Shown piece after piece: positions 1-64,000 of a DNA stretch of 64,000 nucleotides (the stretch's first letter is position 1; the number at the start of each line of letters is the position of its first letter). The stretch spans positions 124,001-188,000 of the forward strand of contig NZ_CAIJDP010000060.1 of assembly GCF_903819435.1 (NCBI RefSeq). Reading direction: 5' to 3'. The notes under the pieces are model-generated. The model ran no database searches. It saw nothing but the letters and a program-made list of their open reading frames with translations, and was not told the DNA's origin. Position numbers and translations under genes: made by a program. This DNA comes from Flavobacterium salmonis. Its GTDB lineage: Bacteria > Bacteroidota > Bacteroidia > Flavobacteriales > Flavobacteriaceae.

Positions 1-414
1 CTGCGTTTATTGGAACCTGCCCAGACTTCTGGCCGTATCATTCCCAAAGGTACCATCTTAACGGCTGCGGCTAAGATTCAGACAGGGCGTTTACAGCTAA
101 AAGTTACTTCTATAGAAATCGACGGTACTATCATCCCTGTCGAAATCACAATCTATGACCTTGATGGACAGCAGGGTTTGTCTGTTCCTTATTCAGCGGA
201 AATGAATGCCCTTAGCGAAATGACCGGCAATATGAGCCAGCAATCAGGAACAAGCCTGATGCTGACCCAATCGGCAGGACAGCAGATAGCTGCAGAGATG
301 AGCAAAGGAGTGGTTCAGGGGATTTCCGGTTACTTCTCCAAAAAAGTAAGGACACCGAAAGTTACCCTAAAATCTGGGCATCAGGTTTTTCTTGTTTCAA
401 AAAATAAAAAATAA
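1..414 (+). CDS. traM: Conjugative transposon protein TraM, C-terminal part (cut by window start)
   Basis: The reading frame is open from base 1, so only the last 137 residues are visible and the start lies upstream. The visible part matches the C-terminal domain of Bacteroidota TraM, a VirB10-like channel component of the type IV conjugation machinery. Visible landmarks are the beta-rich stretch beginning RIIPKGTILTAAA, the IDGTIIPVEI strand and the AGQQIAAEMSKGV helix, then a lysine-rich end. TraN follows 25 bases downstream on the same strand, which is the usual traM-traN-traO order of CTnDOT-type elements. I am sure of the family; the exact start cannot be seen. Confidence 0.9.
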   Translation: MRLLEPAQTSGRIIPKGTILTAAAKIQTGRLQLKVTSIEIDGTIIPVEITIYDLDGQQGLSVPYSAEMNALSEMTGNMSQQSGTSLMLTQSAGQQIAAEMSKGVVQGISGYFSKKVRTPKVTLKSGHQVFLVSKNKK

Positions 415-439
415 TAGTAAACTTAAAATCAATAACATA

Positions 440-1333
440 ATGAAAAATCATTTAAAAACCTTTTGGGCTTTTGCCTTAATGATCGGCTCTATTGTGTCCT
501 CTATGGCACAGGATGCTGTACAATCGCCACTTACTATGGGCGCTATACAGCCCTATCAGATGGAAGTAACTTATGATAAGACTTCCCATCTGATTTTCCC
601 CACTGCCATCCGTTATGTGGATCTCGGAAGTGAATACCTGATTGCCGCAAAGGCTGAAGATGCAGAAAATGTGCTTCGTGTAAAAGCATCGGTAAGGGAG
701 TTTGAAGCTGAAACCAATTTTTCGGTGATTACCGATGACGGCCGCTTTTACAGTTTCAACGTGTATTATAATCCTTCTCCGGAGACATTGGGCTACAGCC
801 TTATCACCATGCAAAAGACAATGGATAAATCTGCCGCAAACGATGTGCTTTTTGAAGAGCTGGGCAATAATTCGCCGTCTCTGGCAGGACTGGTGCTGGA
901 AACCATCTATAAAAAAGACAAACGTTTTGTAAAGCATATCGGGGCGAAAAGTTTTGGCATTCAGTTTATCCTGAAAGGAATTTACATCCATAATGGTAAA
1001 TACTATTTCCATACCCAGCTGGCAAACCGCACCAATGTTCCCTTTCAGATTGATTTTATCAATTTCAAAGTGGTGGATAAGAAAATAGCCAAACGCACCG
1101 TGATACAGGAAAGATCACTGATACCGCTTCGAACCTATAAGCCGCTGGATGAGATCGGCGCAAAAGCAAGCGAACAAAACGTGTTTTTGTTAGACCAATT
1201 TACCATGGCTGATGATAAAGTACTGCTGGTAGATATTTTCGAGAAAAACGGAGGCAGACACCAAACGCTTGCGGTAGAAAATTCGGATCTGATAAAAGCG
1301 CGACTCATTAATGATATGCACCTGAAATTTTAG
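440..1333 (+). CDS. traN: Conjugative transposon protein TraN (DUF4138)
   Basis: This is a 298-residue exported protein of the CTnDOT-type conjugation apparatus, thought to sit at the outer-membrane side of the mating channel next to TraM. I place the start at the ATG at 440 because the product then opens with a clean signal peptide (MKNHLKTFWAFALM..., cleavage after SMAQ); a TTG at 392 would overlap traM and bury the signal. The body is beta-rich with the TraN-typical SHLIFPTAIRYVDLGSEYLIA segment near residues 50-70. TraO starts 24 bases after its stop, so the genes are probably cotranscribed. Family identity is from its sequence and its position between traM and traO. Confidence 0.92.
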   Translation: MKNHLKTFWAFALMIGSIVSSMAQDAVQSPLTMGAIQPYQMEVTYDKTSHLIFPTAIRYVDLGSEYLIAAKAEDAENVLRVKASVREFEAETNFSVITDDGRFYSFNVYYNPSPETLGYSLITMQKTMDKSAANDVLFEELGNNSPSLAGLVLETIYKKDKRFVKHIGAKSFGIQFILKGIYIHNGKYYFHTQLANRTNVPFQIDFINFKVVDKKIAKRTVIQERSLIPLRTYKPLDEIGAKASEQNVFLLDQFTMADDKVLLVDIFEKNGGRHQTLAVENSDLIKARLINDMHLKF

Positions 1334-1357
1334 TAATCCATTAAACGACAAAATAAA

Positions 1358-1918
1358 ATGAAAAAATATATCTATACCGTGATGCTTGTTTTGATGGGCA
1401 TCACAATAGCACAGGCACAACGCATGCTGGCAAAACAAAAAGGACTGGAAGTAAATGCAGGTGTATTATCCAATGATAAAATTGGCAATGATTATTACCT
1501 CAATATCGGTATGACCGTTAACGGAAAAAACGGCAATTACCTGCTTTGGGCATTGGAATACACGCACCAATACCACGATTATAAAAACCTCCGTATTCCG
1601 CAGGAAACCTATACCGCCGAGGGCGGGTACAGTTTTTTCCTATTGGGAGATGGACGTAAGAACATTACCCTCAATGCCGCAATAACCGGCGTAGCCGGTT
1701 ACGAAAGCATCAATCGGGGTGAAACTATATTGTATGACGGAGCGAAAATACTAAGCGGGGATAATTTTATCTTCGGAGCTGGGGGGCGTTTGACTATTGA
1801 AACCTACCTGTCAGACCGATTTGTGTTAGTGCTGCAGGGACGTGCAAAGGCTTTATGGGGTACGGATCTAAAGCAGTTCCGGCCATCTGCAGGTGTGGGA
1901 TTAAGGTTTAATTTTTAA
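1358..1918 (+). CDS. traO: Conjugal transfer protein TraO
   Basis: A 186-residue outer-membrane-type protein with a signal peptide (MKKYIYTVMLVLMG, cleavage near IAQAQ). The rest alternates short beta strands and glycine-rich turns and ends with GVGLRFNF, an aromatic C-terminus typical of outer-membrane beta barrels. It lies directly between TraN and the DUF3872 protein, the standard place of TraO in Bacteroidota conjugative elements. Its exact molecular job in mating is not established; it is taken to be part of the envelope-spanning transfer complex. Confidence 0.9.
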   Translation: MKKYIYTVMLVLMGITIAQAQRMLAKQKGLEVNAGVLSNDKIGNDYYLNIGMTVNGKNGNYLLWALEYTHQYHDYKNLRIPQETYTAEGGYSFFLLGDGRKNITLNAAITGVAGYESINRGETILYDGAKILSGDNFIFGAGGRLTIETYLSDRFVLVLQGRAKALWGTDLKQFRPSAGVGLRFNF

Positions 1919-1929
1919 AACAAAAAACG

Positions 1930-2370
1930 ATGACAACATCTTTTAATAAGTTCAGAATAAAATTACTGCCGTTATTGCTGGCAGTGCTGATAAGCTCTGT
2001 TACGCTCTTGTCCTGTAATAAGGACGAACTGGAAATACAGAATGATTTCCCTTTTGAGGTAAAAGTAATGCCCGTACCTAAAGACATTTCGAGTGGTGAT
2101 ACCGTGGAAATAAGGTTAACCATACAGCCGGCGGGTAATTACACGGGCACGCAGTATTTCATCCGCTACTTTCAATTTGACGGGCAGGGAACCTTGCAGT
2201 ATTACAATGAACCGCCTTACCAGCCCAATGATCTGTATCCGATATCAGCGGAGCAATTCCGGTTGTATTACACTTCAAATTCCACTGTTTCCCAGTCTTT
2301 CGAAGTATGGATTTCGGATAATTTCGGGAATGAAAAACAGTTGAGTTTTCAGTTTAATAATACTGATTAG
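1930..2370 (+). CDS. DUF3872 lipoprotein (TraQ-like)
   Basis: A 146-residue protein with an N-terminal membrane segment (residues about 12-30) ending in a lipobox-like LLSC, so it is probably lipid-anchored. After Cys-34 it carries one beta-sandwich-like domain containing FEVKVMP and QYFIRYFQFDGQG, which is how DUF3872 proteins look; in CTnDOT nomenclature this is TraQ. It begins 11 bases after traO and is followed by a strong hairpin, so it is probably the last gene of the tra transcript. TraP, a primase found between TraO and TraQ in some Bacteroides elements, is absent here. Confidence 0.82.
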   Translation: MTTSFNKFRIKLLPLLLAVLISSVTLLSCNKDELEIQNDFPFEVKVMPVPKDISSGDTVEIRLTIQPAGNYTGTQYFIRYFQFDGQGTLQYYNEPPYQPNDLYPISAEQFRLYYTSNSTVSQSFEVWISDNFGNEKQLSFQFNNTD

Positions 2371-2382
2371 GCTAATTGCTTA

Positions 2383-2409
2383 CACGGCTTATCTTTTGGA
2401 TAAGCCGTG
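2383..2409 (+). terminator. Hairpin after the tra genes
   Basis: A perfect 11-base-pair stem (CACGGCTTATC pairing with GATAAGCCGTG) around a five-base loop begins 13 bases after the stop of the DUF3872 gene. It is followed by a T-containing but not uninterrupted stretch (ctgcttta), so it is a plausible, not textbook, intrinsic terminator for the tra operon. Confidence 0.65.
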
Positions 2410-2499
2410 CTGCTTTACAGGATATTTGTAAAAGAATAATTTTAGAAGTTCTTAAATATTTTTTAATTTTATATCAGGAAACTATTAAAAATAAAGTGT

Positions 2500-2778
2500 A
2501 TGACTTCATCATTGGTAATAGGAATACTATTTTTGGTTTTGGGCTTGGGATTACGCTACTGGATTAACCGGCGAAAATTTTACAGGCGTGGTCCTATGGG
2601 AGCTGAGGGTTTCTCATCTTATGAAAAATCGGTTGCTATTAAGTTTATTGAACTAGTAGGAAAATGGATCGCTTATGCGATGATTATTTTTGGACTACTA
2701 TCATTGTGGGTTTATTCACGTGAGAAAAAAGAAAAGGAAAAGCAGGTAACAAAAATAGAAAAAACTGTTCCATACTGA
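2500..2778 (+). CDS. Small membrane protein of the conjugative element, unknown function
   Basis: A 92-residue protein with two predicted membrane helices (about residues 4-20 and 52-71) and a highly charged lysine/glutamate-rich tail (EKKEKEKQVTKIEK). The ATG at 2500 follows a 90-base gap after the tra hairpin. The intervening loop is basic and contains KFYRRGP. Small two-helix proteins of this kind are common directly after the tra genes in flavobacterial elements, where they are labelled inconsistently; I see nothing that assigns a reaction. It could be a mating-pair or entry-exclusion accessory, but that is only a guess from position. Confidence 0.6.
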   Translation: MTSSLVIGILFLVLGLGLRYWINRRKFYRRGPMGAEGFSSYEKSVAIKFIELVGKWIAYAMIIFGLLSLWVYSREKKEKEKQVTKIEKTVPY

Positions 2779-2913
2779 TACTTATTCTTATTGTATAGAA
2801 ACTGATACAGTGCAAAAGTTGATGCGAGGTCTAATGTTCAATTAACCAAACCAGCCACATTTTGTCAAACTGCTTCATGCTGTGCACTTCTTTACTTATT
2901 ATATTATACTATA

Positions 2914-2942
2914 TTATAGTGTTTAGATAAATCACACTATAA
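2914..2942 (-). terminator. Hairpin over the end of the ATPase gene
   Basis: TTATAGTGT at 2914-2922 can pair with ACACTATAA at 2934-2942, a 9-base-pair stem that overlaps the stop codon (2937-2939) of the minus-strand ATPase gene. There is no T run behind it, so the terminator reading is weak. It may instead mark the edge of an inserted segment. Confidence 0.35.
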
Positions 2943-5813
2943 ACAACTAAAAATAGCTTCAACCTTAGCAACGTACTTCTCTGCTGTAGGCTTATCAATA
3001 ATATCACTGGTACAAACACTATTACTATAAGTGTGTCCTGCACAATTTCTCAAATCTAATATGTTTCGACAGGTGTTAAATAATCCTTCTGCTGTATTAT
3101 AATCTGCAAAAATAATTTTCAAATAATTTGAAAATTCGACCATTAAAGGAACAGAATTGTAATTGTAAGTAGAATTTTTTGTCGGGGAGATATAGTAAAA
3201 TAATTCAAAGATTTGAGTTAAGTTTCCAAATGCCCATTTATTAGCATTTTGCACGTAATTAAATAGATTAAATAGGTTTACTTTTTGATTTGTGTTTATC
3301 TCATAATTAGAATTACTATTATCAAGTGCTAATCCTAAATCAGTAAATACACTTCTAATTTCATTCGCATAGTCTGTGCACCATGTATTTATATCAGCAG
3401 TACTTTTAATGCCTTTAAAATCATTGACCCATTTTATCATCTCAAATTCAACTGCTCGGCCATACTGTATGATAACAGGTGCAAAATCTGCATTGTTGTC
3501 TAAATTCTTTAATAGAAATTTACCTGTTGATAAATATTTAAGTGTTTTTGAACTGTTAATTTTATTTTCATTTATAATCGTTTTAATTTCTGCTAAATAT
3601 TTTAAATAATTAGTTTTATCTGTATAATTATCAATGTTATCTTCTTGCTCTTTTATGATTGCTTGAAGTTTTAATTCTTTTTCATCTTTCTCTCTTTTAA
3701 TTCCATCAAGTTCCTCTTCTAATTCATTTTTTCCCGTAGTTGCAGTTGACAGTTTTTGATTGAGTTCCTCTATTTTGACATCATATTCTTCAAGCGTTTC
3801 AGTAGAATTTTTAAGTTTTTCTTTTATTGTTTCATAATCTTTTACAAAACTATTTCTTTCAATATTCAATAAACTTAGTTTCAAATTAGTCTGTTCGTCA
3901 AAAAATCCTTTTCCAAAATATTTTTCATAATCAATACTACCATCTTTACCTATTTTTACTTGATTAATGTAGTTATCTTTGAGTCCTTCTGTGACATCAT
4001 TAGGATGATTGAAATAATACATCTTAACATCATTTGAAGAAACTATTTTTCGACCTATATATTCTTGAAATTTATAAATTAGATACTCACTATGAGTCTC
4101 TATAAGAAACTGAATATTGAATCTCGAAGCAGCATCAATAAATAACTCCGCCATTTTTGACTGTAAGGAAGGATGCAGGTTAGCTTCTGGTTCTTCTATT
4201 AACAAAGTGGAAGGACTAAAATATACTGCCTGGCTTTGATAATCCCCTTCATTATAATCATATTCATGAACCCTCTTTTGTTCTTGGGCAATAATGGCTA
4301 TTTTCATAATGATTGGGAGTAACTGAGATATTCCATATCCTAAATCGATCAGAGGTGTTTTTGTTCCATCAAAATTAACTAGGAAAATTTTAGTTAACCC
4401 AATGGTTTCGTCTCTAAAAAATGAAAGCTCTTTTCCAATTTTAAAGCCTTTTTGTTTCTTTTTTCCATTTTGGTCAAATTCGTTAATCTCTCCTTTTCCA
4501 ATCCAAAAGTTTACAAAATTTTTGATTTGAGGTTGACTATCTAAATGTATAGCGGAAAAATCTCTTACAATATGAATCTCTTCACCATTCTGTTCGTCAA
4601 TAAACCATTCCCTGTTTCTGCCTCTTGAAGTGGGCAGAAAATAAACTTTTTTTAAACTGTCGATTTTTTTCTGAATAGCATCTGAAAAATCTTTTTCTAT
4701 TGCTGCTAATAGGCTAGTAAAAACTTCGCTAGTAGGTGTTGTTTGAAACGGTGAGGAGTTATAACGAGCAAGTAAATCTTCTTCCTCTCCGGTTTTTTCT
4801 TTTTTCTCAGAGTTCTCTTTTTCTTGTTCAGCATTTACAATCTCTCTTTCCATTCCATTTAAGATATTGGAAAAACTATGTTTGAAACATTCGTGAACTT
4901 TGGATTGACTATTATTCTTCCCTTTAAGAAGATCAATAATAATTTTTTTTTCTATTTCTAAAAAATTTAACTTTTCTTCTTCTGTTAATTCTGAATAATC
5001 AGAGAATAAACTTTTCCCTTGGATAATTTTTTTTGTGAAACCTTCATAACCATCCTTTTTCTTTTTAAAGAAAGGTAAGTCTAAAACGACACCCCCGAAT
5101 TTTTCAATTCTATTAAATAGATCAACAGTAAAATATTCTTCAGTTTGTTTATTGGGTTCTAATTCTGTTTTTATTTCTACGAAAGGTGTATCTATGATAA
5201 ATTGAATAATTTTTTTTAAATCAAGACTTGTTATCATTTCCCATTCAGGAGATTCATCATAATACTCTCTGTAAGCGATTATATTCGACCAATGTAGATA
5301 TTCCCCATTCTTTATAATCGCAATATTTTTAAAGTTGTGATAAATTTTAGTTTCATTGTTTTGTATAGATCGGTTGAGTTCATATCTAATCTCTAGAATC
5401 GCATTTATATCTCGACTGTTTCCAAATTTTATTGGAAAAGCAAATACTAAATCTTCATCTTCTTCAAAAATAGGTCGAGCACCTGAGTATTCATCATATT
5501 TTTCATGAAAATCTGAAATTCGCGAATACATAGTTTGATCTTTTGGAATTCCTGAGTTTTTAAAAACCGCCATTGTAGCTCGATTAAAGATTCGGTCAAG
5601 ATTTCCAAGTTCATGTTTCATAGTCTTAAAATCTAAGGTTTCTGAATCAATTCCATCTTTAAAATTATGAACCAAAAATTGTATTGCTTTGAAAACAGAG
5701 CTTTTCCCCGCATTATTTGTACCTGTGATTAATGTAATAGGTGCAAATTCAAGATTTTCTTTATTATTGAAAGTCCTAAAATTTTGTAAACCTAATCCCT
5801 CTAAGTTTGGCAT
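2937..5813 (-). CDS. AAA/ABC-type ATPase with coiled coil and C-terminal HEPN-like R-x4-H motif; candidate defence protein
   Basis: A 958-residue cytoplasmic protein. The N-terminal P-loop is GTNNAGKSS (residues 31-39), with an ABC-like signature LGYGISQLLP near 489, a Walker B segment LLIEEPEANLHP near 535 and an ETHSEYL switch region near 571. This is the arrangement of OLD/RecF-like AAA ATPases, but no TOPRIM nuclease domain follows. Instead there is a coiled coil (about 650-740) and a helical C-terminal domain ending with LRNCAGH, where R922 and H927 form the R-x4-H pattern of HEPN ribonucleases. The gene is alone, minus-strand and AT-rich between the tra and PRTRC blocks, which suggests cargo. 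By analogy with RloC/PrrC it could be an ATPase-gated RNase; that is inference. Confidence 0.75.
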   Translation of the reverse strand: MPNLEGLGLQNFRTFNNKENLEFAPITLITGTNNAGKSSVFKAIQFLVHNFKDGIDSETLDFKTMKHELGNLDRIFNRATMAVFKNSGIPKDQTMYSRISDFHEKYDEYSGARPIFEEDEDLVFAFPIKFGNSRDINAILEIRYELNRSIQNNETKIYHNFKNIAIIKNGEYLHWSNIIAYREYYDESPEWEMITSLDLKKIIQFIIDTPFVEIKTELEPNKQTEEYFTVDLFNRIEKFGGVVLDLPFFKKKKDGYEGFTKKIIQGKSLFSDYSELTEEEKLNFLEIEKKIIIDLLKGKNNSQSKVHECFKHSFSNILNGMEREIVNAEQEKENSEKKEKTGEEEDLLARYNSSPFQTTPTSEVFTSLLAAIEKDFSDAIQKKIDSLKKVYFLPTSRGRNREWFIDEQNGEEIHIVRDFSAIHLDSQPQIKNFVNFWIGKGEINEFDQNGKKKQKGFKIGKELSFFRDETIGLTKIFLVNFDGTKTPLIDLGYGISQLLPIIMKIAIIAQEQKRVHEYDYNEGDYQSQAVYFSPSTLLIEEPEANLHPSLQSKMAELFIDAASRFNIQFLIETHSEYLIYKFQEYIGRKIVSSNDVKMYYFNHPNDVTEGLKDNYINQVKIGKDGSIDYEKYFGKGFFDEQTNLKLSLLNIERNSFVKDYETIKEKLKNSTETLEEYDVKIEELNQKLSTATTGKNELEEELDGIKREKDEKELKLQAIIKEQEDNIDNYTDKTNYLKYLAEIKTIINENKINSSKTLKYLSTGKFLLKNLDNNADFAPVIIQYGRAVEFEMIKWVNDFKGIKSTADINTWCTDYANEIRSVFTDLGLALDNSNSNYEINTNQKVNLFNLFNYVQNANKWAFGNLTQIFELFYYISPTKNSTYNYNSVPLMVEFSNYLKIIFADYNTAEGLFNTCRNILDLRNCAGHTYSNSVCTSDIIDKPTAEKYVAKVEAIFSCL

Positions 5814-6217
5814 TATTATAGATTGTTATTTTTATGTGATATCCTTTATTGGCTTTGTCTTGAGTTACGACTTATCTCGAATATGTGCAATTCGCATTTT
5901 AATATTATTATACATTTTATTCGCAAAGTAAATTTACTAAATTAATTTTATCTACAGCAGACTGTAAGCCAAATCCATTAGAAACCAAGCAGCGTTCTTT
6001 TGCTCTTTTCTTCGGTCGCTTATGTGGAAAGAAAAGAAGCCCAAAATGTGGTTGAGGGATGTGTATCCCTGCCAAAAACGTCACAACCGCTTTGGTAAAA
6101 TGTAAGGGAAAGGAATTTGGGAAGGGACATTTTTCCAATGTGGTTGTTCCGATTTTATGCAAAAAGACTGTCTCGACCATCGGAAGGGTCTGTCTTTTTG
6201 CCGCCGAAAATTGGTTT
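5814..6217. other. Intergenic region between ATPase and PRTRC ThiF genes
   Basis: About 400 bases without a convincing gene. The right side (roughly 5820-5930) is very AT-rich and must carry the promoter of the minus-strand ATPase gene. From about 5960 the composition shifts to that of the PRTRC block. Open frames here lack ribosome-binding sites or recognisable protein features and I regard them as chance. The composition step supports separate origins for the ATPase gene and the PRTRC block. Confidence 0.5.
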
Positions 6218-7024
6218 TCAGCCAACTTTTATCGGATGGGTTCGGAAATCCTTCAGATTGTGAAAAAATCCCCTGTATCGGGTCATTCCGTTGCGGAACA
6301 ATCCCCAAAGCAATGAGCATCCCATCTGGGTCAAAGAAGAATTGATAAACAAATCCTGTTTGTCCAACGCTTCTGCTAAACTGCAACTTGGAGTGTCGTC
6401 CTGCTGTTCGGACTCTTTGAGCAGTTCTGCAAATTCATCTGTGACCATTGGCAGGCTTGCCACCGTTTGGTATTTCTCTGAACTAGGCTGTTTTATCTCT
6501 GTGATAGTAGATAGCAGGACTTGCCCTGTGTGCTGGCTGTTGCCAAAGTCCAGCCAATATTTTGGCTCGTCTTGGTAGTTTCTGCGGTTGCTTGCTTCTT
6601 TTAGGATTTCAGCCACTCCAAACCTTGCCTGTACGCTGTCCACACAAGTAATATAAAGTGTAGCCATTGCAAATTGGGGCAACCTGCCGAAATTGTCCTT
6701 TTCAAATTTTACCGTTTCCGCTTTCCAATTAGTACCTGAAAAGCGGTTGACACGATTGATTAAAGCAACGGATTTGTACAATCCTATTTCGCACTCTGCA
6801 AAACGCTGTCTGCCTAGATTGGCATTCGTTATTACATCATCATCCCAAAGTCGAACGGATAATCCTGCGTGTCCGAGTTCAATTAAACTGTGGTTCATTT
6901 CCATCAGGGCAGTCAAGACTTTTGAGCCTGTGCCACCTGCACCGATTAAATTTACGGCAATCGGATTGGCGGAATTAATCAGATAGTTGTCCGTAAAATG
7001 GACTTTTATTTTTTCAGTGTTCAT
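6218..7024 (-). CDS. PRTRC system ThiF family protein
   Basis: A 268-residue E1-like/ThiF-fold protein. The nucleotide-binding loop is GAGGTGSK (residues 29-36), followed by the acidic LWDDD region and the N-x-x-R-Q segment (NLGRQRF) that bind and adenylate in this superfamily; ITCVDSVQAR is the following beta-strand region. PRTRC stands for ParB-related, ThiF-related cassette, a set of plasmid and integrative-element genes whose function is unknown. It overlaps the upstream PRTRC B gene by four bases (ATGA), so the two are translationally coupled. No ubiquitin-like substrate or JAB peptidase partner is present in the window. Family call is firm; the substrate is unknown. Confidence 0.9.
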   Translation of the reverse strand: MNTEKIKVHFTDNYLINSANPIAVNLIGAGGTGSKVLTALMEMNHSLIELGHAGLSVRLWDDDVITNANLGRQRFAECEIGLYKSVALINRVNRFSGTNWKAETVKFEKDNFGRLPQFAMATLYITCVDSVQARFGVAEILKEASNRRNYQDEPKYWLDFGNSQHTGQVLLSTITEIKQPSSEKYQTVASLPMVTDEFAELLKESEQQDDTPSCSLAEALDKQDLFINSSLTQMGCSLLWGLFRNGMTRYRGFFHNLKDFRTHPIKVG

Positions 7025-7746
7025 CTGATTAGGTTTTTAAGTGTTTTGTTATTTGGTTTTAATACTTCTTTCGGAAAGGTTTTATCTGTGCCAATTAGGT
7101 TTTTCCATAGGGTTGCACAATTTCCTTTTATTGGATTGTAGTTTCCCAATAAATGACTGAAATAACTGTTGAAAAAGTAATGTTCCCAAGCAGTGGTAAA
7201 TTCCTCTACCGAAACTGAATTTTTGATATCTATACTTACCGTTCCCATACATACGTTTCCGTTTTCATAGACATTGAAAAAAGGGGCATAATATAATGGT
7301 GTTTTCTCTGTGGGTCTTCTCTCGCTTGCAAGGGCAAATACGCAGAGGCTGTTTTTATTTGCATACCAAACCATTGGCGGAACATAAGACATTCCGCTCG
7401 AAATGTCCAAACCATTCACAAAAAACAATTGTCGCTCCTGTGCTTTGGTGTACCAAAGCACTGTCCCTTTTTCACTCGGGTTGATGTGCAGAATGTTGGT
7501 CGGCAAAATTCCCTTTGGCTTTAAAAAGGCTTTGCTTTTTTCTTCATGGGTCTGCAATGACTTTGCCAATACGCTGGCTTCCTTTACGGTCAAAGGATGG
7601 GCATTGATGGGATTTCCGTTTTTGTCCATATCAAAATGCTCCACATACATATTGGTGTCAGTTCCTTTGGTTTCATAAAAAACCAAAGCGGATTTCGGGT
7701 GGTACAATGTCCCGAAATTCTCGGTGATGTCGTTTAAATTGTTCAT
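7021..7746 (-). CDS. PRTRC system protein B
   Basis: A 241-residue soluble protein placed between the ThiF protein and the larger PRTRC protein, with four-base overlaps at both ends, so the three are one translation-coupled unit. The segment LLGNYNPIKGNCATLWKNLIG near the C-terminus and the start PKSALVFYETKG are typical of PRTRC protein B. No catalytic motif is evident. In other bacteria this family always travels with the ThiF and C/E proteins on mobile elements, which is the basis for thinking they act together; the activity is unknown. Confidence 0.85.
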   Translation of the reverse strand: MNNLNDITENFGTLYHPKSALVFYETKGTDTNMYVEHFDMDKNGNPINAHPLTVKEASVLAKSLQTHEEKSKAFLKPKGILPTNILHINPSEKGTVLWYTKAQERQLFFVNGLDISSGMSYVPPMVWYANKNSLCVFALASERRPTEKTPLYYAPFFNVYENGNVCMGTVSIDIKNSVSVEEFTTAWEHYFFNSYFSHLLGNYNPIKGNCATLWKNLIGTDKTFPKEVLKPNNKTLKNLIR

Positions 7747-8918
7747 TTATATTCCGTTTTATATTCATATAACAACCCGCATAAATCGTTCAACAAGGGA
7801 AACAGGCGGTTCTCAAAATCAAGGCTTCCCGCTGTTATTGCACTTGCGTCAAAGTGCTTGCAGATGGTGGGTTCTTCCATTTCCCCGTACTCGTTAAATT
7901 CATTGTTGATGCTGTCCGAAAGGCTTTCGTATAGCCAGCCTTTGGTATAAGCTATAAAGGAAATGTACTTTTCCATCCCGATGGTTTCATTGTCACCCTC
8001 ATCATTATAAGGGTCTTGTTCCGAAATAGGTGCATTTCTAAAAATGCCTGCTGTGGGATATTCCGTAAAAAGTGCAAAGGCATTGCAAGCTACCTGCCAA
8101 CACTCTCGGTCAAAGGCATCAAGGCTTTTGAAGCTGTTTAAACGCTGTTCAAATACCTGCAAATTGATACGGTTGAATAGTTTTTGCTCTATCAAATCGC
8201 CAATCTGTTCAGCTTGCCTAAGTTCGCTTTTATAGCCCTCGGTTTCGTCCGTTTCATCGTCCTGTTCCACCCAATCGTTCATCATTTCATACATCCAGTA
8301 GAGGTACGTGTTTTCCTGTCTGTAATACGGAATGTCGGCAATATGGTACAGATAACTGCAAACCGACAGAAGTAACTGTGCGGTCTTTTTCCGATTTGGA
8401 TCGTGGAGCATTTTAAAGAGCGGAACTATGGGGATATAATACAACGTAGTTCCTGTATTGTATCGCTCCTCGCTTACCAAAAAGGTTTTGTTACTGTCCT
8501 GTACCAATCGCAAACTATCCCAATTGGTATGGGTGCGTTTTAATTTAGTTTCTATATCCCGCATCGCCAAAGCGATATTGTAGGGATAGCCGTAAAGCTG
8601 TGTCTGCATCAATTCAATGCTGTAATGCTCGGCAAGTTGGGAAAGGGACTTATAAAAATCCCTTTCCAGTTTTGCTGTTTCCTTACAAGCTTGTACGAAT
8701 GGTGCCGTTTTCAGTTTGGGCAGAAAGCTGCACTTTAGAATACCATTGGTAGCATGGCTGTCGGTACAGATTTCTGTTTGTCTTTGCCCACCTCGTTTGC
8801 ATCTTTGGGTCTCTGCATCCAATTGGCGAACTCGCCCAATTGTCGGTGCAACTGCTGTTGCCGTTTGGGTTCGGGCAGGGTAATAACTCCCGATATGATG
8901 TTGCGCTTCATAATTCAT
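7743..8918 (-). CDS. PRTRC-associated protein (probable PRTRC system protein F)
   Basis: A 391-residue protein with no signal peptide or membrane helix. The N-terminal 60 residues are basic and low in structure; the rest is predicted helical with several aromatic patches (YLYHIADIPYYRQ, MYEMMNDWVEQDDE). It sits in the slot occupied by PRTRC protein F in this gene order (C, F, B, ThiF) and overlaps the B gene by four bases. The name rests mainly on position and size because I see no diagnostic motif. It could alternatively be a lineage-specific accessory of the cassette. Confidence 0.65.
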   Translation of the reverse strand: MNYEAQHHIGSYYPARTQTATAVAPTIGRVRQLDAETQRCKRGGQRQTEICTDSHATNGILKCSFLPKLKTAPFVQACKETAKLERDFYKSLSQLAEHYSIELMQTQLYGYPYNIALAMRDIETKLKRTHTNWDSLRLVQDSNKTFLVSEERYNTGTTLYYIPIVPLFKMLHDPNRKKTAQLLLSVCSYLYHIADIPYYRQENTYLYWMYEMMNDWVEQDDETDETEGYKSELRQAEQIGDLIEQKLFNRINLQVFEQRLNSFKSLDAFDRECWQVACNAFALFTEYPTAGIFRNAPISEQDPYNDEGDNETIGMEKYISFIAYTKGWLYESLSDSINNEFNEYGEMEEPTICKHFDASAITAGSLDFENRLFPLLNDLCGLLYEYKTEYK

Positions 8919-8936
8919 CGTTTTTACTGTTTTGGT

Positions 8937-9155
8937 TTAACCTTTCGTACCCATTACACTTTCAAATTTGTACTCAACTGCATCGTCCCTGATTTGTGGA
9001 GCAGATACTTTTGCAGTGGTCAGTATTGGGTACGTATTGGCATAAAAATTCATTACGGCTTCCACGCTCCAACGTGGTTCGGGGTCGGTAAGTCTGATGT
9101 CCTGTCCTTTATCCTTGAGTATAAACACTCGTTCCAATTGCGTTGCTAATAACAT
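8937..9155 (-). CDS. PRTRC system protein C
   Basis: A 72-residue protein, the usual size for PRTRC protein C. The segment DPEPRWSVEAVMNFYANTYP is the recognisable core of this family. The ATG at 9155 starts 17 bases after the stop of the E gene, and its own stop is 18 bases before the next gene, consistent with one operon. Its small compact beta-alpha appearance and its constant company of a ThiF protein invite comparison with a ubiquitin-like partner, but there is no C-terminal di-glycine (the end is MGTKG), so that is only speculation. Confidence 0.88.
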   Translation of the reverse strand: MLLATQLERVFILKDKGQDIRLTDPEPRWSVEAVMNFYANTYPILTTAKVSAPQIRDDAVEYKFESVMGTKG

Positions 9156-9172
9156 AGTTTCTGATTTTGGGG

Positions 9173-9808
9173 TTAATATTCCTGCTCGTCTTTGTTTTCC
9201 AACTCCATTTCCTGTTCTGCATCGTTTATTGCATAATCGGGATAAAGTCCCTCTTTGGATGGTTCGGGTTTTGCTTCTTCCATTGCTCCGAAAAGGCTCG
9301 GTGTCGCAAACTTGTCGGACAATGCTGTTTTACGTCTGCGTATCTCGTCTGCTTTTTCAGGAAAAGCTGTTATTTCGGGCACTTTCATCCATGCTTCACG
9401 GAATCTGCCTTCTTTTTCGAGTTCGTCCGCTTTTACCATTGCATCATTAAACTTCTTGTCTTTGGCTTCCTGCTCTTTCTTCTGCTTGTCGGCTTTTTCC
9501 TTTTCCATTGCCGATTGCTTTTTGGCTTCTTCCAACTGCTTCATAAAGTCTTCCATATTGACCATTAAGCCCGAAGCAGTCTGTATGGGCGTAGTTATGG
9601 TCTGAAAAAAACCGTTATCAAGTTCCTCGGCTGTTCCCCGAAGATTAAGGGGCGGTATGATGTTCTTTGCAGTATCCCCGCACCCATCGTTTTGGAGCAT
9701 TATCGATATTATAAGGTTGTTATCTGCTCCCTTTGCTATTGTCAGTTGCAGGTTACCTGTAAAATTCAACTGTGCTATCTGATTGAAAAAATTAGTTATC
9801 GTTGCCAT
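9173..9808 (-). CDS. PRTRC system protein E
   Basis: A 211-residue protein. The N-terminal half (to about residue 85) is the PRTRC E domain, opening with MATITNFFNQIAQ and containing PPLNLRGTAEELDNGFF. The middle, from about 90 to 140, is a charged helix rich in K, E, A and Q that should form a coiled coil. The tail is acidic (MELENKDEQEY). It is upstream of protein C in the same direction with a 17-base gap, and its start overlaps the preceding gene by 17 bases. Function is unknown; the coiled coil suggests a scaffolding or oligomerising role. Confidence 0.87.
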   Translation of the reverse strand: MATITNFFNQIAQLNFTGNLQLTIAKGADNNLIISIMLQNDGCGDTAKNIIPPLNLRGTAEELDNGFFQTITTPIQTASGLMVNMEDFMKQLEEAKKQSAMEKEKADKQKKEQEAKDKKFNDAMVKADELEKEGRFREAWMKVPEITAFPEKADEIRRRKTALSDKFATPSLFGAMEEAKPEPSKEGLYPDYAINDAEQEMELENKDEQEY

Positions 9809-10190
9809 AATTTAATTTTAATTTTTTAATGATTAATTCTATGATACTTTGTTCATCATGCCCTAACGCCCAAAGGCGTTTGATGAATTGCTCCATCTGC
9901 TGTTTGTATTCCTGTTCTCCCTGCTCTCCTCTAAGGAGTAGCAGATGGGTATTCCAATCCCTTACGGCTTCCCCGATTATATTGGAAAGCTTTTGGGCAT
10001 ATTGTCTTTCCTCTGCTTGATTTTCTTTTGAAAGACCAAGTTTTATGTAACTGCCCAAAACATACCAATACACTCTGGCATCTTTACCATATTTACGGTG
10101 GTTCTCTACAAATTCATTATAGAGATATTCCGCAAATTCAAAATTGTCTCCGTCTTGCTGTACCATGATTTTTATTTTTAGGTCATTCAA
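9792..10190 (-). CDS. Hypothetical protein upstream of the PRTRC genes
   Basis: A 132-residue, largely helical, cytoplasmic protein without a recognised domain. An internal ATG at 10166 (MVQQDGDNF) is an equally possible start because the upstream eight residues add nothing conserved. Its end overlaps the start of PRTRC E by 17 bases, so it is probably the first gene of that operon or translationally coupled to it. The composition matches its neighbours. I do not recognise the family. Confidence 0.6.
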   Translation of the reverse strand: MNDLKIKIMVQQDGDNFEFAEYLYNEFVENHRKYGKDARVYWYVLGSYIKLGLSKENQAEERQYAQKLSNIIGEAVRDWNTHLLLLRGEQGEQEYKQQMEQFIKRLWALGHDEQSIIELIIKKLKLNYGNDN

Positions 10191-10234
10191 GTTAATTAAG
10201 GCTCATTATTTTCTCTTACCATCCCTGTATAGCT

Positions 10235-10444
10235 TTATAAGGGTGCTTTTTCTGACGTATAAACTCCATTATTGTAGTAGCCCAAAAGCTGTTCCCAAAC
10301 TCGTATTAAGCTATCGGTATCTACATAGAAATTTCCTGTTCGGTTACAATGGATGATATATAAAGTCTTGTCTTTGTATTTCTTGTCAAGACTTTTCGCC
10401 TTAGCGTTGCTTTTCGCTCCTTCTAATGATTTGAATTTCTTCAT
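10235..10444 (-). CDS. Small basic hypothetical protein
   Basis: A 69-residue protein with a lysine-rich first half (SLEGAKSNAKAKSLDKKYKDK) and a second half with a compact aromatic core (LYIIHCNRTGNFYVDTD). It lies between DUF932 and the PRTRC leader gene, all on the minus strand. Small proteins of this size are typical filler genes of the replication/maintenance side of flavobacterial conjugative elements. No function can be read from it. Confidence 0.55.
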   Translation of the reverse strand: MKKFKSLEGAKSNAKAKSLDKKYKDKTLYIIHCNRTGNFYVDTDSLIRVWEQLLGYYNNGVYTSEKAPL

Positions 10445-10493
10445 AATTTGAATTTAAAGGCTACCACCGATTAAGGCGGTAGCCGTGGGTTAT

Positions 10494-11567
10494 TTAATTA
10501 AAATGCAGGATTTCTGCGCCATCTGTTACAAATGAGGTACACAGTTCAAAAGCCTTTTGGGACTTTAGCTGTGCCGTACCACCTAATACAATACTCTGCA
10601 ACTTTGCTTCGTCATTTTTGTAACTACGTACATTTTGATAGTAGCCAGTAACTGCATTGTATGCCCCGAACAAAGTGCCTTTTGTGGTGTCCATCTGCTG
10701 GGTTTCGCTTATCATCGCATAGGAAAAAGCATCATCAACGGTGTTTTTGAACACGGTTGAAATTTCATCTTCCGCACCTTTTTTAATTAAGTCAAGGGTT
10801 TCCTTGTTCGGGCAGAGTGCCAATTGGATTAGCTTTCTTACTTCTTGGTCAGTTACCTTAACTTTTGCCCACTTATTGAATATGCCCTCCAATTGACTGC
10901 TGAGTGTGTTGGCGAGTCCCATAATCTTGTGTGCGTTCTCAATACGCTGTTTTGCCCCTGAAGTGTGTTTGATACGCACTACATTGGTCATCGAACGTAA
11001 TGAAGCATTAAGGGTATTTTGACATACAATCCGGATAGGTGTAAATGCGGCTGTAATGCTTCCACTGCCATCATGCGAAGTGGTCAGGAAAATGTAACGC
11101 TCGGTTACATCATCACCATTGCCCACACGGATATAATCAGGCAGTTTGGCTGTGATAAATATGCGTTCTCCCTGTCCCAATGCTCCTGCGGTTTCGTAGA
11201 GAATTCCATCGCCACCCCCTACAATGGCATCAAAAAAGTTGAAGGCTTCACGGTTTTGTACAATGTGGTAGTCTTTGCCTACCACGCCCAATACTGCATT
11301 GTTATCGGTGCGGATGTTGGCGAAATAATTAGGTACTTCCAATTCGTTACTGCCTATTTCAATGCCGTTAGCCGTTTCAATAATGCCCGAACCTTTGGTA
11401 AAGAGCGGGGATTTTGCGACTTGGTAATCCAATCCTGCATGCTTTATAGCTTCTTCACTGGTTGGGTACTCTGAAACGATTTGCCCTAAACCGTGCCACG
11501 CTTTCTGTTGAACACTAAAGAATGAATAACGTCCTGTTTTCTCGTTGAAATTGATATTATGTGCCAT
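10494..11567 (-). CDS. DUF932 domain protein (phage/plasmid-like TIGR03299 type)
   Basis: A 357-residue soluble protein. The opening SFFSVQQKAWHGLGQIV, the NFFDAIVGGG loop and RIVCQNTLNAS near the centre are hallmarks of the DUF932/TIGR03299 family found on plasmids, phages and conjugative elements. Its biochemical role is not established; because it is regularly next to single-strand binding protein and other DNA-maintenance genes it is usually assumed to support replication or recombination of the element. It is followed upstream by ssb, 45 bases away on the same strand. Confidence 0.88.
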   Translation of the reverse strand: MAHNINFNEKTGRYSFFSVQQKAWHGLGQIVSEYPTSEEAIKHAGLDYQVAKSPLFTKGSGIIETANGIEIGSNELEVPNYFANIRTDNNAVLGVVGKDYHIVQNREAFNFFDAIVGGGDGILYETAGALGQGERIFITAKLPDYIRVGNGDDVTERYIFLTTSHDGSGSITAAFTPIRIVCQNTLNASLRSMTNVVRIKHTSGAKQRIENAHKIMGLANTLSSQLEGIFNKWAKVKVTDQEVRKLIQLALCPNKETLDLIKKGAEDEISTVFKNTVDDAFSYAMISETQQMDTTKGTLFGAYNAVTGYYQNVRSYKNDEAKLQSIVLGGTAQLKSQKAFELCTSFVTDGAEILHFN

Positions 11568-11612
11568 GATAAAATGATTTAAAAATTTGATAATTATTTG
11601 AATACTTCTTGA

Positions 11613-11990
11613 TTAAAATGGGAGATCGTTTTCAGGCTTCTCATTGCTTGTTCCTTTGTTAGCCTGTGCCGTTTCCGATTTTTTACCGCCCGCATGCAGT
11701 TTGATTTGGGAGGTATTGAAATTCAGTCCTGCGCGGGCTTCCCCGTCACTGCCTGTCCATGCCCTTGCGCTTACCGTGCCTGTGAGTTCCACAAGAGAAC
11801 CCTTGGTAAGTATTTTGGCAACCTTGGAGCTAATCCAATAAGCGCAGTCGAAGTACGTTGTCTGCTCTATGCGCTCGCCCGCTTTATTTTTGTAGCTCTC
11901 GTTGATAGCTACTGAAAAGTTTACTACTGTTTTGCTGTTCGACACATTGCGTACCTGCGCATCTGATGTCACCCTTCCAATGATGTTCAT
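11613..11990 (-). CDS. ssb: Single-stranded DNA-binding protein of the element
   Basis: A 125-residue OB-fold protein, counted from the ATG at 11990 (MNIIGRVTSDAQVR), where SSB proteins normally start; an upstream ATG at 12014 would add eight non-conserved residues. The core shows VNFSVAINESYKNKAGE and TTYFDCAYWI, and the C-terminus is the acidic tip ENDLPF that recruits partner proteins to SSB. It coats single-stranded DNA during conjugative transfer or replication. It is the first gene of the minus-strand maintenance block and is preceded by a 390-base structured, non-coding region. Confidence 0.93.
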   Translation of the reverse strand: MNIIGRVTSDAQVRNVSNSKTVVNFSVAINESYKNKAGERIEQTTYFDCAYWISSKVAKILTKGSLVELTGTVSARAWTGSDGEARAGLNFNTSQIKLHAGGKKSETAQANKGTSNEKPENDLPF

Positions 11991-12380
11991 AATCGTTTTT
12001 TTAGTGTTATACAATCCTGTTACGTTTGTTTTTCTCTTAACCTGCCTGCCTCAAAAAATATTTATCCAAAAGAAAAAACGGAAAAAAAGAAAGCCATAAA
12101 AAGGTATGGACAATGCGGAAGGCCAAAAGGAAACGGAATAATTGGAGGGGTACCCTTTAGGGGAGGAGACCGTTTATGCCGTAGTCTTTTGGCGGGGGAT
12201 TCGGCGGGTGTCCATAATACCTTAGCTGCCTTTTTATCCTTTTTCGTATTGGAAAGTATTCTGGTATCTGGATTCGATGTTTATTCTGCGTATCAATGCA
12301 GAACAACAAAAACAGTGTTGGAACTGACTCAGCCAGCCAAATACAGACCTAAGAAAGCTGTTTAGCGAAGAATAATAATC
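11991..12380. promoter_or_regulatory. Structured non-coding region upstream of ssb
   Basis: This 390-base gap separates divergent genes and must contain their promoters. Between about 12098 and 12240 it holds several imperfect inverted matches: GGTATGGACA near 12103 against TGTCCATAATACC near 12210, and GGCCAAAAGG at 12121 against TCTTTTGGCG at 12186. It is locally GC- and G-rich (GGAGGGGTACCC) in a low-GC genome. This could be a structured leader RNA, a recombination site or a single-strand origin; I cannot decide between these from sequence alone. Confidence 0.45.
12164..12196 (+). repeat. Direct repeat copy 1 bounding the cargo island
   Basis: The core CGTTTATGCCGTAGTCTTTT at 12171-12190 recurs at 18476-18495 with one mismatch in 20. 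Similarity extends weakly on both sides (AGGA before; CCTTAGCTGC near 12220 against CCTTACAGCTGC near 18528). The two copies are in the same orientation about 6.3 kb apart and enclose all of the AT-rich cargo genes. Confidence 0.7.
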
Positions 12381-12668
12381 ATGGACTTAGGAGAACTATT
12401 AGATTATCTGGCTATCATTGAAAATGACAGCAGACTGAATGTCTGGCATTTTGCCCTGTTGAGTGCTATCCTATATCTGGGATACCGTCAGGGACAAAAA
12501 AAATCCATAAATGTGAGCAGAAGCAAAATTATGGCCTTAGCGCATATCCATACTTTACCCACATACCACAAGTATTTTAAGCAATTGCAGGAAATGGAAT
12601 ATATCAGTTATCTACCATCTTATCATCCTGGTTACAGAAGTAAAATTGATTTACTGATAAAACTATAA
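12381..12668 (+). CDS. Small winged-helix-like protein of the element
   Basis: A 95-residue protein with acidic N-terminus and a helix-rich body. The segment SRSKIMALAHIHTLPTYHKYFKQLQ has the spacing of a helix-turn-helix with recognition helix, and the following YISYLPSYHPGYRSKIDLLIKL could form the wing, so a small DNA-binding role is plausible. It is transcribed away from ssb across the structured region. Proteins of this size and type occur next to the ssb/DUF932 block in flavobacterial elements. The DNA-binding idea is inferred from secondary-structure pattern only. Confidence 0.6.
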   Translation: MDLGELLDYLAIIENDSRLNVWHFALLSAILYLGYRQGQKKSINVSRSKIMALAHIHTLPTYHKYFKQLQEMEYISYLPSYHPGYRSKIDLLIKL

Positions 12669-12931
12669 AATTGTGTTCTGAATACAGAGATAGAGGCAAC
12701 AATTGCTGAATGAGATAAAAAAACAGAAATAAATGGCTACGTAAACTCAAAAAAGTAGTAAAACAAACGAAATATATACCAATGCAATTAAAAAAAACTT
12801 TCCGCAAATTAAAAGTGTGTTTAATGATTTGTAAAAATATATTTATAAATTCGTAACACAATTTTTTCATACATTTATCACACATGTAATTAAGTTGGCA
12901 GTAATATTACCGCAGAAGAGGAGAATTCAAT

Positions 12932-13525
12932 ATGTTTAATAAAATGATAATAGAAGGTTTAAATATATTTATAACTTGGGATCAGTATAAAATTTTATTG
13001 AATGATAATGTTCGTGAAAAACTTGACAATTTACAACCAATCGACCCCGATAATGTCAAAAAAGTTTTCAAAGAAAAAAATAAAATTTTATTTGATGCAA
13101 TAGAAACAAGATATAGAAATAAAGAAAATGCTCTTGAATTTCTAAATAGTTGGATGAAATTTGACATTGAAGGTAAAGAAGCAAAAGAAAATGCTTGGAA
13201 TTTACTTAACGATTATTGCCGTGAAAAAGATTATACTTATCTAAAAGACAATAGAAGTTTTGACGAACAATTGAGAGCCGATTGTTTGGGAAATTCATAT
13301 ACATATTACCCATTGAGCAAGAAATTTTCATTAATTTACCATATACCTGAAAGAAAAAATTGGTTTGGCAAAATAATACAATTTAGTTCAGAAATAGAAA
13401 TATTAATCGATACTGATAAAATAACAAGAATTGAAGGAGAATTTAAATTTATATTTAAAATTCACACACTTGAATATGAATATATTTTTGGTCGAGGATT
13501 ATCTATAATTCCTAATAATAAATAA
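12932..13525 (+). CDS. Unknown cargo protein (197 aa)
   Basis: A cytoplasmic 197-residue protein without signal peptide or membrane segment. The first 100 residues are helical and charged; the last 90 are beta-rich (IEILIDTDKITRIEGEFKFIFKIHTLEYEYIFG). I do not recognise it. The next gene starts 39 bases downstream, so the two are likely cotranscribed and may act together, for instance as an effector and partner. Codon use is extremely AT-rich compared with the PRTRC genes, which points to a separate origin as cargo. Confidence 0.6.
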   Translation: MFNKMIIEGLNIFITWDQYKILLNDNVREKLDNLQPIDPDNVKKVFKEKNKILFDAIETRYRNKENALEFLNSWMKFDIEGKEAKENAWNLLNDYCREKDYTYLKDNRSFDEQLRADCLGNSYTYYPLSKKFSLIYHIPERKNWFGKIIQFSSEIEILIDTDKITRIEGEFKFIFKIHTLEYEYIFGRGLSIIPNNK

Positions 13526-13564
13526 AAATACTACTGCCAAACATACGTTATTATAAAACAAAAA

Positions 13565-14362
13565 ATGAGCCTAGAATTATTACAAAAAATTTATAAAAAT
13601 AGATTTGACATGTCGGATTATCTAATTCATTTCACAAGAAAAAACGATGATAGTACCGCATTTCAAAACTTAAAAAAAATCATCAAAAGTGGAAAATTAA
13701 AAGCAGGCTGGTCTGTTAGAAACACCAAAAGAACAATTTTCGGAAAATATCCAGCTGTTTGTTTTACGGAAATGCCTTTGTTTAGTTTCTTAACATATGT
13801 ACAAAATAGAAATGATATTGAAAAAATTGATTTATATGGAATTGCTATTTCTAAAGATTTTATGTTTAAAAAAGGAGCCCGAAATGTAATTTACGGACTA
13901 ACCCGGGGAAATAATGACGAAACACATTCTGAAAACGGAGAATGGTTTACACCACATCTACCCGAGGAAGAACAATATAGGTATATGTTGACTGATTTTT
14001 CAGATAAAAATGATTGGACACATGAAAGAGAATGGAGATGGAGAAATTGTTTTGAATTTTCAAAAGGGGATTATTTCCCAATTTGGAAAAATGATGAAAT
14101 AATAAGAGTTAGTGACAAAAATTGCGGTGATGCGCGCTTTAATCAAGATAAAAACATTTACATTATCGTCCGTAATTTGCTTGAAGCTGATGAATTAAAA
14201 GAAATTTTTAATTCATTAAATTCCGATGAATTTAATCCACGTAACATAGAAAAAACATATGTAATAGTAATAGAAAGTATTAAAAAACCATACAAATATG
14301 ATTTATTAACTTTTGAGTATTTGATACAAAATAAAATTTGCATACCAATGTACAGCAGCTAA
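13565..14362 (+). CDS. Protein with HFT / CFTE / EREWR motifs (DUF2971- or AbiGi-like), candidate defence protein
   Basis: A 265-residue cytoplasmic protein. Visible landmarks are LIHFTR (His-22), KKIIKSGKLKAG, AVCFTEMPL (Glu-69), YGIAISKDF and HEREWRWR (Glu-154 to Arg-157). This order of an N-terminal H-F-T, a C-F-x-[ED]-x-P-L strand, a Y-G-[IV]-x-[FI] strand and an acidic-R-E-W-R motif is seen in DUF2971-type proteins and AbiGi-like abortive-infection antitoxin families. Some relatives are suspected to have an ADP-ribosyltransferase-like fold. It is the second gene of a pair starting 39 bases after the 197-residue protein. Family placement is by motif memory, so it is tentative; the defence role is inference. 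Confidence 0.6.
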   Translation: MSLELLQKIYKNRFDMSDYLIHFTRKNDDSTAFQNLKKIIKSGKLKAGWSVRNTKRTIFGKYPAVCFTEMPLFSFLTYVQNRNDIEKIDLYGIAISKDFMFKKGARNVIYGLTRGNNDETHSENGEWFTPHLPEEEQYRYMLTDFSDKNDWTHEREWRWRNCFEFSKGDYFPIWKNDEIIRVSDKNCGDARFNQDKNIYIIVRNLLEADELKEIFNSLNSDEFNPRNIEKTYVIVIESIKKPYKYDLLTFEYLIQNKICIPMYSS

Positions 14363-14478
14363 CGGCCGTTACAAGGTATTTTATAAGTTAAAGTGGAATT
14401 AGTATTTTTTATCACATTTACGTTTAGCCGGAAATACTCAGTTTTATAACTCGCAATATCTTGTAGCACCAAGACGTC

Positions 14479-14585
14479 AGGCTGTGAAAAAACCTCTGAA
14501 AATTTAAGCAGTATTCGGATAGCTACCAAAGAAAAAACTCAAATACGGGTTTCTCAAGAGGGTAATTTTAGTTTTTTCACAGCCT
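14479..14585. mobile_element. MITE-like element with 15-base terminal inverted repeats
   Basis: AGGCTGTGAAAAAAC at 14479-14493 is repeated as its exact reverse complement at 14571-14585. The 107-base unit contains no gene. ACGT lies one base outside each terminus (within GACGTC on the left and AACGTT on the right) and could be a target duplication. Termini starting GGCTGTG and rich in A resemble those of several insertion-sequence families, so this may be a non-autonomous derivative; no matching transposase is in the window. Confidence 0.6.
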
Positions 14586-14640
14586 AACGTTGTACCTCAT
14601 TTTGAAACCAAAAAGACTTGCTCCTTAAATAAAATTTTAT

Positions 14641-15417
14641 ATGATTAACACATTAGAATACCAACTCTCGATTAATCGTGAACTTGACACAATAAAAAAT
14701 CGAGTAAGAAATTTAATTGGAGATGCTCATTGGGGAGAAGACGGAAGATATAAAGAAGAAAAACTTAAATCTATTTTAAGAAGTAGATTGCCGAATAATT
14801 TATCTGTTGGGACAGGATTTGTTCTGAATCAAATTTCTCCTACTGAAAATACTGTTTCAAAACAGATCGATATATTAATTTATGACAATACTCAACCTAC
14901 GATATTTAAAGAAGGAGACTTTGTAATTGTTACACAAAATAGCGTTAAAGCATTAATAGAAGTTAAATCAAAAGTATCGTCAAGTCGAACACATAAGAAT
15001 GGATTGTATAAAGTTGTTGAAAATTTCAGTTCGATTCTTAGATTTCCAGAATTGTCAAGAACAGATAACAATCGAATATTCAGAGGTCTTATTTCTTTTG
15101 ATTATCAAGGAGGGATAAAGTCATCCATTATTGATGAATCATTAAGACTTTCAGAAGGAATAATTAATCATTTTTCATTAGGTGGTAACATATTTATACG
15201 TCATTGGTTGACAAGTGAAGGGTTGTATCCGCCAATTCAAGCAAATTGCGACTCCAATTTCTATAATGTTTATAAGTTAGACGGATTATCTCATTCGTAT
15301 TTTATTTCAAATCTTATTCATATGACTACAACTGCAGATTTGAGTGACAGATATTTTATGGACTTTCCCATAGAAGGAACGAAAGAGATCAAAAGAAACA
15401 GAACAGTTTGCCTATAA
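14641..15417 (+). CDS. DUF6602 protein, PD-(D/E)XK nuclease-like
   Basis: A 258-residue soluble protein. An N-terminal helix carries GEDGRYKEEKL (Glu-39/Glu-40), then LPNNLSVGTGFV, then QIDILIYD with Asp-77, then ALIEVKSK with Glu-107 and Lys-109. That E ... D ... E-x-K layout is the catalytic pattern of PD-(D/E)XK nucleases, and the overall run matches DUF6602. Such proteins often occur in defence islands, some as restriction-like effectors, but no methyltransferase or partner is adjacent. The gene starts about 55 bases after the MITE-like element. Fold assignment is good from motifs; activity is unproven. Confidence 0.72.
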   Translation: MINTLEYQLSINRELDTIKNRVRNLIGDAHWGEDGRYKEEKLKSILRSRLPNNLSVGTGFVLNQISPTENTVSKQIDILIYDNTQPTIFKEGDFVIVTQNSVKALIEVKSKVSSSRTHKNGLYKVVENFSSILRFPELSRTDNNRIFRGLISFDYQGGIKSSIIDESLRLSEGIINHFSLGGNIFIRHWLTSEGLYPPIQANCDSNFYNVYKLDGLSHSYFISNLIHMTTTADLSDRYFMDFPIEGTKEIKRNRTVCL

Positions 15418-15493
15418 AAACGAGGCGTAATTGGAGTTACGTGATATTTAAGCAAAATGATAGAATTCAAAATTTAATAACCAAAATAAACTA

Positions 15494-16048
15494 ATGAAAA
15501 ATACACGAATTACATTTGCAATTATTATTTCAATGCTATTTTTTAGTTGCGGAAATCCGAAATCTGAAAAAACTGAAACTGTAATAGTAGCTCCAAAAAC
15601 TGAAACTTCAAATTTGGAAAAATTAGAAGTTGAATCTTCAAGATTAAGAGCAGGTGGTTCAATAAAAAAAGTTGAACTTAAAAACGGAAAAGCAATAATT
15701 GAATATGTCAAAGATTATAATGAATACAAAAAATTAAATCCTCAATCAGGATTAACTGAATTAGATTTAGAAAATTATTGGAATTCCTCAGATGCTATTG
15801 AAAAAGCACTTGTTGATGGGTCAATTAAATTAATGACGAAACTTGATTTCCTTGATCAAGTAGAAATTATTTTGCCTAATAAAGGAACTGTCAATTCTAT
15901 AAACGTTAAAAAATCTGAATTAGAAAAATTTATTGGGGCAGATTTTGGCACAATTAAAAATAACTTAGATGAAAAATTTTCAAAGCCATATGTTTATAAT
16001 GACAGTGGAAGAGAAAAATTATTTTCAAAATTCGGAAAAAAGAAATAA
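15494..16048 (+). CDS. Unknown lipoprotein (184 aa)
   Basis: The N-terminus is a lipoprotein signal (MKNTRITFAIIISMLFF followed by SCG), so the mature protein should be membrane-anchored at Cys-19. A short Glu/Thr/Lys linker is followed by a domain of mixed helices and strands (about 55-184). No known domain is recognised. It stands 76 bases after DUF6602 and in the same direction. Strong lysine, asparagine and glutamate content reflects the AT-rich composition of the cargo island. Confidence 0.62.
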   Translation: MKNTRITFAIIISMLFFSCGNPKSEKTETVIVAPKTETSNLEKLEVESSRLRAGGSIKKVELKNGKAIIEYVKDYNEYKKLNPQSGLTELDLENYWNSSDAIEKALVDGSIKLMTKLDFLDQVEIILPNKGTVNSINVKKSELEKFIGADFGTIKNNLDEKFSKPYVYNDSGREKLFSKFGKKK

Positions 16049-16122
16049 AAAATTATAACAATAGGAGTCCGAATATAAAAAAATGGAGGTTTTTTATACA
16101 AACTGACGGTACCAGCCATATT

Positions 16123-16590
16123 TTGAAAATCATGCTAAATAGATACAAAACTCATCAAAAAATATTAACTCATTTAAAAGATGAGTATAAAAAACACAAC
16201 CAAGAAAATTTAGATTTGTATGCTTTCAACTCTGAAAAAATCGCAGCAAAAGTAAATTTTACGATTACTAAAGTTGAGGCTGCTTTATATGAACTTAAAG
16301 AATTGAATCTTGTCGACTTTAGAAAAGATGGTGAAAAATTTAAAATTAGCGACTCTGGAATTGCTAAAGAAAAAACAAATTTTTACAGAGAAAAACAATA
16401 TGATTATGTAGTTGCTCGGTTAAAAGACTTGGCTTTATTCACAACCTCAATACTTGCAATTTTTTCTTTTATGATTACAATTTATAAAATAAGCTCTGAT
16501 AATTTTGAGAGTAAGGAATTGAAAAAAAGGATAAATTATTTAGAATTAAAATTAGAAAAACAAAAAAGTATAAATAAGACTGGTAAGTAA
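16123..16590 (+). CDS. Winged-helix protein with membrane anchor and coiled-coil tail
   Basis: A 155-residue protein. Residues about 10-85 look like a winged helix: NSEKIAAKVNFTITKVEAALYELKELNLV is a helix-turn-helix plus the following basic wing. A single hydrophobic helix (about 105-123, ALFTTSILAIFSFMITIYK) is followed by a short coiled coil (KRINYLELKLEKQK). ATG codons at 16123 and 16132 are both usable as starts. A DNA- or RNA-binding head tethered to the membrane through one helix is unusual for a transcription factor. I do not recognise the family. Confidence 0.6.
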   Translation: MKIMLNRYKTHQKILTHLKDEYKKHNQENLDLYAFNSEKIAAKVNFTITKVEAALYELKELNLVDFRKDGEKFKISDSGIAKEKTNFYREKQYDYVVARLKDLALFTTSILAIFSFMITIYKISSDNFESKELKKRINYLELKLEKQKSINKTGK

Positions 16591-16607
16591 AATATAAACA
16601 GACTGTT

Positions 16608-17000
16608 ATGAAAAGAATAGTATTTTTTATAATTATTGGTTTAGCATCAATTACGGCTCTTGCTCAGAATACAACTGGAGTACCTACGCAAAATATTTCT
16701 GGAGATAGTAATATTGCATATCGACTTTTTTCGACACGGAATATGTATACGTTTATTAAACTGGATACAAGAAATGGACAAATGTGGCAAGTTCAATGGG
16801 ACACAGGAAAGAATCAATTCGAAACTCCTTTATCTCTAAAAAAATTTGCTTCCAGCCAAGAAGAAAAAACGGGAAGATTCTTTCTTTATCCAACGCAAAA
16901 TATTTATAATTTCATTTTGCTTGACCAGCTTGATGGACGAGTTTGGCAAGTTCAATGGTCGACTGAAGTTAAAGAAAGGATAGTTGTCCCGATACAATAA
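16608..17000 (+). CDS. Exported protein with two WQVQW repeats
   Basis: A 130-residue protein with a signal peptide (MKRIVFFIIIGLASITALAQ). The mature part has two copies of a roughly 25-residue unit of the form R-[LF]-F-x-T-x-N-[MI]-Y-x-F-x-L-L/D-x-L-D-x-x-x-G-x-x-WQVQW, at about residues 38-64 and 91-117. This is a duplicated beta-hairpin-like module seen in many small Bacteroidota proteins of unknown role. The gene begins 17 bases after the winged-helix/membrane protein and is probably cotranscribed with it. Confidence 0.65.
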   Translation: MKRIVFFIIIGLASITALAQNTTGVPTQNISGDSNIAYRLFSTRNMYTFIKLDTRNGQMWQVQWDTGKNQFETPLSLKKFASSQEEKTGRFFLYPTQNIYNFILLDQLDGRVWQVQWSTEVKERIVVPIQ

Positions 17001-17297
17001 TTGAATGTTGTACATTTAATGTTGAAGTTAAAAAGTTGATTATGTATAAAAACAAACTGCAATTGGTTCGTGATAATAGAGTGGTATTACCAAATCGCCA
17101 TAGTAAATAAATCTTATCGAATCGCCGAACCCATTACCTACGTTACAAATCATTGTGTGCTTTTGGGTAGCTGTAAGATGAAAGTTTCTCATGAAGCAGC
17201 ATTATACTAAGGCAGAGAGAAATCAGCCCGTTTTTCAAGTAACATCGTGAAAACGGCCTAACGTTTATAGCAGATATTTAAAAAAAAACTAGGAAGA
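17001..17297. other. Intergenic region inside the cargo island
   Basis: Nearly 300 bases without a gene. It contains CCGTTTT near 17210 opposed to AAAACGG at 17240-17246, and immediately after that the sequence CCTAACGTTT, which resembles CCTAACGTTG at the right end of the MITE-like element (14583) and GCTAACGGCC just after the stop at 14362. Otherwise I see only AT-rich sequence that probably includes the promoter for the next gene. Confidence 0.4.
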
Positions 17298-18440
17298 ATG
17301 ACAGAGAATGAACTAAAATATTACTTTCCATATTCAATTGATAAAGCATATAATTTCCGAGAACTCATGGGAAATAAGGAGTTGTTAGATAAGCTTCAGC
17401 CTGAATATGAGCGAATATTTGAAAATGGGAATTATGTGTCAAGAATTAAAGATTTTGATAAAAATCATTACAATCTTACTAAGAATAAATACATAAAAGA
17501 GAACTATAATAATTGGCTAAATTGGTATAAAAATGGACGTAATATTTTTTCTTTCTCAAAAGAATTGCTCCAAATGCTTGAAAAAACTGATGTCGGTGAT
17601 GTTACATACAAATCTTTTAATTTACCTTATGATAATTTTTATGTTTCACTAAAACAACTAGAAATACCTGTCTCAAATGACAATACCAAAATAATTGATG
17701 GTGTTTATGTATCAATAGACAGGCGTGCGATGGAAAATACATTTAAAGATGAAAACCCATTAATCTATCTTTACGCAATAAGTTTTGATTTCGTTGGAGA
17801 CTTTGAAGAAATGAAATTAAAGTTCTATGATAAAATTTGGGATAGTTACGGAGACGGAATTGGTGGAGTGAATTTTTGGCATTATTCTTTTTATTTCATT
17901 AATGATGAAATAGAGAGCGTTTTAACAATAGAAGATGCAATTTCGGACACAAAAAAAATGTTTAAATCATCATATTTTCCTGAAAACAGTGAAGAAATTG
18001 AAGATTACCACTTGGATGCTTATAATTATCAAATTGATTTTATTGAAAGAACATGTAAAGTTTTAGTAAATAGTCTGCTATACTTATCGCTTCCTAAAGA
18101 AGCTCAAGAAATAACATCATCTTATCCTGTTGATTTACCTCATAATTACAACAAAAAAATTAACTTTTCAGTAAATAATAATGATAGAAAAAAAATTGAA
18201 CGCAAAATAAGCGAAAATGGTTTTTCGAAAATTAAATTTGTTGGAAGTTCTTTTAAAGATAACAATAGAAATAACTTTAATCGTGAAAGTGAAGTATCAC
18301 CTCATTGGAGAAGAGGTCATTGGAGAAACCAGCTTTTTGGAATCGCTTTATCTGAAGCTAAACTGATTTGGATTAAGCCGACAATTGTGAACAAAGAAAA
18401 TGGAGAACCTCAAAAAGGACATATTTACACTGCAGAATAA
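17298..18440 (+). CDS. Unknown cargo protein with C-terminal RRGHW module (AcrVA2-reminiscent)
   Basis: A 380-residue cytoplasmic protein. The N-terminal 100 residues are helical and Asn/Lys-rich; a middle part carries LPYDNFYVSL and a beta strand YVSIDRR followed by LIYLYAISFDFVGDF; near 255 there is a helical segment with LVNSLLYLSLP. The last 47 residues start SPHWRRGHWRNQLFG and continue to LIWIKP. A terminal R-R-G-H-W-x(n)-W-x-x-P module preceded by Y/F-V-[SD]-[IL] strands and a leucine-rich helix is also how I recall AcrVA2-like anti-CRISPR relatives and other plasmid or phage proteins. That resemblance is from memory. It is the last gene before the second direct repeat. Confidence 0.6.
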   Translation: MTENELKYYFPYSIDKAYNFRELMGNKELLDKLQPEYERIFENGNYVSRIKDFDKNHYNLTKNKYIKENYNNWLNWYKNGRNIFSFSKELLQMLEKTDVGDVTYKSFNLPYDNFYVSLKQLEIPVSNDNTKIIDGVYVSIDRRAMENTFKDENPLIYLYAISFDFVGDFEEMKLKFYDKIWDSYGDGIGGVNFWHYSFYFINDEIESVLTIEDAISDTKKMFKSSYFPENSEEIEDYHLDAYNYQIDFIERTCKVLVNSLLYLSLPKEAQEITSSYPVDLPHNYNKKINFSVNNNDRKKIERKISENGFSKIKFVGSSFKDNNRNNFNRESEVSPHWRRGHWRNQLFGIALSEAKLIWIKPTIVNKENGEPQKGHIYTAE

Positions 18441-18468
18441 AAAAAACTTTTGCTAATCGTCTTGGTTA

Positions 18469-18501
18469 AGGAAAACGTTTATGTCGTAGTCTTTTAGGGT
18501 T
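18469..18501 (+). repeat. Direct repeat copy 2 bounding the cargo island
   Basis: The core CGTTTATGTCGTAGTCTTTT at 18476-18495 matches 12171-12190 in 19 of 20 positions. It begins about 30 bases after the last cargo gene and about 150 bases before the riboswitch, so it is the natural right edge of the island. Confidence 0.7.
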
Positions 18502-18640
18502 TTATATATAGATTAATGGAAAACAACCTTACAGCTGCATACTTTCGAATAATCGAACGATTACCTTAATTAATTGATCCGAAAATTTGGGACAAAAATT
18601 TTGCTGAAATAAAAATAAAGTTTAATTTTACGCTTCAATA

Positions 18641-18693
18641 GGAAATGGTGTTCTTCCTAACCCAACCGCTTTTAAGTGCTGATGGCGCCTGAT
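18641..18693 (+). ncRNA. Fluoride riboswitch (crcB motif)
   Basis: The stem GGAA (18641-18644) pairs with TTCC (18654-18657) around the diagnostic loop ATGGTGTTC. After AACC comes a small hairpin (CGCTT 18667-18671 with AAGTG 18674-18678), then the conserved CTGATGGCGCCT. GGTG (18647-18650) can pair with CGCC (18686-18689) to give the pseudoknot of the fluoride aptamer. The RNA lies 35 bases before the start of a CLC-F type transporter, which is its expected target. The sequence CCTGATTA (18688-18695) is the exact complement of TAATCAGG (18715-18722) next to the start codon, giving a likely translational switch. Confidence 0.93.
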
Positions 18694-18728
18694 TATAGTA
18701 ATGTATTACACATTTAATCAGGATAATT

Positions 18729-20039
18729 ATGACCAATCGTAAGCAAAAGAAATCAGCAGCCAAAAAAACTCAAATTCGTTTCAATTTATTTTTTAGAAAA
18801 TTCCCGGCAATCCCGTATATCATTAAATGGTTATTAATCTGTTTAATTTTAGGCATTTGTATAGGTTCCGCCTCGGCAGGATTTTTAGTTTCTCTTAACT
18901 GGGCTACTAATTTCAGAGAAAATCATTTATGGTTGATTGCACTGCTTCCTATCGGAGGGTTACTGATTGGCCTGCTTTATAATTATTTAGGCAGAGACAT
19001 TGAGGCCGGAAATAATCTACTTATCGACAGCATACACGATCCCAAAAAAACAATTCCTTTTAGGATGGCTCCATTTGTATATATTGGAACTATAACGACC
19101 CATTTTTTTGGTGGTTCTGCAGGTCGTGAAGGAACTGCGTTACAAATGGCAGGAGCCATTGCAGATCAGTTTACCAAACCTTTCAAACTCAATTCAGGTG
19201 AACGTAAAATATTGCTGATTTCAGCTATAGCGGCAGGTTTTGGCTCCATTTTCGGCACTCCGCTTGCAGGAGCTGTATTTGGCCTAGAAGTATTTTTAAT
19301 CGGTCGAATAAAATACGACGCCATCTTTCCCGCATTTGCCTCAGCAATTCTTGCCGATTTAGTCACCAGTCTCTGGCAGGTTAAACACACCCATTATCAT
19401 ATACCCATTATTCCCCATATCGCAGCACTTCCTATTATTTACAGCATTTTAGCAGGTATTGCATTTGGTTTGTGCGCGGCTTCATTTAGCAAAACCATAC
19501 ATTATGTTTCGGCTGTTTTTAAAAGCAAAATTACCTATGCGCCCCTTCGACCATTTATCGGCGGTATAATTGTTTCTGCCGCCGTATTTGCAATCGGCAC
19601 AACAAAATATATCGGTTTAGGCATTCCAACGATTTTGGAGTCATTTGACCAGCAGCTTCCATTCTACGATTTTGCTTTAAAAATGGCTTTTACAATTCTC
19701 ACACTTTCTGCCGGTTTTAAAGGCGGAGAAGTGACACCCTTATTTTTCATCGGTGCTGCCCTGGGGAGTGCTTTATCGCTCTTTATCCCCTTACCTACAG
19801 GTCTTTTAGCAGGGATGGGATTTGTAGCGGTTTTTGCAGGGGCAACCAATACACCCTTGGCCTGTATGTTAATGGCAATTGAACTCTTTGGGGCAGAATG
19901 CGGTATTTATGCCGCTATTGCCTGTGTGGTTTCTTATCTGCTCTCCGGTCACAATAGTATCTATAGCAGACAAGTCGTTGGAGAGCCTAAAAACTCGCGT
20001 TTTGAGAGTTATTCAGGGAAAAATATTAATCAATTATAA
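18729..20039 (+). CDS. CLC-F type fluoride/proton antiporter
   Basis: A 436-residue polytopic inner-membrane protein of the CLC superfamily. The first signature is GGSAGREGTALQ (about 125-136) and the second GFKGGEVTPLFFIG (about 328-341), the forms typical of CLC-F fluoride exporters, where ordinary chloride channels have GREGP and GKxxxP-like motifs. The GSGIP anion-site motif of chloride transporters is replaced by EAGNNLLID near 92. It would expel fluoride in exchange for protons. The fluoride riboswitch directly upstream supports this substrate. The first 20 residues are basic and cytoplasmic. CLC membership is certain; fluoride specificity is strongly supported. Confidence 0.92.
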   Translation: MTNRKQKKSAAKKTQIRFNLFFRKFPAIPYIIKWLLICLILGICIGSASAGFLVSLNWATNFRENHLWLIALLPIGGLLIGLLYNYLGRDIEAGNNLLIDSIHDPKKTIPFRMAPFVYIGTITTHFFGGSAGREGTALQMAGAIADQFTKPFKLNSGERKILLISAIAAGFGSIFGTPLAGAVFGLEVFLIGRIKYDAIFPAFASAILADLVTSLWQVKHTHYHIPIIPHIAALPIIYSILAGIAFGLCAASFSKTIHYVSAVFKSKITYAPLRPFIGGIIVSAAVFAIGTTKYIGLGIPTILESFDQQLPFYDFALKMAFTILTLSAGFKGGEVTPLFFIGAALGSALSLFIPLPTGLLAGMGFVAVFAGATNTPLACMLMAIELFGAECGIYAAIACVVSYLLSGHNSIYSRQVVGEPKNSRFESYSGKNINQL

Positions 20040-20144
20040 ACCCCTGAAGCAGCAGAAAAACAGTATAGAGTTACAAAACAGAAAAATAAATTATTTTGTG
20101 AATTTGCGCATTATATAAGTTTAAGCAATCTGGACATTCATTAA

Positions 20145-20237
20145 ATGATATTGGCGAATCAAAAGAAACCCAAAGAAGAACTTAAATCCTCAAGCAAAGT
20201 AAAACCCATTGGAACCAAAAATAAAAAACAATTTTAA
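20145..20237 (+). CDS. Possible 30-residue basic peptide
   Basis: An ATG at 20145 opens a 30-codon frame encoding a very lysine-rich peptide (ANQKKPKEELKSSSKVKP) that stops 30 bases before the PAP2 gene. The composition resembles small basic proteins of flavobacteria, but no clear ribosome-binding site is seen and it could be chance or the remnant of a longer gene. Confidence 0.25.
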   Translation: MILANQKKPKEELKSSSKVKPIGTKNKKQF

Positions 20238-20267
20238 TAGTAAAAACAGTCTTTAAAAAACAACATC

Positions 20268-20852
20268 ATGCTCGAAAAAATAAACCAATTTGATACCGAA
20301 CTATTTCTCTACCTCAATGGTAAACACAATACCTTTTTTGATCCTCTCATGTATTGGGCAAGTGATAAGCTATTTTGGATTCCATTTTATTTGATTATGG
20401 TATTGCTGCTTATCAGGGAATACAAAAAACAAAGTATTTATATCCTAATTAGTATTGGAATCCTGATTACACTTTGTGACCAGACTGCATCTCACTTAAT
20501 CAAAAATACAGTAAAACGCTTACGTCCCTCGCATGAGCCGTTGTTAAAGGATCTAATCCATTTAAGTGAAGCGGGACCCGGAGGCCAATACGGTTTTGTT
20601 TCGTCTCATTCTGCCAACGATTTCGGACTAGCAGCTTTTTTGATACTCTTGCTTCCTGAAAAATACAATCCTTTAAAATGGATTTTAGGTTTTTGGGCCG
20701 TTCTGGTAGCCTACAGCAGAATTTACAATGGTGTCCATTATCCAGTAGATGTAATAGTTGCAGCATTAATTGGAATATTTTTCGCAGTGGTCTTAATTAG
20801 AATTTTAAAAAGTGCTTTTTTTGCAAGATTACAGATATTTCAAAAAAAATAA
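20268..20852 (+). CDS. PAP2 superfamily phosphatase (membrane lipid phosphatase type)
   Basis: A 194-residue membrane protein with about five helices. The three PAP2 signature motifs are present: K-x6-RP in KNTVKRLRP (about 83-91), SSHS in place of the common PSGH (about 109-112), and SR-x5-H-x3-D in SRIYNGVHYPVD (about 149-160), whose histidines and arginines form the phosphate site. Likely substrates are undecaprenyl pyrophosphate or phosphatidyl lipids; the opening INQFDTELFLYLNGKHN is common in flavobacterial undecaprenyl-pyrophosphatase-like members. It is not obviously linked to the fluoride transporter upstream. Confidence 0.88.
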   Translation: MLEKINQFDTELFLYLNGKHNTFFDPLMYWASDKLFWIPFYLIMVLLLIREYKKQSIYILISIGILITLCDQTASHLIKNTVKRLRPSHEPLLKDLIHLSEAGPGGQYGFVSSHSANDFGLAAFLILLLPEKYNPLKWILGFWAVLVAYSRIYNGVHYPVDVIVAALIGIFFAVVLIRILKSAFFARLQIFQKK

Positions 20853-21204
20853 AGAAACCATAGACTTCATGGTAACTTTTAGAAATTTCATAATTAAGTC
20901 TTCTTATAAATACTCCATTAACATTGATTTTAGATAGTAGTTTTAGAATGAAAAACGCTATCTAATGATTTTTATAGTTAGTGTATTCAAGTATATGTCA
21001 TTTGTTTTTTTACAGCAAATTATCTTTCTTTATTTTAAATTTACTTCAAATTATTTTTTGCATGAAAAAATATATTCCATTTATTCTTTTATTATAATTT
21101 CCTGCAATCAACAATAAGGTAAAACTAAAATTTTGCAAACCCGGATTGATTTAATGTGACAATAACTCCTATCCCTAATGATGATTTTCAAATAAAAATT
21201 AACT
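20853..21204. other. AT-rich intergenic region
   Basis: About 350 bases with very low GC and no open frame worth calling. It presumably contains the end of the PAP2 transcript and the promoter of the DoxX-ChrA pair. I see no strong hairpin with a T run. Confidence 0.5.
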
Positions 21205-21636
21205 ATGTTGAAACAATTAATAAATACAGATAATTCAAAAACAACTATTTTGGTACGCCTGATCATTGGGGCAGTATTTCTCTCAGAAGGTATACAGAAG
21301 TTTTTGTTTGCGGATACTTTAGGCGCAGGAAGATTTACAAAAATTGGTTTACCAGCACCAGAATTTTTAGGTGGTTTTGTTGGTGTTTTTGAAATATTTT
21401 GCGGTGCATTAATCCTAATTGGGCTTTTTACACGTTTAGCAAGTATTCCAATTATTATAATTATGCTTGTTGCAATGGCAACAACAAAAGCCGAGGTATT
21501 AAAAAATGAAGGTTTTTGGGAGATGCTTCACGGCAGCAGAACCGATTGGGCCATGCTGCTCGGAGGGATTTTTCTTTTGATTGAAGGTGCAGGAAAATGG
21601 TCACTTGATAAGAAAATCAACCCAAATGGAAGATAA
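21205..21636 (+). CDS. DoxX family membrane protein
   Basis: A 143-residue protein with four membrane helices. The segment LVRLIIGAVFLSEGIQKFLF near the start and GLFTRLASIPIIIIMLVAM in the middle are the DoxX pattern. Related proteins sit in quinone- or thiosulfate-linked membrane redox complexes, but most have no known function. The last 11 bases overlap the start of the chromate transporter gene, so the two are translationally coupled. Confidence 0.85.
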   Translation: MLKQLINTDNSKTTILVRLIIGAVFLSEGIQKFLFADTLGAGRFTKIGLPAPEFLGGFVGVFEIFCGALILIGLFTRLASIPIIIIMLVAMATTKAEVLKNEGFWEMLHGSRTDWAMLLGGIFLLIEGAGKWSLDKKINPNGR

Positions 21637-22756
21637 AGAAAATTTAAAAGAAATTGCTAAATTATTTTTAAAACTTGGCATTATTGGTTTTGGCGGCCCG
21701 GCAGTTCATATTGCAATGATGCAGGATGAAGTAGTAGTTAAAAAAAAGTGGCTTACCCAGCAGCATTTTCTTGACTTAATCGGTGCAACAAATTTAATAC
21801 CCGGTCCCAATAGTACAGAAATGGCTATTCACATTGGTCAGGAAAAAGCAGGTTGGAAAGGACTGATTGTTGCGGGAATTTGTTTTATTTTCCCTGCTGT
21901 AATTATTACAGGATTTTTTGCATGGTTATATAAAGAATATGGACAAATTCCAGAAGTAGAACCATTTTTATATGGTATAAAGCCCGCTATTATCGCTGTA
22001 ATTCTATCAGCGGTTTTTCCCCTGGCAAAACAATCTTTAAAAACCATTCCATTAGGAATTATTGGAGGTGTCGTTTTGCTGCTTTCACTTCTAAATTACA
22101 ATGAACTATTTTTAATGTTTGGTGCAGGAATAATGGCGTTAATCATGTATTATCTAAAACAAAACCCGAATAAAAGTATAAATGCTTTTATTCCGCTGAC
22201 ACTTTTTCAGGTTTCAACTCATAATTTGATTACTGCATCAAACTTGAATTTATTTTTAATTTTCCTTAAAATTGGTGCCATTTTATACGGAAGCGGCTAT
22301 GTGCTTTTCGCTTTTCTAGATGCAGAATTAGTTTCAACAGGTCTTTTGTCAAGGACGCAATTAATGGATGCAATTGCTGTTGGGCAATTTACACCAGGTC
22401 CCGTTTTTTCATCCGTAACTTTTATTGGTTATCAAATTAATGGATTCTCAGGCGCAGTGCTTTCAACTATTGCTATTTTCCTGCCCTCCTTCTTTTTTGT
22501 TGCACTGTTAAATCCTCTGGTTAAGAAAATGAGAAACTCTGCGGCATTCTCTGTTTTTTTAGATGCTGTAAATGCAGCTTCTATTGCCATGATAGTTTCA
22601 ATCTGTTTAGAAATGGGAAAAGAAACGATAACAGACTGGCGAACTATTTTAATTACTCTGTTAAGTATTGTTATACTATTTAATTACAAGAAAATCAATA
22701 GTGCTTTTATAGTTTTTGGAGGTTCACTAGTAGGATATATATTGACTATAATTTAG
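21626..22756 (+). CDS. chrA: Chromate transporter ChrA (two-domain, long form)
   Basis: A 376-residue inner-membrane protein. I start it at the ATG at 21626 (MEDKENLKEIAKLFLK), because an upstream in-frame ATG lies deep inside DoxX. Both homologous CHR domains are present: the first opens with LGIIGFGGPAVHIAMM and has GATNLIPGPNSTEMAIHIG, the second repeats the idea with GSGYVLFAFL and GQFTPGPVFSSVTFIGY. Members of this family export chromate driven by the proton gradient. It overlaps DoxX by 11 bases and forms a two-gene operon. Substrate is inferred from the family. Confidence 0.9.
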   Translation: MEDKENLKEIAKLFLKLGIIGFGGPAVHIAMMQDEVVVKKKWLTQQHFLDLIGATNLIPGPNSTEMAIHIGQEKAGWKGLIVAGICFIFPAVIITGFFAWLYKEYGQIPEVEPFLYGIKPAIIAVILSAVFPLAKQSLKTIPLGIIGGVVLLLSLLNYNELFLMFGAGIMALIMYYLKQNPNKSINAFIPLTLFQVSTHNLITASNLNLFLIFLKIGAILYGSGYVLFAFLDAELVSTGLLSRTQLMDAIAVGQFTPGPVFSSVTFIGYQINGFSGAVLSTIAIFLPSFFFVALLNPLVKKMRNSAAFSVFLDAVNAASIAMIVSICLEMGKETITDWRTILITLLSIVILFNYKKINSAFIVFGGSLVGYILTII

Positions 22757-23342
22757 ATTTAAAAAGTTGAAATTAGGCAATTAATATTTTTTTTATATTA
22801 GTATGGTAATAATTTATTCCCCTTACACATCACATAGGTAAATAAATATAACTGATTCCTTTGAGATTCGATTATAAAAGGCTCATATACATCTTCCGCC
22901 AAGTTAACAGAATTTAAATAAATCTGTGGGAAGAAGTATTTAAAAATTCGCATCAGAGCGCAAGTTTTTAAATCCGAATTTGGATCGGGTCTATTTTTAA
23001 CTTTCATTACATTTTTTAAATTAAATACTTTTCTTTTCAAACCTCTGTCAAGTTTTATAAAAGCTGAAAATCTTCAAGTAAAAGGTTTCGAATTTTGTAC
23101 CAAGGAGTTCACAAGAAAAAAAGCATGAAAATCATTTTTTTTCAAGGCTTTTATATGGTTCGACAAAATCTTAGATGAATTTTATTGATTAGTAATCCCT
23201 TATGTTTATTGAGTTCTTCGTTTTGAATACTGTAATGTTTTTCAGCTTACATGTTTAACAATTGAAAGGACGTGAGTTTTAATTTATAATTCAATTTTTC
23301 TTAACTAACTGTCTACTTTTTGTTTGCACGTCCATATAAGCT
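22757..23342. other. Intergenic region between chrA and histidine kinase
   Basis: Close to 590 bases between convergent genes. A minus-strand frame of 80 codons (22798-23040) could encode a peptide containing RPDPNSDLKTCALMRIFKYF, but it has no recognisable domain or ribosome-binding site and I do not call it. The rest is AT-rich without a clear hairpin, repeat or mobile-element end. Confidence 0.45.
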
Positions 23343-24851
23343 TTAAATAGTGTCTGTTAAATGTTTTAATGGCAGGGTTACTGTAAATTCAGCACCATTG
23401 TCTTTTTCGCCTGTTGCGGTAATTGTGCCATTGTGCCTTTTTGCAATTTTTCGACAAAGGGAAAGCCCCAGTCCATTTCCTTCATACTGATCTTTGGAAT
23501 GCAGTCTTTCAAAGGCAGTAAATATCCGCTCGGCAAAAGCAGGATCTATTCCTATACCATTATCTTTGATTGTAATTTGTATGAAATCCACTTCATCAAT
23601 ATTTACGGCACAACAGGTTATTATAACCCTTGGAGGCTGGTCTGCTTTTGAGAATTTAAGTGCATTTTGTATGAGGTTATAAAAAAGCTGTGTAATTAGA
23701 ATAGGTGCGCCTTCTATCTCTGGAAATTCATACGTGATGAGTATGGCACCTTTCTCTTTTATGACAAGCTCCAGATCTGTTTTTATATTTTCAATAACCT
23801 CATTAAGATCTATTTTTTCAATAGGCTGCCTGGTTTTATCTAAAGTCGAGTAAGCTAGAATACCCTCAATGATATTCTGCATCCTTTGGGAGGACTGTTC
23901 TATTTTATTGAAGTATTTTTTAGCATTTTCACTAAACTCTGCTTCTTTTTCATTTCTTAAAAGATTATAGAAAATTCTAATTTTCCGAATAGGCTCTCTC
24001 AGATCGTGACTCACTACGTTGGCAAAGTGTAAAAGATCATCATTGGATCTGCGAAGTTCGCGGGTATTTTCAGCTACTTGTTTTTTTAATTCCTCTTCAA
24101 ATTGCTTCTGCTCATTAATATCCTGAATAATGCCAATAATAGTTATGGGACTGCCGTTTTCATCCTTGATAATTTTACCATTAATCTTTACCCATTTTAT
24201 GGTTTGGTCATCGTTTACGATTCGGGCTTCATAATATATTTTGCCGGTAATCTGGGCCTGCTTATGGGCTTTCTCACGTAATTCCTGGTCATCAGGATGC
24301 AGTTTTGCAATAAGCTGCTCATTGGTAATTTCATTGTCAATTGACCAGATGGCATTAAAATTTCCACAAGTAGAAATTTTCTTTGTGATAAGGTCTATTT
24401 CATACGTTCCCATTCCGGATGACTCTATGGCCATTCTGAGTCTTTCATCCGAACTTTGAACCTGCTCCTTTGCCAGATGCAGGTCAGTTACATCAGTACC
24501 TGTATTCATTACACCGTAGACTTTTGCTTCTGCATCAAAAAGAGGTATGAAACTATAGTTAAAATAATGAGATTTCATAATTCCGTTAATCACAAGATCT
24601 ACTTTTTTGTCCTTGGCATGAAAAGGAATTCCGGTTTTAAACACAGTAAGGGCCTGGTCAAAAATTTGCTGTTTTTCAATTTCAGGGAGAATCTCCAGAT
24701 AATTTTTGCCGACCACCTCATCTCCTTTGCCCCAAATCTCAATCATGGCAGAATTAGCAAGTTCTATTTTTAATTCTTCCCCAATGTATACCGCTATTGG
24801 CAGAGGGGTATAATCAACAATATCTTTTAAAAGTATTAATTTATCATACAT
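23343..24851 (-). CDS. PAS-domain sensor histidine kinase
   Basis: A 502-residue protein without membrane helices, so a cytoplasmic sensor. Two PAS domains (about 8-130 and 140-255, the second ending with the PAC-like IIGIIQDINEQKQFEEE) are followed by a helical linker, the HisKA phospho-acceptor motif VVSHDLREP (His near 280) and a complete HATPase domain with NLIQNALKFSKA, DNGIGIDP and GNGLGLSLC. It should autophosphorylate and hand the phosphate to a response regulator, but none is encoded next to it, so it is an orphan kinase. The ligand is unknown; PAS domains may bind haem, flavin or small molecules. Confidence 0.9.
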   Translation of the reverse strand: MYDKLILLKDIVDYTPLPIAVYIGEELKIELANSAMIEIWGKGDEVVGKNYLEILPEIEKQQIFDQALTVFKTGIPFHAKDKKVDLVINGIMKSHYFNYSFIPLFDAEAKVYGVMNTGTDVTDLHLAKEQVQSSDERLRMAIESSGMGTYEIDLITKKISTCGNFNAIWSIDNEITNEQLIAKLHPDDQELREKAHKQAQITGKIYYEARIVNDDQTIKWVKINGKIIKDENGSPITIIGIIQDINEQKQFEEELKKQVAENTRELRRSNDDLLHFANVVSHDLREPIRKIRIFYNLLRNEKEAEFSENAKKYFNKIEQSSQRMQNIIEGILAYSTLDKTRQPIEKIDLNEVIENIKTDLELVIKEKGAILITYEFPEIEGAPILITQLFYNLIQNALKFSKADQPPRVIITCCAVNIDEVDFIQITIKDNGIGIDPAFAERIFTAFERLHSKDQYEGNGLGLSLCRKIAKRHNGTITATGEKDNGAEFTVTLPLKHLTDTI

Positions 24852-25078
24852 CGTTGGCTGTCTTAGATTTACACGAAAATAAAATATTTAAAATTATATT
24901 TATTACATATTTTTGACAAACTATTTTATAATTTTAAGATCAAATAGTTTCTTTACTGTAATGAAAATATTTTTAATTAGTTAATAAGTTATTGTTACCT
25001 ACCTTTGATTAAAGTCTTATTATTGCCTTGCATTATTTCGTCAGCACTTATTTTAAAGTTTACGATTTGGCGCACCTT

Positions 25079-25427
25079 TTAAATTGCAAAATCAAACAAC
25101 ATTTTCTTAACTTGGTCTTCAATTTGTAAAACCTCTTCAATCGGCATGCTGCACGGCAAACATGGAGCAAAAAAAGGAGTACCGCAATTACCATATTAAG
25201 CCATAAACTGTTAGAAAGAAGTTGGGCACATTCCTTAAAATTTAATTTTTTATTTTCTGCGAAATGAAAGGTGTTAATCCATAAGCTAACCCAATAACCA
25301 AAACCAACGTAAAACCCGAATGCACCAGCGAGACAGCAGCAAATGGTATTGTTCTTGCATAACGCCCGATAATAATGGTATCAGCAGTCTGCACCAAAGT
25401 ATGGCTCAGCTGCGAAATTATAACAGG
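25079..25427 (-). pseudogene. Remnant of a MATE family efflux transporter
   Basis: Read on the minus strand from 25427, the frame gives PVIISQLSHTLVQTADTIII, then a segment with RTIPFAAVSLVHSGF and GLAYGLTPF: the first two helices of a MATE (NorM-like) multidrug exporter. Farther on, LSNSLWLNMVIAVLLFLLH continues the MATE pattern after a loss of sequence, and MPIEEVLQIEDQV lies in yet another frame before a stop. The start is missing (stop codons precede PVIIS), the middle is deleted and at least one frameshift is present. It is a dead gene abutting an AraC regulator that may once have controlled it. Confidence 0.8.
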
Positions 25428-25449
25428 TCATACCTATTCCATCTGAAAA

Positions 25450-26322
25450 CTAAGAAAATATTCCCTTTTGATAATCTGAAATAAACTCGCTGCTGGTTAT
25501 TCCGGTTTGGGTTTTAAAAAATCGCATCATATGTCCGGGTTCCGAAAAATGAAGATCATAAGCGATCTCAGCAATAGTCTTTCCGGAATGTATCAGGTCA
25601 TTTTTTATTTCAAACAACAGTCTCTGTTTCAAGAGTTCGGTAGCGGTAACATTAAACTGTTTTTTCACACAAGTATTAATGGTAATCCTGCTCACATTTA
25701 ATAAATCCGCATAGTACTCAATTCGCTGTTTATCCCTGATATTCATCTCTAATAACTGCTTGAACTGATAAGCATAGTTATTCTCGGCCCTTTCAATCGA
25801 GAGATTGTTTCTCTCGGCATATACTCTGTTGAACTTCAAAAGCAGGTAGTACGTTAACGAGCGTATGATATGAATGCTGTCCTTCCTGCCATTTACAAGT
25901 TCCGATTTTATTTCCATAAGCTGATCCAATGCTTTTTGAAGCTGCTCATTTTCAATAGTAATATTTAAGGGATAATTCAACTGATAAAAATAAAGAAGCC
26001 GGTAAGTAAAGAATTTATCCGAGAAAAAATCGTTAAGAAAATTTTCCTGAAAAACCAAAACAGTGAAGTCTAATCCCTCTTTCTCCAAGTTCCATTGTCT
26101 TTTCTGAAAAGGCGAAATAAAAACAATTGTATTGTCAGAAATATTGATTTTCTGCTGATTTAAAATTAAAGATCCTTTAGCTTTTTTAAAAAGCAAAATT
26201 TCAAAAAAATCGGTATTATAACTATCACGTTCCAAATATGTTTCGCTCAGCACATCTCTGTGCAATACATTGAGAAGCATCTCAACACCACATTCGCTTT
26301 TATGAAATTTGACTGTTTTCAT
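25450..26322 (-). CDS. AraC family transcriptional regulator
   Basis: A 290-residue regulator. The N-terminal 170 residues form the sensing domain with cupin-like features (SLILNQQKINISDNTIVFISP). The C-terminal 100 residues hold the two helix-turn-helix motifs: IEYYADLLNVSRITINTCVKK, then TIAEIAYDLHFSEPGHMMRFFKTQTG, the usual AraC signature. It lies directly upstream of the decayed MATE gene on the same strand (22 bases), so its original target may be lost. The ligand is unknown. Confidence 0.9.
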   Translation of the reverse strand: MKTVKFHKSECGVEMLLNVLHRDVLSETYLERDSYNTDFFEILLFKKAKGSLILNQQKINISDNTIVFISPFQKRQWNLEKEGLDFTVLVFQENFLNDFFSDKFFTYRLLYFYQLNYPLNITIENEQLQKALDQLMEIKSELVNGRKDSIHIIRSLTYYLLLKFNRVYAERNNLSIERAENNYAYQFKQLLEMNIRDKQRIEYYADLLNVSRITINTCVKKQFNVTATELLKQRLLFEIKNDLIHSGKTIAEIAYDLHFSEPGHMMRFFKTQTGITSSEFISDYQKGIFS

Positions 26323-26408
26323 TTTAATTTATTTAATATCTAAAATATGAAATTAGTTGCTGTAATTTCCCAGGTCTTCTTAAATAGTATAATTAAACAC
26401 AACCGTTT

Positions 26409-27329
26409 TTATCTATTCTTCACATTATAAAAAAGTGCAAAACTCTTTCTGATGCTGAAATTCTTATAAAGGTACACAGCCCCAAATATGATGATAGACA
26501 TGAGCAGCACCTGAAAATAAAAATAGGAGTAAGAGGCATTATAGAGGATCATAGGAAGAATAGCCATAGCGTAAGCCGGAGGAAGCCTGAATTTAAAAAT
26601 CTTTAAAATTAAAGCTACTGCCAGGATATCTGCCAAAACAACCAAGAGAAGGTTATTCAAAAAATGTAAGGCCTGTATTCCGACAAACGAAGCTAAAAAA
26701 AGACAGACAATCTGTTTTTTTAAGGTTACCATATCATACACCTCTTTGTGTGCCGCTTCATAACCAGTAACAATTACTGGAGGAAGAGCAGCCATAAACA
26801 TCCATTTTTCCTGATCACAAATTAAAATCCATAGTGCAATGAATACCATATAAAGGATACCGTCCCTGGAATTCTCCTGTTTTGGCAGACCAATGTTTTT
26901 TTTCTCAGTATTTGACAAAACTACATACAATGATAAGGCACAGGTAAAAAGCAGAATCGAAATAATAAAAGAGTAAGAACTAGCATTAGTTATCACAGGA
27001 AGCAAACCTGTTGCCAATGCCGGAGCCAGGAAACTTTTAAAAAGTCTCAAAACCAGCAACATTAGAGCGAGTATTAAAACAAGTTTGTAAGCATATTCAA
27101 TAGGAAGCATGTTGACTAAAAAGCCCAATACAGCAGTAATGGAAGGCAGTAAAAATAGGTGCAGAGGCTTCGAGAGCCATATTGGATTTTGATAAACCAG
27201 ACATCCTACAGCCAATGCAGCAATTTCCGGAAGTATTATTTCCTTGCTTTTAAAAACCATAGCGGCAATTATCATTAAAATAATGATTGTAAATCCAACT
27301 ATGCTTTTATTGTAAAATATTTTATTCAT
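26409..27329 (-). CDS. Polytopic membrane protein of unknown function (about 10 helices)
   Basis: From the ATG at 27329 (MNKIFYNKSIVGF) the product has 306 residues; an upstream TTG at 27353 is less likely. Hydrophobic segments appear in two related halves: LPEIAALAVGCLVYQNP with KPLHLFLLPSITAVLGF in the first, and MAALPPVIVTGYEAAH with LPPAYAMAILPMILYN in the second. A repeat of inverted or tandem type is common in small transporters. HPP-family or aromatic-acid exporter relatives are possible, but I do not recognise a diagnostic motif. It follows the AraC gene by 86 bases in the same direction and may be its target. Confidence 0.6.
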   Translation of the reverse strand: MNKIFYNKSIVGFTIIILMIIAAMVFKSKEIILPEIAALAVGCLVYQNPIWLSKPLHLFLLPSITAVLGFLVNMLPIEYAYKLVLILALMLLVLRLFKSFLAPALATGLLPVITNASSYSFIISILLFTCALSLYVVLSNTEKKNIGLPKQENSRDGILYMVFIALWILICDQEKWMFMAALPPVIVTGYEAAHKEVYDMVTLKKQIVCLFLASFVGIQALHFLNNLLLVVLADILAVALILKIFKFRLPPAYAMAILPMILYNASYSYFYFQVLLMSIIIFGAVYLYKNFSIRKSFALFYNVKNR

Positions 27330-27450
27330 AGAAAATATAACTTGGTTGAGCAAATTTACAATTTCATTTGCAAATAATTTAAAACAACAAAAATGAGCAG
27401 TAATAATTTACCGCTCATTTTATAAAATTGATTGTTTATATGCGATCTAT

Positions 27451-27993
27451 TTACGAAAGCAGATATTGTTCTGTTGTTACAATCTTGGCGTAAAAGAATT
27501 CTAATGCTGCTAAAAAGGCATTGTGTACATCGGCAGCCTTAACATTCTGACCATTAATCTGAAGGTCCATTGTAGCGCAGGCATCACCAATTACTGTGCA
27601 CTCAAATCCAAAATCAAAAGCAGCCCTTGTTCCTGCATCAATACACATATGAGTCATCATTCCGGTAATTACTAAATGTGTTATCTCATTTGACTGCAAA
27701 TATTCCAGCAAATCAGTCCCCCTAAAACTATTAGGAAATTGTTTCGTAATTATTTTTTCTCCTTCTAATGGTTTTACATTTTCATGAATTTCTACCCCTT
27801 GTGTTCCAGATACAAAAAAGGGAATTCCTTCTGCGGATATATGCTGCACATGAACAATGGTGTCATTTTCTTTCCTGAAATGCTCCAACACTCTTTTTGC
27901 ATTTTCACTTGCGGGAATTGGATTTACCAGTTCTAATGCGCCATTTTCAAAATATTCTTTCTGTACATCTATTATTATTAAGGCTTTCTTCAT
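27451..27993 (-). CDS. Isochorismatase-like cysteine hydrolase
   Basis: A 180-residue soluble enzyme. The first strand ALIIIDVQKEYF carries the catalytic Asp (residue 9), and GMMTHMCIDAGTRAAFDFGFE carries the nucleophilic Cys (about 117) in the isochorismatase-fold order. IPASENAKRVLEHFRKEND and the HVQHIS strand are typical of nicotinamidase-like family members. The reaction is hydrolysis of an amide or vinyl-ether; without context the substrate cannot be named. It stands alone on the minus strand with more than 100 bases on each side. Confidence 0.88.
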   Translation of the reverse strand: MKKALIIIDVQKEYFENGALELVNPIPASENAKRVLEHFRKENDTIVHVQHISAEGIPFFVSGTQGVEIHENVKPLEGEKIITKQFPNSFRGTDLLEYLQSNEITHLVITGMMTHMCIDAGTRAAFDFGFECTVIGDACATMDLQINGQNVKAADVHNAFLAALEFFYAKIVTTEQYLLS

Positions 27994-28126
27994 TTTAGTT
28001 TATTTTTTTTAATTTTTATCTATTACAAAATTAAAACTTAGATTATCCCTATCAGATACCAAAACAGTTTCAATGCATACCATTTTGATAAGCAAAGTAA
28101 TTTGCAGCCATATTAATAGTTCTGAA

Positions 28127-28882
28127 CTATGCATCATAATCCTTTTGCTTCGCACCATTTTTTAATTTATCATCGAATTCACCAGCAGCAGTTATGGTTA
28201 TGAAGAGTATCAGCATAATAAAATAAAGATCATTATAATCGGGTTTTGGCGCGAAGATTTCCGTTAAGCCGTCAAATACAAAAAAGGACAGCAGTACCAG
28301 GCTAAATTTACCAGTACTATTTTTAAAAGCACGTATAATGTCAAATTTTTCATCCGGCTTTTTAAATTTACGCAGACTAGGAATTAATGCAGGTACCTGC
28401 TCTGCCCATACTGAATATTTGAATCCATACTTTCGTTTGCAATGAATCTCTTCGGCAATCATAATTCTTTCAAAAAATACACAGCAGAAAAGCAGAAAGG
28501 AAATAATAAAAAAAAGATTACCCGTTACCAGAGCCGGTCCGAGCCACATTAGAAGCATACCATAACAAAGCGGGTGCCGTACTACTGAATAAGCCCCGTT
28601 TTTATTAAGCGTTTCATCTCTCCTGTCCCTACTGTCCAATGAAGTTCCATTGGCAGAATACCCATTGGTATATACCATAACAGCAAAGCCAAGCAAGCTG
28701 AAAAGCAAGCACGTTAATTCATAGATTGATTCATACTTCGAATTCTGAAAAAAATAATTTTCAGGATAAGTAGCTGATGTCAATAAAAATATATAACCCA
28801 AAATCAAAACAAACAAAGGAAGTCCCTTTGCTGAAGTGCTAAGATTAAAACCTTGTTTTTCTAACTCCTCCTGAAGTGCCAT
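28127..28882 (-). CDS. Isoprenylcysteine carboxyl methyltransferase-like (ICMT/PEMT type) membrane methyltransferase
   Basis: A 251-residue membrane protein. The family core is visible: NGAYSVVRHPLCYGMLLMW (H-P binding the methyl donor), then an E-rich segment ERIMIAEEIHCKRKYGFKY and VPALIPS at the end of the core. Bacterial members methylate various small or lipid substrates with S-adenosylmethionine; prenylated cysteine is not a bacterial substrate, so the true target is unknown. Two further helices follow the core at about 195-240. Upstream lies the terminator of the cytochrome genes, so it has its own promoter. Confidence 0.8.
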   Translation of the reverse strand: MALQEELEKQGFNLSTSAKGLPLFVLILGYIFLLTSATYPENYFFQNSKYESIYELTCLLFSLLGFAVMVYTNGYSANGTSLDSRDRRDETLNKNGAYSVVRHPLCYGMLLMWLGPALVTGNLFFIISFLLFCCVFFERIMIAEEIHCKRKYGFKYSVWAEQVPALIPSLRKFKKPDEKFDIIRAFKNSTGKFSLVLLSFFVFDGLTEIFAPKPDYNDLYFIMLILFITITAAGEFDDKLKNGAKQKDYDA

Positions 28883-28915
28883 TATTGAGCCATAATTTTA
28901 GGATTTATTACTTCT

Positions 28916-28957
28916 TTAAAAAAGAAGCCCTGCGTGTGTCAGCAGCAACAGGGCTTC
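28916..28957 (-). terminator. Intrinsic terminator of the cytochrome operon
   Basis: On the minus strand a perfect 9-base-pair stem (GAAGCCCTG with CAGGGCTTC) encloses a 16-base loop and is followed at once by TTTTTT. It sits 48 bases past the stop of the 54-residue membrane protein and before the methyltransferase gene, which marks the end of the preceding transcript. Confidence 0.85.
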
Positions 28958-29004
28958 AGACTACCAAAATTTAAATGAAACTTTTTTTGTGGAACACTTT
29001 TTAA

Positions 29005-29169
29005 CTAATACAGTCCCTTTATAAATTGATAATCCTTTTCTAGTGGGTTTTCTTTGTTATTTACTTCTTTTGACTTTACCAACTGTAGTGTAACTGATTT
29101 TATTTTTATCAGAAAAATAATTGCAAGAAGTACAAAAATTAAAATCATAATGGAAAAAACTTGAATCAT
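29005..29169 (-). CDS. Small single-helix membrane protein after the cytochrome genes (54 aa)
   Basis: The ATG at 29169 opens a 54-codon frame. Residues about 3-22 (VFSIMILIFVLLAIIFLIK) are one hydrophobic helix; the rest is a charged tail (KSKEVNNKENPLEKDYQ). It lies 238 bases after the cytochrome c-fusion gene, on the same strand, and before their shared terminator. Tiny one-helix subunits such as CydX and CcoQ are normal parts of terminal-oxidase complexes, so it may be a third subunit. The leader has only an AAAGAA-like ribosome-binding site. Short length and weak signal keep the call tentative. Confidence 0.5.
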   Translation of the reverse strand: MIQVFSIMILIFVLLAIIFLIKIKSVTLQLVKSKEVNNKENPLEKDYQFIKGLY

Positions 29170-29407
29170 AATATTCTTTTTTTTTAGTTAAAAAATCAAT
29201 TAAAGTTGCTGGTTCATGAGCTGAATTATTTAAAATTGCGACTTGTTCTACAGTCTGACAAAGCACTCTGCTCTGTTATAATTTCTTTATCCTGCATTTT
29301 TTATTTCTTTTTAAATCTTGTTTATCCTGTATAAAACGCCCGTAACAACATGAAAACAATCAACGGAAAGAGATAGCAGACAGGAATTATATAAAATCAT
29401 TTTAAAT

Positions 29408-30754
29408 TTATTTAATCGTCAGGATATACTCTGCCAGCTGATCCAGCTTCTGTTGATCCAACTGCGATTCAAAACCTGGCATTTGTGGATAATCGGGACG
29501 TTTTTTGCCAGGATTTTTTATCCATTTCTGTAAATCTGCAGTATTACCTTTATAGATTTTTGCCATTTCCAAAACGGGCGGTCCCACTAATTTTTCATCG
29601 ATTTTATGGCATGCAGTACAATATTGGCTGAATACCTTCTGCCCTTTCTCTGCCTCTGTCATATCTGCCGAAGCTGCTCCTGCTTCCTGGGCTTTCACTT
29701 TAGCCAAAGCTTCCTTTTTCAAAATTTGAAATTCTGCTGTTTTAATTTTTACCAACTCCTGATGTTTTTCAAGTGCATTGGCCCTGTATATCTGTCTTCC
29801 TGATCCCATACACAAAACAGTGACTCCCAAAAGAATTGCTATTTTATAAAAATCTTTTTCTATATTTTCCTTCTCCCCTGTAAGTCTTTTCCATATCAGC
29901 CACATGGCGGGAACAGCAAAAATAACTCCAGAGAAAATGATCAGAATCAGGTTCCATCCCATCCCTTTGGAAGGCAGGGTCAGCAATACCAGCGGACCAA
30001 TCATGAACTGGCATATGGAGGCGGTAAATGCCAAAGAATAACCTTTCTTTTGAATATCATATCGGGTAAATTTTTGATAGATTTCTTCAAATGGGTAACT
30101 CTTGCGGCTGTTATACCAAAAAATAAATAAGCCTGTTACTGCCAGTGAAGACAAGATAAAGTGCAGGTATCTGGGAAAAATATTAGGGAGAAACAGTGCA
30201 TCAACAAAACCTTTTACTACTGCCCACTTTTCAGGAAAGAGCATTAAATTGATATTGGTCAAAAATATAAAGGGGATAAACAGAAAGATAATGGTTGCCA
30301 AGGCCAAAATTGAAATATGAACTGCTTTGTGATTTTCTAATGTCTCCCAAGTATACTTATGCAGGTAAGTAAGCAGGAATGCTACAGTCACCAGCGGTAT
30401 TACCGCGATCCACATCAAGCCTGTAAGTGCATTTGCCGAGTAAAAATAGATGGTATACAATACATTAATACTCAAAAGCGGTGCAATACCCAGTACAACA
30501 GCGATACTTTTGTTTACTGTTATTGTTTTTGCTATTTCATGTGCAAGTATATCGTATTCCTTATTTTTAAGACCTTTGATCTGAGCTATCAAAGCTAGAA
30601 TTGAACCTCCAAGCATCAGGTTAACAAAAAGAATATGTAATAGAAATGACAGCACCAAAACAACTACAAAGAACCATTCAGGCATTGGCAGCGGCAGTGG
30701 AATATCTTTTGGAACCGGAACGTTGTTTTGCAACGCAATATATAAATTGATCAT
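29408..30754 (-). CDS. Polytopic membrane protein with fused C-terminal cytochrome c domain
   Basis: A 448-residue protein. About eight to nine membrane helices cover residues 20-325; histidines suited to haem or metal binding occur in LSFLLHILFVNLMLGG and in PRYLHFILSSLAVTG, where CydA-type proteins also carry ligands. A lysine-rich linker (about 330-365) leads to a class I cytochrome c domain with C-T-A-C-H near residue 381 and a distal Met in YPQMPGF. It probably passes electrons between quinol and a c-type partner. It is 11 bases from the adjacent CydA-like gene. I do not know an established name for this architecture. Confidence 0.75.
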   Translation of the reverse strand: MINLYIALQNNVPVPKDIPLPLPMPEWFFVVVLVLSFLLHILFVNLMLGGSILALIAQIKGLKNKEYDILAHEIAKTITVNKSIAVVLGIAPLLSINVLYTIYFYSANALTGLMWIAVIPLVTVAFLLTYLHKYTWETLENHKAVHISILALATIIFLFIPFIFLTNINLMLFPEKWAVVKGFVDALFLPNIFPRYLHFILSSLAVTGLFIFWYNSRKSYPFEEIYQKFTRYDIQKKGYSLAFTASICQFMIGPLVLLTLPSKGMGWNLILIIFSGVIFAVPAMWLIWKRLTGEKENIEKDFYKIAILLGVTVLCMGSGRQIYRANALEKHQELVKIKTAEFQILKKEALAKVKAQEAGAASADMTEAEKGQKVFSQYCTACHKIDEKLVGPPVLEMAKIYKGNTADLQKWIKNPGKKRPDYPQMPGFESQLDQQKLDQLAEYILTIK

Positions 30755-30765
30755 TTTAAACTTTA

Positions 30766-32208
30766 TTATTTTTTATTTGCTAAAACTACTTTTGTATCTT
30801 GTAGTCCACTTACCTCTACACCTTCTGACTGTGCTCCTTCGAGAACATCTCCTGTATCCTGAATACTGCGGATATAGGCCGCCAAGGCTTCACTTTCTTC
30901 TTGGGTACCTGGAAAAGGAGGCATATAGGTTCTTCCGTTATGCATATTGGGAATATAAGATGCCATCGAGTTAATATCCAGCGGTTTTCCAACTCCATAC
31001 ATACGCTCAAAAACATCAACCACACTATTGACTCCCTGAGTTGTATGACAGCGACTGCATGCAATTGCAAAAACATTTCTGCCGGCTTCTACTTTGTTTT
31101 CCGCTGTAATCTCGGTTACTGTAGTATAGGTGGCATTTTTAAGAAGTCCGTATTGCTGGTAAACGGGATAATCTTCTTCCAATAATAAGTTGGAATACAT
31201 ATAACCTCCAATTACATATGGTTTTCGGACAAATTCACGCACCCTTTCAAAAAATCCAAGATATCCAAAAGCCATAACTACGGGAAACAATACAATATAA
31301 CTTCTAATCCATCTGGCTTTAAATAACCCTAAAACTGCCATTATGAGAGAAGAGGAAATTCCAAATAGTATAAAATACTTCATCAAATCGTAGTATTTAT
31401 TGAAATCCATTGTACCGACAGCTGTACTCATATTGGCGATCATAGCCTCAGGAATAGCACGATAGTAAATCACTGCCCCAATAAGCGAAATAGGAGCCCA
31501 CAGAATGATCCATTTTGACACATATTTAACTGCCTTAAGCCTTAAATTGGTGCCTTTTTTAAAGAACAGCGTTACCAGCATCATTCCAAAACTGCCTGCC
31601 ACCAGCATAGCAGTGGGCGTCCTGAATAATAATTGAGGAAGATATATAGGGTTGGTAAAACCATTAAGCAGACTCTTATGGGCGTTCCAGTTTCCTGGAT
31701 CCATCATAAAACTCAAAATCGAAACAATGATTGCCATAGTAATCCAGGAGAACAAACTTAAGAACCATCCAAAACGAATGTGCAATAATTTAGCCTTTAG
31801 TGATGTATTGCTGCTCTTCCATGTCAAAAAGTAAATCATGATTAAAATCACTTCGGTAACAAAAACAAGCCATTCTATAAACCATGCCCAGTAAAAAACG
31901 CGTATTAAACTTCCAATTGAGGTGGGACTCACAAGAGCCACAGAGAACCATATACCCACACCGGTCATTGCCCCGAGTGTTGTTGTGATGATAAAAGCAA
32001 CCTTCATCATATTATAAATCCTGTTGTCCCAATCTAAATCGGTAATCTGTTCCCTGCCGCTATTTTTTACGCCTTTCTGTTCCAGCCAGGTTATAAGTGG
32101 CATAAAACCAACTGCTAAACCGTGATTAATCATTACGTGAATAATGGCAATGATTGCGATAAGCATTCTATTGTTGAGCCAGTCTAAATGAAAAATTGGA
32201 AAGTCCAT
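30766..32208 (-). CDS. CydA-like membrane protein with fused C-terminal cytochrome c domain
   Basis: A 480-residue protein with about nine helices in the first 330 residues. The opening NRMLIAIIAIIHVMINHGLA, then FIITTTLGAMTGVGIWFS and WFIEWLVFVTEVILIMIYF follow the order of CydA, the haem-b subunit of bd-type oxidases, though the quinol-loop GRQPW motif is missing. The C-terminal domain has C-S-R-C-H near residue 384 and the distal Met in TYMPPF, a fused c-type haem. It is the upstream partner of the second cytochrome fusion (11-base gap). A divergent quinol- or cytochrome-linked oxidoreductase is likely; the terminal acceptor is unknown. Confidence 0.75.
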   Translation of the reverse strand: MDFPIFHLDWLNNRMLIAIIAIIHVMINHGLAVGFMPLITWLEQKGVKNSGREQITDLDWDNRIYNMMKVAFIITTTLGAMTGVGIWFSVALVSPTSIGSLIRVFYWAWFIEWLVFVTEVILIMIYFLTWKSSNTSLKAKLLHIRFGWFLSLFSWITMAIIVSILSFMMDPGNWNAHKSLLNGFTNPIYLPQLLFRTPTAMLVAGSFGMMLVTLFFKKGTNLRLKAVKYVSKWIILWAPISLIGAVIYYRAIPEAMIANMSTAVGTMDFNKYYDLMKYFILFGISSSLIMAVLGLFKARWIRSYIVLFPVVMAFGYLGFFERVREFVRKPYVIGGYMYSNLLLEEDYPVYQQYGLLKNATYTTVTEITAENKVEAGRNVFAIACSRCHTTQGVNSVVDVFERMYGVGKPLDINSMASYIPNMHNGRTYMPPFPGTQEESEALAAYIRSIQDTGDVLEGAQSEGVEVSGLQDTKVVLANKK

Positions 32209-32829
32209 AAAATAATTCTGTTTTTATACCGCAAATTTCGGACAGTAATTCCAAAACTGCTAAAAACAAAAAAGCAGGAAGTTTAAAAAAACGTTACTTT
32301 CAGATTCGTTATTAGTACTTTTTATACCACACTTTATTACTCTTAATTTAGCTTTTCAATCCTTTCTATTTGCTAAATACACTATTCTCGTAAAACTATC
32401 TAAATATACATCAATCTAAATTCAAAAAAATAAACACAAACAACTCAAAAACAGATGCTTAATGCATAAATAAAAAGCTTTCTGCTAAAATCCGTGTACT
32501 GTTTTCAAACTGTAGCATATAGTTTATTTAAGATGTTTAGATTCAGCTATTTTTGTATTGCCAAAACATATTAAATAAATAAGAAATCCATCAATATTAT
32601 ATTTCAGTTTAAAAATTATAATTGCTTTTTTGTTTGACAAACAGATCAAAGAAAACGAATTACGGTGCAGCTAATACAGTTACGGTAAATTTTAATTTAA
32701 CAAGCTGTTTTCAGGTAGGGAAAAAGCTTGTTTTACTGTTATATATAAATATTCAAATAATAATAATAATAATAAACGGACATGCCGAACACCGTTTTAC
32801 AAAGTAGGCAGTTTAATCAAATTGAAAAA
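32209..32829. promoter_or_regulatory. Divergent promoter region
   Basis: A 620-base gap between the cytochrome operon (leftward) and the carbonic anhydrase (rightward). No protein-coding frame is convincing. It is AT-rich; an ATAATAATAATAATAATAA-type tract lies at 32755-32775 just before the carbonic anhydrase leader. The promoters of both operons must be here, but I cannot point to exact boxes with confidence. Confidence 0.45.
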
Positions 32830-33582
32830 ATGAACAATCAATCCAAATCACTGGTAATGCTATTCGCAACAATACTATTGGTCTCTTGTAACAACACAAC
32901 AAAAACAGAAAAATCAAATTCACCTTCTACTACAAAAGAAAATTTAAAACCTGTAATTTCTCATGTAATGACCAAGGAAGAACAGACAAGGCTTACACCT
33001 GACGCTATTTTACAGGAATTTATAGAAGGCAATAAGCGTTTTCAAAGCGGCACTACTACGGTACGTGACCATAGTAAACAAGCCAGAAAATCAGCACCGG
33101 GCCAGTTTCCAAAAGCAGTTGTACTCAGTTGTGTAGACAGCCGTGTGCCGGTAGAAGATGTATTTGATCAGGGTTTGGGAGATATTTTTGTGGGAAGAGT
33201 AGCAGGAAATTTTGTAAACGAAGACTTATTAGGGAGTATGGAATTTGCCTGTAAAGTTTCCGGTGCAAAATTGGTTTTAGTAATGGGACACCAGCACTGC
33301 GGAGCTATAAAAGGTGCAATTGATGATGTAAAACTTGGAAATATTACCGCTATGCTTTCAAAAATAAAACCAGCTGTAGCAATGAGTCAGGATTTTAAAG
33401 GCAAGAAAACTTCTAAAAATGACGAATTTGTAAAACACGTTTCAGAAAACAATGTGCTTTATTCTATGGATCAAATTCGCAAAAAAAGCCCAATTCTTAA
33501 AGAAATGGAAGATAAAGGAGAAATAAAAATCGTAGGTGTGTTTTATAATTTGACAGACGGAACCCTTGAATTCTTAAAATAA
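32830..33582 (+). CDS. Lipoprotein beta-class carbonic anhydrase
   Basis: Counted from the ATG at 32830 (MNNQSKSLVM), the product is 250 residues long and opens with a lipoprotein signal ending LLVSC, so the enzyme should be anchored in the periplasm or outer membrane. An upstream in-frame ATG at 32782 would place 16 polar residues before the signal. The beta-carbonic anhydrase zinc ligands are present: SCVDSR (Cys and Asp-Arg dyad) and GHQHCGA (His and Cys). It interconverts CO2 and bicarbonate. Its stop codon overlaps the ATG of the DUF2490 gene. Export is unusual for the beta class, which is generally cytoplasmic. Confidence 0.9.
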   Translation: MNNQSKSLVMLFATILLVSCNNTTKTEKSNSPSTTKENLKPVISHVMTKEEQTRLTPDAILQEFIEGNKRFQSGTTTVRDHSKQARKSAPGQFPKAVVLSCVDSRVPVEDVFDQGLGDIFVGRVAGNFVNEDLLGSMEFACKVSGAKLVLVMGHQHCGAIKGAIDDVKLGNITAMLSKIKPAVAMSQDFKGKKTSKNDEFVKHVSENNVLYSMDQIRKKSPILKEMEDKGEIKIVGVFYNLTDGTLEFLK

Positions 33583-34376
33583 TGAGCATTAAAAATTATT
33601 TATTCACCATCCTTTTTTTAATTTGGAGTTCACAGTCAGTAATCGGGCAAAATAATCGTATTAGTACAAACAACAGCATTGGTTGGTATAACTTTTTTGG
33701 AACATTCAAAATCTCAGAAAAATTTGGAATACATAGCGAATACCAATGGAGAAGAAATGAAATGATTACCCAATGGCAGCAAAGTTTATTACGGATTGGG
33801 ATAAATTACAACTTAAATTCAAGAGTGTTGTTCCGGATTGGCTATGGCTTTATCGAAACTTATCCTTATGGAGAAATACCCATAAATGGAATGGGCAGAG
33901 ATTTTACAGAACATAGAATTTTTGAAATGGTACAGCTGAATCACAAAGAAGGAATCCTTGATTTCTCGCATAGATTTATGTTAGAACAAAGATTTGTAGG
34001 CAGGTACAGTTCCATAAATGAGACAACAGAAGACGAATTTCCGTTATTGAACCGAATTCGGTATATGATAAGAGTTCAGGTGCCTTTAAAAGGAAATGAG
34101 ATAAAAGACAAAACACCCTATTTAGCTTTCTATGACGAAATTTTTATTGGATTTGGAAAAAATGTAAACATGAACGTTTTTGATCAAAACAGAATTGGAA
34201 TTTTGTTAGGCTACAGATTTAATAAAAATATAAGAATTGAAGGTGGATATCTAAATCAAACCCTGCAATTGGGAAGACAGCTAGGCGGAAGAAATGTTTT
34301 TCAAAACAATAATGGAATTATATTGAATACCAATTTAAACTTTGACTTGACGAAAACAAATAAAACCATTGAATAG
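33582..34376 (+). CDS. DUF2490 outer-membrane beta-barrel protein
   Basis: A 264-residue protein with a signal peptide (to about VIGQ, residue 23). The body alternates amphipathic strands with aromatic edges: HSEYQWRRNEMITQWQQSLLR, FSHRFMLEQRFVGRY and IRIEGGYLNQT, as in DUF2490 proteins, which are thought to be outer-membrane barrels. Its start ATG overlaps the stop of the carbonic anhydrase by one base, so the two are translated together; whether it forms a pore for bicarbonate is unknown. A bidirectional terminator follows it. Confidence 0.85.
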   Translation: MSIKNYLFTILFLIWSSQSVIGQNNRISTNNSIGWYNFFGTFKISEKFGIHSEYQWRRNEMITQWQQSLLRIGINYNLNSRVLFRIGYGFIETYPYGEIPINGMGRDFTEHRIFEMVQLNHKEGILDFSHRFMLEQRFVGRYSSINETTEDEFPLLNRIRYMIRVQVPLKGNEIKDKTPYLAFYDEIFIGFGKNVNMNVFDQNRIGILLGYRFNKNIRIEGGYLNQTLQLGRQLGGRNVFQNNNGIILNTNLNFDLTKTNKTIE

Positions 34377-34402
34377 AACTTATTAAGAATCAGATAAAAA
34401 GA

Positions 34403-34435
34403 CTAAAAAGTGTTACTTTTTAGCCTTTTTTATTT
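34403..34435. terminator. Bidirectional terminator between DUF2490 and YHS genes
   Basis: CTAAAAAGT (34403-34411) pairs with ACTTTTTAG (34415-34423) around GTT, followed on the plus strand by CCTTTTTTATTT and preceded by an A run that gives a T run on the minus strand. It lies between two convergent genes and can serve both. Confidence 0.8.
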
Positions 34436-34447
34436 CCTTTAGAATTA

Positions 34448-34756
34448 TTACTTCTTGTTTTTAGCCAGATATTCATCTGGTTTTTTCATAAAGTCATCTT
34501 TACATACCGTTGAACAAAACCCGTACAATTTCCCTTTATAAGTAACGGTATCACTAACGCCATACTTGCTGACATCCATATTACAGCTAAAGTCTATGTT
34601 GCTGGCGTAGGTCAATTTATTAAGCGGGTTTTTAGGATCTTTATACGTTGTTTCAGATTCCATCGTATGTGGATGATCATGTGGGTGTACTTTTGTTTCT
34701 TTTTTATTACAGCTTAACACAGCGGTGATGGCAACAATTACAAAGATTTTTTTCAT
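34448..34756 (-). CDS. YHS-type metal-binding lipoprotein
   Basis: A 102-residue lipoprotein (signal ends VLSC). A His-rich patch KVHPHDHPHTM precedes a YHS/TRASH-like domain with IDFSCNMDVS, YKGKLYGFCSTVCKDDF and KPDEYL, where the three cysteines are the probable metal ligands. Such domains bind copper or related metals. It is the last gene of the minus-strand series that includes superoxide dismutase, SCO and the MbnP/peroxidase pairs, 18 bases after the dismutase, so it is likely the distal member of that operon. Confidence 0.83.
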   Translation of the reverse strand: MKKIFVIVAITAVLSCNKKETKVHPHDHPHTMESETTYKDPKNPLNKLTYASNIDFSCNMDVSKYGVSDTVTYKGKLYGFCSTVCKDDFMKKPDEYLAKNKK

Positions 34757-34774
34757 AATATTAAATTTTGATGA

Positions 34775-35443
34775 TTATTTTATTAGAGCAGAATTATAGC
34801 GGGCGCTCACTTCATTCCAGTTAATTACATTCCATACTGCCGATAGATAATCGGCTCGTTTATCTTGATATTTCAAATAGTAAGCATGTTCCCAGATATC
34901 AATACACAAAATAGGAATTCCTTTATTTTGCACATCATCCATTAAGGGATTATCCTGATTGGCGGTAGAACTAATCTCCAGATTGTTATTCCCAGACACA
35001 CAAAGCCATACCCATCCGGAACCAAAACGGGAAAGTGCAGCCTGATCTAATTGTTGTTTTAAATTCTCAATACCTCCAAATTTTTCAGTTATAGCTTTGA
35101 GTAGCGCAGCCGAGGGTTTTGTATTTTTCTCCGGCGTTAAGAGCGTCCAGAACATCTGATGGTTATAATGCCCTCCTGCATTGTTTCTCACTGCCGCAGG
35201 CAAAGATGAAATCTTTGAAAAGAGCTGCTCCAGTGTCATTTTTTTATCTGCTGTAACTTTGAGCGCATCATTCAAATTTTTCACATATCCCGCATGATGT
35301 TTACTATAATGAATTTCCATCGTCTTTGCATCAATATAAGGTTCCAGAGCACCATAGGCATAAGGCAGTGGCTTTTGAACAAACTGAGCTGAGACTGATA
35401 AACTCAGGGTCAACATTACTATTAAAATCTTTTTGTTTAACAT
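34775..35443 (-). CDS. Exported iron/manganese superoxide dismutase
   Basis: A 222-residue enzyme with an N-terminal signal peptide (MLNKKILIVMLTLSLSVSAQ). The mature part holds the Fe/Mn-SOD motifs: HYSKHHAGYV, NNAGGHYNHQMFW and DIWEHAYYLKYQ, giving the three His and one Asp ligands. It converts superoxide to peroxide and oxygen in the periplasm; cytoplasmic SODs of this type lack a signal peptide. It lies between an AraC regulator and the YHS lipoprotein, 11 and 18 bases away. Periplasmic placement fits the copper/peroxidase neighbours. Confidence 0.92.
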   Translation of the reverse strand: MLNKKILIVMLTLSLSVSAQFVQKPLPYAYGALEPYIDAKTMEIHYSKHHAGYVKNLNDALKVTADKKMTLEQLFSKISSLPAAVRNNAGGHYNHQMFWTLLTPEKNTKPSAALLKAITEKFGGIENLKQQLDQAALSRFGSGWVWLCVSGNNNLEISSTANQDNPLMDDVQNKGIPILCIDIWEHAYYLKYQDKRADYLSAVWNVINWNEVSARYNSALIK

Positions 35444-35454
35444 GTTTTTTGTTT

Positions 35455-36321
35455 TTATTGATTTGATAATCTTCGGAACTGCTCGGGTGTCGTGCTGGTC
35501 TGCCTTTTAAAAAAAGTAACAAAATAGGATGCATTTTCAAAACCCAGCTGATCCGCAATTTCATTTATAGAATAATTCGTAAAATGAATGAGCCGTTGGG
35601 CTTCTATCACAATACGTCTGCGTATGAGATCCCCTGCTGTATAATTTGTTACTTCCTTACATATCTTATTTAGATAATTTGGCGTTACGTGCAGCAGGTC
35701 TGCATAGGCAGCGGGCATTTTTTTCAATTTAAAATCCTTGTCAATAAGTTTCTCAAATTCTTTTATTTTTTGCTGTTTAGGCGTATTGTTTCCAACAAAT
35801 CCCAAGGGATCATAAAGGTGCTCTAAATCGAAAAGCAAAATATTGAGATACGACCTAAGCACTTTCATCGACTCTCTTCTATGGAGAACAAACTCTTTAA
35901 AAAATATTTCCAGCAGGTATATCCACTTGTTTTTCTCCTCATCACTAAACCTTACAAATAATTTGGAAGTATCGTGAAGACAGGAAAATTGATCTAAAAT
36001 GTTACTATTATAGCGCAGGGAGAAAAAATCTTCCGTGAAACAGATTATTTTTCCTTTCGCTTTCCTGTTAATGTCTATACTGCTTATGCAGCGTGGCTTT
36101 ATAACGATAACCTTGGCATTATCGAGACGGATTTTCTGATTGTCAATGCTAATTTCTCCAGCTGCATCATCAATAAAGACAAGCATAAAGAAATCCTGCC
36201 TGTGAGGGTATTCCAATAAAGGAAATCGCTGCAGCAGGTTTGACAGGTTATCCATCCAGAAATGACTATCATCATCAGTAAATAAGCCCAGACCACGCAA
36301 TGGTATTTCTGAGATTTGCAT
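35455..36321 (-). CDS. AraC family transcriptional regulator
   Basis: A 288-residue protein. The N-terminal half is the ligand-binding part (GEISIDNQKIRLDNAKVIVIKP), and the last 100 residues contain the AraC DNA-binding domain: LKKMPAAYADLLHVTPNYLNK and SINEIADQLGFENASYFVTFFKRQTS. Because it sits inside the copper/redox operon with gaps of 36 and 11 bases, it probably regulates that operon or itself; the effector is unknown. Confidence 0.88.
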   Translation of the reverse strand: MQISEIPLRGLGLFTDDDSHFWMDNLSNLLQRFPLLEYPHRQDFFMLVFIDDAAGEISIDNQKIRLDNAKVIVIKPRCISSIDINRKAKGKIICFTEDFFSLRYNSNILDQFSCLHDTSKLFVRFSDEEKNKWIYLLEIFFKEFVLHRRESMKVLRSYLNILLFDLEHLYDPLGFVGNNTPKQQKIKEFEKLIDKDFKLKKMPAAYADLLHVTPNYLNKICKEVTNYTAGDLIRRRIVIEAQRLIHFTNYSINEIADQLGFENASYFVTFFKRQTSTTPEQFRRLSNQ

Positions 36322-36357
36322 TTTTTTGATTTTATGATTAATACTAAAACGAGAGTA

Positions 36358-36729
36358 TTACACGCATCTTGGAGGGTGGTAAATCGAAAAAACATAATTG
36401 GACTTTTGATTGCTCATCTGCAGCATTGGATGCTTTTTTTTTAATACAAAGCGTACCACTGTAAATGAAAACTGAACCTGAGTTTGTAAAAACAGCTGTA
36501 ATTCCTTATAGGTTACCGTTGGAAATTTCTGCTCCTGCTTTTCATTTTCTTTTAATTTATTCTCCAGGTAGCATTTTCCATTACAAATCGGCACAGCATC
36601 AAACCTGTTGATACAGAAATTTTTGGCAATATAATCCTGATTGATGTAAAAATCACCAATAATCCAGATACTGCCTGCATTTTGAAATACAAGCAACATT
36701 AGAATAAATAAAGTGATACATTTTTTCAT
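36358..36729 (-). CDS. Small membrane protein with C-x8-C-N-G-K-C motif
   Basis: A 123-residue protein whose first 20 residues form a membrane helix or signal anchor. The conserved core is YINQDYIAKNFCINRF followed by ICNGKCYLENKL, three cysteines in a pattern shared with a second gene at 42357 (NQQEIAKTICVQRK, SCNGRCELQKSLK). Both end in a PP-rich tail. It lies 11 bases after the SCO gene in the copper locus. Three clustered cysteines and this neighbourhood suggest metal binding or thiol chemistry; no function is known. Confidence 0.72.
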   Translation of the reverse strand: MKKCITLFILMLLVFQNAGSIWIIGDFYINQDYIAKNFCINRFDAVPICNGKCYLENKLKENEKQEQKFPTVTYKELQLFLQTQVQFSFTVVRFVLKKKHPMLQMSNQKSNYVFSIYHPPRCV

Positions 36730-36740
36730 CAGTGAAAAAT

Positions 36741-37355
36741 TTATTTAGTGGAACTTTCTTCTAAAAGATTTTTTACATCAGCGATCAGCCTTGTAGTTTC
36801 CTTTGGATTTGTCCCATCGTAAACACCACGAACATGCCTGTTCTTGTCAATGAGCAGAAATCCACCACTGTGCACAAAACCGCCAGGTTCATTTTTATCA
36901 GGATATGCTGTTGCAAAATAACTCTCGGTTGCAATTTTATAGATGCTGTCTCTGTGCCCCGTTACAAAATGCCAGTTCTTTTTTATACCGTTATCTACCG
37001 TATATGCTTTTAGGCGTGGTATAGTGTCATTATCCGGATCTATAGTATGAGAAAGAAACAATACCTCATCATTGGTTTTATATTCATCATATACTTTTTT
37101 GAGCTGCACATTCATTTTCGGGCAGATTGAAGGGCAGGAAAGGAAAATGAAATCAGCAATATAAATTTTGCCGTCAAAAGTTTTATTGTTTATCTCCAGA
37201 CTGTCCTGATTGGTAAATGAAAAGTCTTTGATACGAGGGTACTGGGTTTCATTGCCCTTTACTATAGGATTTCCTAAAATTGGAAGCTTTTCCTGTGCTT
37301 TCTCACATGATATTACCAACAGACAGTGTATGATTATCAAAACTATTTTTTTCAT
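36741..37355 (-). CDS. SCO1/SenC family copper chaperone lipoprotein
   Basis: A 204-residue lipoprotein (signal ends VISC). The thioredoxin-like domain holds the copper-binding C-x3-C in FLSCPSICPKM and the distal His in GFVHSGGFLLID, all required residues. SCO proteins deliver copper to the CuA site of cytochrome oxidase or keep cysteines reduced. It lies downstream of the outer-membrane CDACGC protein (61 bases) and upstream of a small Cys-rich protein (11 bases). Whether it serves an oxidase or the MbnP/peroxidase system here is open. Confidence 0.92.
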   Translation of the reverse strand: MKKIVLIIIHCLLVISCEKAQEKLPILGNPIVKGNETQYPRIKDFSFTNQDSLEINNKTFDGKIYIADFIFLSCPSICPKMNVQLKKVYDEYKTNDEVLFLSHTIDPDNDTIPRLKAYTVDNGIKKNWHFVTGHRDSIYKIATESYFATAYPDKNEPGGFVHSGGFLLIDKNRHVRGVYDGTNPKETTRLIADVKNLLEESSTK

Positions 37356-37416
37356 GTTTTTATTTTTTTAAGTATTTATAAGAATAGATTATTATACAAA
37401 CCTACACGTGATTTTT

Positions 37417-38376
37417 TTATAATGTGTAATTTAAATTGACACTCCATCTGTAATTGGCTTCCATTTTGCCCGATGATAAATTTTGATTAATTGGAAGCAT
37501 GGCATTTACACCTATAGAAAATTTATCTTTTCCGGCTTCAAAACCAAATTTACCAAAGAGAATATCCCCAGCTGTATTGGGCAGATCCAGTCCGTGCTGT
37601 TTGTTGGTCTGGTAAACCTCACCTGCCACACCTGCCTGAGGTACTATTTGTACGGTATTTAAATCGAATAAATAAAACAGCGTAGCGGCATAATTGAACT
37701 GATCTCCATATTGATATTCTTTTTTATTCTCCGTTTTAAATACATAATTAAATGTCGTATTCAGACCTAAATCTTTTCTGTTGATGACATATTCCGAAAC
37801 CACAGAATAGTCCCAGCTTCCGGTTCCAAGCTGGAAACTTTGATTGATACTTCCCCGATTATTAGCCTCGGTAAATTTACCAGTTGGCATTTTGATCCCT
37901 GCTCCAATGTTTATTTTATGAGTAAAAACCGCACTGTCTTTTTTTGTCTCAAAAACGGTGTACAATCCCATTACGGTAATATCGCCCAAACCGGAAATAT
38001 TCTCAGTCCCTGTGATTAATTCCCTCTGGTGAAAATGATAGGGTAACAGTGCTGAAATCTGGATTTTATCAGTAATCGGAATCCTTGTCCATGCCTGAAT
38101 CGTATTGAAAATTTCATCAATCCAGGGCGAATTGGCAAAGATTCCGTCTCGGCTGGTATAACTTTGCTTAAAATAGCGAATCCCTACAAAGTTATTATTG
38201 AGCATAGAACTAAATCCCATACTACCTCCGCTTGCAGAGCAGCCGCAGGCATCGCAGTCAAAGTCTTCCATCAGGGCCAGACGTTGAAAAGTAAATCTTG
38301 AAATACTATCTTTCTCTGTTGAACAGAAGGCTGTACTACTGACTAAAAGCATCAATACTGTTATTATCTTTTTCAT
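37417..38376 (-). CDS. Outer-membrane barrel-like protein with N-terminal CDACGC motif
   Basis: A 319-residue exported protein (signal to about FCSTEKD). Near residues 38-48 it carries DCDACGCSASGG, three cysteines in a row of seven residues, followed by regularly spaced aromatic strands up to VNLNYTL at the C-terminus, so a beta barrel with an internal metal-binding plug is plausible. Proteins of this type are often annotated simply as transporter, and in Bacteroidota they occur next to MbnP and di-heme peroxidases. It starts 13 bases after a peroxidase gene. A copper passage role is inferred only. Confidence 0.72.
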   Translation of the reverse strand: MKKIITVLMLLVSSTAFCSTEKDSISRFTFQRLALMEDFDCDACGCSASGGSMGFSSMLNNNFVGIRYFKQSYTSRDGIFANSPWIDEIFNTIQAWTRIPITDKIQISALLPYHFHQRELITGTENISGLGDITVMGLYTVFETKKDSAVFTHKINIGAGIKMPTGKFTEANNRGSINQSFQLGTGSWDYSVVSEYVINRKDLGLNTTFNYVFKTENKKEYQYGDQFNYAATLFYLFDLNTVQIVPQAGVAGEVYQTNKQHGLDLPNTAGDILFGKFGFEAGKDKFSIGVNAMLPINQNLSSGKMEANYRWSVNLNYTL

Positions 38377-38389
38377 TTTTTTGTTGTAT

Positions 38390-39448
38390 TTATTCTGAAA
38401 ACTGCTTATCGTTTAAATATTGATAATCGGTCAGCGTTTTCAAAAAGGCAATCAATTGTTTTTTTTCTGCTTCAGAAAGTGAAATGCCTAATTTTCCATT
38501 TTTATTCAATATAGGATCTAAAGTTGGCGAAGCCAAAACACCACTATTGTAATGTTCAACTACCTCCTGCAAAGTTCCAAATCTGCCGTCGTGCATGTAG
38601 GGACCTGTTTTTTCAACATTGCGAAGCGTTGGTGTTCTAAACTTTCCTAAATCTTCCAAATTATTGGTAATCCTGGCTCGGCCTCTTCTCATCATCAGCT
38701 CGGTATCATCTGTAAAATCATTATCGATTCCGTTATTATGGTATAAATTATCTGTCAGTAAAGGTGCTGCATGACAGGAAAAGCAAAATTGTTCTGCCAG
38801 TCCGAGTCCTTTAAGTTCCTCTTCATCCATCATACCGCCTGACTCACCACGCAGATACTTATCATATCTTGAATTTGCGGAGATCAATGTTCTCTCAAAC
38901 TGAGCAATTGCCTTTACGATATCCGCTTGGTTAATTATCTTTCCAAATGCTTTTTCAAACATTTTCGGATAAGCGGCATCGGCATTTAATTCCTCAAGTA
39001 GTTCTTCCAGATTTTGGTGCATCTCATCGACGTGCGCCAAAGGGGCAAATGCCTGAGATTCCAGATTAGTAGAACCTCCATCCCAAAACAACCCATTATT
39101 GGCCCAGGCCAGATTGATGAGCGCCGGAGAGTTACGTTCCAGTGCATTTCCTGAAATTCCCTGTTTGGTAAGCGCAAAGCCGTCAGAGAAAGCTAAACTC
39201 TGCTGATGACAGGTAGCGCATGAAACCTGATTATTACCTGAGAGCCTTTTATCAAAAAACAACTTTTTCCCCAGTGCAATTCCGTCAAACGTCAAAGGAT
39301 TTGTTTTTGAATCCACAAACTCAGGAAAATTACCAGGAACCAAAACCAATGGCTGTGGCTCCTGATAGTTATCATCAAGATCATTACAGGAAAAGCTTAA
39401 AAAAACCAAACCTGCAATGCTCCCAATTTTTATAATTCTATCTAACAT
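38390..39448 (-). CDS. Di-heme cytochrome c peroxidase family lipoprotein (MbnH/MauG-like), copy 1
   Basis: A 352-residue lipoprotein (signal ends SFSC). Two c-type haem sites are visible: SCATCHQQ near residue 80 and FCFSCHAA near 228; the end shows NGKLGISLSEAEKKQLIAFLKTL as in the CCP/MauG/MbnH family. These enzymes use one high-valent haem to oxidise peroxide or a protein tryptophan. Immediately upstream (3-base gap) is MbnP, the known partner whose tryptophan MbnH converts to kynurenine for copper binding; that pairing makes MbnH more likely than a plain peroxidase. Confidence 0.9.
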   Translation of the reverse strand: MLDRIIKIGSIAGLVFLSFSCNDLDDNYQEPQPLVLVPGNFPEFVDSKTNPLTFDGIALGKKLFFDKRLSGNNQVSCATCHQQSLAFSDGFALTKQGISGNALERNSPALINLAWANNGLFWDGGSTNLESQAFAPLAHVDEMHQNLEELLEELNADAAYPKMFEKAFGKIINQADIVKAIAQFERTLISANSRYDKYLRGESGGMMDEEELKGLGLAEQFCFSCHAAPLLTDNLYHNNGIDNDFTDDTELMMRRGRARITNNLEDLGKFRTPTLRNVEKTGPYMHDGRFGTLQEVVEHYNSGVLASPTLDPILNKNGKLGISLSEAEKKQLIAFLKTLTDYQYLNDKQFSE

Positions 39449-39451
39449 TAA

Positions 39452-40237
39452 TTATTCTACGCTTTTAACTGTAAAAACATTATTTTTATAATTATCAGCT
39501 GTTTTTGTCATTAATTCAGGCGTTTTAGCCGATACTTTTGGATTGGCTACCAAATCAATATCTTTTACAATTTTCTCCACATCAACATTCAAATTCAATT
39601 TGGCACTTTTGCCTGCGCTTACCACCAAAGGAGTCGGCAAAGTAATTTCTACTGTTCTGTAATTTGTATTTAAACCTGTTTCAACTGAGATAGCAACCGG
39701 AGTTCCCGGGCTAACATTTTTACCTGTAAGGCTGGAGAAAATATAACTTGTATGCCACATCCATGATACATTAGTCATACCGTTGAGTTGTGATAATTCA
39801 CCATCCTGAATACTCATATTATCATTGTGGGCAGCATCAACTCCGACAGAGAAAATAACTTTAGTGTAGGATGCTGATGGAACATCTTTTAAATCAATGG
39901 TTTCTCTTTTAGCCGCTTTGTAGGTGAATTTTTCCTGAACCAGTATATCTGTGGTTTCTTCCATTAGAAAGAAAGAATTAGAAAGCGCATAAGTTTCATT
40001 TTTATCGCTTACCAGTTTAACATCACTGATCCAATAACGAAGATGGTCAAATTGAAACGACTGACCATTTATGGTAAAGGGAGTGTTTAATACAAAATCT
40101 GCAGCTCCTACCTTTGAATCAAAATTAAGCTGCGTATCTCCGCTTGTTGCCACCACTGCATCAGCAGCATCACTTGAACATGAATTGAGAGAAAGTAAGG
40201 CAATAAGGGCTAAAGAAATATTCTTAAAGTTTTTCAT
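39452..40237 (-). CDS. MbnP-like copper-binding lipoprotein, copy 1
   Basis: A 261-residue lipoprotein (signal ends LNSC). The body has QFDHLRYWISDVKL, a GVDAAHNDNMS stretch and the tryptophan-rich WMWHTSYIFSSL (about 148-160), the site type in which MbnH-modified tryptophan and histidine bind Cu(I). It probably stores or presents copper in the periplasm. It is coupled to the di-heme enzyme downstream by a 3-base gap. It is most similar to the copy at 53995, sharing the WMWHTSYIFSSL string exactly. Confidence 0.88.
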   Translation of the reverse strand: MKNFKNISLALIALLSLNSCSSDAADAVVATSGDTQLNFDSKVGAADFVLNTPFTINGQSFQFDHLRYWISDVKLVSDKNETYALSNSFFLMEETTDILVQEKFTYKAAKRETIDLKDVPSASYTKVIFSVGVDAAHNDNMSIQDGELSQLNGMTNVSWMWHTSYIFSSLTGKNVSPGTPVAISVETGLNTNYRTVEITLPTPLVVSAGKSAKLNLNVDVEKIVKDIDLVANPKVSAKTPELMTKTADNYKNNVFTVKSVE

Positions 40238-40266
40238 TGTTGTATTTTTTAAAATAAATTAAATTT

Positions 40267-41310
40267 TTAAAATTCCGAAAATCGTTTATCGGTTAAATAT
40301 TGTGTGTCTGTGAGCGTTTTTAAAAAGGCAATGATCTGTTTTTTTTCTGTTGGTGAAAGTGCAATTCCAAGCCTGCCGTTTTTCTTTAAAAGCGGATCCA
40401 GTGTCGGGGAATCTTCTACGCCTGATTCATAATGATTCAAGACTGCTTCCAGTGTACCAAAACGACCGTCGTGCATATAAGGTGCTGTAACTTCAATATT
40501 ACGAAGGCTCTGCACCTTGAACTTGTAATAATCCGAGGCTTTTTCAGTTACCTTGTAACGCCCCACGTCATTAACTTTTGGGTTTACAGCAAGACCGTTA
40601 TTACGGAAAGAGTTGTCGGTCATTAGATCTGTTGCATGACAGGAAGCGCAATTGGTTTTAAACAAATTATATCCCGCAGTTTCATCAGCCGAAAAGTTAC
40701 CTCCGGGTTCACTTCGCCTGAACTTATCAAACTTTGAGTTGGATGAAACCATCATCACCATAAATTGTGATAATGCCTTTAGCATATTCTCGGTTGTGAT
40801 GGCTTTATCTTCAAAAGCCTGTCCAAAAAGCTTTTGGTATTCCTTATCACCTTTCATCATGGCAAGGATTGAATTCAGGTTTCCATTCATTTCAATTACG
40901 CTTGTAAGAGGAATAACAGGCTGTAAATCTAAATTTTCAGCCGCTCCGTCGTACATATAACTAGTTTGAAATGCCATATTTTGAATTGGCGGCGCATTAC
41001 GAGTGCCTACTGCATTATCCACACCATGACTTACTGTATGCCCGTGATGGGTAAAGGCATTAGCCTGCAGGTGGCAAAAACCGCACGATACCAGTCCATC
41101 TGAGGCCAGCCTTCCATCATAGAAAAGTTTTTTTCCTAATTCAAAACCTTTTTCAGTGGGTTTGTTTCCTTCGATGTTATAGGCCGCAGACGGAAAGTTG
41201 GACGGTATCGCAAAATCCAGTGGAACATTGACGTACTGCTCTTCTTCATTATCAGAACAGCTTATCAAAAGGGGAACCACTAAACAAATAAAATATCTTA
41301 ATTTCAACAT
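40267..41310 (-). CDS. Di-heme cytochrome c peroxidase family lipoprotein, copy 2
   Basis: A 347-residue lipoprotein (signal ends LISC). Haem sites are SCGFCHLQ near residue 74 and CASCHAT near 224; AVLNHYESGVEDSPTLDPLL and the LGIALSPTEKKQIIAFLKTLTD end parallel copy 1 closely, which shows a duplication. It sits upstream of MbnP copy 1 (29 bases) and downstream of MbnP copy 2 (135 bases), so each MbnP has an adjacent peroxidase on the same strand. The likely reaction is oxidation of a tryptophan or of peroxide in the periplasm. Confidence 0.9.
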   Translation of the reverse strand: MLKLRYFICLVVPLLISCSDNEEEQYVNVPLDFAIPSNFPSAAYNIEGNKPTEKGFELGKKLFYDGRLASDGLVSCGFCHLQANAFTHHGHTVSHGVDNAVGTRNAPPIQNMAFQTSYMYDGAAENLDLQPVIPLTSVIEMNGNLNSILAMMKGDKEYQKLFGQAFEDKAITTENMLKALSQFMVMMVSSNSKFDKFRRSEPGGNFSADETAGYNLFKTNCASCHATDLMTDNSFRNNGLAVNPKVNDVGRYKVTEKASDYYKFKVQSLRNIEVTAPYMHDGRFGTLEAVLNHYESGVEDSPTLDPLLKKNGRLGIALSPTEKKQIIAFLKTLTDTQYLTDKRFSEF

Positions 41311-41445
41311 ATTTTTGAGTTTAAAAAAGCAAGTATCAATTCAACGTACATCAAAACAGGGAGCACTGCTTCATCCGCATAAATGCAGATAAAGGGGTAT
41401 TCCGCGAAAAAAGAACGCGAATTAATTCCTGATTACTGTAAATAT

Positions 41446-42252
41446 TTAGTCGTTGTGCACGTGATCTATTCTGAACATTTTTGAAATGTTAGTGGTTATT
41501 TTAGGCAAGGCTTCACCACCCATAATCATAGCTCCCATTTCGACTTCATTGTAGTCTGAGAGTTTTATGGTATTCTCTCCATCAAGAATTTTAGACAAGT
41601 CTGCTACGATATGAACAGCTGGAGTAATATTGCTTCTTACCAGTGCTTTTATAGGCAAATCCAAAGTTACCTCAGTATAATTATATGCACCTCCAATTTG
41701 TCCGGTATGAATCATAAAAGAAGCTGGTGAAGTAACACTTGCTGAAGTAAAAGTTCCCTCGAAAGCGAGATATTTATAACCCGCAGACCAGCTCCAAAGT
41801 AAATCTTTGGCCTGTGCTTTGGCTAAAAAATCACCCTGACCAGCAGCGCCCAATTGCCATTGCTCTTTATCAACTCCAATTCCAAATTTTACTTTGGTAT
41901 AATCACCCGACGGAATATCGGTAAGATCAAACTGATAGCCTGTCGCCGTATCATTTTCATCGGCAATAAAATAGCTTTTTGCTTTTGGGTAGATAAAAGT
42001 CGTCCCGTCTGATTTGGTCAGGACAATGTTGCTTACAATGTAGCGTACCACATTTACCCTGAGTTTTTCATTGTTTGCTGTTGTATTGGTCTGGGTGTCC
42101 AGAATAAGATCATTACCATTAAAGGAATTATCAAATTTCAATGCTATTTTCCCCGTTTCAGCTGTTGTATTGTCCTGTTCCTGATCACTTGAACATGAGG
42201 TAATAAAAGCGCTCAAGGCTACTATTACTACTTTGTATAGTATCTTTTTCAT
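41446..42252 (-). CDS. MbnP-like lipoprotein, copy 2 (divergent subtype)
   Basis: A 268-residue lipoprotein (signal ends ITSC). It has the MbnP framework: VVRYIVSNIVL, GIGVDKEQWQLG and the tryptophan patch LLWSWSAGYKYLAFEG (about 143-158), followed by FMIHTGQIGG. This W-S-W-x-x-G-Y-K form differs from the WMWH form of the other two copies and suggests a different metal site. The neighbouring gene (135 bases on) is a di-heme peroxidase. It is probably a periplasmic copper protein that needs tryptophan oxidation to mature. Confidence 0.85.
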   Translation of the reverse strand: MKKILYKVVIVALSAFITSCSSDQEQDNTTAETGKIALKFDNSFNGNDLILDTQTNTTANNEKLRVNVVRYIVSNIVLTKSDGTTFIYPKAKSYFIADENDTATGYQFDLTDIPSGDYTKVKFGIGVDKEQWQLGAAGQGDFLAKAQAKDLLWSWSAGYKYLAFEGTFTSASVTSPASFMIHTGQIGGAYNYTEVTLDLPIKALVRSNITPAVHIVADLSKILDGENTIKLSDYNEVEMGAMIMGGEALPKITTNISKMFRIDHVHND

Positions 42253-42356
42253 TTGTATTTTATAAAAATTAAATTTAGTTCAGAGCATGAATGCTCCAAT
42301 CACTGCGCAAAGCACAATGAGAAATTATCCCAATGAAATTGAGAAGGAATTTAAAT

Positions 42357-42743
42357 TTATAAAATAGTGGTGGGTGGGCGGAAAGTAAGTGAGCAAACTC
42401 CAACAGGTTTGCTGTTTAAAAAAGCAAAAGTCTTTTGCTGTGCTTCTACAGGCTCCTCGAAAGTAAAGTTTACCTCAGATGAAATGCTGATATAGACAAG
42501 CTCTAATTTTTCTTTTAGGCTGTCCTGCATTTGTTTTTCGTTATCAGAATATTTCTTAAGGCTTTTCTGCAGTTCACATCGGCCGTTACACGAGTTAAAA
42601 ACAAGTTTACGCTGTACACAGATGGTTTTGGCAATTTCCTGCTGATTTAATTTGAAGGAGGCATAAACAAACAAACTGCCCAGAGAAGGCAGAAAAATGA
42701 GACCGCAAAGTAATATGATAATATACTTTTTCAAGAATGTCAA
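42357..42743 (-). CDS. Small membrane protein with C-x10-CNGRC motif, first gene of the copper locus
   Basis: A 128-residue protein with an N-terminal membrane helix (about 6-28), then KLNQQEIAKTICVQRK and SCNGRCELQKSLK, the same three-cysteine pattern as the protein at 36358. Both begin or end the same cluster (8 kb apart), so the locus is bracketed by paralogues. The tail is FRPPTTIL. A role in copper or thiol handling is likely from context, but nothing is known biochemically. The 104-base gap to MbnP copy 2 may carry a promoter. Confidence 0.72.
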   Translation of the reverse strand: MTFLKKYIIILLCGLIFLPSLGSLFVYASFKLNQQEIAKTICVQRKLVFNSCNGRCELQKSLKKYSDNEKQMQDSLKEKLELVYISISSEVNFTFEEPVEAQQKTFAFLNSKPVGVCSLTFRPPTTIL

Positions 42744-42997
42744 TTTGTTTATAAATGCAAAAATACACTAATTTTGTTTTTATTCTGAAGAAAGTTCCTG
42801 TTTTATTAAACAAAAAATATACTACAGGCTCTAATGGCGTCCTTTAGGGAAAGTAAATCAAAAGCCAGATAAAGTAAAAAAACAAAATTAAATTATCACC
42901 AATACTGGTTCGAATCAATGAGATACGGTCTGCTTCTGATCTCGCTTAGTAAACTGCGAAAATTCAAATAAAATTTTATCTTTACAAAAAAAGGGCA

Positions 42998-43885
42998 TTG
43001 AAACAAAGCATTAAAAAAAATTCTATTAATGATATCCTTGAAGCATTGGGCGACACCCCTCAGTCGGAAGGACTTCATATCTATATGAGCAAGGAAGATA
43101 TCAGCGAAAGCCCTTTTCCTTATCCATTCCGCTCAGACAGCTATACCATTATGATCATACTGTCCGGGAGTTCGAGAATTCAATTTAATTTACTTGATTA
43201 CAGTATTCAGGCGCATGATATTGTGCTTATTTCTCCTCATACGGTCACTCACATTAAGGAGATAGAAAGCAGCATGTCCCTTATTGCAATTAGCTTCACC
43301 ATGAATTTTGCATTAAACCACAGCCTTAACCGCACTGATGTAAACGCCTTTGAGTTTTTTGCTTCCAAAACTGCACTGAGCCTTAAATTAAAACAAGCGG
43401 AAATAGACAGCCTTGTGCAGCTTACTCAATTACTGTACGAAAAGAACACTACTGTAAGTACGTTTTATGGCAAGGAACTTTTAATACACAGTTTTAATTT
43501 ATTAATGTATCAGGTTGCAGCCATTTACAGCGAAAAGTATGCTTCCATTGTTACTAAAATGACCCGCAAGGAAGAACTTACTTCCAAATTTATAAAACTC
43601 CTGGAGGAAAATTTCAAAAAAGAAAGAAAAGTACAGTTCTACTCTGACGCCCTGAACCTGACTGCAGCACATCTTTCTAAAATACTTAAAGAGGTATCGG
43701 GTAAGACAACGGGAGAACTCATAGATGCTGCCATTATTACTGAGGCTTGTATCCTGCTTTCCAATCCGGCATTAAACGTATCGCAGATATCTGATGAACT
43801 GAATTTCAGCGACCAGTCTTTCTTTGGTAAATTTTTTAAAAAACATATCCGTTTATCACCATCAGAATACAGGAGAAAGGCATAA
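42998..43885 (+). CDS. AraC family transcriptional regulator
   Basis: A 295-residue regulator. The start is a TTG at 42998, because the sequence INDILEALGDTPQSEGLHIY upstream of the first ATG is a typical conserved N-terminus of this AraC subgroup. The effector domain occupies about 10-180. The C-terminal helix-turn-helix pair is complete: VQFYSDALNLTAAHLSKILKE and LNVSQISDELNFSDQSFFGKFFKK. It is divergent from the copper locus (about 255 bases of shared promoter region), so control of that operon is possible but not shown. Confidence 0.87.
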   Translation: MKQSIKKNSINDILEALGDTPQSEGLHIYMSKEDISESPFPYPFRSDSYTIMIILSGSSRIQFNLLDYSIQAHDIVLISPHTVTHIKEIESSMSLIAISFTMNFALNHSLNRTDVNAFEFFASKTALSLKLKQAEIDSLVQLTQLLYEKNTTVSTFYGKELLIHSFNLLMYQVAAIYSEKYASIVTKMTRKEELTSKFIKLLEENFKKERKVQFYSDALNLTAAHLSKILKEVSGKTTGELIDAAIITEACILLSNPALNVSQISDELNFSDQSFFGKFFKKHIRLSPSEYRRKA

Positions 43886-43963
43886 GATACCAGCTGAAAC
43901 AAACCTGCTTCATACTATAATTAACCAACAGTATCCCTCTATTCTCCTATTTCTGATTTTGCA

Positions 43964-44398
43964 TTACCGGACGGAGTCGAAAACAAAGGAATCATTAAAT
44001 TCTATAGGGCTGTCGGGCATGAAATACGAGATCCCCATATAACTTGCTACAACGCCTCGTCCCTGTTTTAGTTTATTCCCGCTGCGAAGAAAAATGATAG
44101 GGCTTATCGTCTTACTTCCCCCATAGCTGATGTATCTGAATTTACCCCGCAGGGTATCCCCAGATATCTCACCTTCCACGGCCCCCGAATCCTTCATAGA
44201 ACGGCTGACGTAATACACTTGATAGGTGCCGTAAAATCTCTTTTCATATGCTGTGATCTCTAAAAATGCCGTATCCTTTGCTTTTACTGCGGTATATAAA
44301 ATGCGCTGTTGTTTTACATCATTGCAGCTGAAGAGGCAAAAAAGTACAACAGCTATAACAGCCCCGTAAATCCCATATTTTAATATTTCAACCTTCAT
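43964..44398 (-). CDS. Lipoprotein of unknown function
   Basis: A 144-residue protein with a hydrophobic N-terminus ending LFSC, a probable lipobox. The mature part is short beta strands (FLEITAYEKRFYGTYQVYY, DTLRGKFRYISYGGSK), resembling small Bacteroidota lipoproteins that fold like beta sandwiches. It ends 78 bases before the AraC stop region and follows a phospholipase gene on the same strand. No function can be assigned. Confidence 0.6.
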   Translation of the reverse strand: MKVEILKYGIYGAVIAVVLFCLFSCNDVKQQRILYTAVKAKDTAFLEITAYEKRFYGTYQVYYVSRSMKDSGAVEGEISGDTLRGKFRYISYGGSKTISPIIFLRSGNKLKQGRGVVASYMGISYFMPDSPIEFNDSFVFDSVR

Positions 44399-44443
44399 CT
44401 TAATAATTTTTAATACTACATTTATTTTTGAACATTCTTATCG

Positions 44444-45244
44444 CTAATAAAACCTGTAAAATGTTGGTTTAATGATAAAACCGACCCTGAGCATTCCCCG
44501 CTCTGATTTAAAATCAATAAGGCTCTCGCTATAGCCCTGCCACCACTGCAGGGTAATGAGCTGATTGGCATTTTTTGTAAGCCGGTAGCTCACAGCTGTA
44601 TTAACACTACCCTTAAAATCCCAGTCTGCTCCTTTTCTTACCGTTATGTCAAAAAACAGTCTGTCTTTATCCAGTGCCCACTGCAAGTGCCCTTCCCCAT
44701 AGCCAATATATCTGGGCAGAGAGGGATTATTATCAATTAGAAAAGGGATCCATGCTTTAAGGCTCAGAATGAGTCTTGGCGAAAATATCCTTGTAAACCC
44801 AACTGAAACAGTATTCAGGCTTCGTGAATAAATACTGTCACGCCCATTGGATTCATGCTCAATTCCAAGGGTTAGTGCTCCAAAGAACTTATCATCCCTA
44901 AATACAGGTTTTAACAGCATAAGGCCGGGATTATAGTTGCTTTCCTCAAATGGGCTTGATGCTTTATATACTTTCCAGAATGATTTCTGGGTATAGGTTA
45001 AATAGGGATAAAACCCCGTTAAAGGTTTATTGGATAAACGCTGTTTAAAACTGAATTGAAATTTTGCGTCCATAGTGTTTCTCGTAGGTGTCTGGCTGAG
45101 ATCAACGCCGGTTACAAAATAATTATCCTTGTATATCGAAAATGCGGGAAGCCTTGTGATAACAGCATGGACCGAATCCCTTTCAAGGGGAATCTGTCCA
45201 TAAGTCCATGCGGTAAAAAAAAGCAGTAAAAAATTTAGTTTCAT
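44444..45244 (-). CDS. pldA: Outer-membrane phospholipase A1 (OMPLA type)
   Basis: A 266-residue protein with a short signal peptide (to about TYGQ). The OMPLA signature is clear: YTQKSFWKVYKASSPFEESNY then GIEHESNGRDSIYSRSLN, where the histidine and serine of EHESNGR are the catalytic pair and an asparagine completes the triad. The rest is a beta barrel ending in the aromatic KPTFYRFY. It hydrolyses phospholipids that flip into the outer leaflet. It lies upstream of the unknown lipoprotein on the same strand (45 bases), perhaps one transcript. Confidence 0.9.
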   Translation of the reverse strand: MKLNFLLLFFTAWTYGQIPLERDSVHAVITRLPAFSIYKDNYFVTGVDLSQTPTRNTMDAKFQFSFKQRLSNKPLTGFYPYLTYTQKSFWKVYKASSPFEESNYNPGLMLLKPVFRDDKFFGALTLGIEHESNGRDSIYSRSLNTVSVGFTRIFSPRLILSLKAWIPFLIDNNPSLPRYIGYGEGHLQWALDKDRLFFDITVRKGADWDFKGSVNTAVSYRLTKNANQLITLQWWQGYSESLIDFKSERGMLRVGFIIKPTFYRFY

Positions 45245-46894
<1,650 letters not shown>

Positions 46895-47065
46895 TAGCTT
46901 TGCTTTACATGAAATCCTGCAAAGAGATTTAAGTAAGTCGAAAGTTTTAAAGTCAAAAGAATCATATTAAAATAAACAGCTTTAAACCAATACATTACAT
47001 GATTTAAAAACACGGCATTATACTGTGTTTATTACTTAAATAAAAAAATAATTGAATAAAAAAAG

Positions 47066-47097
47066 CCTGCAAAAATAATATTGCAGGTTTTTTTCTG
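47066..47097. terminator. Bidirectional terminator after the sulfhydrylase gene
   Basis: CCTGCAA (47066-47072) pairs with TTGCAGG (47081-47087), followed on the plus strand by TTTTTTT and preceded by a long A run, so it can end both the sulfhydrylase transcript and the leftward stress/efflux transcript. It is almost identical to the hairpin at 58360. Confidence 0.8.
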
Positions 47098-47147
47098 TTC
47101 ATTATTTTAAAGAGTTTGTATATCTAAATATTACACGATTTACATTT

Positions 47148-47972
47148 TTAATAATTAGAGAACGCCAGTAATGGTATTTCCAATCCTGCTGCCATCATTC
47201 TGGTTTTACTTGTATGAACCAATGAATCCCAGAAGCCGTATTTTTTAGGCACCATCACTAAAACATCAGGATTATACTTTATAATTTCTTTCTTTATCTC
47301 ATCAATAACGGCATTGGAATGCACTGTCTTATAAATGTATTTTTCATCTTCAAATTCTTTTGCTGAATTTGATCCTATCTGGTTCTCTTCTTTAAGTTCC
47401 TCTATGCTCTGATTAACATTAAAAAATTCGATTTCCATTCCAAAGCCTTCAACGAGTCCTTTAAGCCAGCCAAGTTCTTTAATGGTGCTCCAGCTTAATG
47501 CATCGCATGCATACAGTATTTTTTTCAGGCCTTGAAAACGGGCATTTTTCGGCACTGCCAAAACAGGAAAATTTATATTCTTAATTACCGATGTGGTGGA
47601 GTTCCCCAATAAGTCCTGTTCAAAAGAATGCTCCGCCATTCCCATCACTATTAGATCAGCACCTGCTGCATCAATGACAGACAAAAGTTCATCTTCCAAG
47701 AAAGAATAACTGCAGTAAGAACTTACTTCAATCTTGAACACGGCTGCTGTTTCACGGCTTAAAGTATCCAGTCTTGAACTGGCTTTATCTAATTCTTTCT
47801 GCATTTCATTGGCACTGATTAGTGAATTGGCGCTATGCACACTTAGTGAGAAAGCGTTAAATAAAACTAGTTTTGCCCCTATTGCTTTTGCAAATCCGGC
47901 TGCATAGATAACAGCATTTGATGCGGTTTGAGAATAATTCGTGGCGGCAATAATGGTCAGCTGTGAAGTCAT
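47148..47972 (-). CDS. Universal stress protein with two UspA domains
   Basis: A 274-residue protein with two UspA folds (about 1-145 and 150-274). The first has SAANYSQTASNAVIYAAGF-like opening and VMGMAEHSF-x-x-DLLGNSTTSV, close to the GMGxG-x-S/T ATP-binding pattern; in the second the motif is degraded (VMVPKKYGFWDSLV). It responds to starvation or envelope stress in other bacteria. It is downstream of TolC on the same strand (62 bases), so it may be the last gene of the efflux operon. Confidence 0.87.
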   Translation of the reverse strand: MTSQLTIIAATNYSQTASNAVIYAAGFAKAIGAKLVLFNAFSLSVHSANSLISANEMQKELDKASSRLDTLSRETAAVFKIEVSSYCSYSFLEDELLSVIDAAGADLIVMGMAEHSFEQDLLGNSTTSVIKNINFPVLAVPKNARFQGLKKILYACDALSWSTIKELGWLKGLVEGFGMEIEFFNVNQSIEELKEENQIGSNSAKEFEDEKYIYKTVHSNAVIDEIKKEIIKYNPDVLVMVPKKYGFWDSLVHTSKTRMMAAGLEIPLLAFSNY

Positions 47973-48034
47973 TGTGTTTATTTTTAAATTTAAAAACTCA
48001 TCGTATTCTATTTCTCAGGTAATTGAAGTACTAT

Positions 48035-49306
48035 TTAATACTCCCCAATTGTTTTTTTGTATTTAGCTTCCATAATTTTATAGCCGGCTTTAGCATCAAT
48101 AACCTCAGCGTATGCTTTCTGCCAGAGCACCTGTGCTTCTAAAACATCTTCTCCCAGAACTGTTCCTGCATCAAAACGGTCCTGATTCAGACGCAGGTTT
48201 TCTTCTGCCTGCTGCAGTGATTTTTTGCTGAGATCAATTTGTGTAACCGACTGGTTGAGCATGAGCCATGCATTTTGAATCTCGATGCTTAATAATTCTT
48301 TGGTTTCTTCCAGTTCAAATTTTCTGGCTTCCGTTTGAAACCCCTGCTCCTTAACTTTTTGCTTCCTCCCTCCCCAATCGAGTATAGGCACCGACAGGGT
48401 CACTAATCCTACAAAGGCCTGCATATCATCATTACCGTTAGAAAAATTGATCTTTTTGCCATAGGATGCAAGACCGTTAGCGCTCACTGCCAGTGTGGGC
48501 TTTTGGTTTCCTTCTAATAATTTACCCTGATACTGCTGAATTTCGACTGCCTTATTAAGTATACCAATTTCCGGACGTTTGTTTATTGCTGTTTTAACAT
48601 CTGAATGGCTTATGAGCGCTACTTCTACAGCAGAATCCTCTTTAATATCAAAATCAACATTATACAGCCCTGTTATTTGTGTAAGGTTTAACTTCGCCAT
48701 TGCAAGACCGTCATTTGCCCTTGTTAAATTCAGCATCGCTTCATTGTGTTGCACCTCAACTTTCAGAAGATCATTTTTGTAAATAAGTCCTGCATCAAAA
48801 GAATTCTGAAGATCATTTTTCAATGTATTTAATAGTTTCAGGTATTGCTCAGCCAGAGCTGCTTTTTCTTTTAAATTGACAACCTGCCAATAGGCTGTTT
48901 CGGCACTTAGTAATACCTCATCTTCTGTCAGCTCTTTCTGTGCAGTCTGCAGTTCAACAGCAGAACTTGTCATTTTTTTTACTGTCTGAATTTTATTTCC
49001 TGCATATATAACCTGCGTTAAAGCCACTGAACCGTTTGCACTATATTCCGGAAGTAACGTTTTAAAAGGATCCGAAAGATACAATCCAAAAACGCTTGCA
49101 TCAATTGTGGGTTTTGCTGCCGCTTTTGCAGCCGCATTCGCCGCTATGGAGGCATTAATATTACTTTGTGCTTTTTTAAGTTTTTTATTATTTTCTAAAG
49201 CCTTACTTTTTACCTCCTGCAATGATAATTGCTGCTGAGCCTGAACATATCCTGACATCAACATCATCAAGACTAATAAAAATGCTGTATTGTGTTTTCT
49301 TTTCAT
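48035..49306 (-). CDS. TolC family outer-membrane efflux protein
   Basis: A 423-residue outer-membrane protein with a signal peptide (to YVQAQQ). It consists of two repeats of long coiled helices: NNKKLKKAQSNINASIAANAAAK in the first and LLEGNQKPTLAVSAN with RLNQDRFDAGTVLGEDVLEAQ in the second, the standard TolC layout. It forms the exit tunnel for the RND pump 75 bases upstream in the same operon. No substrate can be deduced from it. Confidence 0.9.
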   Translation of the reverse strand: MKRKHNTAFLLVLMMLMSGYVQAQQQLSLQEVKSKALENNKKLKKAQSNINASIAANAAAKAAAKPTIDASVFGLYLSDPFKTLLPEYSANGSVALTQVIYAGNKIQTVKKMTSSAVELQTAQKELTEDEVLLSAETAYWQVVNLKEKAALAEQYLKLLNTLKNDLQNSFDAGLIYKNDLLKVEVQHNEAMLNLTRANDGLAMAKLNLTQITGLYNVDFDIKEDSAVEVALISHSDVKTAINKRPEIGILNKAVEIQQYQGKLLEGNQKPTLAVSANGLASYGKKINFSNGNDDMQAFVGLVTLSVPILDWGGRKQKVKEQGFQTEARKFELEETKELLSIEIQNAWLMLNQSVTQIDLSKKSLQQAEENLRLNQDRFDAGTVLGEDVLEAQVLWQKAYAEVIDAKAGYKIMEAKYKKTIGEY

Positions 49307-49380
49307 GTCTATTCATTTTTAAAACTTTCCTGCCGAATCTTTTTATTCCGACTCAACAGGAAGTTTAAATTTGTTATTTA

Positions 49381-52300
49381 TCAATGCGCCGGTTTGTACA
49401 TTACATCATCTTCCCCATCAGGCTGATCTTCCGGCGCCTCATCATGGATAATTGGATTTTTTAAAAATTTATAATACATCACAGGAACTACAAAAAGTGT
49501 CAATATCATTGAGAAAATAAGGCCAAAGGCCAGTACGCTTCCCAGAGGCGCCCACATAGGTGACTTTCCTACAATCATAGGCACTACTCCCACTGCTGCT
49601 GCTGCTGAAGTAAGAAAAATCGGTCTCATTCTTCTTTTTGCAGCTGCTATTGCCGCCGCCTTATGCTTGTAACCATGATCCCGAATAAGCTCATCGGCAT
49701 AATCGACCAGTATAATTCCGTTCCTCACCACAATACCAATCAGACTTATGATCCCCATAAAACCGGTCATTCCCAGAGGATTTCCTGTTACAAGAAGTCC
49801 TAAAAAAGCACCGAAAAGACTCAGTAAAAATGTACAAAGCACAATTAGTGCTTTTGCCAGACTCTTAAACTGAAAGAGCAGCGTTAAGAAAATTAAAATA
49901 AGACTTACCCCCAGAGACACTCCCATACGCGGTGCATTCTCTCCGCTTGATTCTGCATCTCCCCCATATTGTATCGTAGTTCCGGACGGTAGTTTAAGAG
50001 CATCTATTTCAGGCTGGATATCCTGAAGAATTCGAGACGGTTTTCTGCCCAGCTGCGCTTCAGAATATACGCTCAGCATTTTGAGTCCGTTTCTTCTGAG
50101 CAGCATTCCTGTATGCCACTGCGGATCGAGGGTAGCAACAGCTTTAAGCGGCACTTTTTTTCCATATCGGCTTGAAATGTGGAGGTTTTCCAGTGCAGTA
50201 AGGTCTTTTCTGCTCTTCTCATCAAAACGAAGAAATATGTCCACTGTTTTATCCCCTTCCCACAATGTTGAAATGGAATAGCCTTTTAAACCCGCCCCTA
50301 AAGTTTGCGTGATTGCCTGAGTGCTTATGCCCAGACGATTGGCTTTGGCATTGTCTACATTGAGTTTTACCCCCATATAGTCGTATTCATTACTCAGACG
50401 AACATAATTTACACCTTCCGCCTTTTCTAAAATTTTCTTTATTTGTAATGCTGTTCTTTTTTGATCCGCTTCATTTTCGCTTATCACACGAATATCAATC
50501 GGAGCCCCTTCCTGAAAGCTCAGCTGTTTGATCTTCACCGCGCCATCCTGCATAAAGCCTTTGAGCTTCTCTAAATACTCTTTTGCCATTTCATTGGTGG
50601 CATCACTATCCGTTGTAGTAATAAATACCTGTGCAAAATGTTTTCTTGGCGTTTCTGGAGCGTAAGAAGTATGGAAACGGGGCGAACTCATCCCGATAAA
50701 ACTCGTCACATCAACCACACGCTGATCTTTTTTCAAGATTTGTTCGAGCTCTTTTACTTTTTCTACTGTTTTTTCCAATGATGTCCCATTGGGCATCCAG
50801 ACTTCCATATTAAACTGGTTTCTTTCACTTAAGGGAAAAAATTCTGAGTCAACTTTAGTAGCTATAAAAAGAGCAGCTAGGATAGAAAGTACTCCCAAAC
50901 CAATAGTGATTTTTGGATTTCGAAATGCGGCCTCTACCCCTTTATCAAAAGCAGACTGAAGATGATCCAGCAGATTTTTCTTTAAAGGCCTGTCGCTTAC
51001 TTTGTGTTTTAACCCCTTTTTAATAAATACATAACAGGTATATGGAGTAAAGAGCAGGGCAACCAGCATGGAAACAATCAGCGCAATGGCTACTGTTACA
51101 GGCAGGTAAAACATAAAATCCTTGGCAATACCGTCCATGAAAATGGCCAGTGGCAAAAATGCAAATATGATGGCCAGCGTTGCAGTAAAAATAGGAACCA
51201 TCAACTGTTTGGCAGCCTGCCATGCACCTGTCCAGGGTTCTACACCTTCATCCAGTTTTTCGATATAATTATCTACTACCACTATGGCATTATCCACTAC
51301 CATTCCCAGTACAATGATAAGCGCGGCCAATGTTACCTGATGCAGTTCAACCCCCATCATGTTCATAAAAGCAAATGTGATCAGCATCGAAATTGGTGCT
51401 GCTGCAGAGGCCACTAAGGCAATACGGAAAGGCAGCAACAGCATAACCACCAAAAGTACTGATACAATAGCCAGTCCAAATTCCTTCATGAAATGGCTGA
51501 TGCTGTGCTCGACATCATTAGGCTGGTTTACAATGGTTTTCATCTTCACATCCGGCGGGAAGGTTTTTTGTATAGCGGCAATCTTTGCTTCTACTTCTTC
51601 ACCAAATGCTACGATATTATTTCCAGGAAGCATATCAACAGATAATACCATGGCTTTCTCTTCGCCTACGCGCACAAATGAGGATTTTTCTTCAAAACGC
51701 CTTTCAATCTGTGCAACATCTTTCAATCGTACAATGGTTCCCGAAGGTGTTGTATAAACAATCTGGCTGGCAATATCATTCTCATCCTTATAGCGGCTGT
51801 TGGTGTATACAGGAATAATATTATTGGAACCCATAGAAACTTCACCTGTGTAACCGGTAATATTCTGCTGCTGCAGCACTGCCATAAGTGCGCCGGCATC
51901 TAAACCGTATTGCTGCAGTCTTTTGTCATCTATCTTAATATAGATCTGCTGTCTTTGTCCTCCTGAACGATTGATTTTAGAAACCATCGGGATCACTTTG
52001 AGACCGTCTTCTAGTTTATCGAGGTATTTTTCTATCTCGGCGTACGAACGTTCCTTTGACGATACAGAGATAATCATCGCCGTTACATCTGCAAAATTAC
52101 TGTTGATAAACGGGCCGATAACTCCCTGAGGAAGTTTTGAGCGCAGATTGGCATCCATATCCAGCTGGAGTGTATGCCAGAACTTTTTACGGTCTTGTAC
52201 TGTTGTATAAATTTCTGTTGTTATAAAAACCTGTCCTTCACGAACCTCAGACTTTACTTTTTTCTTCTTGATTTCTTCAAATGAAAACAAGTACTGTTCT

Positions 52301-52515
52301 ATTTTTTTTGCTACTTCTTCTTCTACCTGATGCTCGTCGGCACCCGGATAAATGGCATAAACCAAGGCTGTGGGCATGTCAATTCGGGGATTTTCGCTTC
52401 GGGGCATATTCACTAAAGAATTAATCCCCATAATCATCAAAAGGACAACAAGCACAATGACAACCTGTTTATGTTTCATTGCGGCTTCCAAAAAGTGTAT
52501 GTTACGCTTTGTCAT
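49381..52515 (-). CDS. RND family efflux pump inner-membrane transporter (HAE-like)
   Basis: A 1044-residue protein with 12 membrane helices in two repeats and two large periplasmic loops. The first helix-4 region reads GMVVDNAIVVVDNYIEK, so the proton-relay aspartate pair of AcrB (D-D) is D-N here, and the second half ends with ISLIGIVVRNGIILVDYADELI. This pair of motifs is common in the flavobacterial acriflavin-type subgroup. It should export drugs or lipid-like compounds using the proton gradient. Adaptor (52538) and TolC (48035) genes are adjacent. The D-to-N change does not by itself show that it is inactive. Confidence 0.92.
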   Translation of the reverse strand: MTKRNIHFLEAAMKHKQVVIVLVVLLMIMGINSLVNMPRSENPRIDMPTALVYAIYPGADEHQVEEEVAKKIEQYLFSFEEIKKKKVKSEVREGQVFITTEIYTTVQDRKKFWHTLQLDMDANLRSKLPQGVIGPFINSNFADVTAMIISVSSKERSYAEIEKYLDKLEDGLKVIPMVSKINRSGGQRQQIYIKIDDKRLQQYGLDAGALMAVLQQQNITGYTGEVSMGSNNIIPVYTNSRYKDENDIASQIVYTTPSGTIVRLKDVAQIERRFEEKSSFVRVGEEKAMVLSVDMLPGNNIVAFGEEVEAKIAAIQKTFPPDVKMKTIVNQPNDVEHSISHFMKEFGLAIVSVLLVVMLLLPFRIALVASAAAPISMLITFAFMNMMGVELHQVTLAALIIVLGMVVDNAIVVVDNYIEKLDEGVEPWTGAWQAAKQLMVPIFTATLAIIFAFLPLAIFMDGIAKDFMFYLPVTVAIALIVSMLVALLFTPYTCYVFIKKGLKHKVSDRPLKKNLLDHLQSAFDKGVEAAFRNPKITIGLGVLSILAALFIATKVDSEFFPLSERNQFNMEVWMPNGTSLEKTVEKVKELEQILKKDQRVVDVTSFIGMSSPRFHTSYAPETPRKHFAQVFITTTDSDATNEMAKEYLEKLKGFMQDGAVKIKQLSFQEGAPIDIRVISENEADQKRTALQIKKILEKAEGVNYVRLSNEYDYMGVKLNVDNAKANRLGISTQAITQTLGAGLKGYSISTLWEGDKTVDIFLRFDEKSRKDLTALENLHISSRYGKKVPLKAVATLDPQWHTGMLLRRNGLKMLSVYSEAQLGRKPSRILQDIQPEIDALKLPSGTTIQYGGDAESSGENAPRMGVSLGVSLILIFLTLLFQFKSLAKALIVLCTFLLSLFGAFLGLLVTGNPLGMTGFMGIISLIGIVVRNGIILVDYADELIRDHGYKHKAAAIAAAKRRMRPIFLTSAAAAVGVVPMIVGKSPMWAPLGSVLAFGLIFSMILTLFVVPVMYYKFLKNPIIHDEAPEDQPDGEDDVMYKPAH

Positions 52516-52537
52516 GTTTTAAAATAATTTTAGGAGA

Positions 52538-53572
52538 TTAAAATTTGACAGGTGTCCCGTCTTCTAAATTGGTTTGTCCGTTTACAATAAGTTTATCGCC
52601 CGCCTGTAAACCATCATTCACAATAACATCACTGGTTCCTGTCATTTTAGAGATATTTACCCTCTTCTTGAATGCGGTATTATTAGCTTTGGCAATAAAT
52701 ACATAGTTTATATTATCGGCATCCCTCACAAGAGACTGTGCCGGAATGATTACAGCATTCTGAGTCCTGCCCGAGCTGATGCTGATATCGGTAATCATTC
52801 CAGGCAGAAGCCCACCATTTGGATTATCCAATCTTATTTTCACAGTATAAGTTTTAGACATATCATCGGCCTGGGGATTGATTATGGTAACTTTGCCGTT
52901 AATATTTTTATCCAGTGAAGGAATTGTAATTTTTGCATTGGCGCCGATTTTTAATGAACTGATTTCATTTTCATTAATAGCTGCAACAGCATAAACTTTA
53001 TCTGTTTTAACAATCGTAAAGGCAGGAATTCCAGGCGCAGCAGTAGCTCCAGTTTCGGTTAGTTTATGGGTGATAATTCCGGAAAAAGAAGCATATAATT
53101 TGGTGTCTTGTAAATTTTTAGATGCGGTTTCTTTATTGGCTTTTGCTTGTGCCAGACTCGTTTTTGCTGCGATATGATCACGCTGCGGAAGACTTCCTTT
53201 TTTGTACAGCTGGTCGAAACGGTTGAAATTGTCCTGAGTTTGTTCAAGGCCGGCATTCGCCACAATAAGATTGTTTTGATAAGAGTTCTGCTCAATTGTG
53301 GCTAATAGTTGTCCTTTTACAACATACTGCCCTTCCTGCACCATTACAGCGTTTACCCTCCCTGGTACACTAAAACCTATCGAGACTGTATTATCTGCTT
53401 CAATAGTACCGCTGTATTGTAAAACCTCAGACTGAGGCGAAACCATTATCTCTTTTACATTAACTTTTACAGGTTCGGCTGCTTTGTTTTGATCTGGTTT
53501 GGTTTTACCACATCCCGCTCCTAATAACATGACACTTAGAATAAAAAAAATATTCTTTTTTAACATTACCAT
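52538..53572 (-). CDS. RND efflux periplasmic adaptor (membrane fusion) lipoprotein
   Basis: A 344-residue lipoprotein (signal ends LLGAGC). It has the adaptor layout: barrel-sandwich segment VMVQEGQYVVKGQLLATIEQ, alpha-hairpin (LYKKGSLPQRDHIAAKTSLAQA), lipoyl-like second half, and a beta-barrel near the end with GGLLPGMITDISIS. ATGs at 53572 and 53566 are alternative starts. It bridges the pump and TolC and lies 22 bases before the pump gene, so the three make a tripartite system. Confidence 0.92.
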   Translation of the reverse strand: MVMLKKNIFFILSVMLLGAGCGKTKPDQNKAAEPVKVNVKEIMVSPQSEVLQYSGTIEADNTVSIGFSVPGRVNAVMVQEGQYVVKGQLLATIEQNSYQNNLIVANAGLEQTQDNFNRFDQLYKKGSLPQRDHIAAKTSLAQAKANKETASKNLQDTKLYASFSGIITHKLTETGATAAPGIPAFTIVKTDKVYAVAAINENEISSLKIGANAKITIPSLDKNINGKVTIINPQADDMSKTYTVKIRLDNPNGGLLPGMITDISISSGRTQNAVIIPAQSLVRDADNINYVFIAKANNTAFKKRVNISKMTGTSDVIVNDGLQAGDKLIVNGQTNLEDGTPVKF

Positions 53573-53994
53573 ATGATTTGCTTTTAATTATCACTAAATC
53601 CCAATCGGTTCATCCAACTGATTGCTGCAAATCTCTATAGAATGGCTAAGGCATGAAAGGTCTGTTTCTTGCGCATATTGGTCAAAAACTCATTTTTTTA
53701 AAATTACTAAAAAACTATTCCCAGATATGGTCAGGTCTAAAGGTTATTGATTACAACTTCAAAGTATAAAAGAACTTCAGAAATACTGAAAAGCTTTTGA
53801 TATTGAAAGAAATAGTAACGATTATCTAAATGAATGCACCAAAAATCAAAACAGACTAGCGCTTTTTTAAATTTAAATTTGCAACAAATCAATTTTAATC
53901 TACCTATTGAATTCAAAACTTGAAAAATAAGAATATCAGTATAGACAAACATGAACTTGTTTCGAATAGAGATCAAGGTATAAAACCAATCAAT
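53573..53994. promoter_or_regulatory. Divergent region between efflux operon and MbnP gene
   Basis: A 420-base AT-rich gap with no gene. It must contain promoters for both directions. No TetR or MarR gene is present beside this pump, and I see no obvious palindromic operator, so regulation is not evident from the sequence. Confidence 0.4.
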
Positions 53995-54768
53995 ATGTTT
54001 AAAAAAAGTATTTTAGCATTAACCTCAATTGCTTTACTGGCTTCTTGTGAAAAAGATGAAGTATCTGCACCTGTAACAGGAGAATCAGGGAAATTCCAAG
54101 TAAATTTCGATAATATGGTCGGTACCGAAGATTTACAACTTCAGAAAAACTATCGTATCGATGGAAAGAATTACACATTTGAAAATTTCAGGTATTGGGT
54201 AAGCAACATTCGCTTACAAAAAGAAGATGGTTCCTGGCACAGCGTTACGAATTCCTATTATTTAATTGAAGAAACAGGTGCGATAGCCATTCAGGAGGGA
54301 CAATATAATTATGCAGCCCGGAAAAGAGAAAATATAAGTCTGCCAAATATTCCACAAGGTACTTACAAAGCAATTGAATTTGGAATTGGTGTAGACAAAG
54401 AGAAGAATGATAATTTAAGTATTACTGGCGGAGAATTATCAATTATGAACGGAATGACAAATACTGCATGGATGTGGCACACCAGCTATATCTTTAGCAG
54501 CCTAAAAGGTATGGTCGAGAACAACACAACCAAAGTGCTCAAACTGGAAACCGGACTTAATGATAGTTATCGAACAGTTAGGCTTAATCTGGCTTCTACG
54601 ATTACTTTCGAACTAGGAAAAAATGCTGTCATTTCTCTTAGAGGTGATATTCTTACACTGCTTGCTTCATTTGATAATTGGGAAAAGCCTACGGTCGGTG
54701 CCCAACAAGTCAAAGAGATGAAGAATATCTCAGATAATTTTAAAAATATTTTTTTCACTATTAAATAA
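53995..54768 (+). CDS. MbnP-like copper-binding lipoprotein, copy 3 (no peroxidase neighbour)
   Basis: Counted from the ATG at 53995 (MFKKSILALTS), the product is 257 residues long and opens with a lipoprotein signal ending LLASC. Upstream in-frame codons add only polar residues before the signal. NFRYWVSNIRL, GVDKEKNDNLS and WMWHTSYIFSSL match copy 1 closely. Unlike copies 1 and 2, no di-heme peroxidase gene is next to it; the following gene, 6 bases away, encodes an unrelated lipoprotein. It may borrow a peroxidase from the 38-41 kb locus or bind copper without modification. Confidence 0.87.
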   Translation: MFKKSILALTSIALLASCEKDEVSAPVTGESGKFQVNFDNMVGTEDLQLQKNYRIDGKNYTFENFRYWVSNIRLQKEDGSWHSVTNSYYLIEETGAIAIQEGQYNYAARKRENISLPNIPQGTYKAIEFGIGVDKEKNDNLSITGGELSIMNGMTNTAWMWHTSYIFSSLKGMVENNTTKVLKLETGLNDSYRTVRLNLASTITFELGKNAVISLRGDILTLLASFDNWEKPTVGAQQVKEMKNISDNFKNIFFTIK

Positions 54769-54774
54769 CCCAAA

Positions 54775-55605
54775 ATGAACATTTTCAATAAAATAACTTT
54801 TTGTCTATTAAGCGTATCTTTTCTAATTACGAGCTGCTCAAATGATGATAAAAAAGCTGAACCAGAAAAAACTGAACCAGTTTGCCAAATAACGTCCTAT
54901 ACCGACCAATGGTTTATGGGAGAAAAATCAAGTAATAAAGTAGTAAGGAAATTTGTTTATGATGCTAAAGGCAGAGTAATAATTGCACCGGAGGGGAGTA
55001 CTCAAATTTCATTCGAATATTATGATGATCAGATAATTGTAAAATATTCTAATCCAGCACCTAATATAGTTACAGACTATTATACCTTGGATGCTGAGAA
55101 AAAAATTACGCATCTTGTAAGAAAAGCAATGAATTCCTTTAGAGGAGATACAGAAATAAAAGATTATGTAATTTTGGATTTTGAATATAATCAAGACAAA
55201 CAATTAACTGTAATTAAAGAAGGAAATAAAAAAGCCACTCTTACCTACTTAAATGGTAATTTAGTAGAAATGCATGATGGTTTGAATGGAGAAAATAAAA
55301 CATATAAATTTTCATATAATCTCGAAGAAGAGTATCAAAATTTATTTTTATTTTCACTTTCACCAATCTACCATTTAAACTCCTTACATCGCATTCCAAC
55401 TCCTAGCAATAATCCTATTGGAATGGGAGTGTTAACATCATCAGGATATTTTGGGAAATTGTCTAAAAATCAAATAAAATCCATTAATACTTATGAATTT
55501 TCCTATCGTAAAAATGAAAGCAAACAAACAATCGGTGTTGTAGAAAAGAATTCAGAAGAATCAATTGACTATACAGAATACAATTTTGAATACTTATGTA
55601 AGTAA
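54775..55605 (+). CDS. Unknown lipoprotein with YD-like strand repeats (DUF4595-like)
   Basis: A 276-residue lipoprotein (signal ends LITSC). The body has repeated strand-turn-strand units of the kind FVYDAKGRV, YTLDAEKKI, FEYNQDKQL and FSYNLEEEY. Such Y/F-x-x-[DN]-x-x-G/K repeats occur in DUF4595-type Bacteroidota lipoproteins and in YD-repeat proteins. It starts 6 bases after MbnP copy 3 and is surely cotranscribed, yet nothing in it suggests metal binding. Family placement is by pattern only. Confidence 0.65.
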   Translation: MNIFNKITFCLLSVSFLITSCSNDDKKAEPEKTEPVCQITSYTDQWFMGEKSSNKVVRKFVYDAKGRVIIAPEGSTQISFEYYDDQIIVKYSNPAPNIVTDYYTLDAEKKITHLVRKAMNSFRGDTEIKDYVILDFEYNQDKQLTVIKEGNKKATLTYLNGNLVEMHDGLNGENKTYKFSYNLEEEYQNLFLFSLSPIYHLNSLHRIPTPSNNPIGMGVLTSSGYFGKLSKNQIKSINTYEFSYRKNESKQTIGVVEKNSEESIDYTEYNFEYLCK

Positions 55606-55749
55606 ATGACTAAAAATAGCATTTGCGACAGGATCTTCTTTTTTTTTATGTTACTCCAGTAATAATGATTTTATTGATTCAAAAAAACTACTGAACGATT
55701 TTTGTTTCCGAATGACTTTGAAATTTTCATAATAGAATGGCATTAAATT

Positions 55750-55791
55750 AAAAAAAAAACGGGACGGAATAGCTTAAAAAGCCAACCGTCC
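55750..55791 (-). terminator. Terminator of the SnoaL-like operon
   Basis: On the minus strand GGACGG (55786-55791) can pair with CCGTCC (55762-55767), with an inner GGCTTTTTAAGCT match, and the stem is followed by a run of nine or ten T residues. It lies 25-65 bases beyond the stop of the 55816 gene. Confidence 0.75.
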
Positions 55792-55815
55792 TTGTTTAAA
55801 TATTACAGGTTTTGA

Positions 55816-56202
55816 TTAACCCCAAAACTCATTTTCTGCAGCTTGGTTTTCTGAAAACAGCCAAACCTGAATAATTTTTTCATTTACAACTTCAAACAAA
55901 TCGACACCATTCATGTCAACTGTTTTCTCGCCAATTTTACCACTGAAATGAACCGGGAAGGAAACTAAATTTCCGTTAGCCATCAAAGTGCCTGTAGGCT
56001 CTATAACCAATGAACCCTGCGTTGCACCCATCATATCACCAAGCATTTTTCCAATGGATTCAAGACCTGTTTTTGTTCCGGCAAACTGATGATCACCGGG
56101 CTGGTGCCATTTTGCATCTGGACTGAAATGTGAAAATGCTGTTGGAATGTCTCCTTGTGAAAGGGCTACTGAATAAGCTGTTACTACTTCTATTGCTGTC
56201 AT
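55816..56202 (-). CDS. SnoaL/NTF2-like protein, copy 1
   Basis: A 128-residue protein of the NTF2-like fold. It starts with helix VVTAYSVALSQGDIPTAFSHF, then strand AKWHQPGDHQFAGTKTG, and ends with the sheet GVDLFEVVNEKIIQVWLFSEN. This is the SnoaL-like arrangement used by small cyclases, isomerases and binding proteins. It is about 45 per cent alike by eye to the next gene upstream (56461), and the two also share the bases TTAAATATTACAGG directly after their stops, so they arose by a recent tandem duplication. Function unknown. Confidence 0.82.
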   Translation of the reverse strand: MTAIEVVTAYSVALSQGDIPTAFSHFSPDAKWHQPGDHQFAGTKTGLESIGKMLGDMMGATQGSLVIEPTGTLMANGNLVSFPVHFSGKIGEKTVDMNGVDLFEVVNEKIIQVWLFSENQAAENEFWG

Positions 56203-56460
56203 AATTTAATTGTTTTTAAAGTTATTTAATTGTCACTTTTATTGAAAAATTTCACTAAAAAGTACTTAAGAATTGGATTATTGAAAATAATAACTATTCA
56301 ATATTTCTTTATTTACTTTTACGTTGAGTTATATAAAAATAATGTATTTTATCTACTATTTTCTCCCTTTGATAAGAAAACAGCGTTATTAAAACGTAAA
56401 GTTTAAAAACAGGAACGATTTAGTTTAAATACTAATCATCCTGCTTAAATATTACAGGCT

Positions 56461-56850
56461 CTACTTTCCAAAGAAATCATCATCTATTTGTTGGTCATCT
56501 GAAAATGTCCAAACATGAACAATCTTTCCTTCTTTGACCTGAAAAAGATCCATCCCTCCCAAATCCATCGTTTTCGTTTCTTTTTTAGCTGTAAACCAAA
56601 CAGGAACGGATACCAAATCACCGCTTTCCAGCATTGCTCCATTCGGTTTCACAACCATATTACCAGATGTATCGGTCATAATACCCTCAAGCATTTGGAA
56701 AATTTCACCAAGATTATTTTTTAAACCAGAAAATTTATTATTTCCTGGCTGGTACCATTTGGTTTGAGATGTAAAGTTGGAAAATGCTTTTTCAATTTCG
56801 CCATTTGCCAATGCCTCGAAATAGGCTGCTACAATTTCTTTTGATCCCAT
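56461..56850 (-). CDS. SnoaL/NTF2-like protein, copy 2
   Basis: A 129-residue NTF2-fold protein with the same landmarks as copy 1: VAAYFEALANGEIEKAFSNF, TKWYQPGNNKFSGLKNN and GMDLFQVKEGKIVHVWTFSDD. It lies 15 bases from the NmrA-family reductase gene on the same strand, so it is the second gene of that transcript, and copy 1 follows after about 260 bases. NTF2-like proteins often act with small-molecule-modifying oxidoreductases, which fits the neighbour. No specific substrate is evident. Confidence 0.82.
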   Translation of the reverse strand: MGSKEIVAAYFEALANGEIEKAFSNFTSQTKWYQPGNNKFSGLKNNLGEIFQMLEGIMTDTSGNMVVKPNGAMLESGDLVSVPVWFTAKKETKTMDLGGMDLFQVKEGKIVHVWTFSDDQQIDDDFFGK

Positions 56851-56865
56851 AGATTATAAATTCAC

Positions 56866-57762
56866 TTATTTAATGAAATAAGATTTGTTCTCGCTTGCCC
56901 ATTGTGCTAACGAAGTCATTTGAACAGGAAGTACTTCCAAAATTTCGTTCATTTTAGGATTAAATTTTGAAGGATATTCTGATGCGTTTTGAAGCATTTC
57001 ATAGTAAGCTGCAACACTTGACGCTCCTGCTTCTCCTACAAATGGTTTTAATATATCTCCAAATTCTTGTGGTTTTTGTGGATAATAAACGATTTGCTGC
57101 TCAACACCTTTAGAAAATTGTGCTGCGGTATCATTTCCTTTTAGATTATCTAAACCGCTAATTTTAAATGAATCTGCTTTTAAATCATTGTTGTAAATCG
57201 CTTCAACAACAAAAGCACTTACATCTCTTGATGCAATCCAGCCAATTGGCATTGTTTCAGGCGTTGGGTAAGCCAATTTTTTCTCATTTGTTATAAATGG
57301 CGCGCAAAAAGGGCCCATCATATTTTCCATATAAATGGTAGGCTGAATGATTACATAATCCAAACCGCTGTTTTTTAAATAATCAAGAACATCCAATTTG
57401 ACATCATCTACCGGAGAACCTACTTTTTGTGCTTCTAACCAGCCACTTGTATTCCAAACGAGTTTCTTTACACCATTTGCTTTAGCAGCATCAATCACAT
57501 TTTTGGAATATTGTAATCCATCAAATGGATTCGGCAATGAAACCGGAATCATAAAAGCAATTGCATCAACGCCTTTGGTAATTTCCATCATTTTAGCTGC
57601 GCTATCCAAATTTGCCAGTACGGGTGTTGCACCTGCCTGAGCTAATTTTTCAAAACTTCTCTCTGAACTGGTCGCAGCGATTACCTCTGCTCCTTTTTTC
57701 TTTGCTTCTCCTATTACATTAAATTGTTGTGAGCCTGTAGCTCCAAATACTAAAATTTTCAT
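56866..57762 (-). CDS. NmrA/atypical SDR family NAD(P)-binding protein
   Basis: A 298-residue Rossmann-fold protein. The dinucleotide loop is VFGATGSQQFNVIGEAKKKG (G-x-x-G-x-x-x-x-x form, with Q-Q-F in the usual G-x position), followed by VIAATSSERSFEKLAQAGA. DYVIIQPTIYMENMMG supplies the equivalent of the catalytic region without the Tyr-x3-Lys of classical SDRs, as in NmrA proteins, which often sense NADP or reduce quinones. It is the first gene of a three-gene transcript and divergent from HxlR, so HxlR is its likely regulator. Confidence 0.86.
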   Translation of the reverse strand: MKILVFGATGSQQFNVIGEAKKKGAEVIAATSSERSFEKLAQAGATPVLANLDSAAKMMEITKGVDAIAFMIPVSLPNPFDGLQYSKNVIDAAKANGVKKLVWNTSGWLEAQKVGSPVDDVKLDVLDYLKNSGLDYVIIQPTIYMENMMGPFCAPFITNEKKLAYPTPETMPIGWIASRDVSAFVVEAIYNNDLKADSFKISGLDNLKGNDTAAQFSKGVEQQIVYYPQKPQEFGDILKPFVGEAGASSVAAYYEMLQNASEYPSKFNPKMNEILEVLPVQMTSLAQWASENKSYFIK

Positions 57763-57835
57763 ATTTTTTATTTTTTTTATTTAATTTTAAAAAAAGTGTC
57801 TTTTTTATAGAATTTCTTTGTTTTTTCGAATAAAA

Positions 57836-57873
57836 CTTGTACAAAATTACAAAAATACATACTTTTGCACAAG
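57836..57873 (+). promoter_or_regulatory. Promoter of the HxlR gene overlapped by an inverted repeat (candidate operator)
   Basis: TACTTTTG at 57860-57867 fits the Bacteroidota -7 box TAnnTTTG, with TTG 20 bases upstream. CTTGTACAAAA (57836-57846) and TTTTGCACAAG (57863-57873) are inverted copies with one mismatch, covering both promoter boxes. The region separates NmrA and hxlR, so HxlR binding here could control both. Confidence 0.6.
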
Positions 57874-57925
57874 TACTTACCTGTTAGTTGGGTACATACC
57901 AAATGGTTAGAATAATTGAATATCA

Positions 57926-58258
57926 ATGGAAAAAAAAATAAAAATAAATTCTCCTTGTGATGAAAGATGTCCTGTAAAAGCCTCTTTATCCCTTTTAAGC
58001 GGTAAATGGACACTGATGATATTGTTTCAAATCAACGATAAAGCGGTGCGATATGGTGAACTGAAAAGAGCCGTTACAGGCATTAGCGAAAAAATGCTCA
58101 TCCAAGAATTGAACATGCTTGTTGAGAATAAACTGGTCAGTAAAAAAGTATTTCCCCAGATCCCTCCAAAAGTGGAGTACCGGCTCACTGAATTAGGATT
58201 GAAGACTTTGCCCATCGTTGATCAGCTGGCTCAATTCGGACTTGAAAATTTAGTTTGA
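57926..58258 (+). CDS. HxlR family transcriptional regulator
   Basis: A 110-residue winged-helix protein. The HxlR pattern is CDERCPVKASLSLLSGKWT, then RYGELKRAVTGISEKMLIQEL for the helix-turn-helix and KKVFPQIPPKVEYRLTELG for the wing. Cys-11 and Cys-15 near the N-terminus are the kind of redox- or aldehyde-sensing cysteines seen in this family. It is divergent from the NmrA/SnoaL genes, which are the probable targets, through the shared 160-base region. Confidence 0.9.
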   Translation: MEKKIKINSPCDERCPVKASLSLLSGKWTLMILFQINDKAVRYGELKRAVTGISEKMLIQELNMLVENKLVSKKVFPQIPPKVEYRLTELGLKTLPIVDQLAQFGLENLV

Positions 58259-58352
58259 TGAACTTTTTATATTGATTTATAATAAAGAAAAATTAATTGT
58301 AATGACATCAAAGCCCTTAAGGAAATATCGATAAGAAGTCAATGCATATCCA

Positions 58353-58383
58353 TAAAAAAGCCTGCAAAATAGTATTTGCAGGC
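58353..58383 (-). terminator. Terminator between HxlR and the 58470 gene
   Basis: GCCTGCAAA (58360-58368) pairs with TTTGCAGGC (58375-58383) in a perfect 9-base-pair stem. On the minus strand it is followed by CTTTTTT, so it ends the leftward 58470 gene; on the plus strand the T run is poor. Confidence 0.75.
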
Positions 58384-58469
58384 TTTGTCACTTTGAAACC
58401 CTGTGGTGAAAAAATTATTGAATTCGGCTACTGCCTGTCGGAAAAAAATCGAAACAATTCTATTTAAAA

Positions 58470-59291
58470 TTAAAATCCCAATTCAACCCCCATCCTATTT
58501 ATTAATTTTTCACTTGTAGAATACGGAAATTTATTTACCGATGCGTAAAATGGTATTTTTTTTAGGTTGTCTTTTAGAGTTTTCAAATCAGAATCACATA
58601 ACAGGGCCAAATCACTTTTACTGAAATTGACACCTTTTTCCAATCTTTTAAAATATTTGTCTTGATCCCTATTCAAATCCAGATTTTCCTCCGCCTTTAA
58701 AAAGAACGCTTCAAAAATCTCTATGTACTCGTTTATGGTAATCTTTCTATCTTTTCTAACAAATCTATCGTCAAAATGAATTTCAAGCCATTTTGTTAAA
58801 GTTCTCTTGTTAGATTCAAATTCTTTAGCGATAGATTCTTTAGTCATATAAACTATTTTTTTGGTAAGTTCTTTACTTTCTTCTCTGGTTTTACTCTCTA
58901 AATCAATGTCAAATAAAGTCTTAAGATGATATATTGCCAATGGTTTGTATATCTCCACCATCTTTTTAAAACCCTCATGATCCGTAATTAGGTTACATAA
59001 TCCATCCGTGTCCTCATGCATCTTAGAGGTAGTTTTAATCACTTCTGTAATATTGTTAAATTGTATTCTTTCTAATACTTTTGAGAAAAAATCTAAATTA
59101 GTTTCAATTTTCAGAATTTTCAAAATTCCCTCTTCATACTTTGATTGTTGTTTCAGTTCAGTAAATCGGGATATTAATTCTTTTTCACCTCCATAGAACA
59201 TGACAAAGAAATTATTTGTCATTTCCTGTTGTTTTTCAAAGGACAGCTTATTATAATTTTCAAAATAATTATCTGAGAATTTATTTAACAT
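58470..59291 (-). CDS. Unknown protein (273 aa)
   Basis: A soluble, highly charged, helical protein without signal peptide. Landmarks are FFVMFYGGEKELISRFTEL near residue 30, a long helical middle with LTKKIVYMTKESIAKEFESNKRTLTKWLE, which has the spacing of a helix-turn-helix (about 150-170), and a C-terminal NRMGVELGF. I do not recognise the family. It stands alone between convergent HxlR and a small gene, with its own terminator. A DNA-binding role is possible but unsupported by clear signature. Confidence 0.6.
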   Translation of the reverse strand: MLNKFSDNYFENYNKLSFEKQQEMTNNFFVMFYGGEKELISRFTELKQQSKYEEGILKILKIETNLDFFSKVLERIQFNNITEVIKTTSKMHEDTDGLCNLITDHEGFKKMVEIYKPLAIYHLKTLFDIDLESKTREESKELTKKIVYMTKESIAKEFESNKRTLTKWLEIHFDDRFVRKDRKITINEYIEIFEAFFLKAEENLDLNRDQDKYFKRLEKGVNFSKSDLALLCDSDLKTLKDNLKKIPFYASVNKFPYSTSEKLINRMGVELGF

Positions 59292-59397
59292 AAAGATGGT
59301 TTTCTAAAACTTGTAAAAAGAAGAAGATCTAAAAATAGTAAATTATATCAAGGCCTGATGATAGAAGTTTGAAATAAATCATGAAACTATTTTGCAC

Positions 59398-59580
59398 TTA
59401 ATTATGATTAAATTCCCAATCATCACCAAAAGCATCCTGATCCCAATCGCAATGCTCGTTTTTTTTCACATTTACTTTTGCATTATTTTTTTCACGCGAG
59501 TTACGATATTCCCTGTTATTGGGATTTAATTGATTCGACCTATTCTCTATTGATTTTTGTTTAACCTGATTTGTTTTCAT
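59398..59580 (-). CDS. Small polar protein with acidic Trp-containing tail
   Basis: From the ATG at 59580 (MKTNQVKQKSIENR) the product has 60 residues. It is extremely polar (N, K, E, R), contains QLNPNNREYRNSR and ends with CDWDQDAFGDDWEFNHN. The upstream part of the longer frame starting at 59652 reads as an unlikely hydrophobic stretch and I leave it out. Small disordered proteins ending in such acidic Trp patches are frequent in flavobacteria; no role is known. Confidence 0.55.
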   Translation of the reverse strand: MKTNQVKQKSIENRSNQLNPNNREYRNSREKNNAKVNVKKNEHCDWDQDAFGDDWEFNHN

Positions 59581-59904
59581 TTTTTTTTGACATTTATAAG
59601 TTTCGTATTTCAAAAGTAAGACAAAGAAAAAACACCAATCTAAATTCTGCACGATAAGTCTATTTGTCCAGAGTGTGGAGTACAGAAAACCAAATTACCT
59701 GACAAGAATTATTTATACATTTAAAGCAAGCTAACCATGTGCATCATTTTAATATCAAGGAAGAGCATTGCCGAAATTTATATAAAGACTACTATTTTCA
59801 TAATCCAATTACTTTAGTACTAAAATTTGCATTAATTAATTATGTAATTTTGTTATTAGTGATCAGAACTATATATTTTTGTAAAAACAAGTTATCTCTC
59901 TCTA
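59581..59904. promoter_or_regulatory. Intergenic region with sigma-gene promoter and zinc-ribbon relic
   Basis: TATTTTTG at 59874-59881 fits the TAnnTTTG box with TTTG at 59849-59852, giving a short leader to the TTG start of the sigma gene at 59905. Around 59663-59722 the plus strand has an open stretch reading CPECGVQKTKLP, a C-x2-C zinc-ribbon end without a start, probably a gene relic. Confidence 0.45.
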
Positions 59905-60447
59905 TTGGAATTTTCTCAAACAGCACTTCTTAAAAGTGATTTAAAAAATATATTCGACGCCTATTATGAATCCCTTGTTTCGTATGGCTGCCGGTTTTTA
60001 TCATTGAGGGATGAGTGTGAAGATTTAGTTCAGGATATTTTTGTTGAGTTATGGGAAAAGGAACTTGCTTTTCCTGATGAGATATCATTGAAAGTTTATT
60101 TATACAAAGTAACACGTAATAAATGTTTTAACTTCATTAAACACAGCAAAGTAAAAGATAAATATACAGCCGGCATTATACAATCACTGGAAGACGATAG
60201 TTTATTCTTAGAACAAATTATGGAAGAAGAAATAGTAAGACAGCTTCATAAAGCCATTGAATTGCTTCCGGACCGTAAAAAAGAAATTATAAAGATGAGC
60301 CTTATCGGGCTTAAAAATACTGAAATTGCCGAAGCGCTAAATATAAAACTTCAAACTGTTAAAACCTTAAAATCGCAATCTTACGCTATTTTAAGAAGTC
60401 AGTTTAAGGATCTGGAAACGTTATTATATTTCCTGATTGCGCAATAA
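59905..60447 (+). CDS. ECF-type RNA polymerase sigma factor
   Basis: A 180-residue sigma-70 factor of the ECF (Bacteroidota SusC/FecR-linked) group. Region 2 contains DECEDLVQDIFVELWEKE and the -10-binding segment VTRNKCFNFIKH; region 4 contains IELLPDRKKEIIKMSLIGLKN followed by AEALNIKLQTVKTLKSQ for -35 recognition. The start is a TTG at 59905, because no in-frame ATG precedes region 2 and a promoter lies 25 bases upstream. FecR and a SusC-type receptor follow, so this sigma factor is released by FecR on signal from the receptor. Confidence 0.92.
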   Translation: MEFSQTALLKSDLKNIFDAYYESLVSYGCRFLSLRDECEDLVQDIFVELWEKELAFPDEISLKVYLYKVTRNKCFNFIKHSKVKDKYTAGIIQSLEDDSLFLEQIMEEEIVRQLHKAIELLPDRKKEIIKMSLIGLKNTEIAEALNIKLQTVKTLKSQSYAILRSQFKDLETLLYFLIAQ

Positions 60448-60559
60448 TCTGTAAGTATTTACGTGGTTTTAACGAAAAAATCACTTTTTATTAAAAAAAA
60501 ATCACTTTTCGATAGTACCTTTTCATTTCTTAGTTGTTCTATATAAAAGCACTAATAGA

Positions 60560-61726
60560 ATGAAAAATATTTTCAATATATCCAAACTGATTATTAAAAA
60601 GAAATTGAAAATTTTAAACGATGAAGAAAAGTCACGTTTGAAATTATTCAAAGAGGAATATCCATTTGTGAAATCTGTCGATTTTCAAAAGATTGTCCAA
60701 AAAATCAGCGACTATTCTTTAATCAATAAAGATAGAGCATGGAAAGCCATTCTGGAAAAATCAAATAAACAAGAGAATAAACCTTCGGTTATTTCAATCA
60801 ACAGATCGTGGTATAAGTATGCGGCAGCGGCTTCTTTGTTTTTTTTATTTTCGATTTCCTATTTGTTTTTTTTCAATAAAGAAACTTCCTCAAAAAATCC
60901 TGTTGTGGTCAATGCTGCTATTGAAATAGGAAACAGCAAAGCAACATTAACATTAGAAGATGGTTCTAAAATAGCTTTAGAAAAAGGAACTAATTACACC
61001 ACAAACAACGTAAGTAGTAACGGGGAACATATTATATACGATTCGAAACGTAATTCAGGCTCAACAGCAATAGGATCCAATTTTTTAACGATTCCCAGAG
61101 GAGGGCAGTTTTTTATACAACTGGCTGACGGAACCAAGGTCTGGCTGAATTCAGAATCTCAATTAAAATATCCCGTTGCATTTATTGATGGCGAAGTGAG
61201 AAAGGTAGAATTAGTTTACGGAGAAGCCTATTTTGAGGTTTCTCCAAGCACTGCGCACAAAGGTTCAAAATTTGAAGTTTTTACCAAAAAACAAACTGTA
61301 GAGGTTATTGGAACGCAATTTAATATCAAAGCTTATCATGAGGAAAAGAATATCTACACGACACTGCTAGAAGGAAAAGTAACCGTAAATATTGCAGGTC
61401 AAAAACATCTGCTAATTCCTAAAGAGCAATCTAATTTTGATCTTACTGATAACCAAGTAAAAATTTATAAAGCAGATGTTTACAGCTCTGTTGCATGGAA
61501 AGAAGGACTATTCAGTTTTAACAATATGTCTCTTAAAGATATAATGAAAGTATTATCCCGCTGGTACAATGTCGATGTAACATTTGAAAATGCGAAACTT
61601 GAAAACGTAAAATTTAATGGCGTTTTGAGAAAAGACCAGGATTTAAAAGAAATATTAACAACCATAAAAACAACCAAATTTATCAATGCCTATGAAATAA
61701 AAAACAGACAAATTATTATAAAATAA
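60560..61726 (+). CDS. FecR family anti-sigma/sigma regulator
   Basis: A 388-residue inner-membrane protein. A short cytoplasmic N-terminus precedes one membrane helix (about 91-112, AAAASLFFLFSISYLFFF). The periplasmic part has the FecR domain (about 180-280; YPVAFIDGEVRKVELVYGEAYFEV) and a C-terminal DUF4974 with VAWKEGLFSFNNMSLKDIMKVL and WYNVDVTFENAKLENVKFNG. It transmits the state of the outer-membrane receptor to the sigma factor 112 bases upstream and is followed by the receptor gene 95 bases downstream. Identity is certain. Confidence 0.93.
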   Translation: MKNIFNISKLIIKKKLKILNDEEKSRLKLFKEEYPFVKSVDFQKIVQKISDYSLINKDRAWKAILEKSNKQENKPSVISINRSWYKYAAAASLFFLFSISYLFFFNKETSSKNPVVVNAAIEIGNSKATLTLEDGSKIALEKGTNYTTNNVSSNGEHIIYDSKRNSGSTAIGSNFLTIPRGGQFFIQLADGTKVWLNSESQLKYPVAFIDGEVRKVELVYGEAYFEVSPSTAHKGSKFEVFTKKQTVEVIGTQFNIKAYHEEKNIYTTLLEGKVTVNIAGQKHLLIPKEQSNFDLTDNQVKIYKADVYSSVAWKEGLFSFNNMSLKDIMKVLSRWYNVDVTFENAKLENVKFNGVLRKDQDLKEILTTIKTTKFINAYEIKNRQIIIK

Positions 61727-61821
61727 AAAGGGAATAAAGTCACGACCTCTCACAGTAATGTACTTTATCCCTCCTATGATGTCACCTAATTAAAAAATTT
61801 AACTAACCAACATTCAAATTT

Positions 61822-64000
61822 ATGAAAATTAAGTTTACTAACAATGTTTTCCTTTCCAGGAAATCGTTTACACTGTTTATTATGAAAACTTTTATATTTT
61901 TATTTTGCACAACAGTTTTCAGTTTTACTCCGGGGAAAATATTCTCTCAGAATGATAAAATCATAATTGATGCAGATAAAACAGTAACCGTTGACGAGGT
62001 TTTCGATATGATTCGAAGACAAACAAAATATGCTTTTATTTACCATGAAGATTTATTTGATAAAGTCCCTAAAGTCAGCCTTAAAAAAGGAACTATAGAT
62101 GCTGGTAAACTTCTGGAAGAAAGTCTAAAAAAAGGTAATTTTGAAGTAACTGTCACGGCAAACAAGACCATTCTTATAAGAGAAAAAGAGGTAAAACCTG
62201 TATATGCGAGCAACATGATTACGGGAAAAGTGCTGGATGAAAATGGCCTGCCGCTTCCTGGTGTAACGGTTTCACTTGTGGGAGGAAACAAAAATGGAGT
62301 ATCTGATTTTGATGGACAATTTTATATTGAACTGCCCTCAGGAAAGCATACCCTTAAAGTCTCTTACCTGGGGTATAAAACACAAGAAATTACAGTTGAA
62401 AACCAAACTTCCATTACCATCAAAATGCAGCCCGATTTAGCTAAGTTAGATGAGATAGTCGTGATTGGTTATGGAACAACTACCAAAAGAACAACCACAG
62501 GATCTGTTGTAAAGATTACTGCTGAAGATATTGAAAAACAACCCGTAACCAATATTCTGCAGACATTACAGGGAAGAACTCCCGGGGTTTTTGTTACACA
62601 GACATCCGGTTATGCAGGAAGTGATATGAATATCAGCATTCGAGGCAGAAATTTTATTGAGGGAAAAAACCTGCCGCTTTATATTGTTGACGGTGTTCCT
62701 TATATTGGAGACGACATTAAACAACAAACACAGAATGACAATGTACTGCGAGGAGCTCAAAAATCAACGAGTCCGCTAAACATTATTAACCCAAATGATA
62801 TTGAAAGTATCGAAATTCTGAAAGATGCTGATGCAACCGCAATTTACGGTTCCAGAGGTGCCAATGGTGTTGTACTAATCACTACTAAAAAAGGAAAAGC
62901 AGGAAAAACAGAATTTACAGTAACCACAAACTCCGGATTTTCTGAAGTAGCCCATATGGTTAAAACATTAGAAACTCCTGCTTACCTAAATATGCTGCAA
63001 ACGGCATTAACCAATAGTGGTGCTGTCGCCAATGTAAGAAATAATGGTATTGCTCTTAGGGAGTGGGACCCCAATGTTAACAATAACTGGCAGAAAAAAC
63101 TAATAGGCGGTACAGGTAATTTTAATAATTTCTCTGCTTCCTTAAGAGGTGGAAACGAAACCACAAACTTTCTTGTAAGCGGTGCTTATCATAAAGAAAC
63201 TACAGTGGTACCGGGAGATTTCAGTTATGACAAATTCTCGACCAACTTTAACATCAATCATACTACTCTAGACAAAAAATTAAAAATAGGGGCTTCAGTA
63301 ATTTTTGCGACAGACAACAACAACCTTCCTTTCTTTGACATTACAACATATGCAGTAGGGATTGCACCAAACCGTCCAATATACAATGCAGACGGGAGTT
63401 ACTACTGGTCCTCAACTTATGGTAGCGACATTAACCCACTGGCTGCTTTAGACAAAAGGGTAAGAGATAAAGGTATGAACCTGATTACAAGTTTAAGCCT
63501 TCAATATGATATTGCGAAAGGATTTTCTTTCAAGACTGATTTAGGATACGGCAGAGCGCAAATGCAGAGTAGTGAGACCATGCCCGGATCGGCAATCAAT
63601 TATGTTTTTTTTGAATCAATCGGCAGTAATGTAAACTTTCAAAGATCCTATACAGCGTCAACCAATAATACCAATAATTTTAGTGTTGAACCCCAGCTTA
63701 ATTATACAAAAGATTTATGGAAAGGAAATCTGACAGTACTTGTGGGAGGATCATGGCAAAATAGAAAATCTGAAATGCCTTCGTATGTTAGTTCAAGAGG
63801 ATACAGTGCTGACAATTTAATTGGCAATATGGCTGCTGCAGAATCCATAACAGCTACTAATGGCAGTACGGAATATAAGTATATTTCACTTTTTAGCAGG
63901 ATGAATTACAACATCCAAAATAAGTACATTCTAAATGCAAACTTTAGAAGGGACGGTTCTTCTAAATTTGGAGCTAATAACCGTTTTGGGAATTTTGGAT
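61822..64000 (+). CDS. SusC/RagA-type TonB-linked outer-membrane receptor with STN domain (cut at window end)
   Basis: The frame from the ATG at 61822 stays open to the last base; about 726 residues are visible and the barrel continues beyond the window. In order: a signal peptide (a second ATG at 61882 could be the real start), an STN domain (about 45-120, VDEVFDMIRRQTKYAFIYHED) that contacts FecR, a carboxypeptidase-regulatory-like domain (ITGKVLDENGLPLPGVTVSL), a TonB box/plug entry (DEIVVIGYGTTTKR) and a plug with ILQTLQGRTPGV. It imports an oligosaccharide or other large ligand with TonB energy. A SusD partner would be expected just downstream, outside the window. Confidence 0.93.
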   Translation, partial: MKIKFTNNVFLSRKSFTLFIMKTFIFLFCTTVFSFTPGKIFSQNDKIIIDADKTVTVDEVFDMIRRQTKYAFIYHEDLFDKVPKVSLKKGTIDAGKLLEESLKKGNFEVTVTANKTILIREKEVKPVYASNMITGKVLDENGLPLPGVTVSLVGGNKNGVSDFDGQFYIELPSGKHTLKVSYLGYKTQEITVENQTSITIKMQPDLAKLDEIVVIGYGTTTKRTTTGSVVKITAEDIEKQPVTNILQTLQGRTPGVFVTQTSGYAGSDMNISIRGRNFIEGKNLPLYIVDGVPYIGDDIKQQTQNDNVLRGAQKSTSPLNIINPNDIESIEILKDADATAIYGSRGANGVVLITTKKGKAGKTEFTVTTNSGFSEVAHMVKTLETPAYLNMLQTALTNSGAVANVRNNGIALREWDPNVNNNWQKKLIGGTGNFNNFSASLRGGNETTNFLVSGAYHKETTVVPGDFSYDKFSTNFNINHTTLDKKLKIGASVIFATDNNNLPFFDITTYAVGIAPNRPIYNADGSYYWSSTYGSDINPLAALDKRVRDKGMNLITSLSLQYDIAKGFSFKTDLGYGRAQMQSSETMPGSAINYVFFESIGSNVNFQRSYTASTNNTNNFSVEPQLNYTKDLWKGNLTVLVGGSWQNRKSEMPSYVSSRGYSADNLIGNMAAAESITATNGSTEYKYISLFSRMNYNIQNKYILNANFRRDGSSKFGANNRFGNFG

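Follow-up and report, generated by a model that had tools for sequence, protein, structure and literature searches.

Three adjacent genes, here named A, B and S, in the 64,000-nucleotide stretch of DNA that was analysed (the window) probably encode a terminal oxidase of the cytochrome bd superfamily which, judged from sequences and predicted structures, would be supplied by cytochrome c, or by electrons from an alternative complex III or a Rieske–cytochrome b complex, and not by quinol. The features of the locus and its upstream neighbourhood are listed below.

28918..28957 (-): terminator-like hairpin and T run, after S
29005..29169 (-): subunit S, 54-aa single-helix protein with the conserved C-terminus YQFIKGLY
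29170..29407 (-): remains, out of frame, of another small ORF, which 8 other Flavobacterium-type loci carry here
29408..30754 (-): subunit B, putative degenerate CydA paralogue; 448 aa, 8 predicted membrane helices, C-terminal haem c (CTACH 379-383, Met425)
30766..32208 (-): subunit A, predicted CydA-fold catalytic subunit; 480 aa, 8 predicted membrane helices, C-terminal haem c (CSRCH 384-388, Met429)
32260..32284 (-): conserved upstream element of A, candidate regulator site, with a single genomic occurrence when up to 3 mismatches are allowed
34448..34756 (-): small YHS-domain protein
34775..35443 (-): iron/manganese superoxide dismutase, with an apparent N-terminal signal (by reading)
35455..36321 (-): AraC-type regulator
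36358..36729 (-): small protein with a CNGKC motif, encoded between SCO1 and AraC and without a Pfam family
36741..37355 (-): SCO1/SenC protein

Conservation and distribution of the A-B-S unit

The genes are transcribed from the minus strand in the order A-B-S, with gaps of 11 nt between A and B and 238 nt between B and S; this spacing, the tighter spacing of several relatives and a weak consensus scan that gave no minus-strand promoter match in the B-S gap suggest that they share one transcript. The strong terminator that the sequence-only reading had placed at the end of the unit is borne out by a hairpin of -20.5 kcal/mol 3' of S (z -2.3; 5 of 200 shuffles fold equally well) with a T run behind it; a simple terminator scan, whose loop limit is 8, called none after S. 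Another hairpin, upstream of A, is complete in several relatives; it was set aside as an RNA element, its left arm being broken in the window and in most of the nearest relatives, and therefore only its right half is taken as a candidate regulatory site. The genome search for targets of the AraC regulator was limited to one element (32260..32284).

The same reading had called for a survey of the three genes. A adjoins B in 38 of 39 loci on genome contigs, the remaining contig ending inside B, and S is present in 27 of the 29 Bacteroidota loci with the C-terminal motif YxFI[KR]xL[YF], although these loci are not all independent genomes (the S letters of L002 and L024 are identical, and L039 seems to be a second copy of the genome that gave L003, with the same S). 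The dN/dS of S has a median of 0.094 and a largest value of 0.62 over the 52 usable of 153 pairs, the others having been dropped for a dS of 0 or above 2 or for failure. The adjacency of A and B and the low dN/dS of S indicate that the three are not chance frames; by its sequence conservation S is a genuine gene, and a lack of conservation of the 54-residue frame is excluded within the Bacteroidota. S is best read as a predicted accessory subunit of A-B. No CydX-type family was found for it among Pfam or NCBIfam rows at E<=1, with filters that can miss very short proteins; its assignment to CydX or another known small subunit was rejected, the matches (for example to ATP-synt_8 and a glycine-rich protein family) being weak, below cut-off and judged compositional.

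Horizontal transfer was considered because of a patchy occurrence, which amounts to 23 of 299 for the sample of the genus, 1 of 299 for that of the family and 3 of 40 relatives. In the phylum search 40 of 395 genomes match at E<=1e-5, and in 18 of these 40 the match is confined to the N-terminal part or the haem domain. The A-B-S operon occurs in deposited Flavobacterium strains; F. pectinovorum and F. anhuiense are examples of non-pathogenic species that bear A/B. No relatives of A were found in viral contigs, and A, B and S had no PHROGs matches. Frames of about 895 aa in L087 and L088 were considered as A-B fusions and rejected; in both, the product is an A-like protein carrying 8 haem c motifs, and a separate B-like gene precedes it.

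Predicted folds and active-site residues of A and B

The earlier description of two adjacent CydA-like proteins, each with a C-terminal c-type haem, holds: both ORFs are present and both predicted folds are those of CydA. Against ten bd CydA entries the model of A gives Z scores of 23.9-26.6 over 304-323 residues (rmsd 3.4-3.8), and that of B 23.9-26.0, alternative complex III/NrfD-type subunits ranking below CydA with Z up to 18.1 for A and 17.6 for B, the next best values. Profile comparison joins A to CydA (E 9e-8, probability 94%) and A to B (E 2e-15, probability 98.5%, haem domains included), whereas B to CydA is weak by probability (E 1e-4, 56%); neither A nor B gave a PF01654 match at E<=1. 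In a tree of 44 rows, for which 12 rows were taken from the 42 of A and 12 from the 43 of B and for which the program warned of long branches, A and B form separate supported clades, both outside the CydA clade; the tree has no labelled row of OR-C, a family of bd-type enzymes with a fused haem c.

The residues aligned with E. coli CydA R9, H19, E99, E107, H126, E445, R448 and P450 are kept in 41-42 of the 42 A rows; of these, R9, H19, E99, E107 and E445 bind and serve the two active-site haems in the E. coli enzyme. At the position of the b558 ligand H186 all 42 A rows have Phe, and at that of the other b558 ligand, M393, they share no common Met; the haem c motif and its axial Met are each found in 42 of 42. 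The GRQPW motif, which had been described as missing from the quinol loop, is not simply missing, since this CydA segment aligns with RKPY in A, the R standing three residues after the conserved E325; what is absent is the quinol loop itself, the K252/E257 columns being gaps in the 42 A rows and 43 B rows. GRQPW lies outside that loop, in agreement with the alignment. The RKPY match rests on sequence because the model segment just after E325, residues 329-340, has a pLDDT <50. The structure-model alignments held 37 of the 42 A rows and 35 of the 43 B rows, near-duplicates and partial rows being left out, and the combined alignment 11 of 14 CydA rows, without L069 and L073 (upstream extensions) and L075 (another ORF picked); among the 11, L076 is a divergent sequence. 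Together, the CydA fold, the retained di-haem residues and the loss of the quinol loop and both b558 ligands make a catalytic subunit the best reading of A, as predicted from alignment and model.

B, which fits CydA chains better than CydB chains in structure comparison, keeps the equivalents of H19, H126 and H186 and has lost the catalytic ones: H19 is all that it retains of R9, H19, E99, E107 and E445, the H186 position is His in 40 of 43 rows, and the M393 position is Met in 7 of 43 rows in one of two alignments. The two alignment modes differ near the columns of E99 and E445, and neither places a Glu there. The axial Met of haem c is found in all 41 B rows that reach its position; the haem c of B is missing in the closer relative L106 and in 5 of 5 distant B-like proteins of the tree, which suggests that it is dispensable. 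No CydB gene lies beside the two CydA paralogues, and B is best read as a degenerate CydA paralogue that would be the partner of A.

Among distant relatives, the A-like protein of L105 is without haem c and without the catalytic motifs. That of L107 passes the PF01654 cut-off of 26.2 with 74.4 bits (residues 15-203), and its alignment with A covers almost the full length and takes in the haem domain (E 3e-51). The gene order in L107 is B-like, Rieske, cytochrome b, A-like; a Rieske/cytochrome b complex flanked in this way by the pair is consistent with a link to cytochrome c.

Electron supply, copper genes and alternative readings

In the proposed mechanism, electrons would enter at the periplasmic haem c domains and pass to the di-haem site of A, where O2 would be reduced with protons drawn from the cytoplasm via the E99/E107 equivalents, so that turnover would be electrogenic without pumping. 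B would serve as a structural partner in CydB's place and offer a second haem c entry, and S would pack against A/B, as CydX does in bd oxidases.

Tentatively, this cytochrome c oxidase reading may be refined towards copper sparing: the AraC regulator would switch the operon on at low copper, and A-B-S would stand in for the haem-copper cytochrome c oxidases, copper being scavenged meanwhile by SCO1, MbnP/MbnH and their partners. Of 27 Bacteroidota loci, 22 have an AraC-type gene upstream of A and on its strand, and 15 have SCO1 upstream, yet the Myroides loci, which have the AraC-type gene, show no SCO1 in the examined flank, and in some Verrucomicrobia a two-component system is found instead. 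Among 40 relatives, an SCO1 paralogue at at least 55% identity occurs only in the 3 A/B-bearing genomes, and two MbnP/MbnH-like pairs lie upstream in the window; however, a second copy of the SCO1/MbnP/MbnH cluster in the same genome is without A, B and S, and that genome also has a canonical cydA, already copper-free. Also in favour are SCO1 and PCuAC about 3 kb upstream in a Bdellovibrionaceae locus, and a TonB receptor and PepSY_TM nearby in L029 and L040. Precedents are the copper-independent bd oxidase that Bordetella needs under copper limitation (PMC12914433) and the CorA/CorB genes downregulated by copper (PMC3621798), although the latter source stated in 2013 that copper had not been tied by any data to the close homologues of MbnP. 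Against copper sparing, too, are the thiol redox functions that SCO proteins can have and the chance that an excess of copper might recruit genes of this kind. In the fullest form of the proposal, a shade more speculative again, A-B-S would be a dedicated copper-sparing cytochrome c oxidase which lets alternative complex III work on once the haem-copper oxidases are out of copper. Its own AraC regulator would control it jointly with the copper-acquisition genes SCO1 and MbnP/MbnH, B would offer a second point of entry through its haem c, and the new small subunit would gate or stabilise the complex with its conserved cytoplasmic tail YxFI[KR]GLY.

The active-site conservation in A may also be compatible with NO or peroxide as substrate, and a protective enzyme, using cytochrome c electrons to clear O2, peroxide or NO near the membrane and not for energy conservation, is an unlikely alternative. 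A superoxide dismutase gene belongs to the same gene run in 9 of 27 loci, with no SOD match in the other 18 of 27, and E. coli bd-I has been reported to have peroxidase-like activity (PMC8225038); the Glu residues aligned with E99/E107 are nevertheless invariant in A, and one distant relative is encoded together with a Rieske/cytochrome b complex.

A quinol oxidase of the archaeal CydAA' kind, with the haem c domains as side branches, would account for two CydA paralogues, the lack of an adjacent CydB gene and the intact active site, but is very improbable given the absent quinol loop with K252/E257 gapped, the loss of H186 and M393 in A and the haem c motif in every A row. Equally hard to credit is a new type of quinol:cytochrome c oxidoreductase feeding haem c from the membrane, which terminal haem c domains on a membrane protein and the weaker fold matches to alternative complex III subunits might suggest, since the ligand and proton-path residues of the O2-reducing site are invariant in A and no quinol site was identified.

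Comparison with known oxidases

The cytochrome c oxidases of the textbooks contain copper, and quinol is the electron donor of the bd oxidases that have been characterised. If the bd-type cytochrome c oxidase reading is true, it breaks this division between oxidase classes, shows how the bd superfamily lost b558 and the quinol site, and explains how complex III coupling is kept without copper; the compact three-gene operon in deposited strains makes a direct test possible.

Canonical CydAB(X) resembles A-B-S in the fold of A and B, the di-haem active-site residues of A and the small one-helix subunit, and differs in that A is without the quinol loop and b558 ligands, B is closer to CydA than to CydB chains, haem c domains are present and S matches no CydX model. 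The archaeal CydAA' enzymes, like A-B, combine two CydA paralogues without CydB; they oxidise quinol, CydAA' being reportedly classed by Murali as a quinol oxidase, and we know of no fused haem c in them. The cbb3 oxidase (CcoNOP/Q) oxidises cytochrome c, as A-B-S is proposed to do, and it too combines membrane-bound haem c with a small subunit of one helix; it has the haem-copper fold, whereas A and B have the bd fold with no copper site indicated.

The sequence-only reading could not place this architecture, yet the predicted folds are those of CydA, and the bd classification (Murali, Gennis and Hemp 2021, as relayed by citing papers) already contains OR-C and OR-N families without a conserved quinol site, cytochrome c being the supposed donor in OR-N families, which include CydAA' pairs. 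Its proviso that the family might already be characterised applies, so far as seen, only to an in silico classification; biochemistry of such enzymes was not found in the literature searched, nor was a purification of this predicted enzyme type, Murali 2021 lying outside that search. Shared with OR-C/OR-N, as the citing papers describe them, are the CydA-type core with the active site kept and the quinol site absent and, for OR-N, the paired CydA paralogues and cytochrome c as likely donor, so that A-B-S would be a variant of an enzyme type already classified in silico. Set apart from these families, on the same sources, are the haem c on both paralogues, the conserved 54-aa third gene and the AraC/SCO1 neighbourhood; as far as the searches go, the conserved S, the upstream AraC-type regulator and an operon-specific SCO1 with MbnP/MbnH-like genes are new.

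Fold and catalytic residues of the paired proteins

The candidate operon, which ends at a hairpin and a T run 3' of its last gene, comprises the following features.

30766-32208, minus strand: A, a 480-residue CydA-like protein with a C-terminal haem c (CSRCH)
29408-30754, minus strand: B, a 448-residue degenerate CydA paralogue (haem c motif CTACH)
29005-29169, minus strand: S, a 54-residue one-helix protein

Against Pfam and NCBIfam, the haem c domains of A and B were the sole matches that exceeded the cut-off or made sense, and phmmer against the PDB returned cytochromes c for both, together with copper nitrite reductases for A, matched weakly across their haem part, and a weak CydA match for B (5doq_A, E 0.0019). 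AlphaFold2 models, built on input alignments of 37 homologues for A and 35 for B, reached a mean pLDDT of 77.5 and 87.9, respectively, with eight long membrane helices in each and three poorly modelled stretches in A (1-12, 263-270 and 329-340). When Foldseek's own top 1000 were re-examined with VIA-align, ten bd CydA entries occupied the top ranks for both A (Z 23.9-26.6) and B (Z 23.9-26.0), and the next fold, that of alternative complex III subunits, reached at most 18.1 and 17.6, respectively. Foldseek alone agrees at lower confidence, with best E values of 6e-6 for A and 3e-4 for B, and all nine and all four matches at E<=0.001, respectively, being bd CydA chains. Profile comparisons gave E 9e-8 (probability 94%) for A with CydA, E 1e-4 (56%) for B with CydA, and E 2e-15 (98.5%, haem domains included) for A with B. 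A is also tied to CydA by sequence, because the distant A-like protein of L107, a locus from another Bacteroidota family, exceeds the PF01654 cut-off (74.4 versus 26.2 bits, residues 15-203), and its alignment to A covers almost the full length as well as the haem domain (E 3e-51). In a 44-row tree, A and B, each with its distant relatives, fell into two clades of their own (100/95 and 100/100), neither of them within that of CydA; the program issued a long-branch warning.

A, B and CydA were aligned together (42, 43 and 11 rows, respectively) in two MAFFT modes, with the same outcome for A in both. The E. coli CydA residues R9, H19, E99, E107, H126, E445, R448 and P450 are retained in 41-42 of the 42 A rows (R14, H24, E112, E119, H143, E325, R328 and P330 of A, respectively). 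The column of the haem b558 ligand H186 is Phe in all 42 A rows, that of the other ligand, M393, has no common Met, and the quinol-loop positions K252 and E257 are gaps. This combination leaves room in A for both active-site haems and for the proton path, and the four losses mean that neither haem b558 nor the quinol site can be as they are in CydA. B retains H19 (as H40), H126 (as H146) and H186 (as H198, 40/43 rows); Arg at R9 and Glu at E99, E107 and E445 are absent in both modes, which differ on the residues present. The sequence-only reading had the quinol-loop GRQPW motif missing; GRQPW itself is gone, yet RKP[YWF] stands in its place in A. Its description of twin CydA-like membrane proteins, each with a haem c, is upheld, since bd CydA is the top fold for both and the axial Met of the haem c is conserved in 42/42 A rows and in 41 B rows, the remaining two ending before it.

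Pairing of A and B and the small protein S

B adjoins A in 38 of the 39 A loci, which come from Bacteroidota, Acidobacteriota, Verrucomicrobiota, Planctomycetota, one Bdellovibrionaceae genome and one unassigned bacterium.

Gene order in distant loci
L102: A, A, B
L103: B, then an eight-haem A-like protein
L104: A, then B
L107, 4241-8462: B-like, Rieske, cytochrome b, A-like
L105, 2059-6193: as L107

In L105, only the tree identifies the B-like protein as such, and the A-like partner is devoid of haem c and of the catalytic motifs. Haem c is missing from the B-like proteins of these five loci and from B of a closer relative, L106; the twin haem c is therefore a trait of the A/B subfamily, and that of B is not essential to the overall plan. 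In L107 and L105, from other Bacteroidota lineages, a bc-type complex is flanked on both sides by the CydA-like pair. A-like proteins of ~895 aa that bear eight CxxCH motifs, each encoded behind a haem-less B-like gene, occur at L103:2867-6630 (same gene as L087) and L088:97-3842. CydA-like proteins of ~600 aa, perhaps a further quinol-site-less bd family, adjoin proteins with two CxxCH motifs at L099:2135-3913 and L101:3914-5812, the latter next to a gene set resembling, by reading, an aa3-type haem-copper oxidase.

An S-type frame, whose single helix is N-terminal and whose C-terminus reads [YF]xFI[KR]xL[YF], stands behind B in 27 of the 29 Bacteroidota loci with sequence available there, a set including the window's own locus and some from identical or near-identical genomes. 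Its length is mostly 53-55 aa (88 aa in Sphingobacterium, L043); the frame is diverged in Sediminibacterium (L042), none is present in Tangfeifania (L046), and none was found behind B in loci outside Bacteroidota. Of 4629 small frames (25-120 aa, 63 loci), 27 carry the C-terminal motif, and every one of them lies behind B. Together with a median dN/dS of 0.094 (52 usable of 153 pairs), this distribution indicates that the 54-residue one-helix protein proposed from the window is conserved. Its tail should be cytoplasmic, judging from the charge of the KIK after the helix.

A further small membrane ORF lies between B and S in eight Flavobacterium-type loci, and the window has just an out-of-frame remnant of it (29170-29407); L037 and L042 carry a different additional small ORF 3' of S. 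Downstream of S, 28127-28882 encodes a membrane methyltransferase akin to Leptospira LmtA (lipid A Kdo2 1-phosphate O-methyltransferase; 127.8 bits, cut-off 325).

Gene neighbourhood and proposed function

Upstream of A, on the same strand, lie in order genes for a YHS protein, Fe/Mn SOD, an AraC-type regulator, a CNGKC protein, SCO1, a family-less protein, MbnH, MbnP, MbnH and MbnP. The two tandem MbnP/MbnH-like pairs beside SCO1 (38390-42252) score below the curated NCBIfam cut-offs, and the one copy scanned exceeds that of Pfam MbnP. A carbonic anhydrase and a DUF2490 protein are encoded on the opposite strand between the YHS gene and A. Across 27 Bacteroidota loci, in counts limited by flank length, an AraC-type gene is found upstream in 22, SCO1 in 15, YHS in 15 and SOD in 9, with AraC identity down to 31-33% in Myroides and Sphingobacterium. 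Among 40 relatives, A is present in three, in two copies in one, and SCO1 at >=55% with AraC at >=47% identity only in these three; general SCO1 paralogues occur in 35.

A single-copy element separates the upstream genes from A (32260-32284); its counterpart in several relatives is a full hairpin (GCAGGAA..TTCCTGC) with T runs behind, both arms being altered in L040. The genome contains the upstream cluster a second time (L095, G000:C82:52000-68000), with CNGRC, MbnP/MbnH-like pairs, SCO1 and CNGKC; this copy ends in a truncated AraC gene and has no SOD, YHS, A, B or S. Two other genomes carry an AraC paralogue (34%) that has a FixO-bearing haem-copper oxidase set on one side and cydA on the other (L093:5918-6802 and L094:5968-6852), families being checked in one of the two. 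In some Verrucomicrobia, a histidine kinase and a Fis-type response regulator directly precede A (L053:2-1671, L051:341-2304; L058 by reading only), and the kinase of L053 contains GGLTNPF, a motif reminiscent of the redox sensor RegB.

A-B-S probably acts as a cytochrome c:O2 oxidoreductase, catalysis residing in A. Electrons would reach the di-haem site from haem c, turnover would be electrogenic, B would be the partner of A, and S would be an accessory subunit. The complex coexists in the same cell with three other candidate oxidases, represented by a single canonical CydA gene and by two genes for subunit I of the haem-copper family. A role under copper shortage, favoured by the gene neighbourhood, is a tentative suggestion with precedent in Bordetella, where bd is required under limiting copper (PMC12914433), and in the compensation by bd in Mycobacterium tuberculosis (PMC12140626); against it, close MbnP homologues were, according to a 2013 paper, tied to copper by no data at that time (PMC3621798).

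Comparison with known bd families

The sequence-only reading could not place the architecture in a named oxidase or quinol-cytochrome c complex. The founding paper of Murali 2021 reportedly places a fused haem c in OR-C, a bd family for which A and B are candidate members. A shares with OR-C and OR-N the loss of the conserved quinol site, and these are published families of the bd superfamily (PMC13189123, PMC10839748, PMC11707229, PMC12342949, PMC8509429). With the CydA fold also ranking top for A and B, the claim that the architecture cannot be placed is not supported. Among the literature matches listed for OR-C, CydAA', copper limitation and bd-like proteins that carry cytochrome c domains, seen in part, none dealt with the biochemistry of a bd enzyme with a fused haem c, and none gave an account of S.
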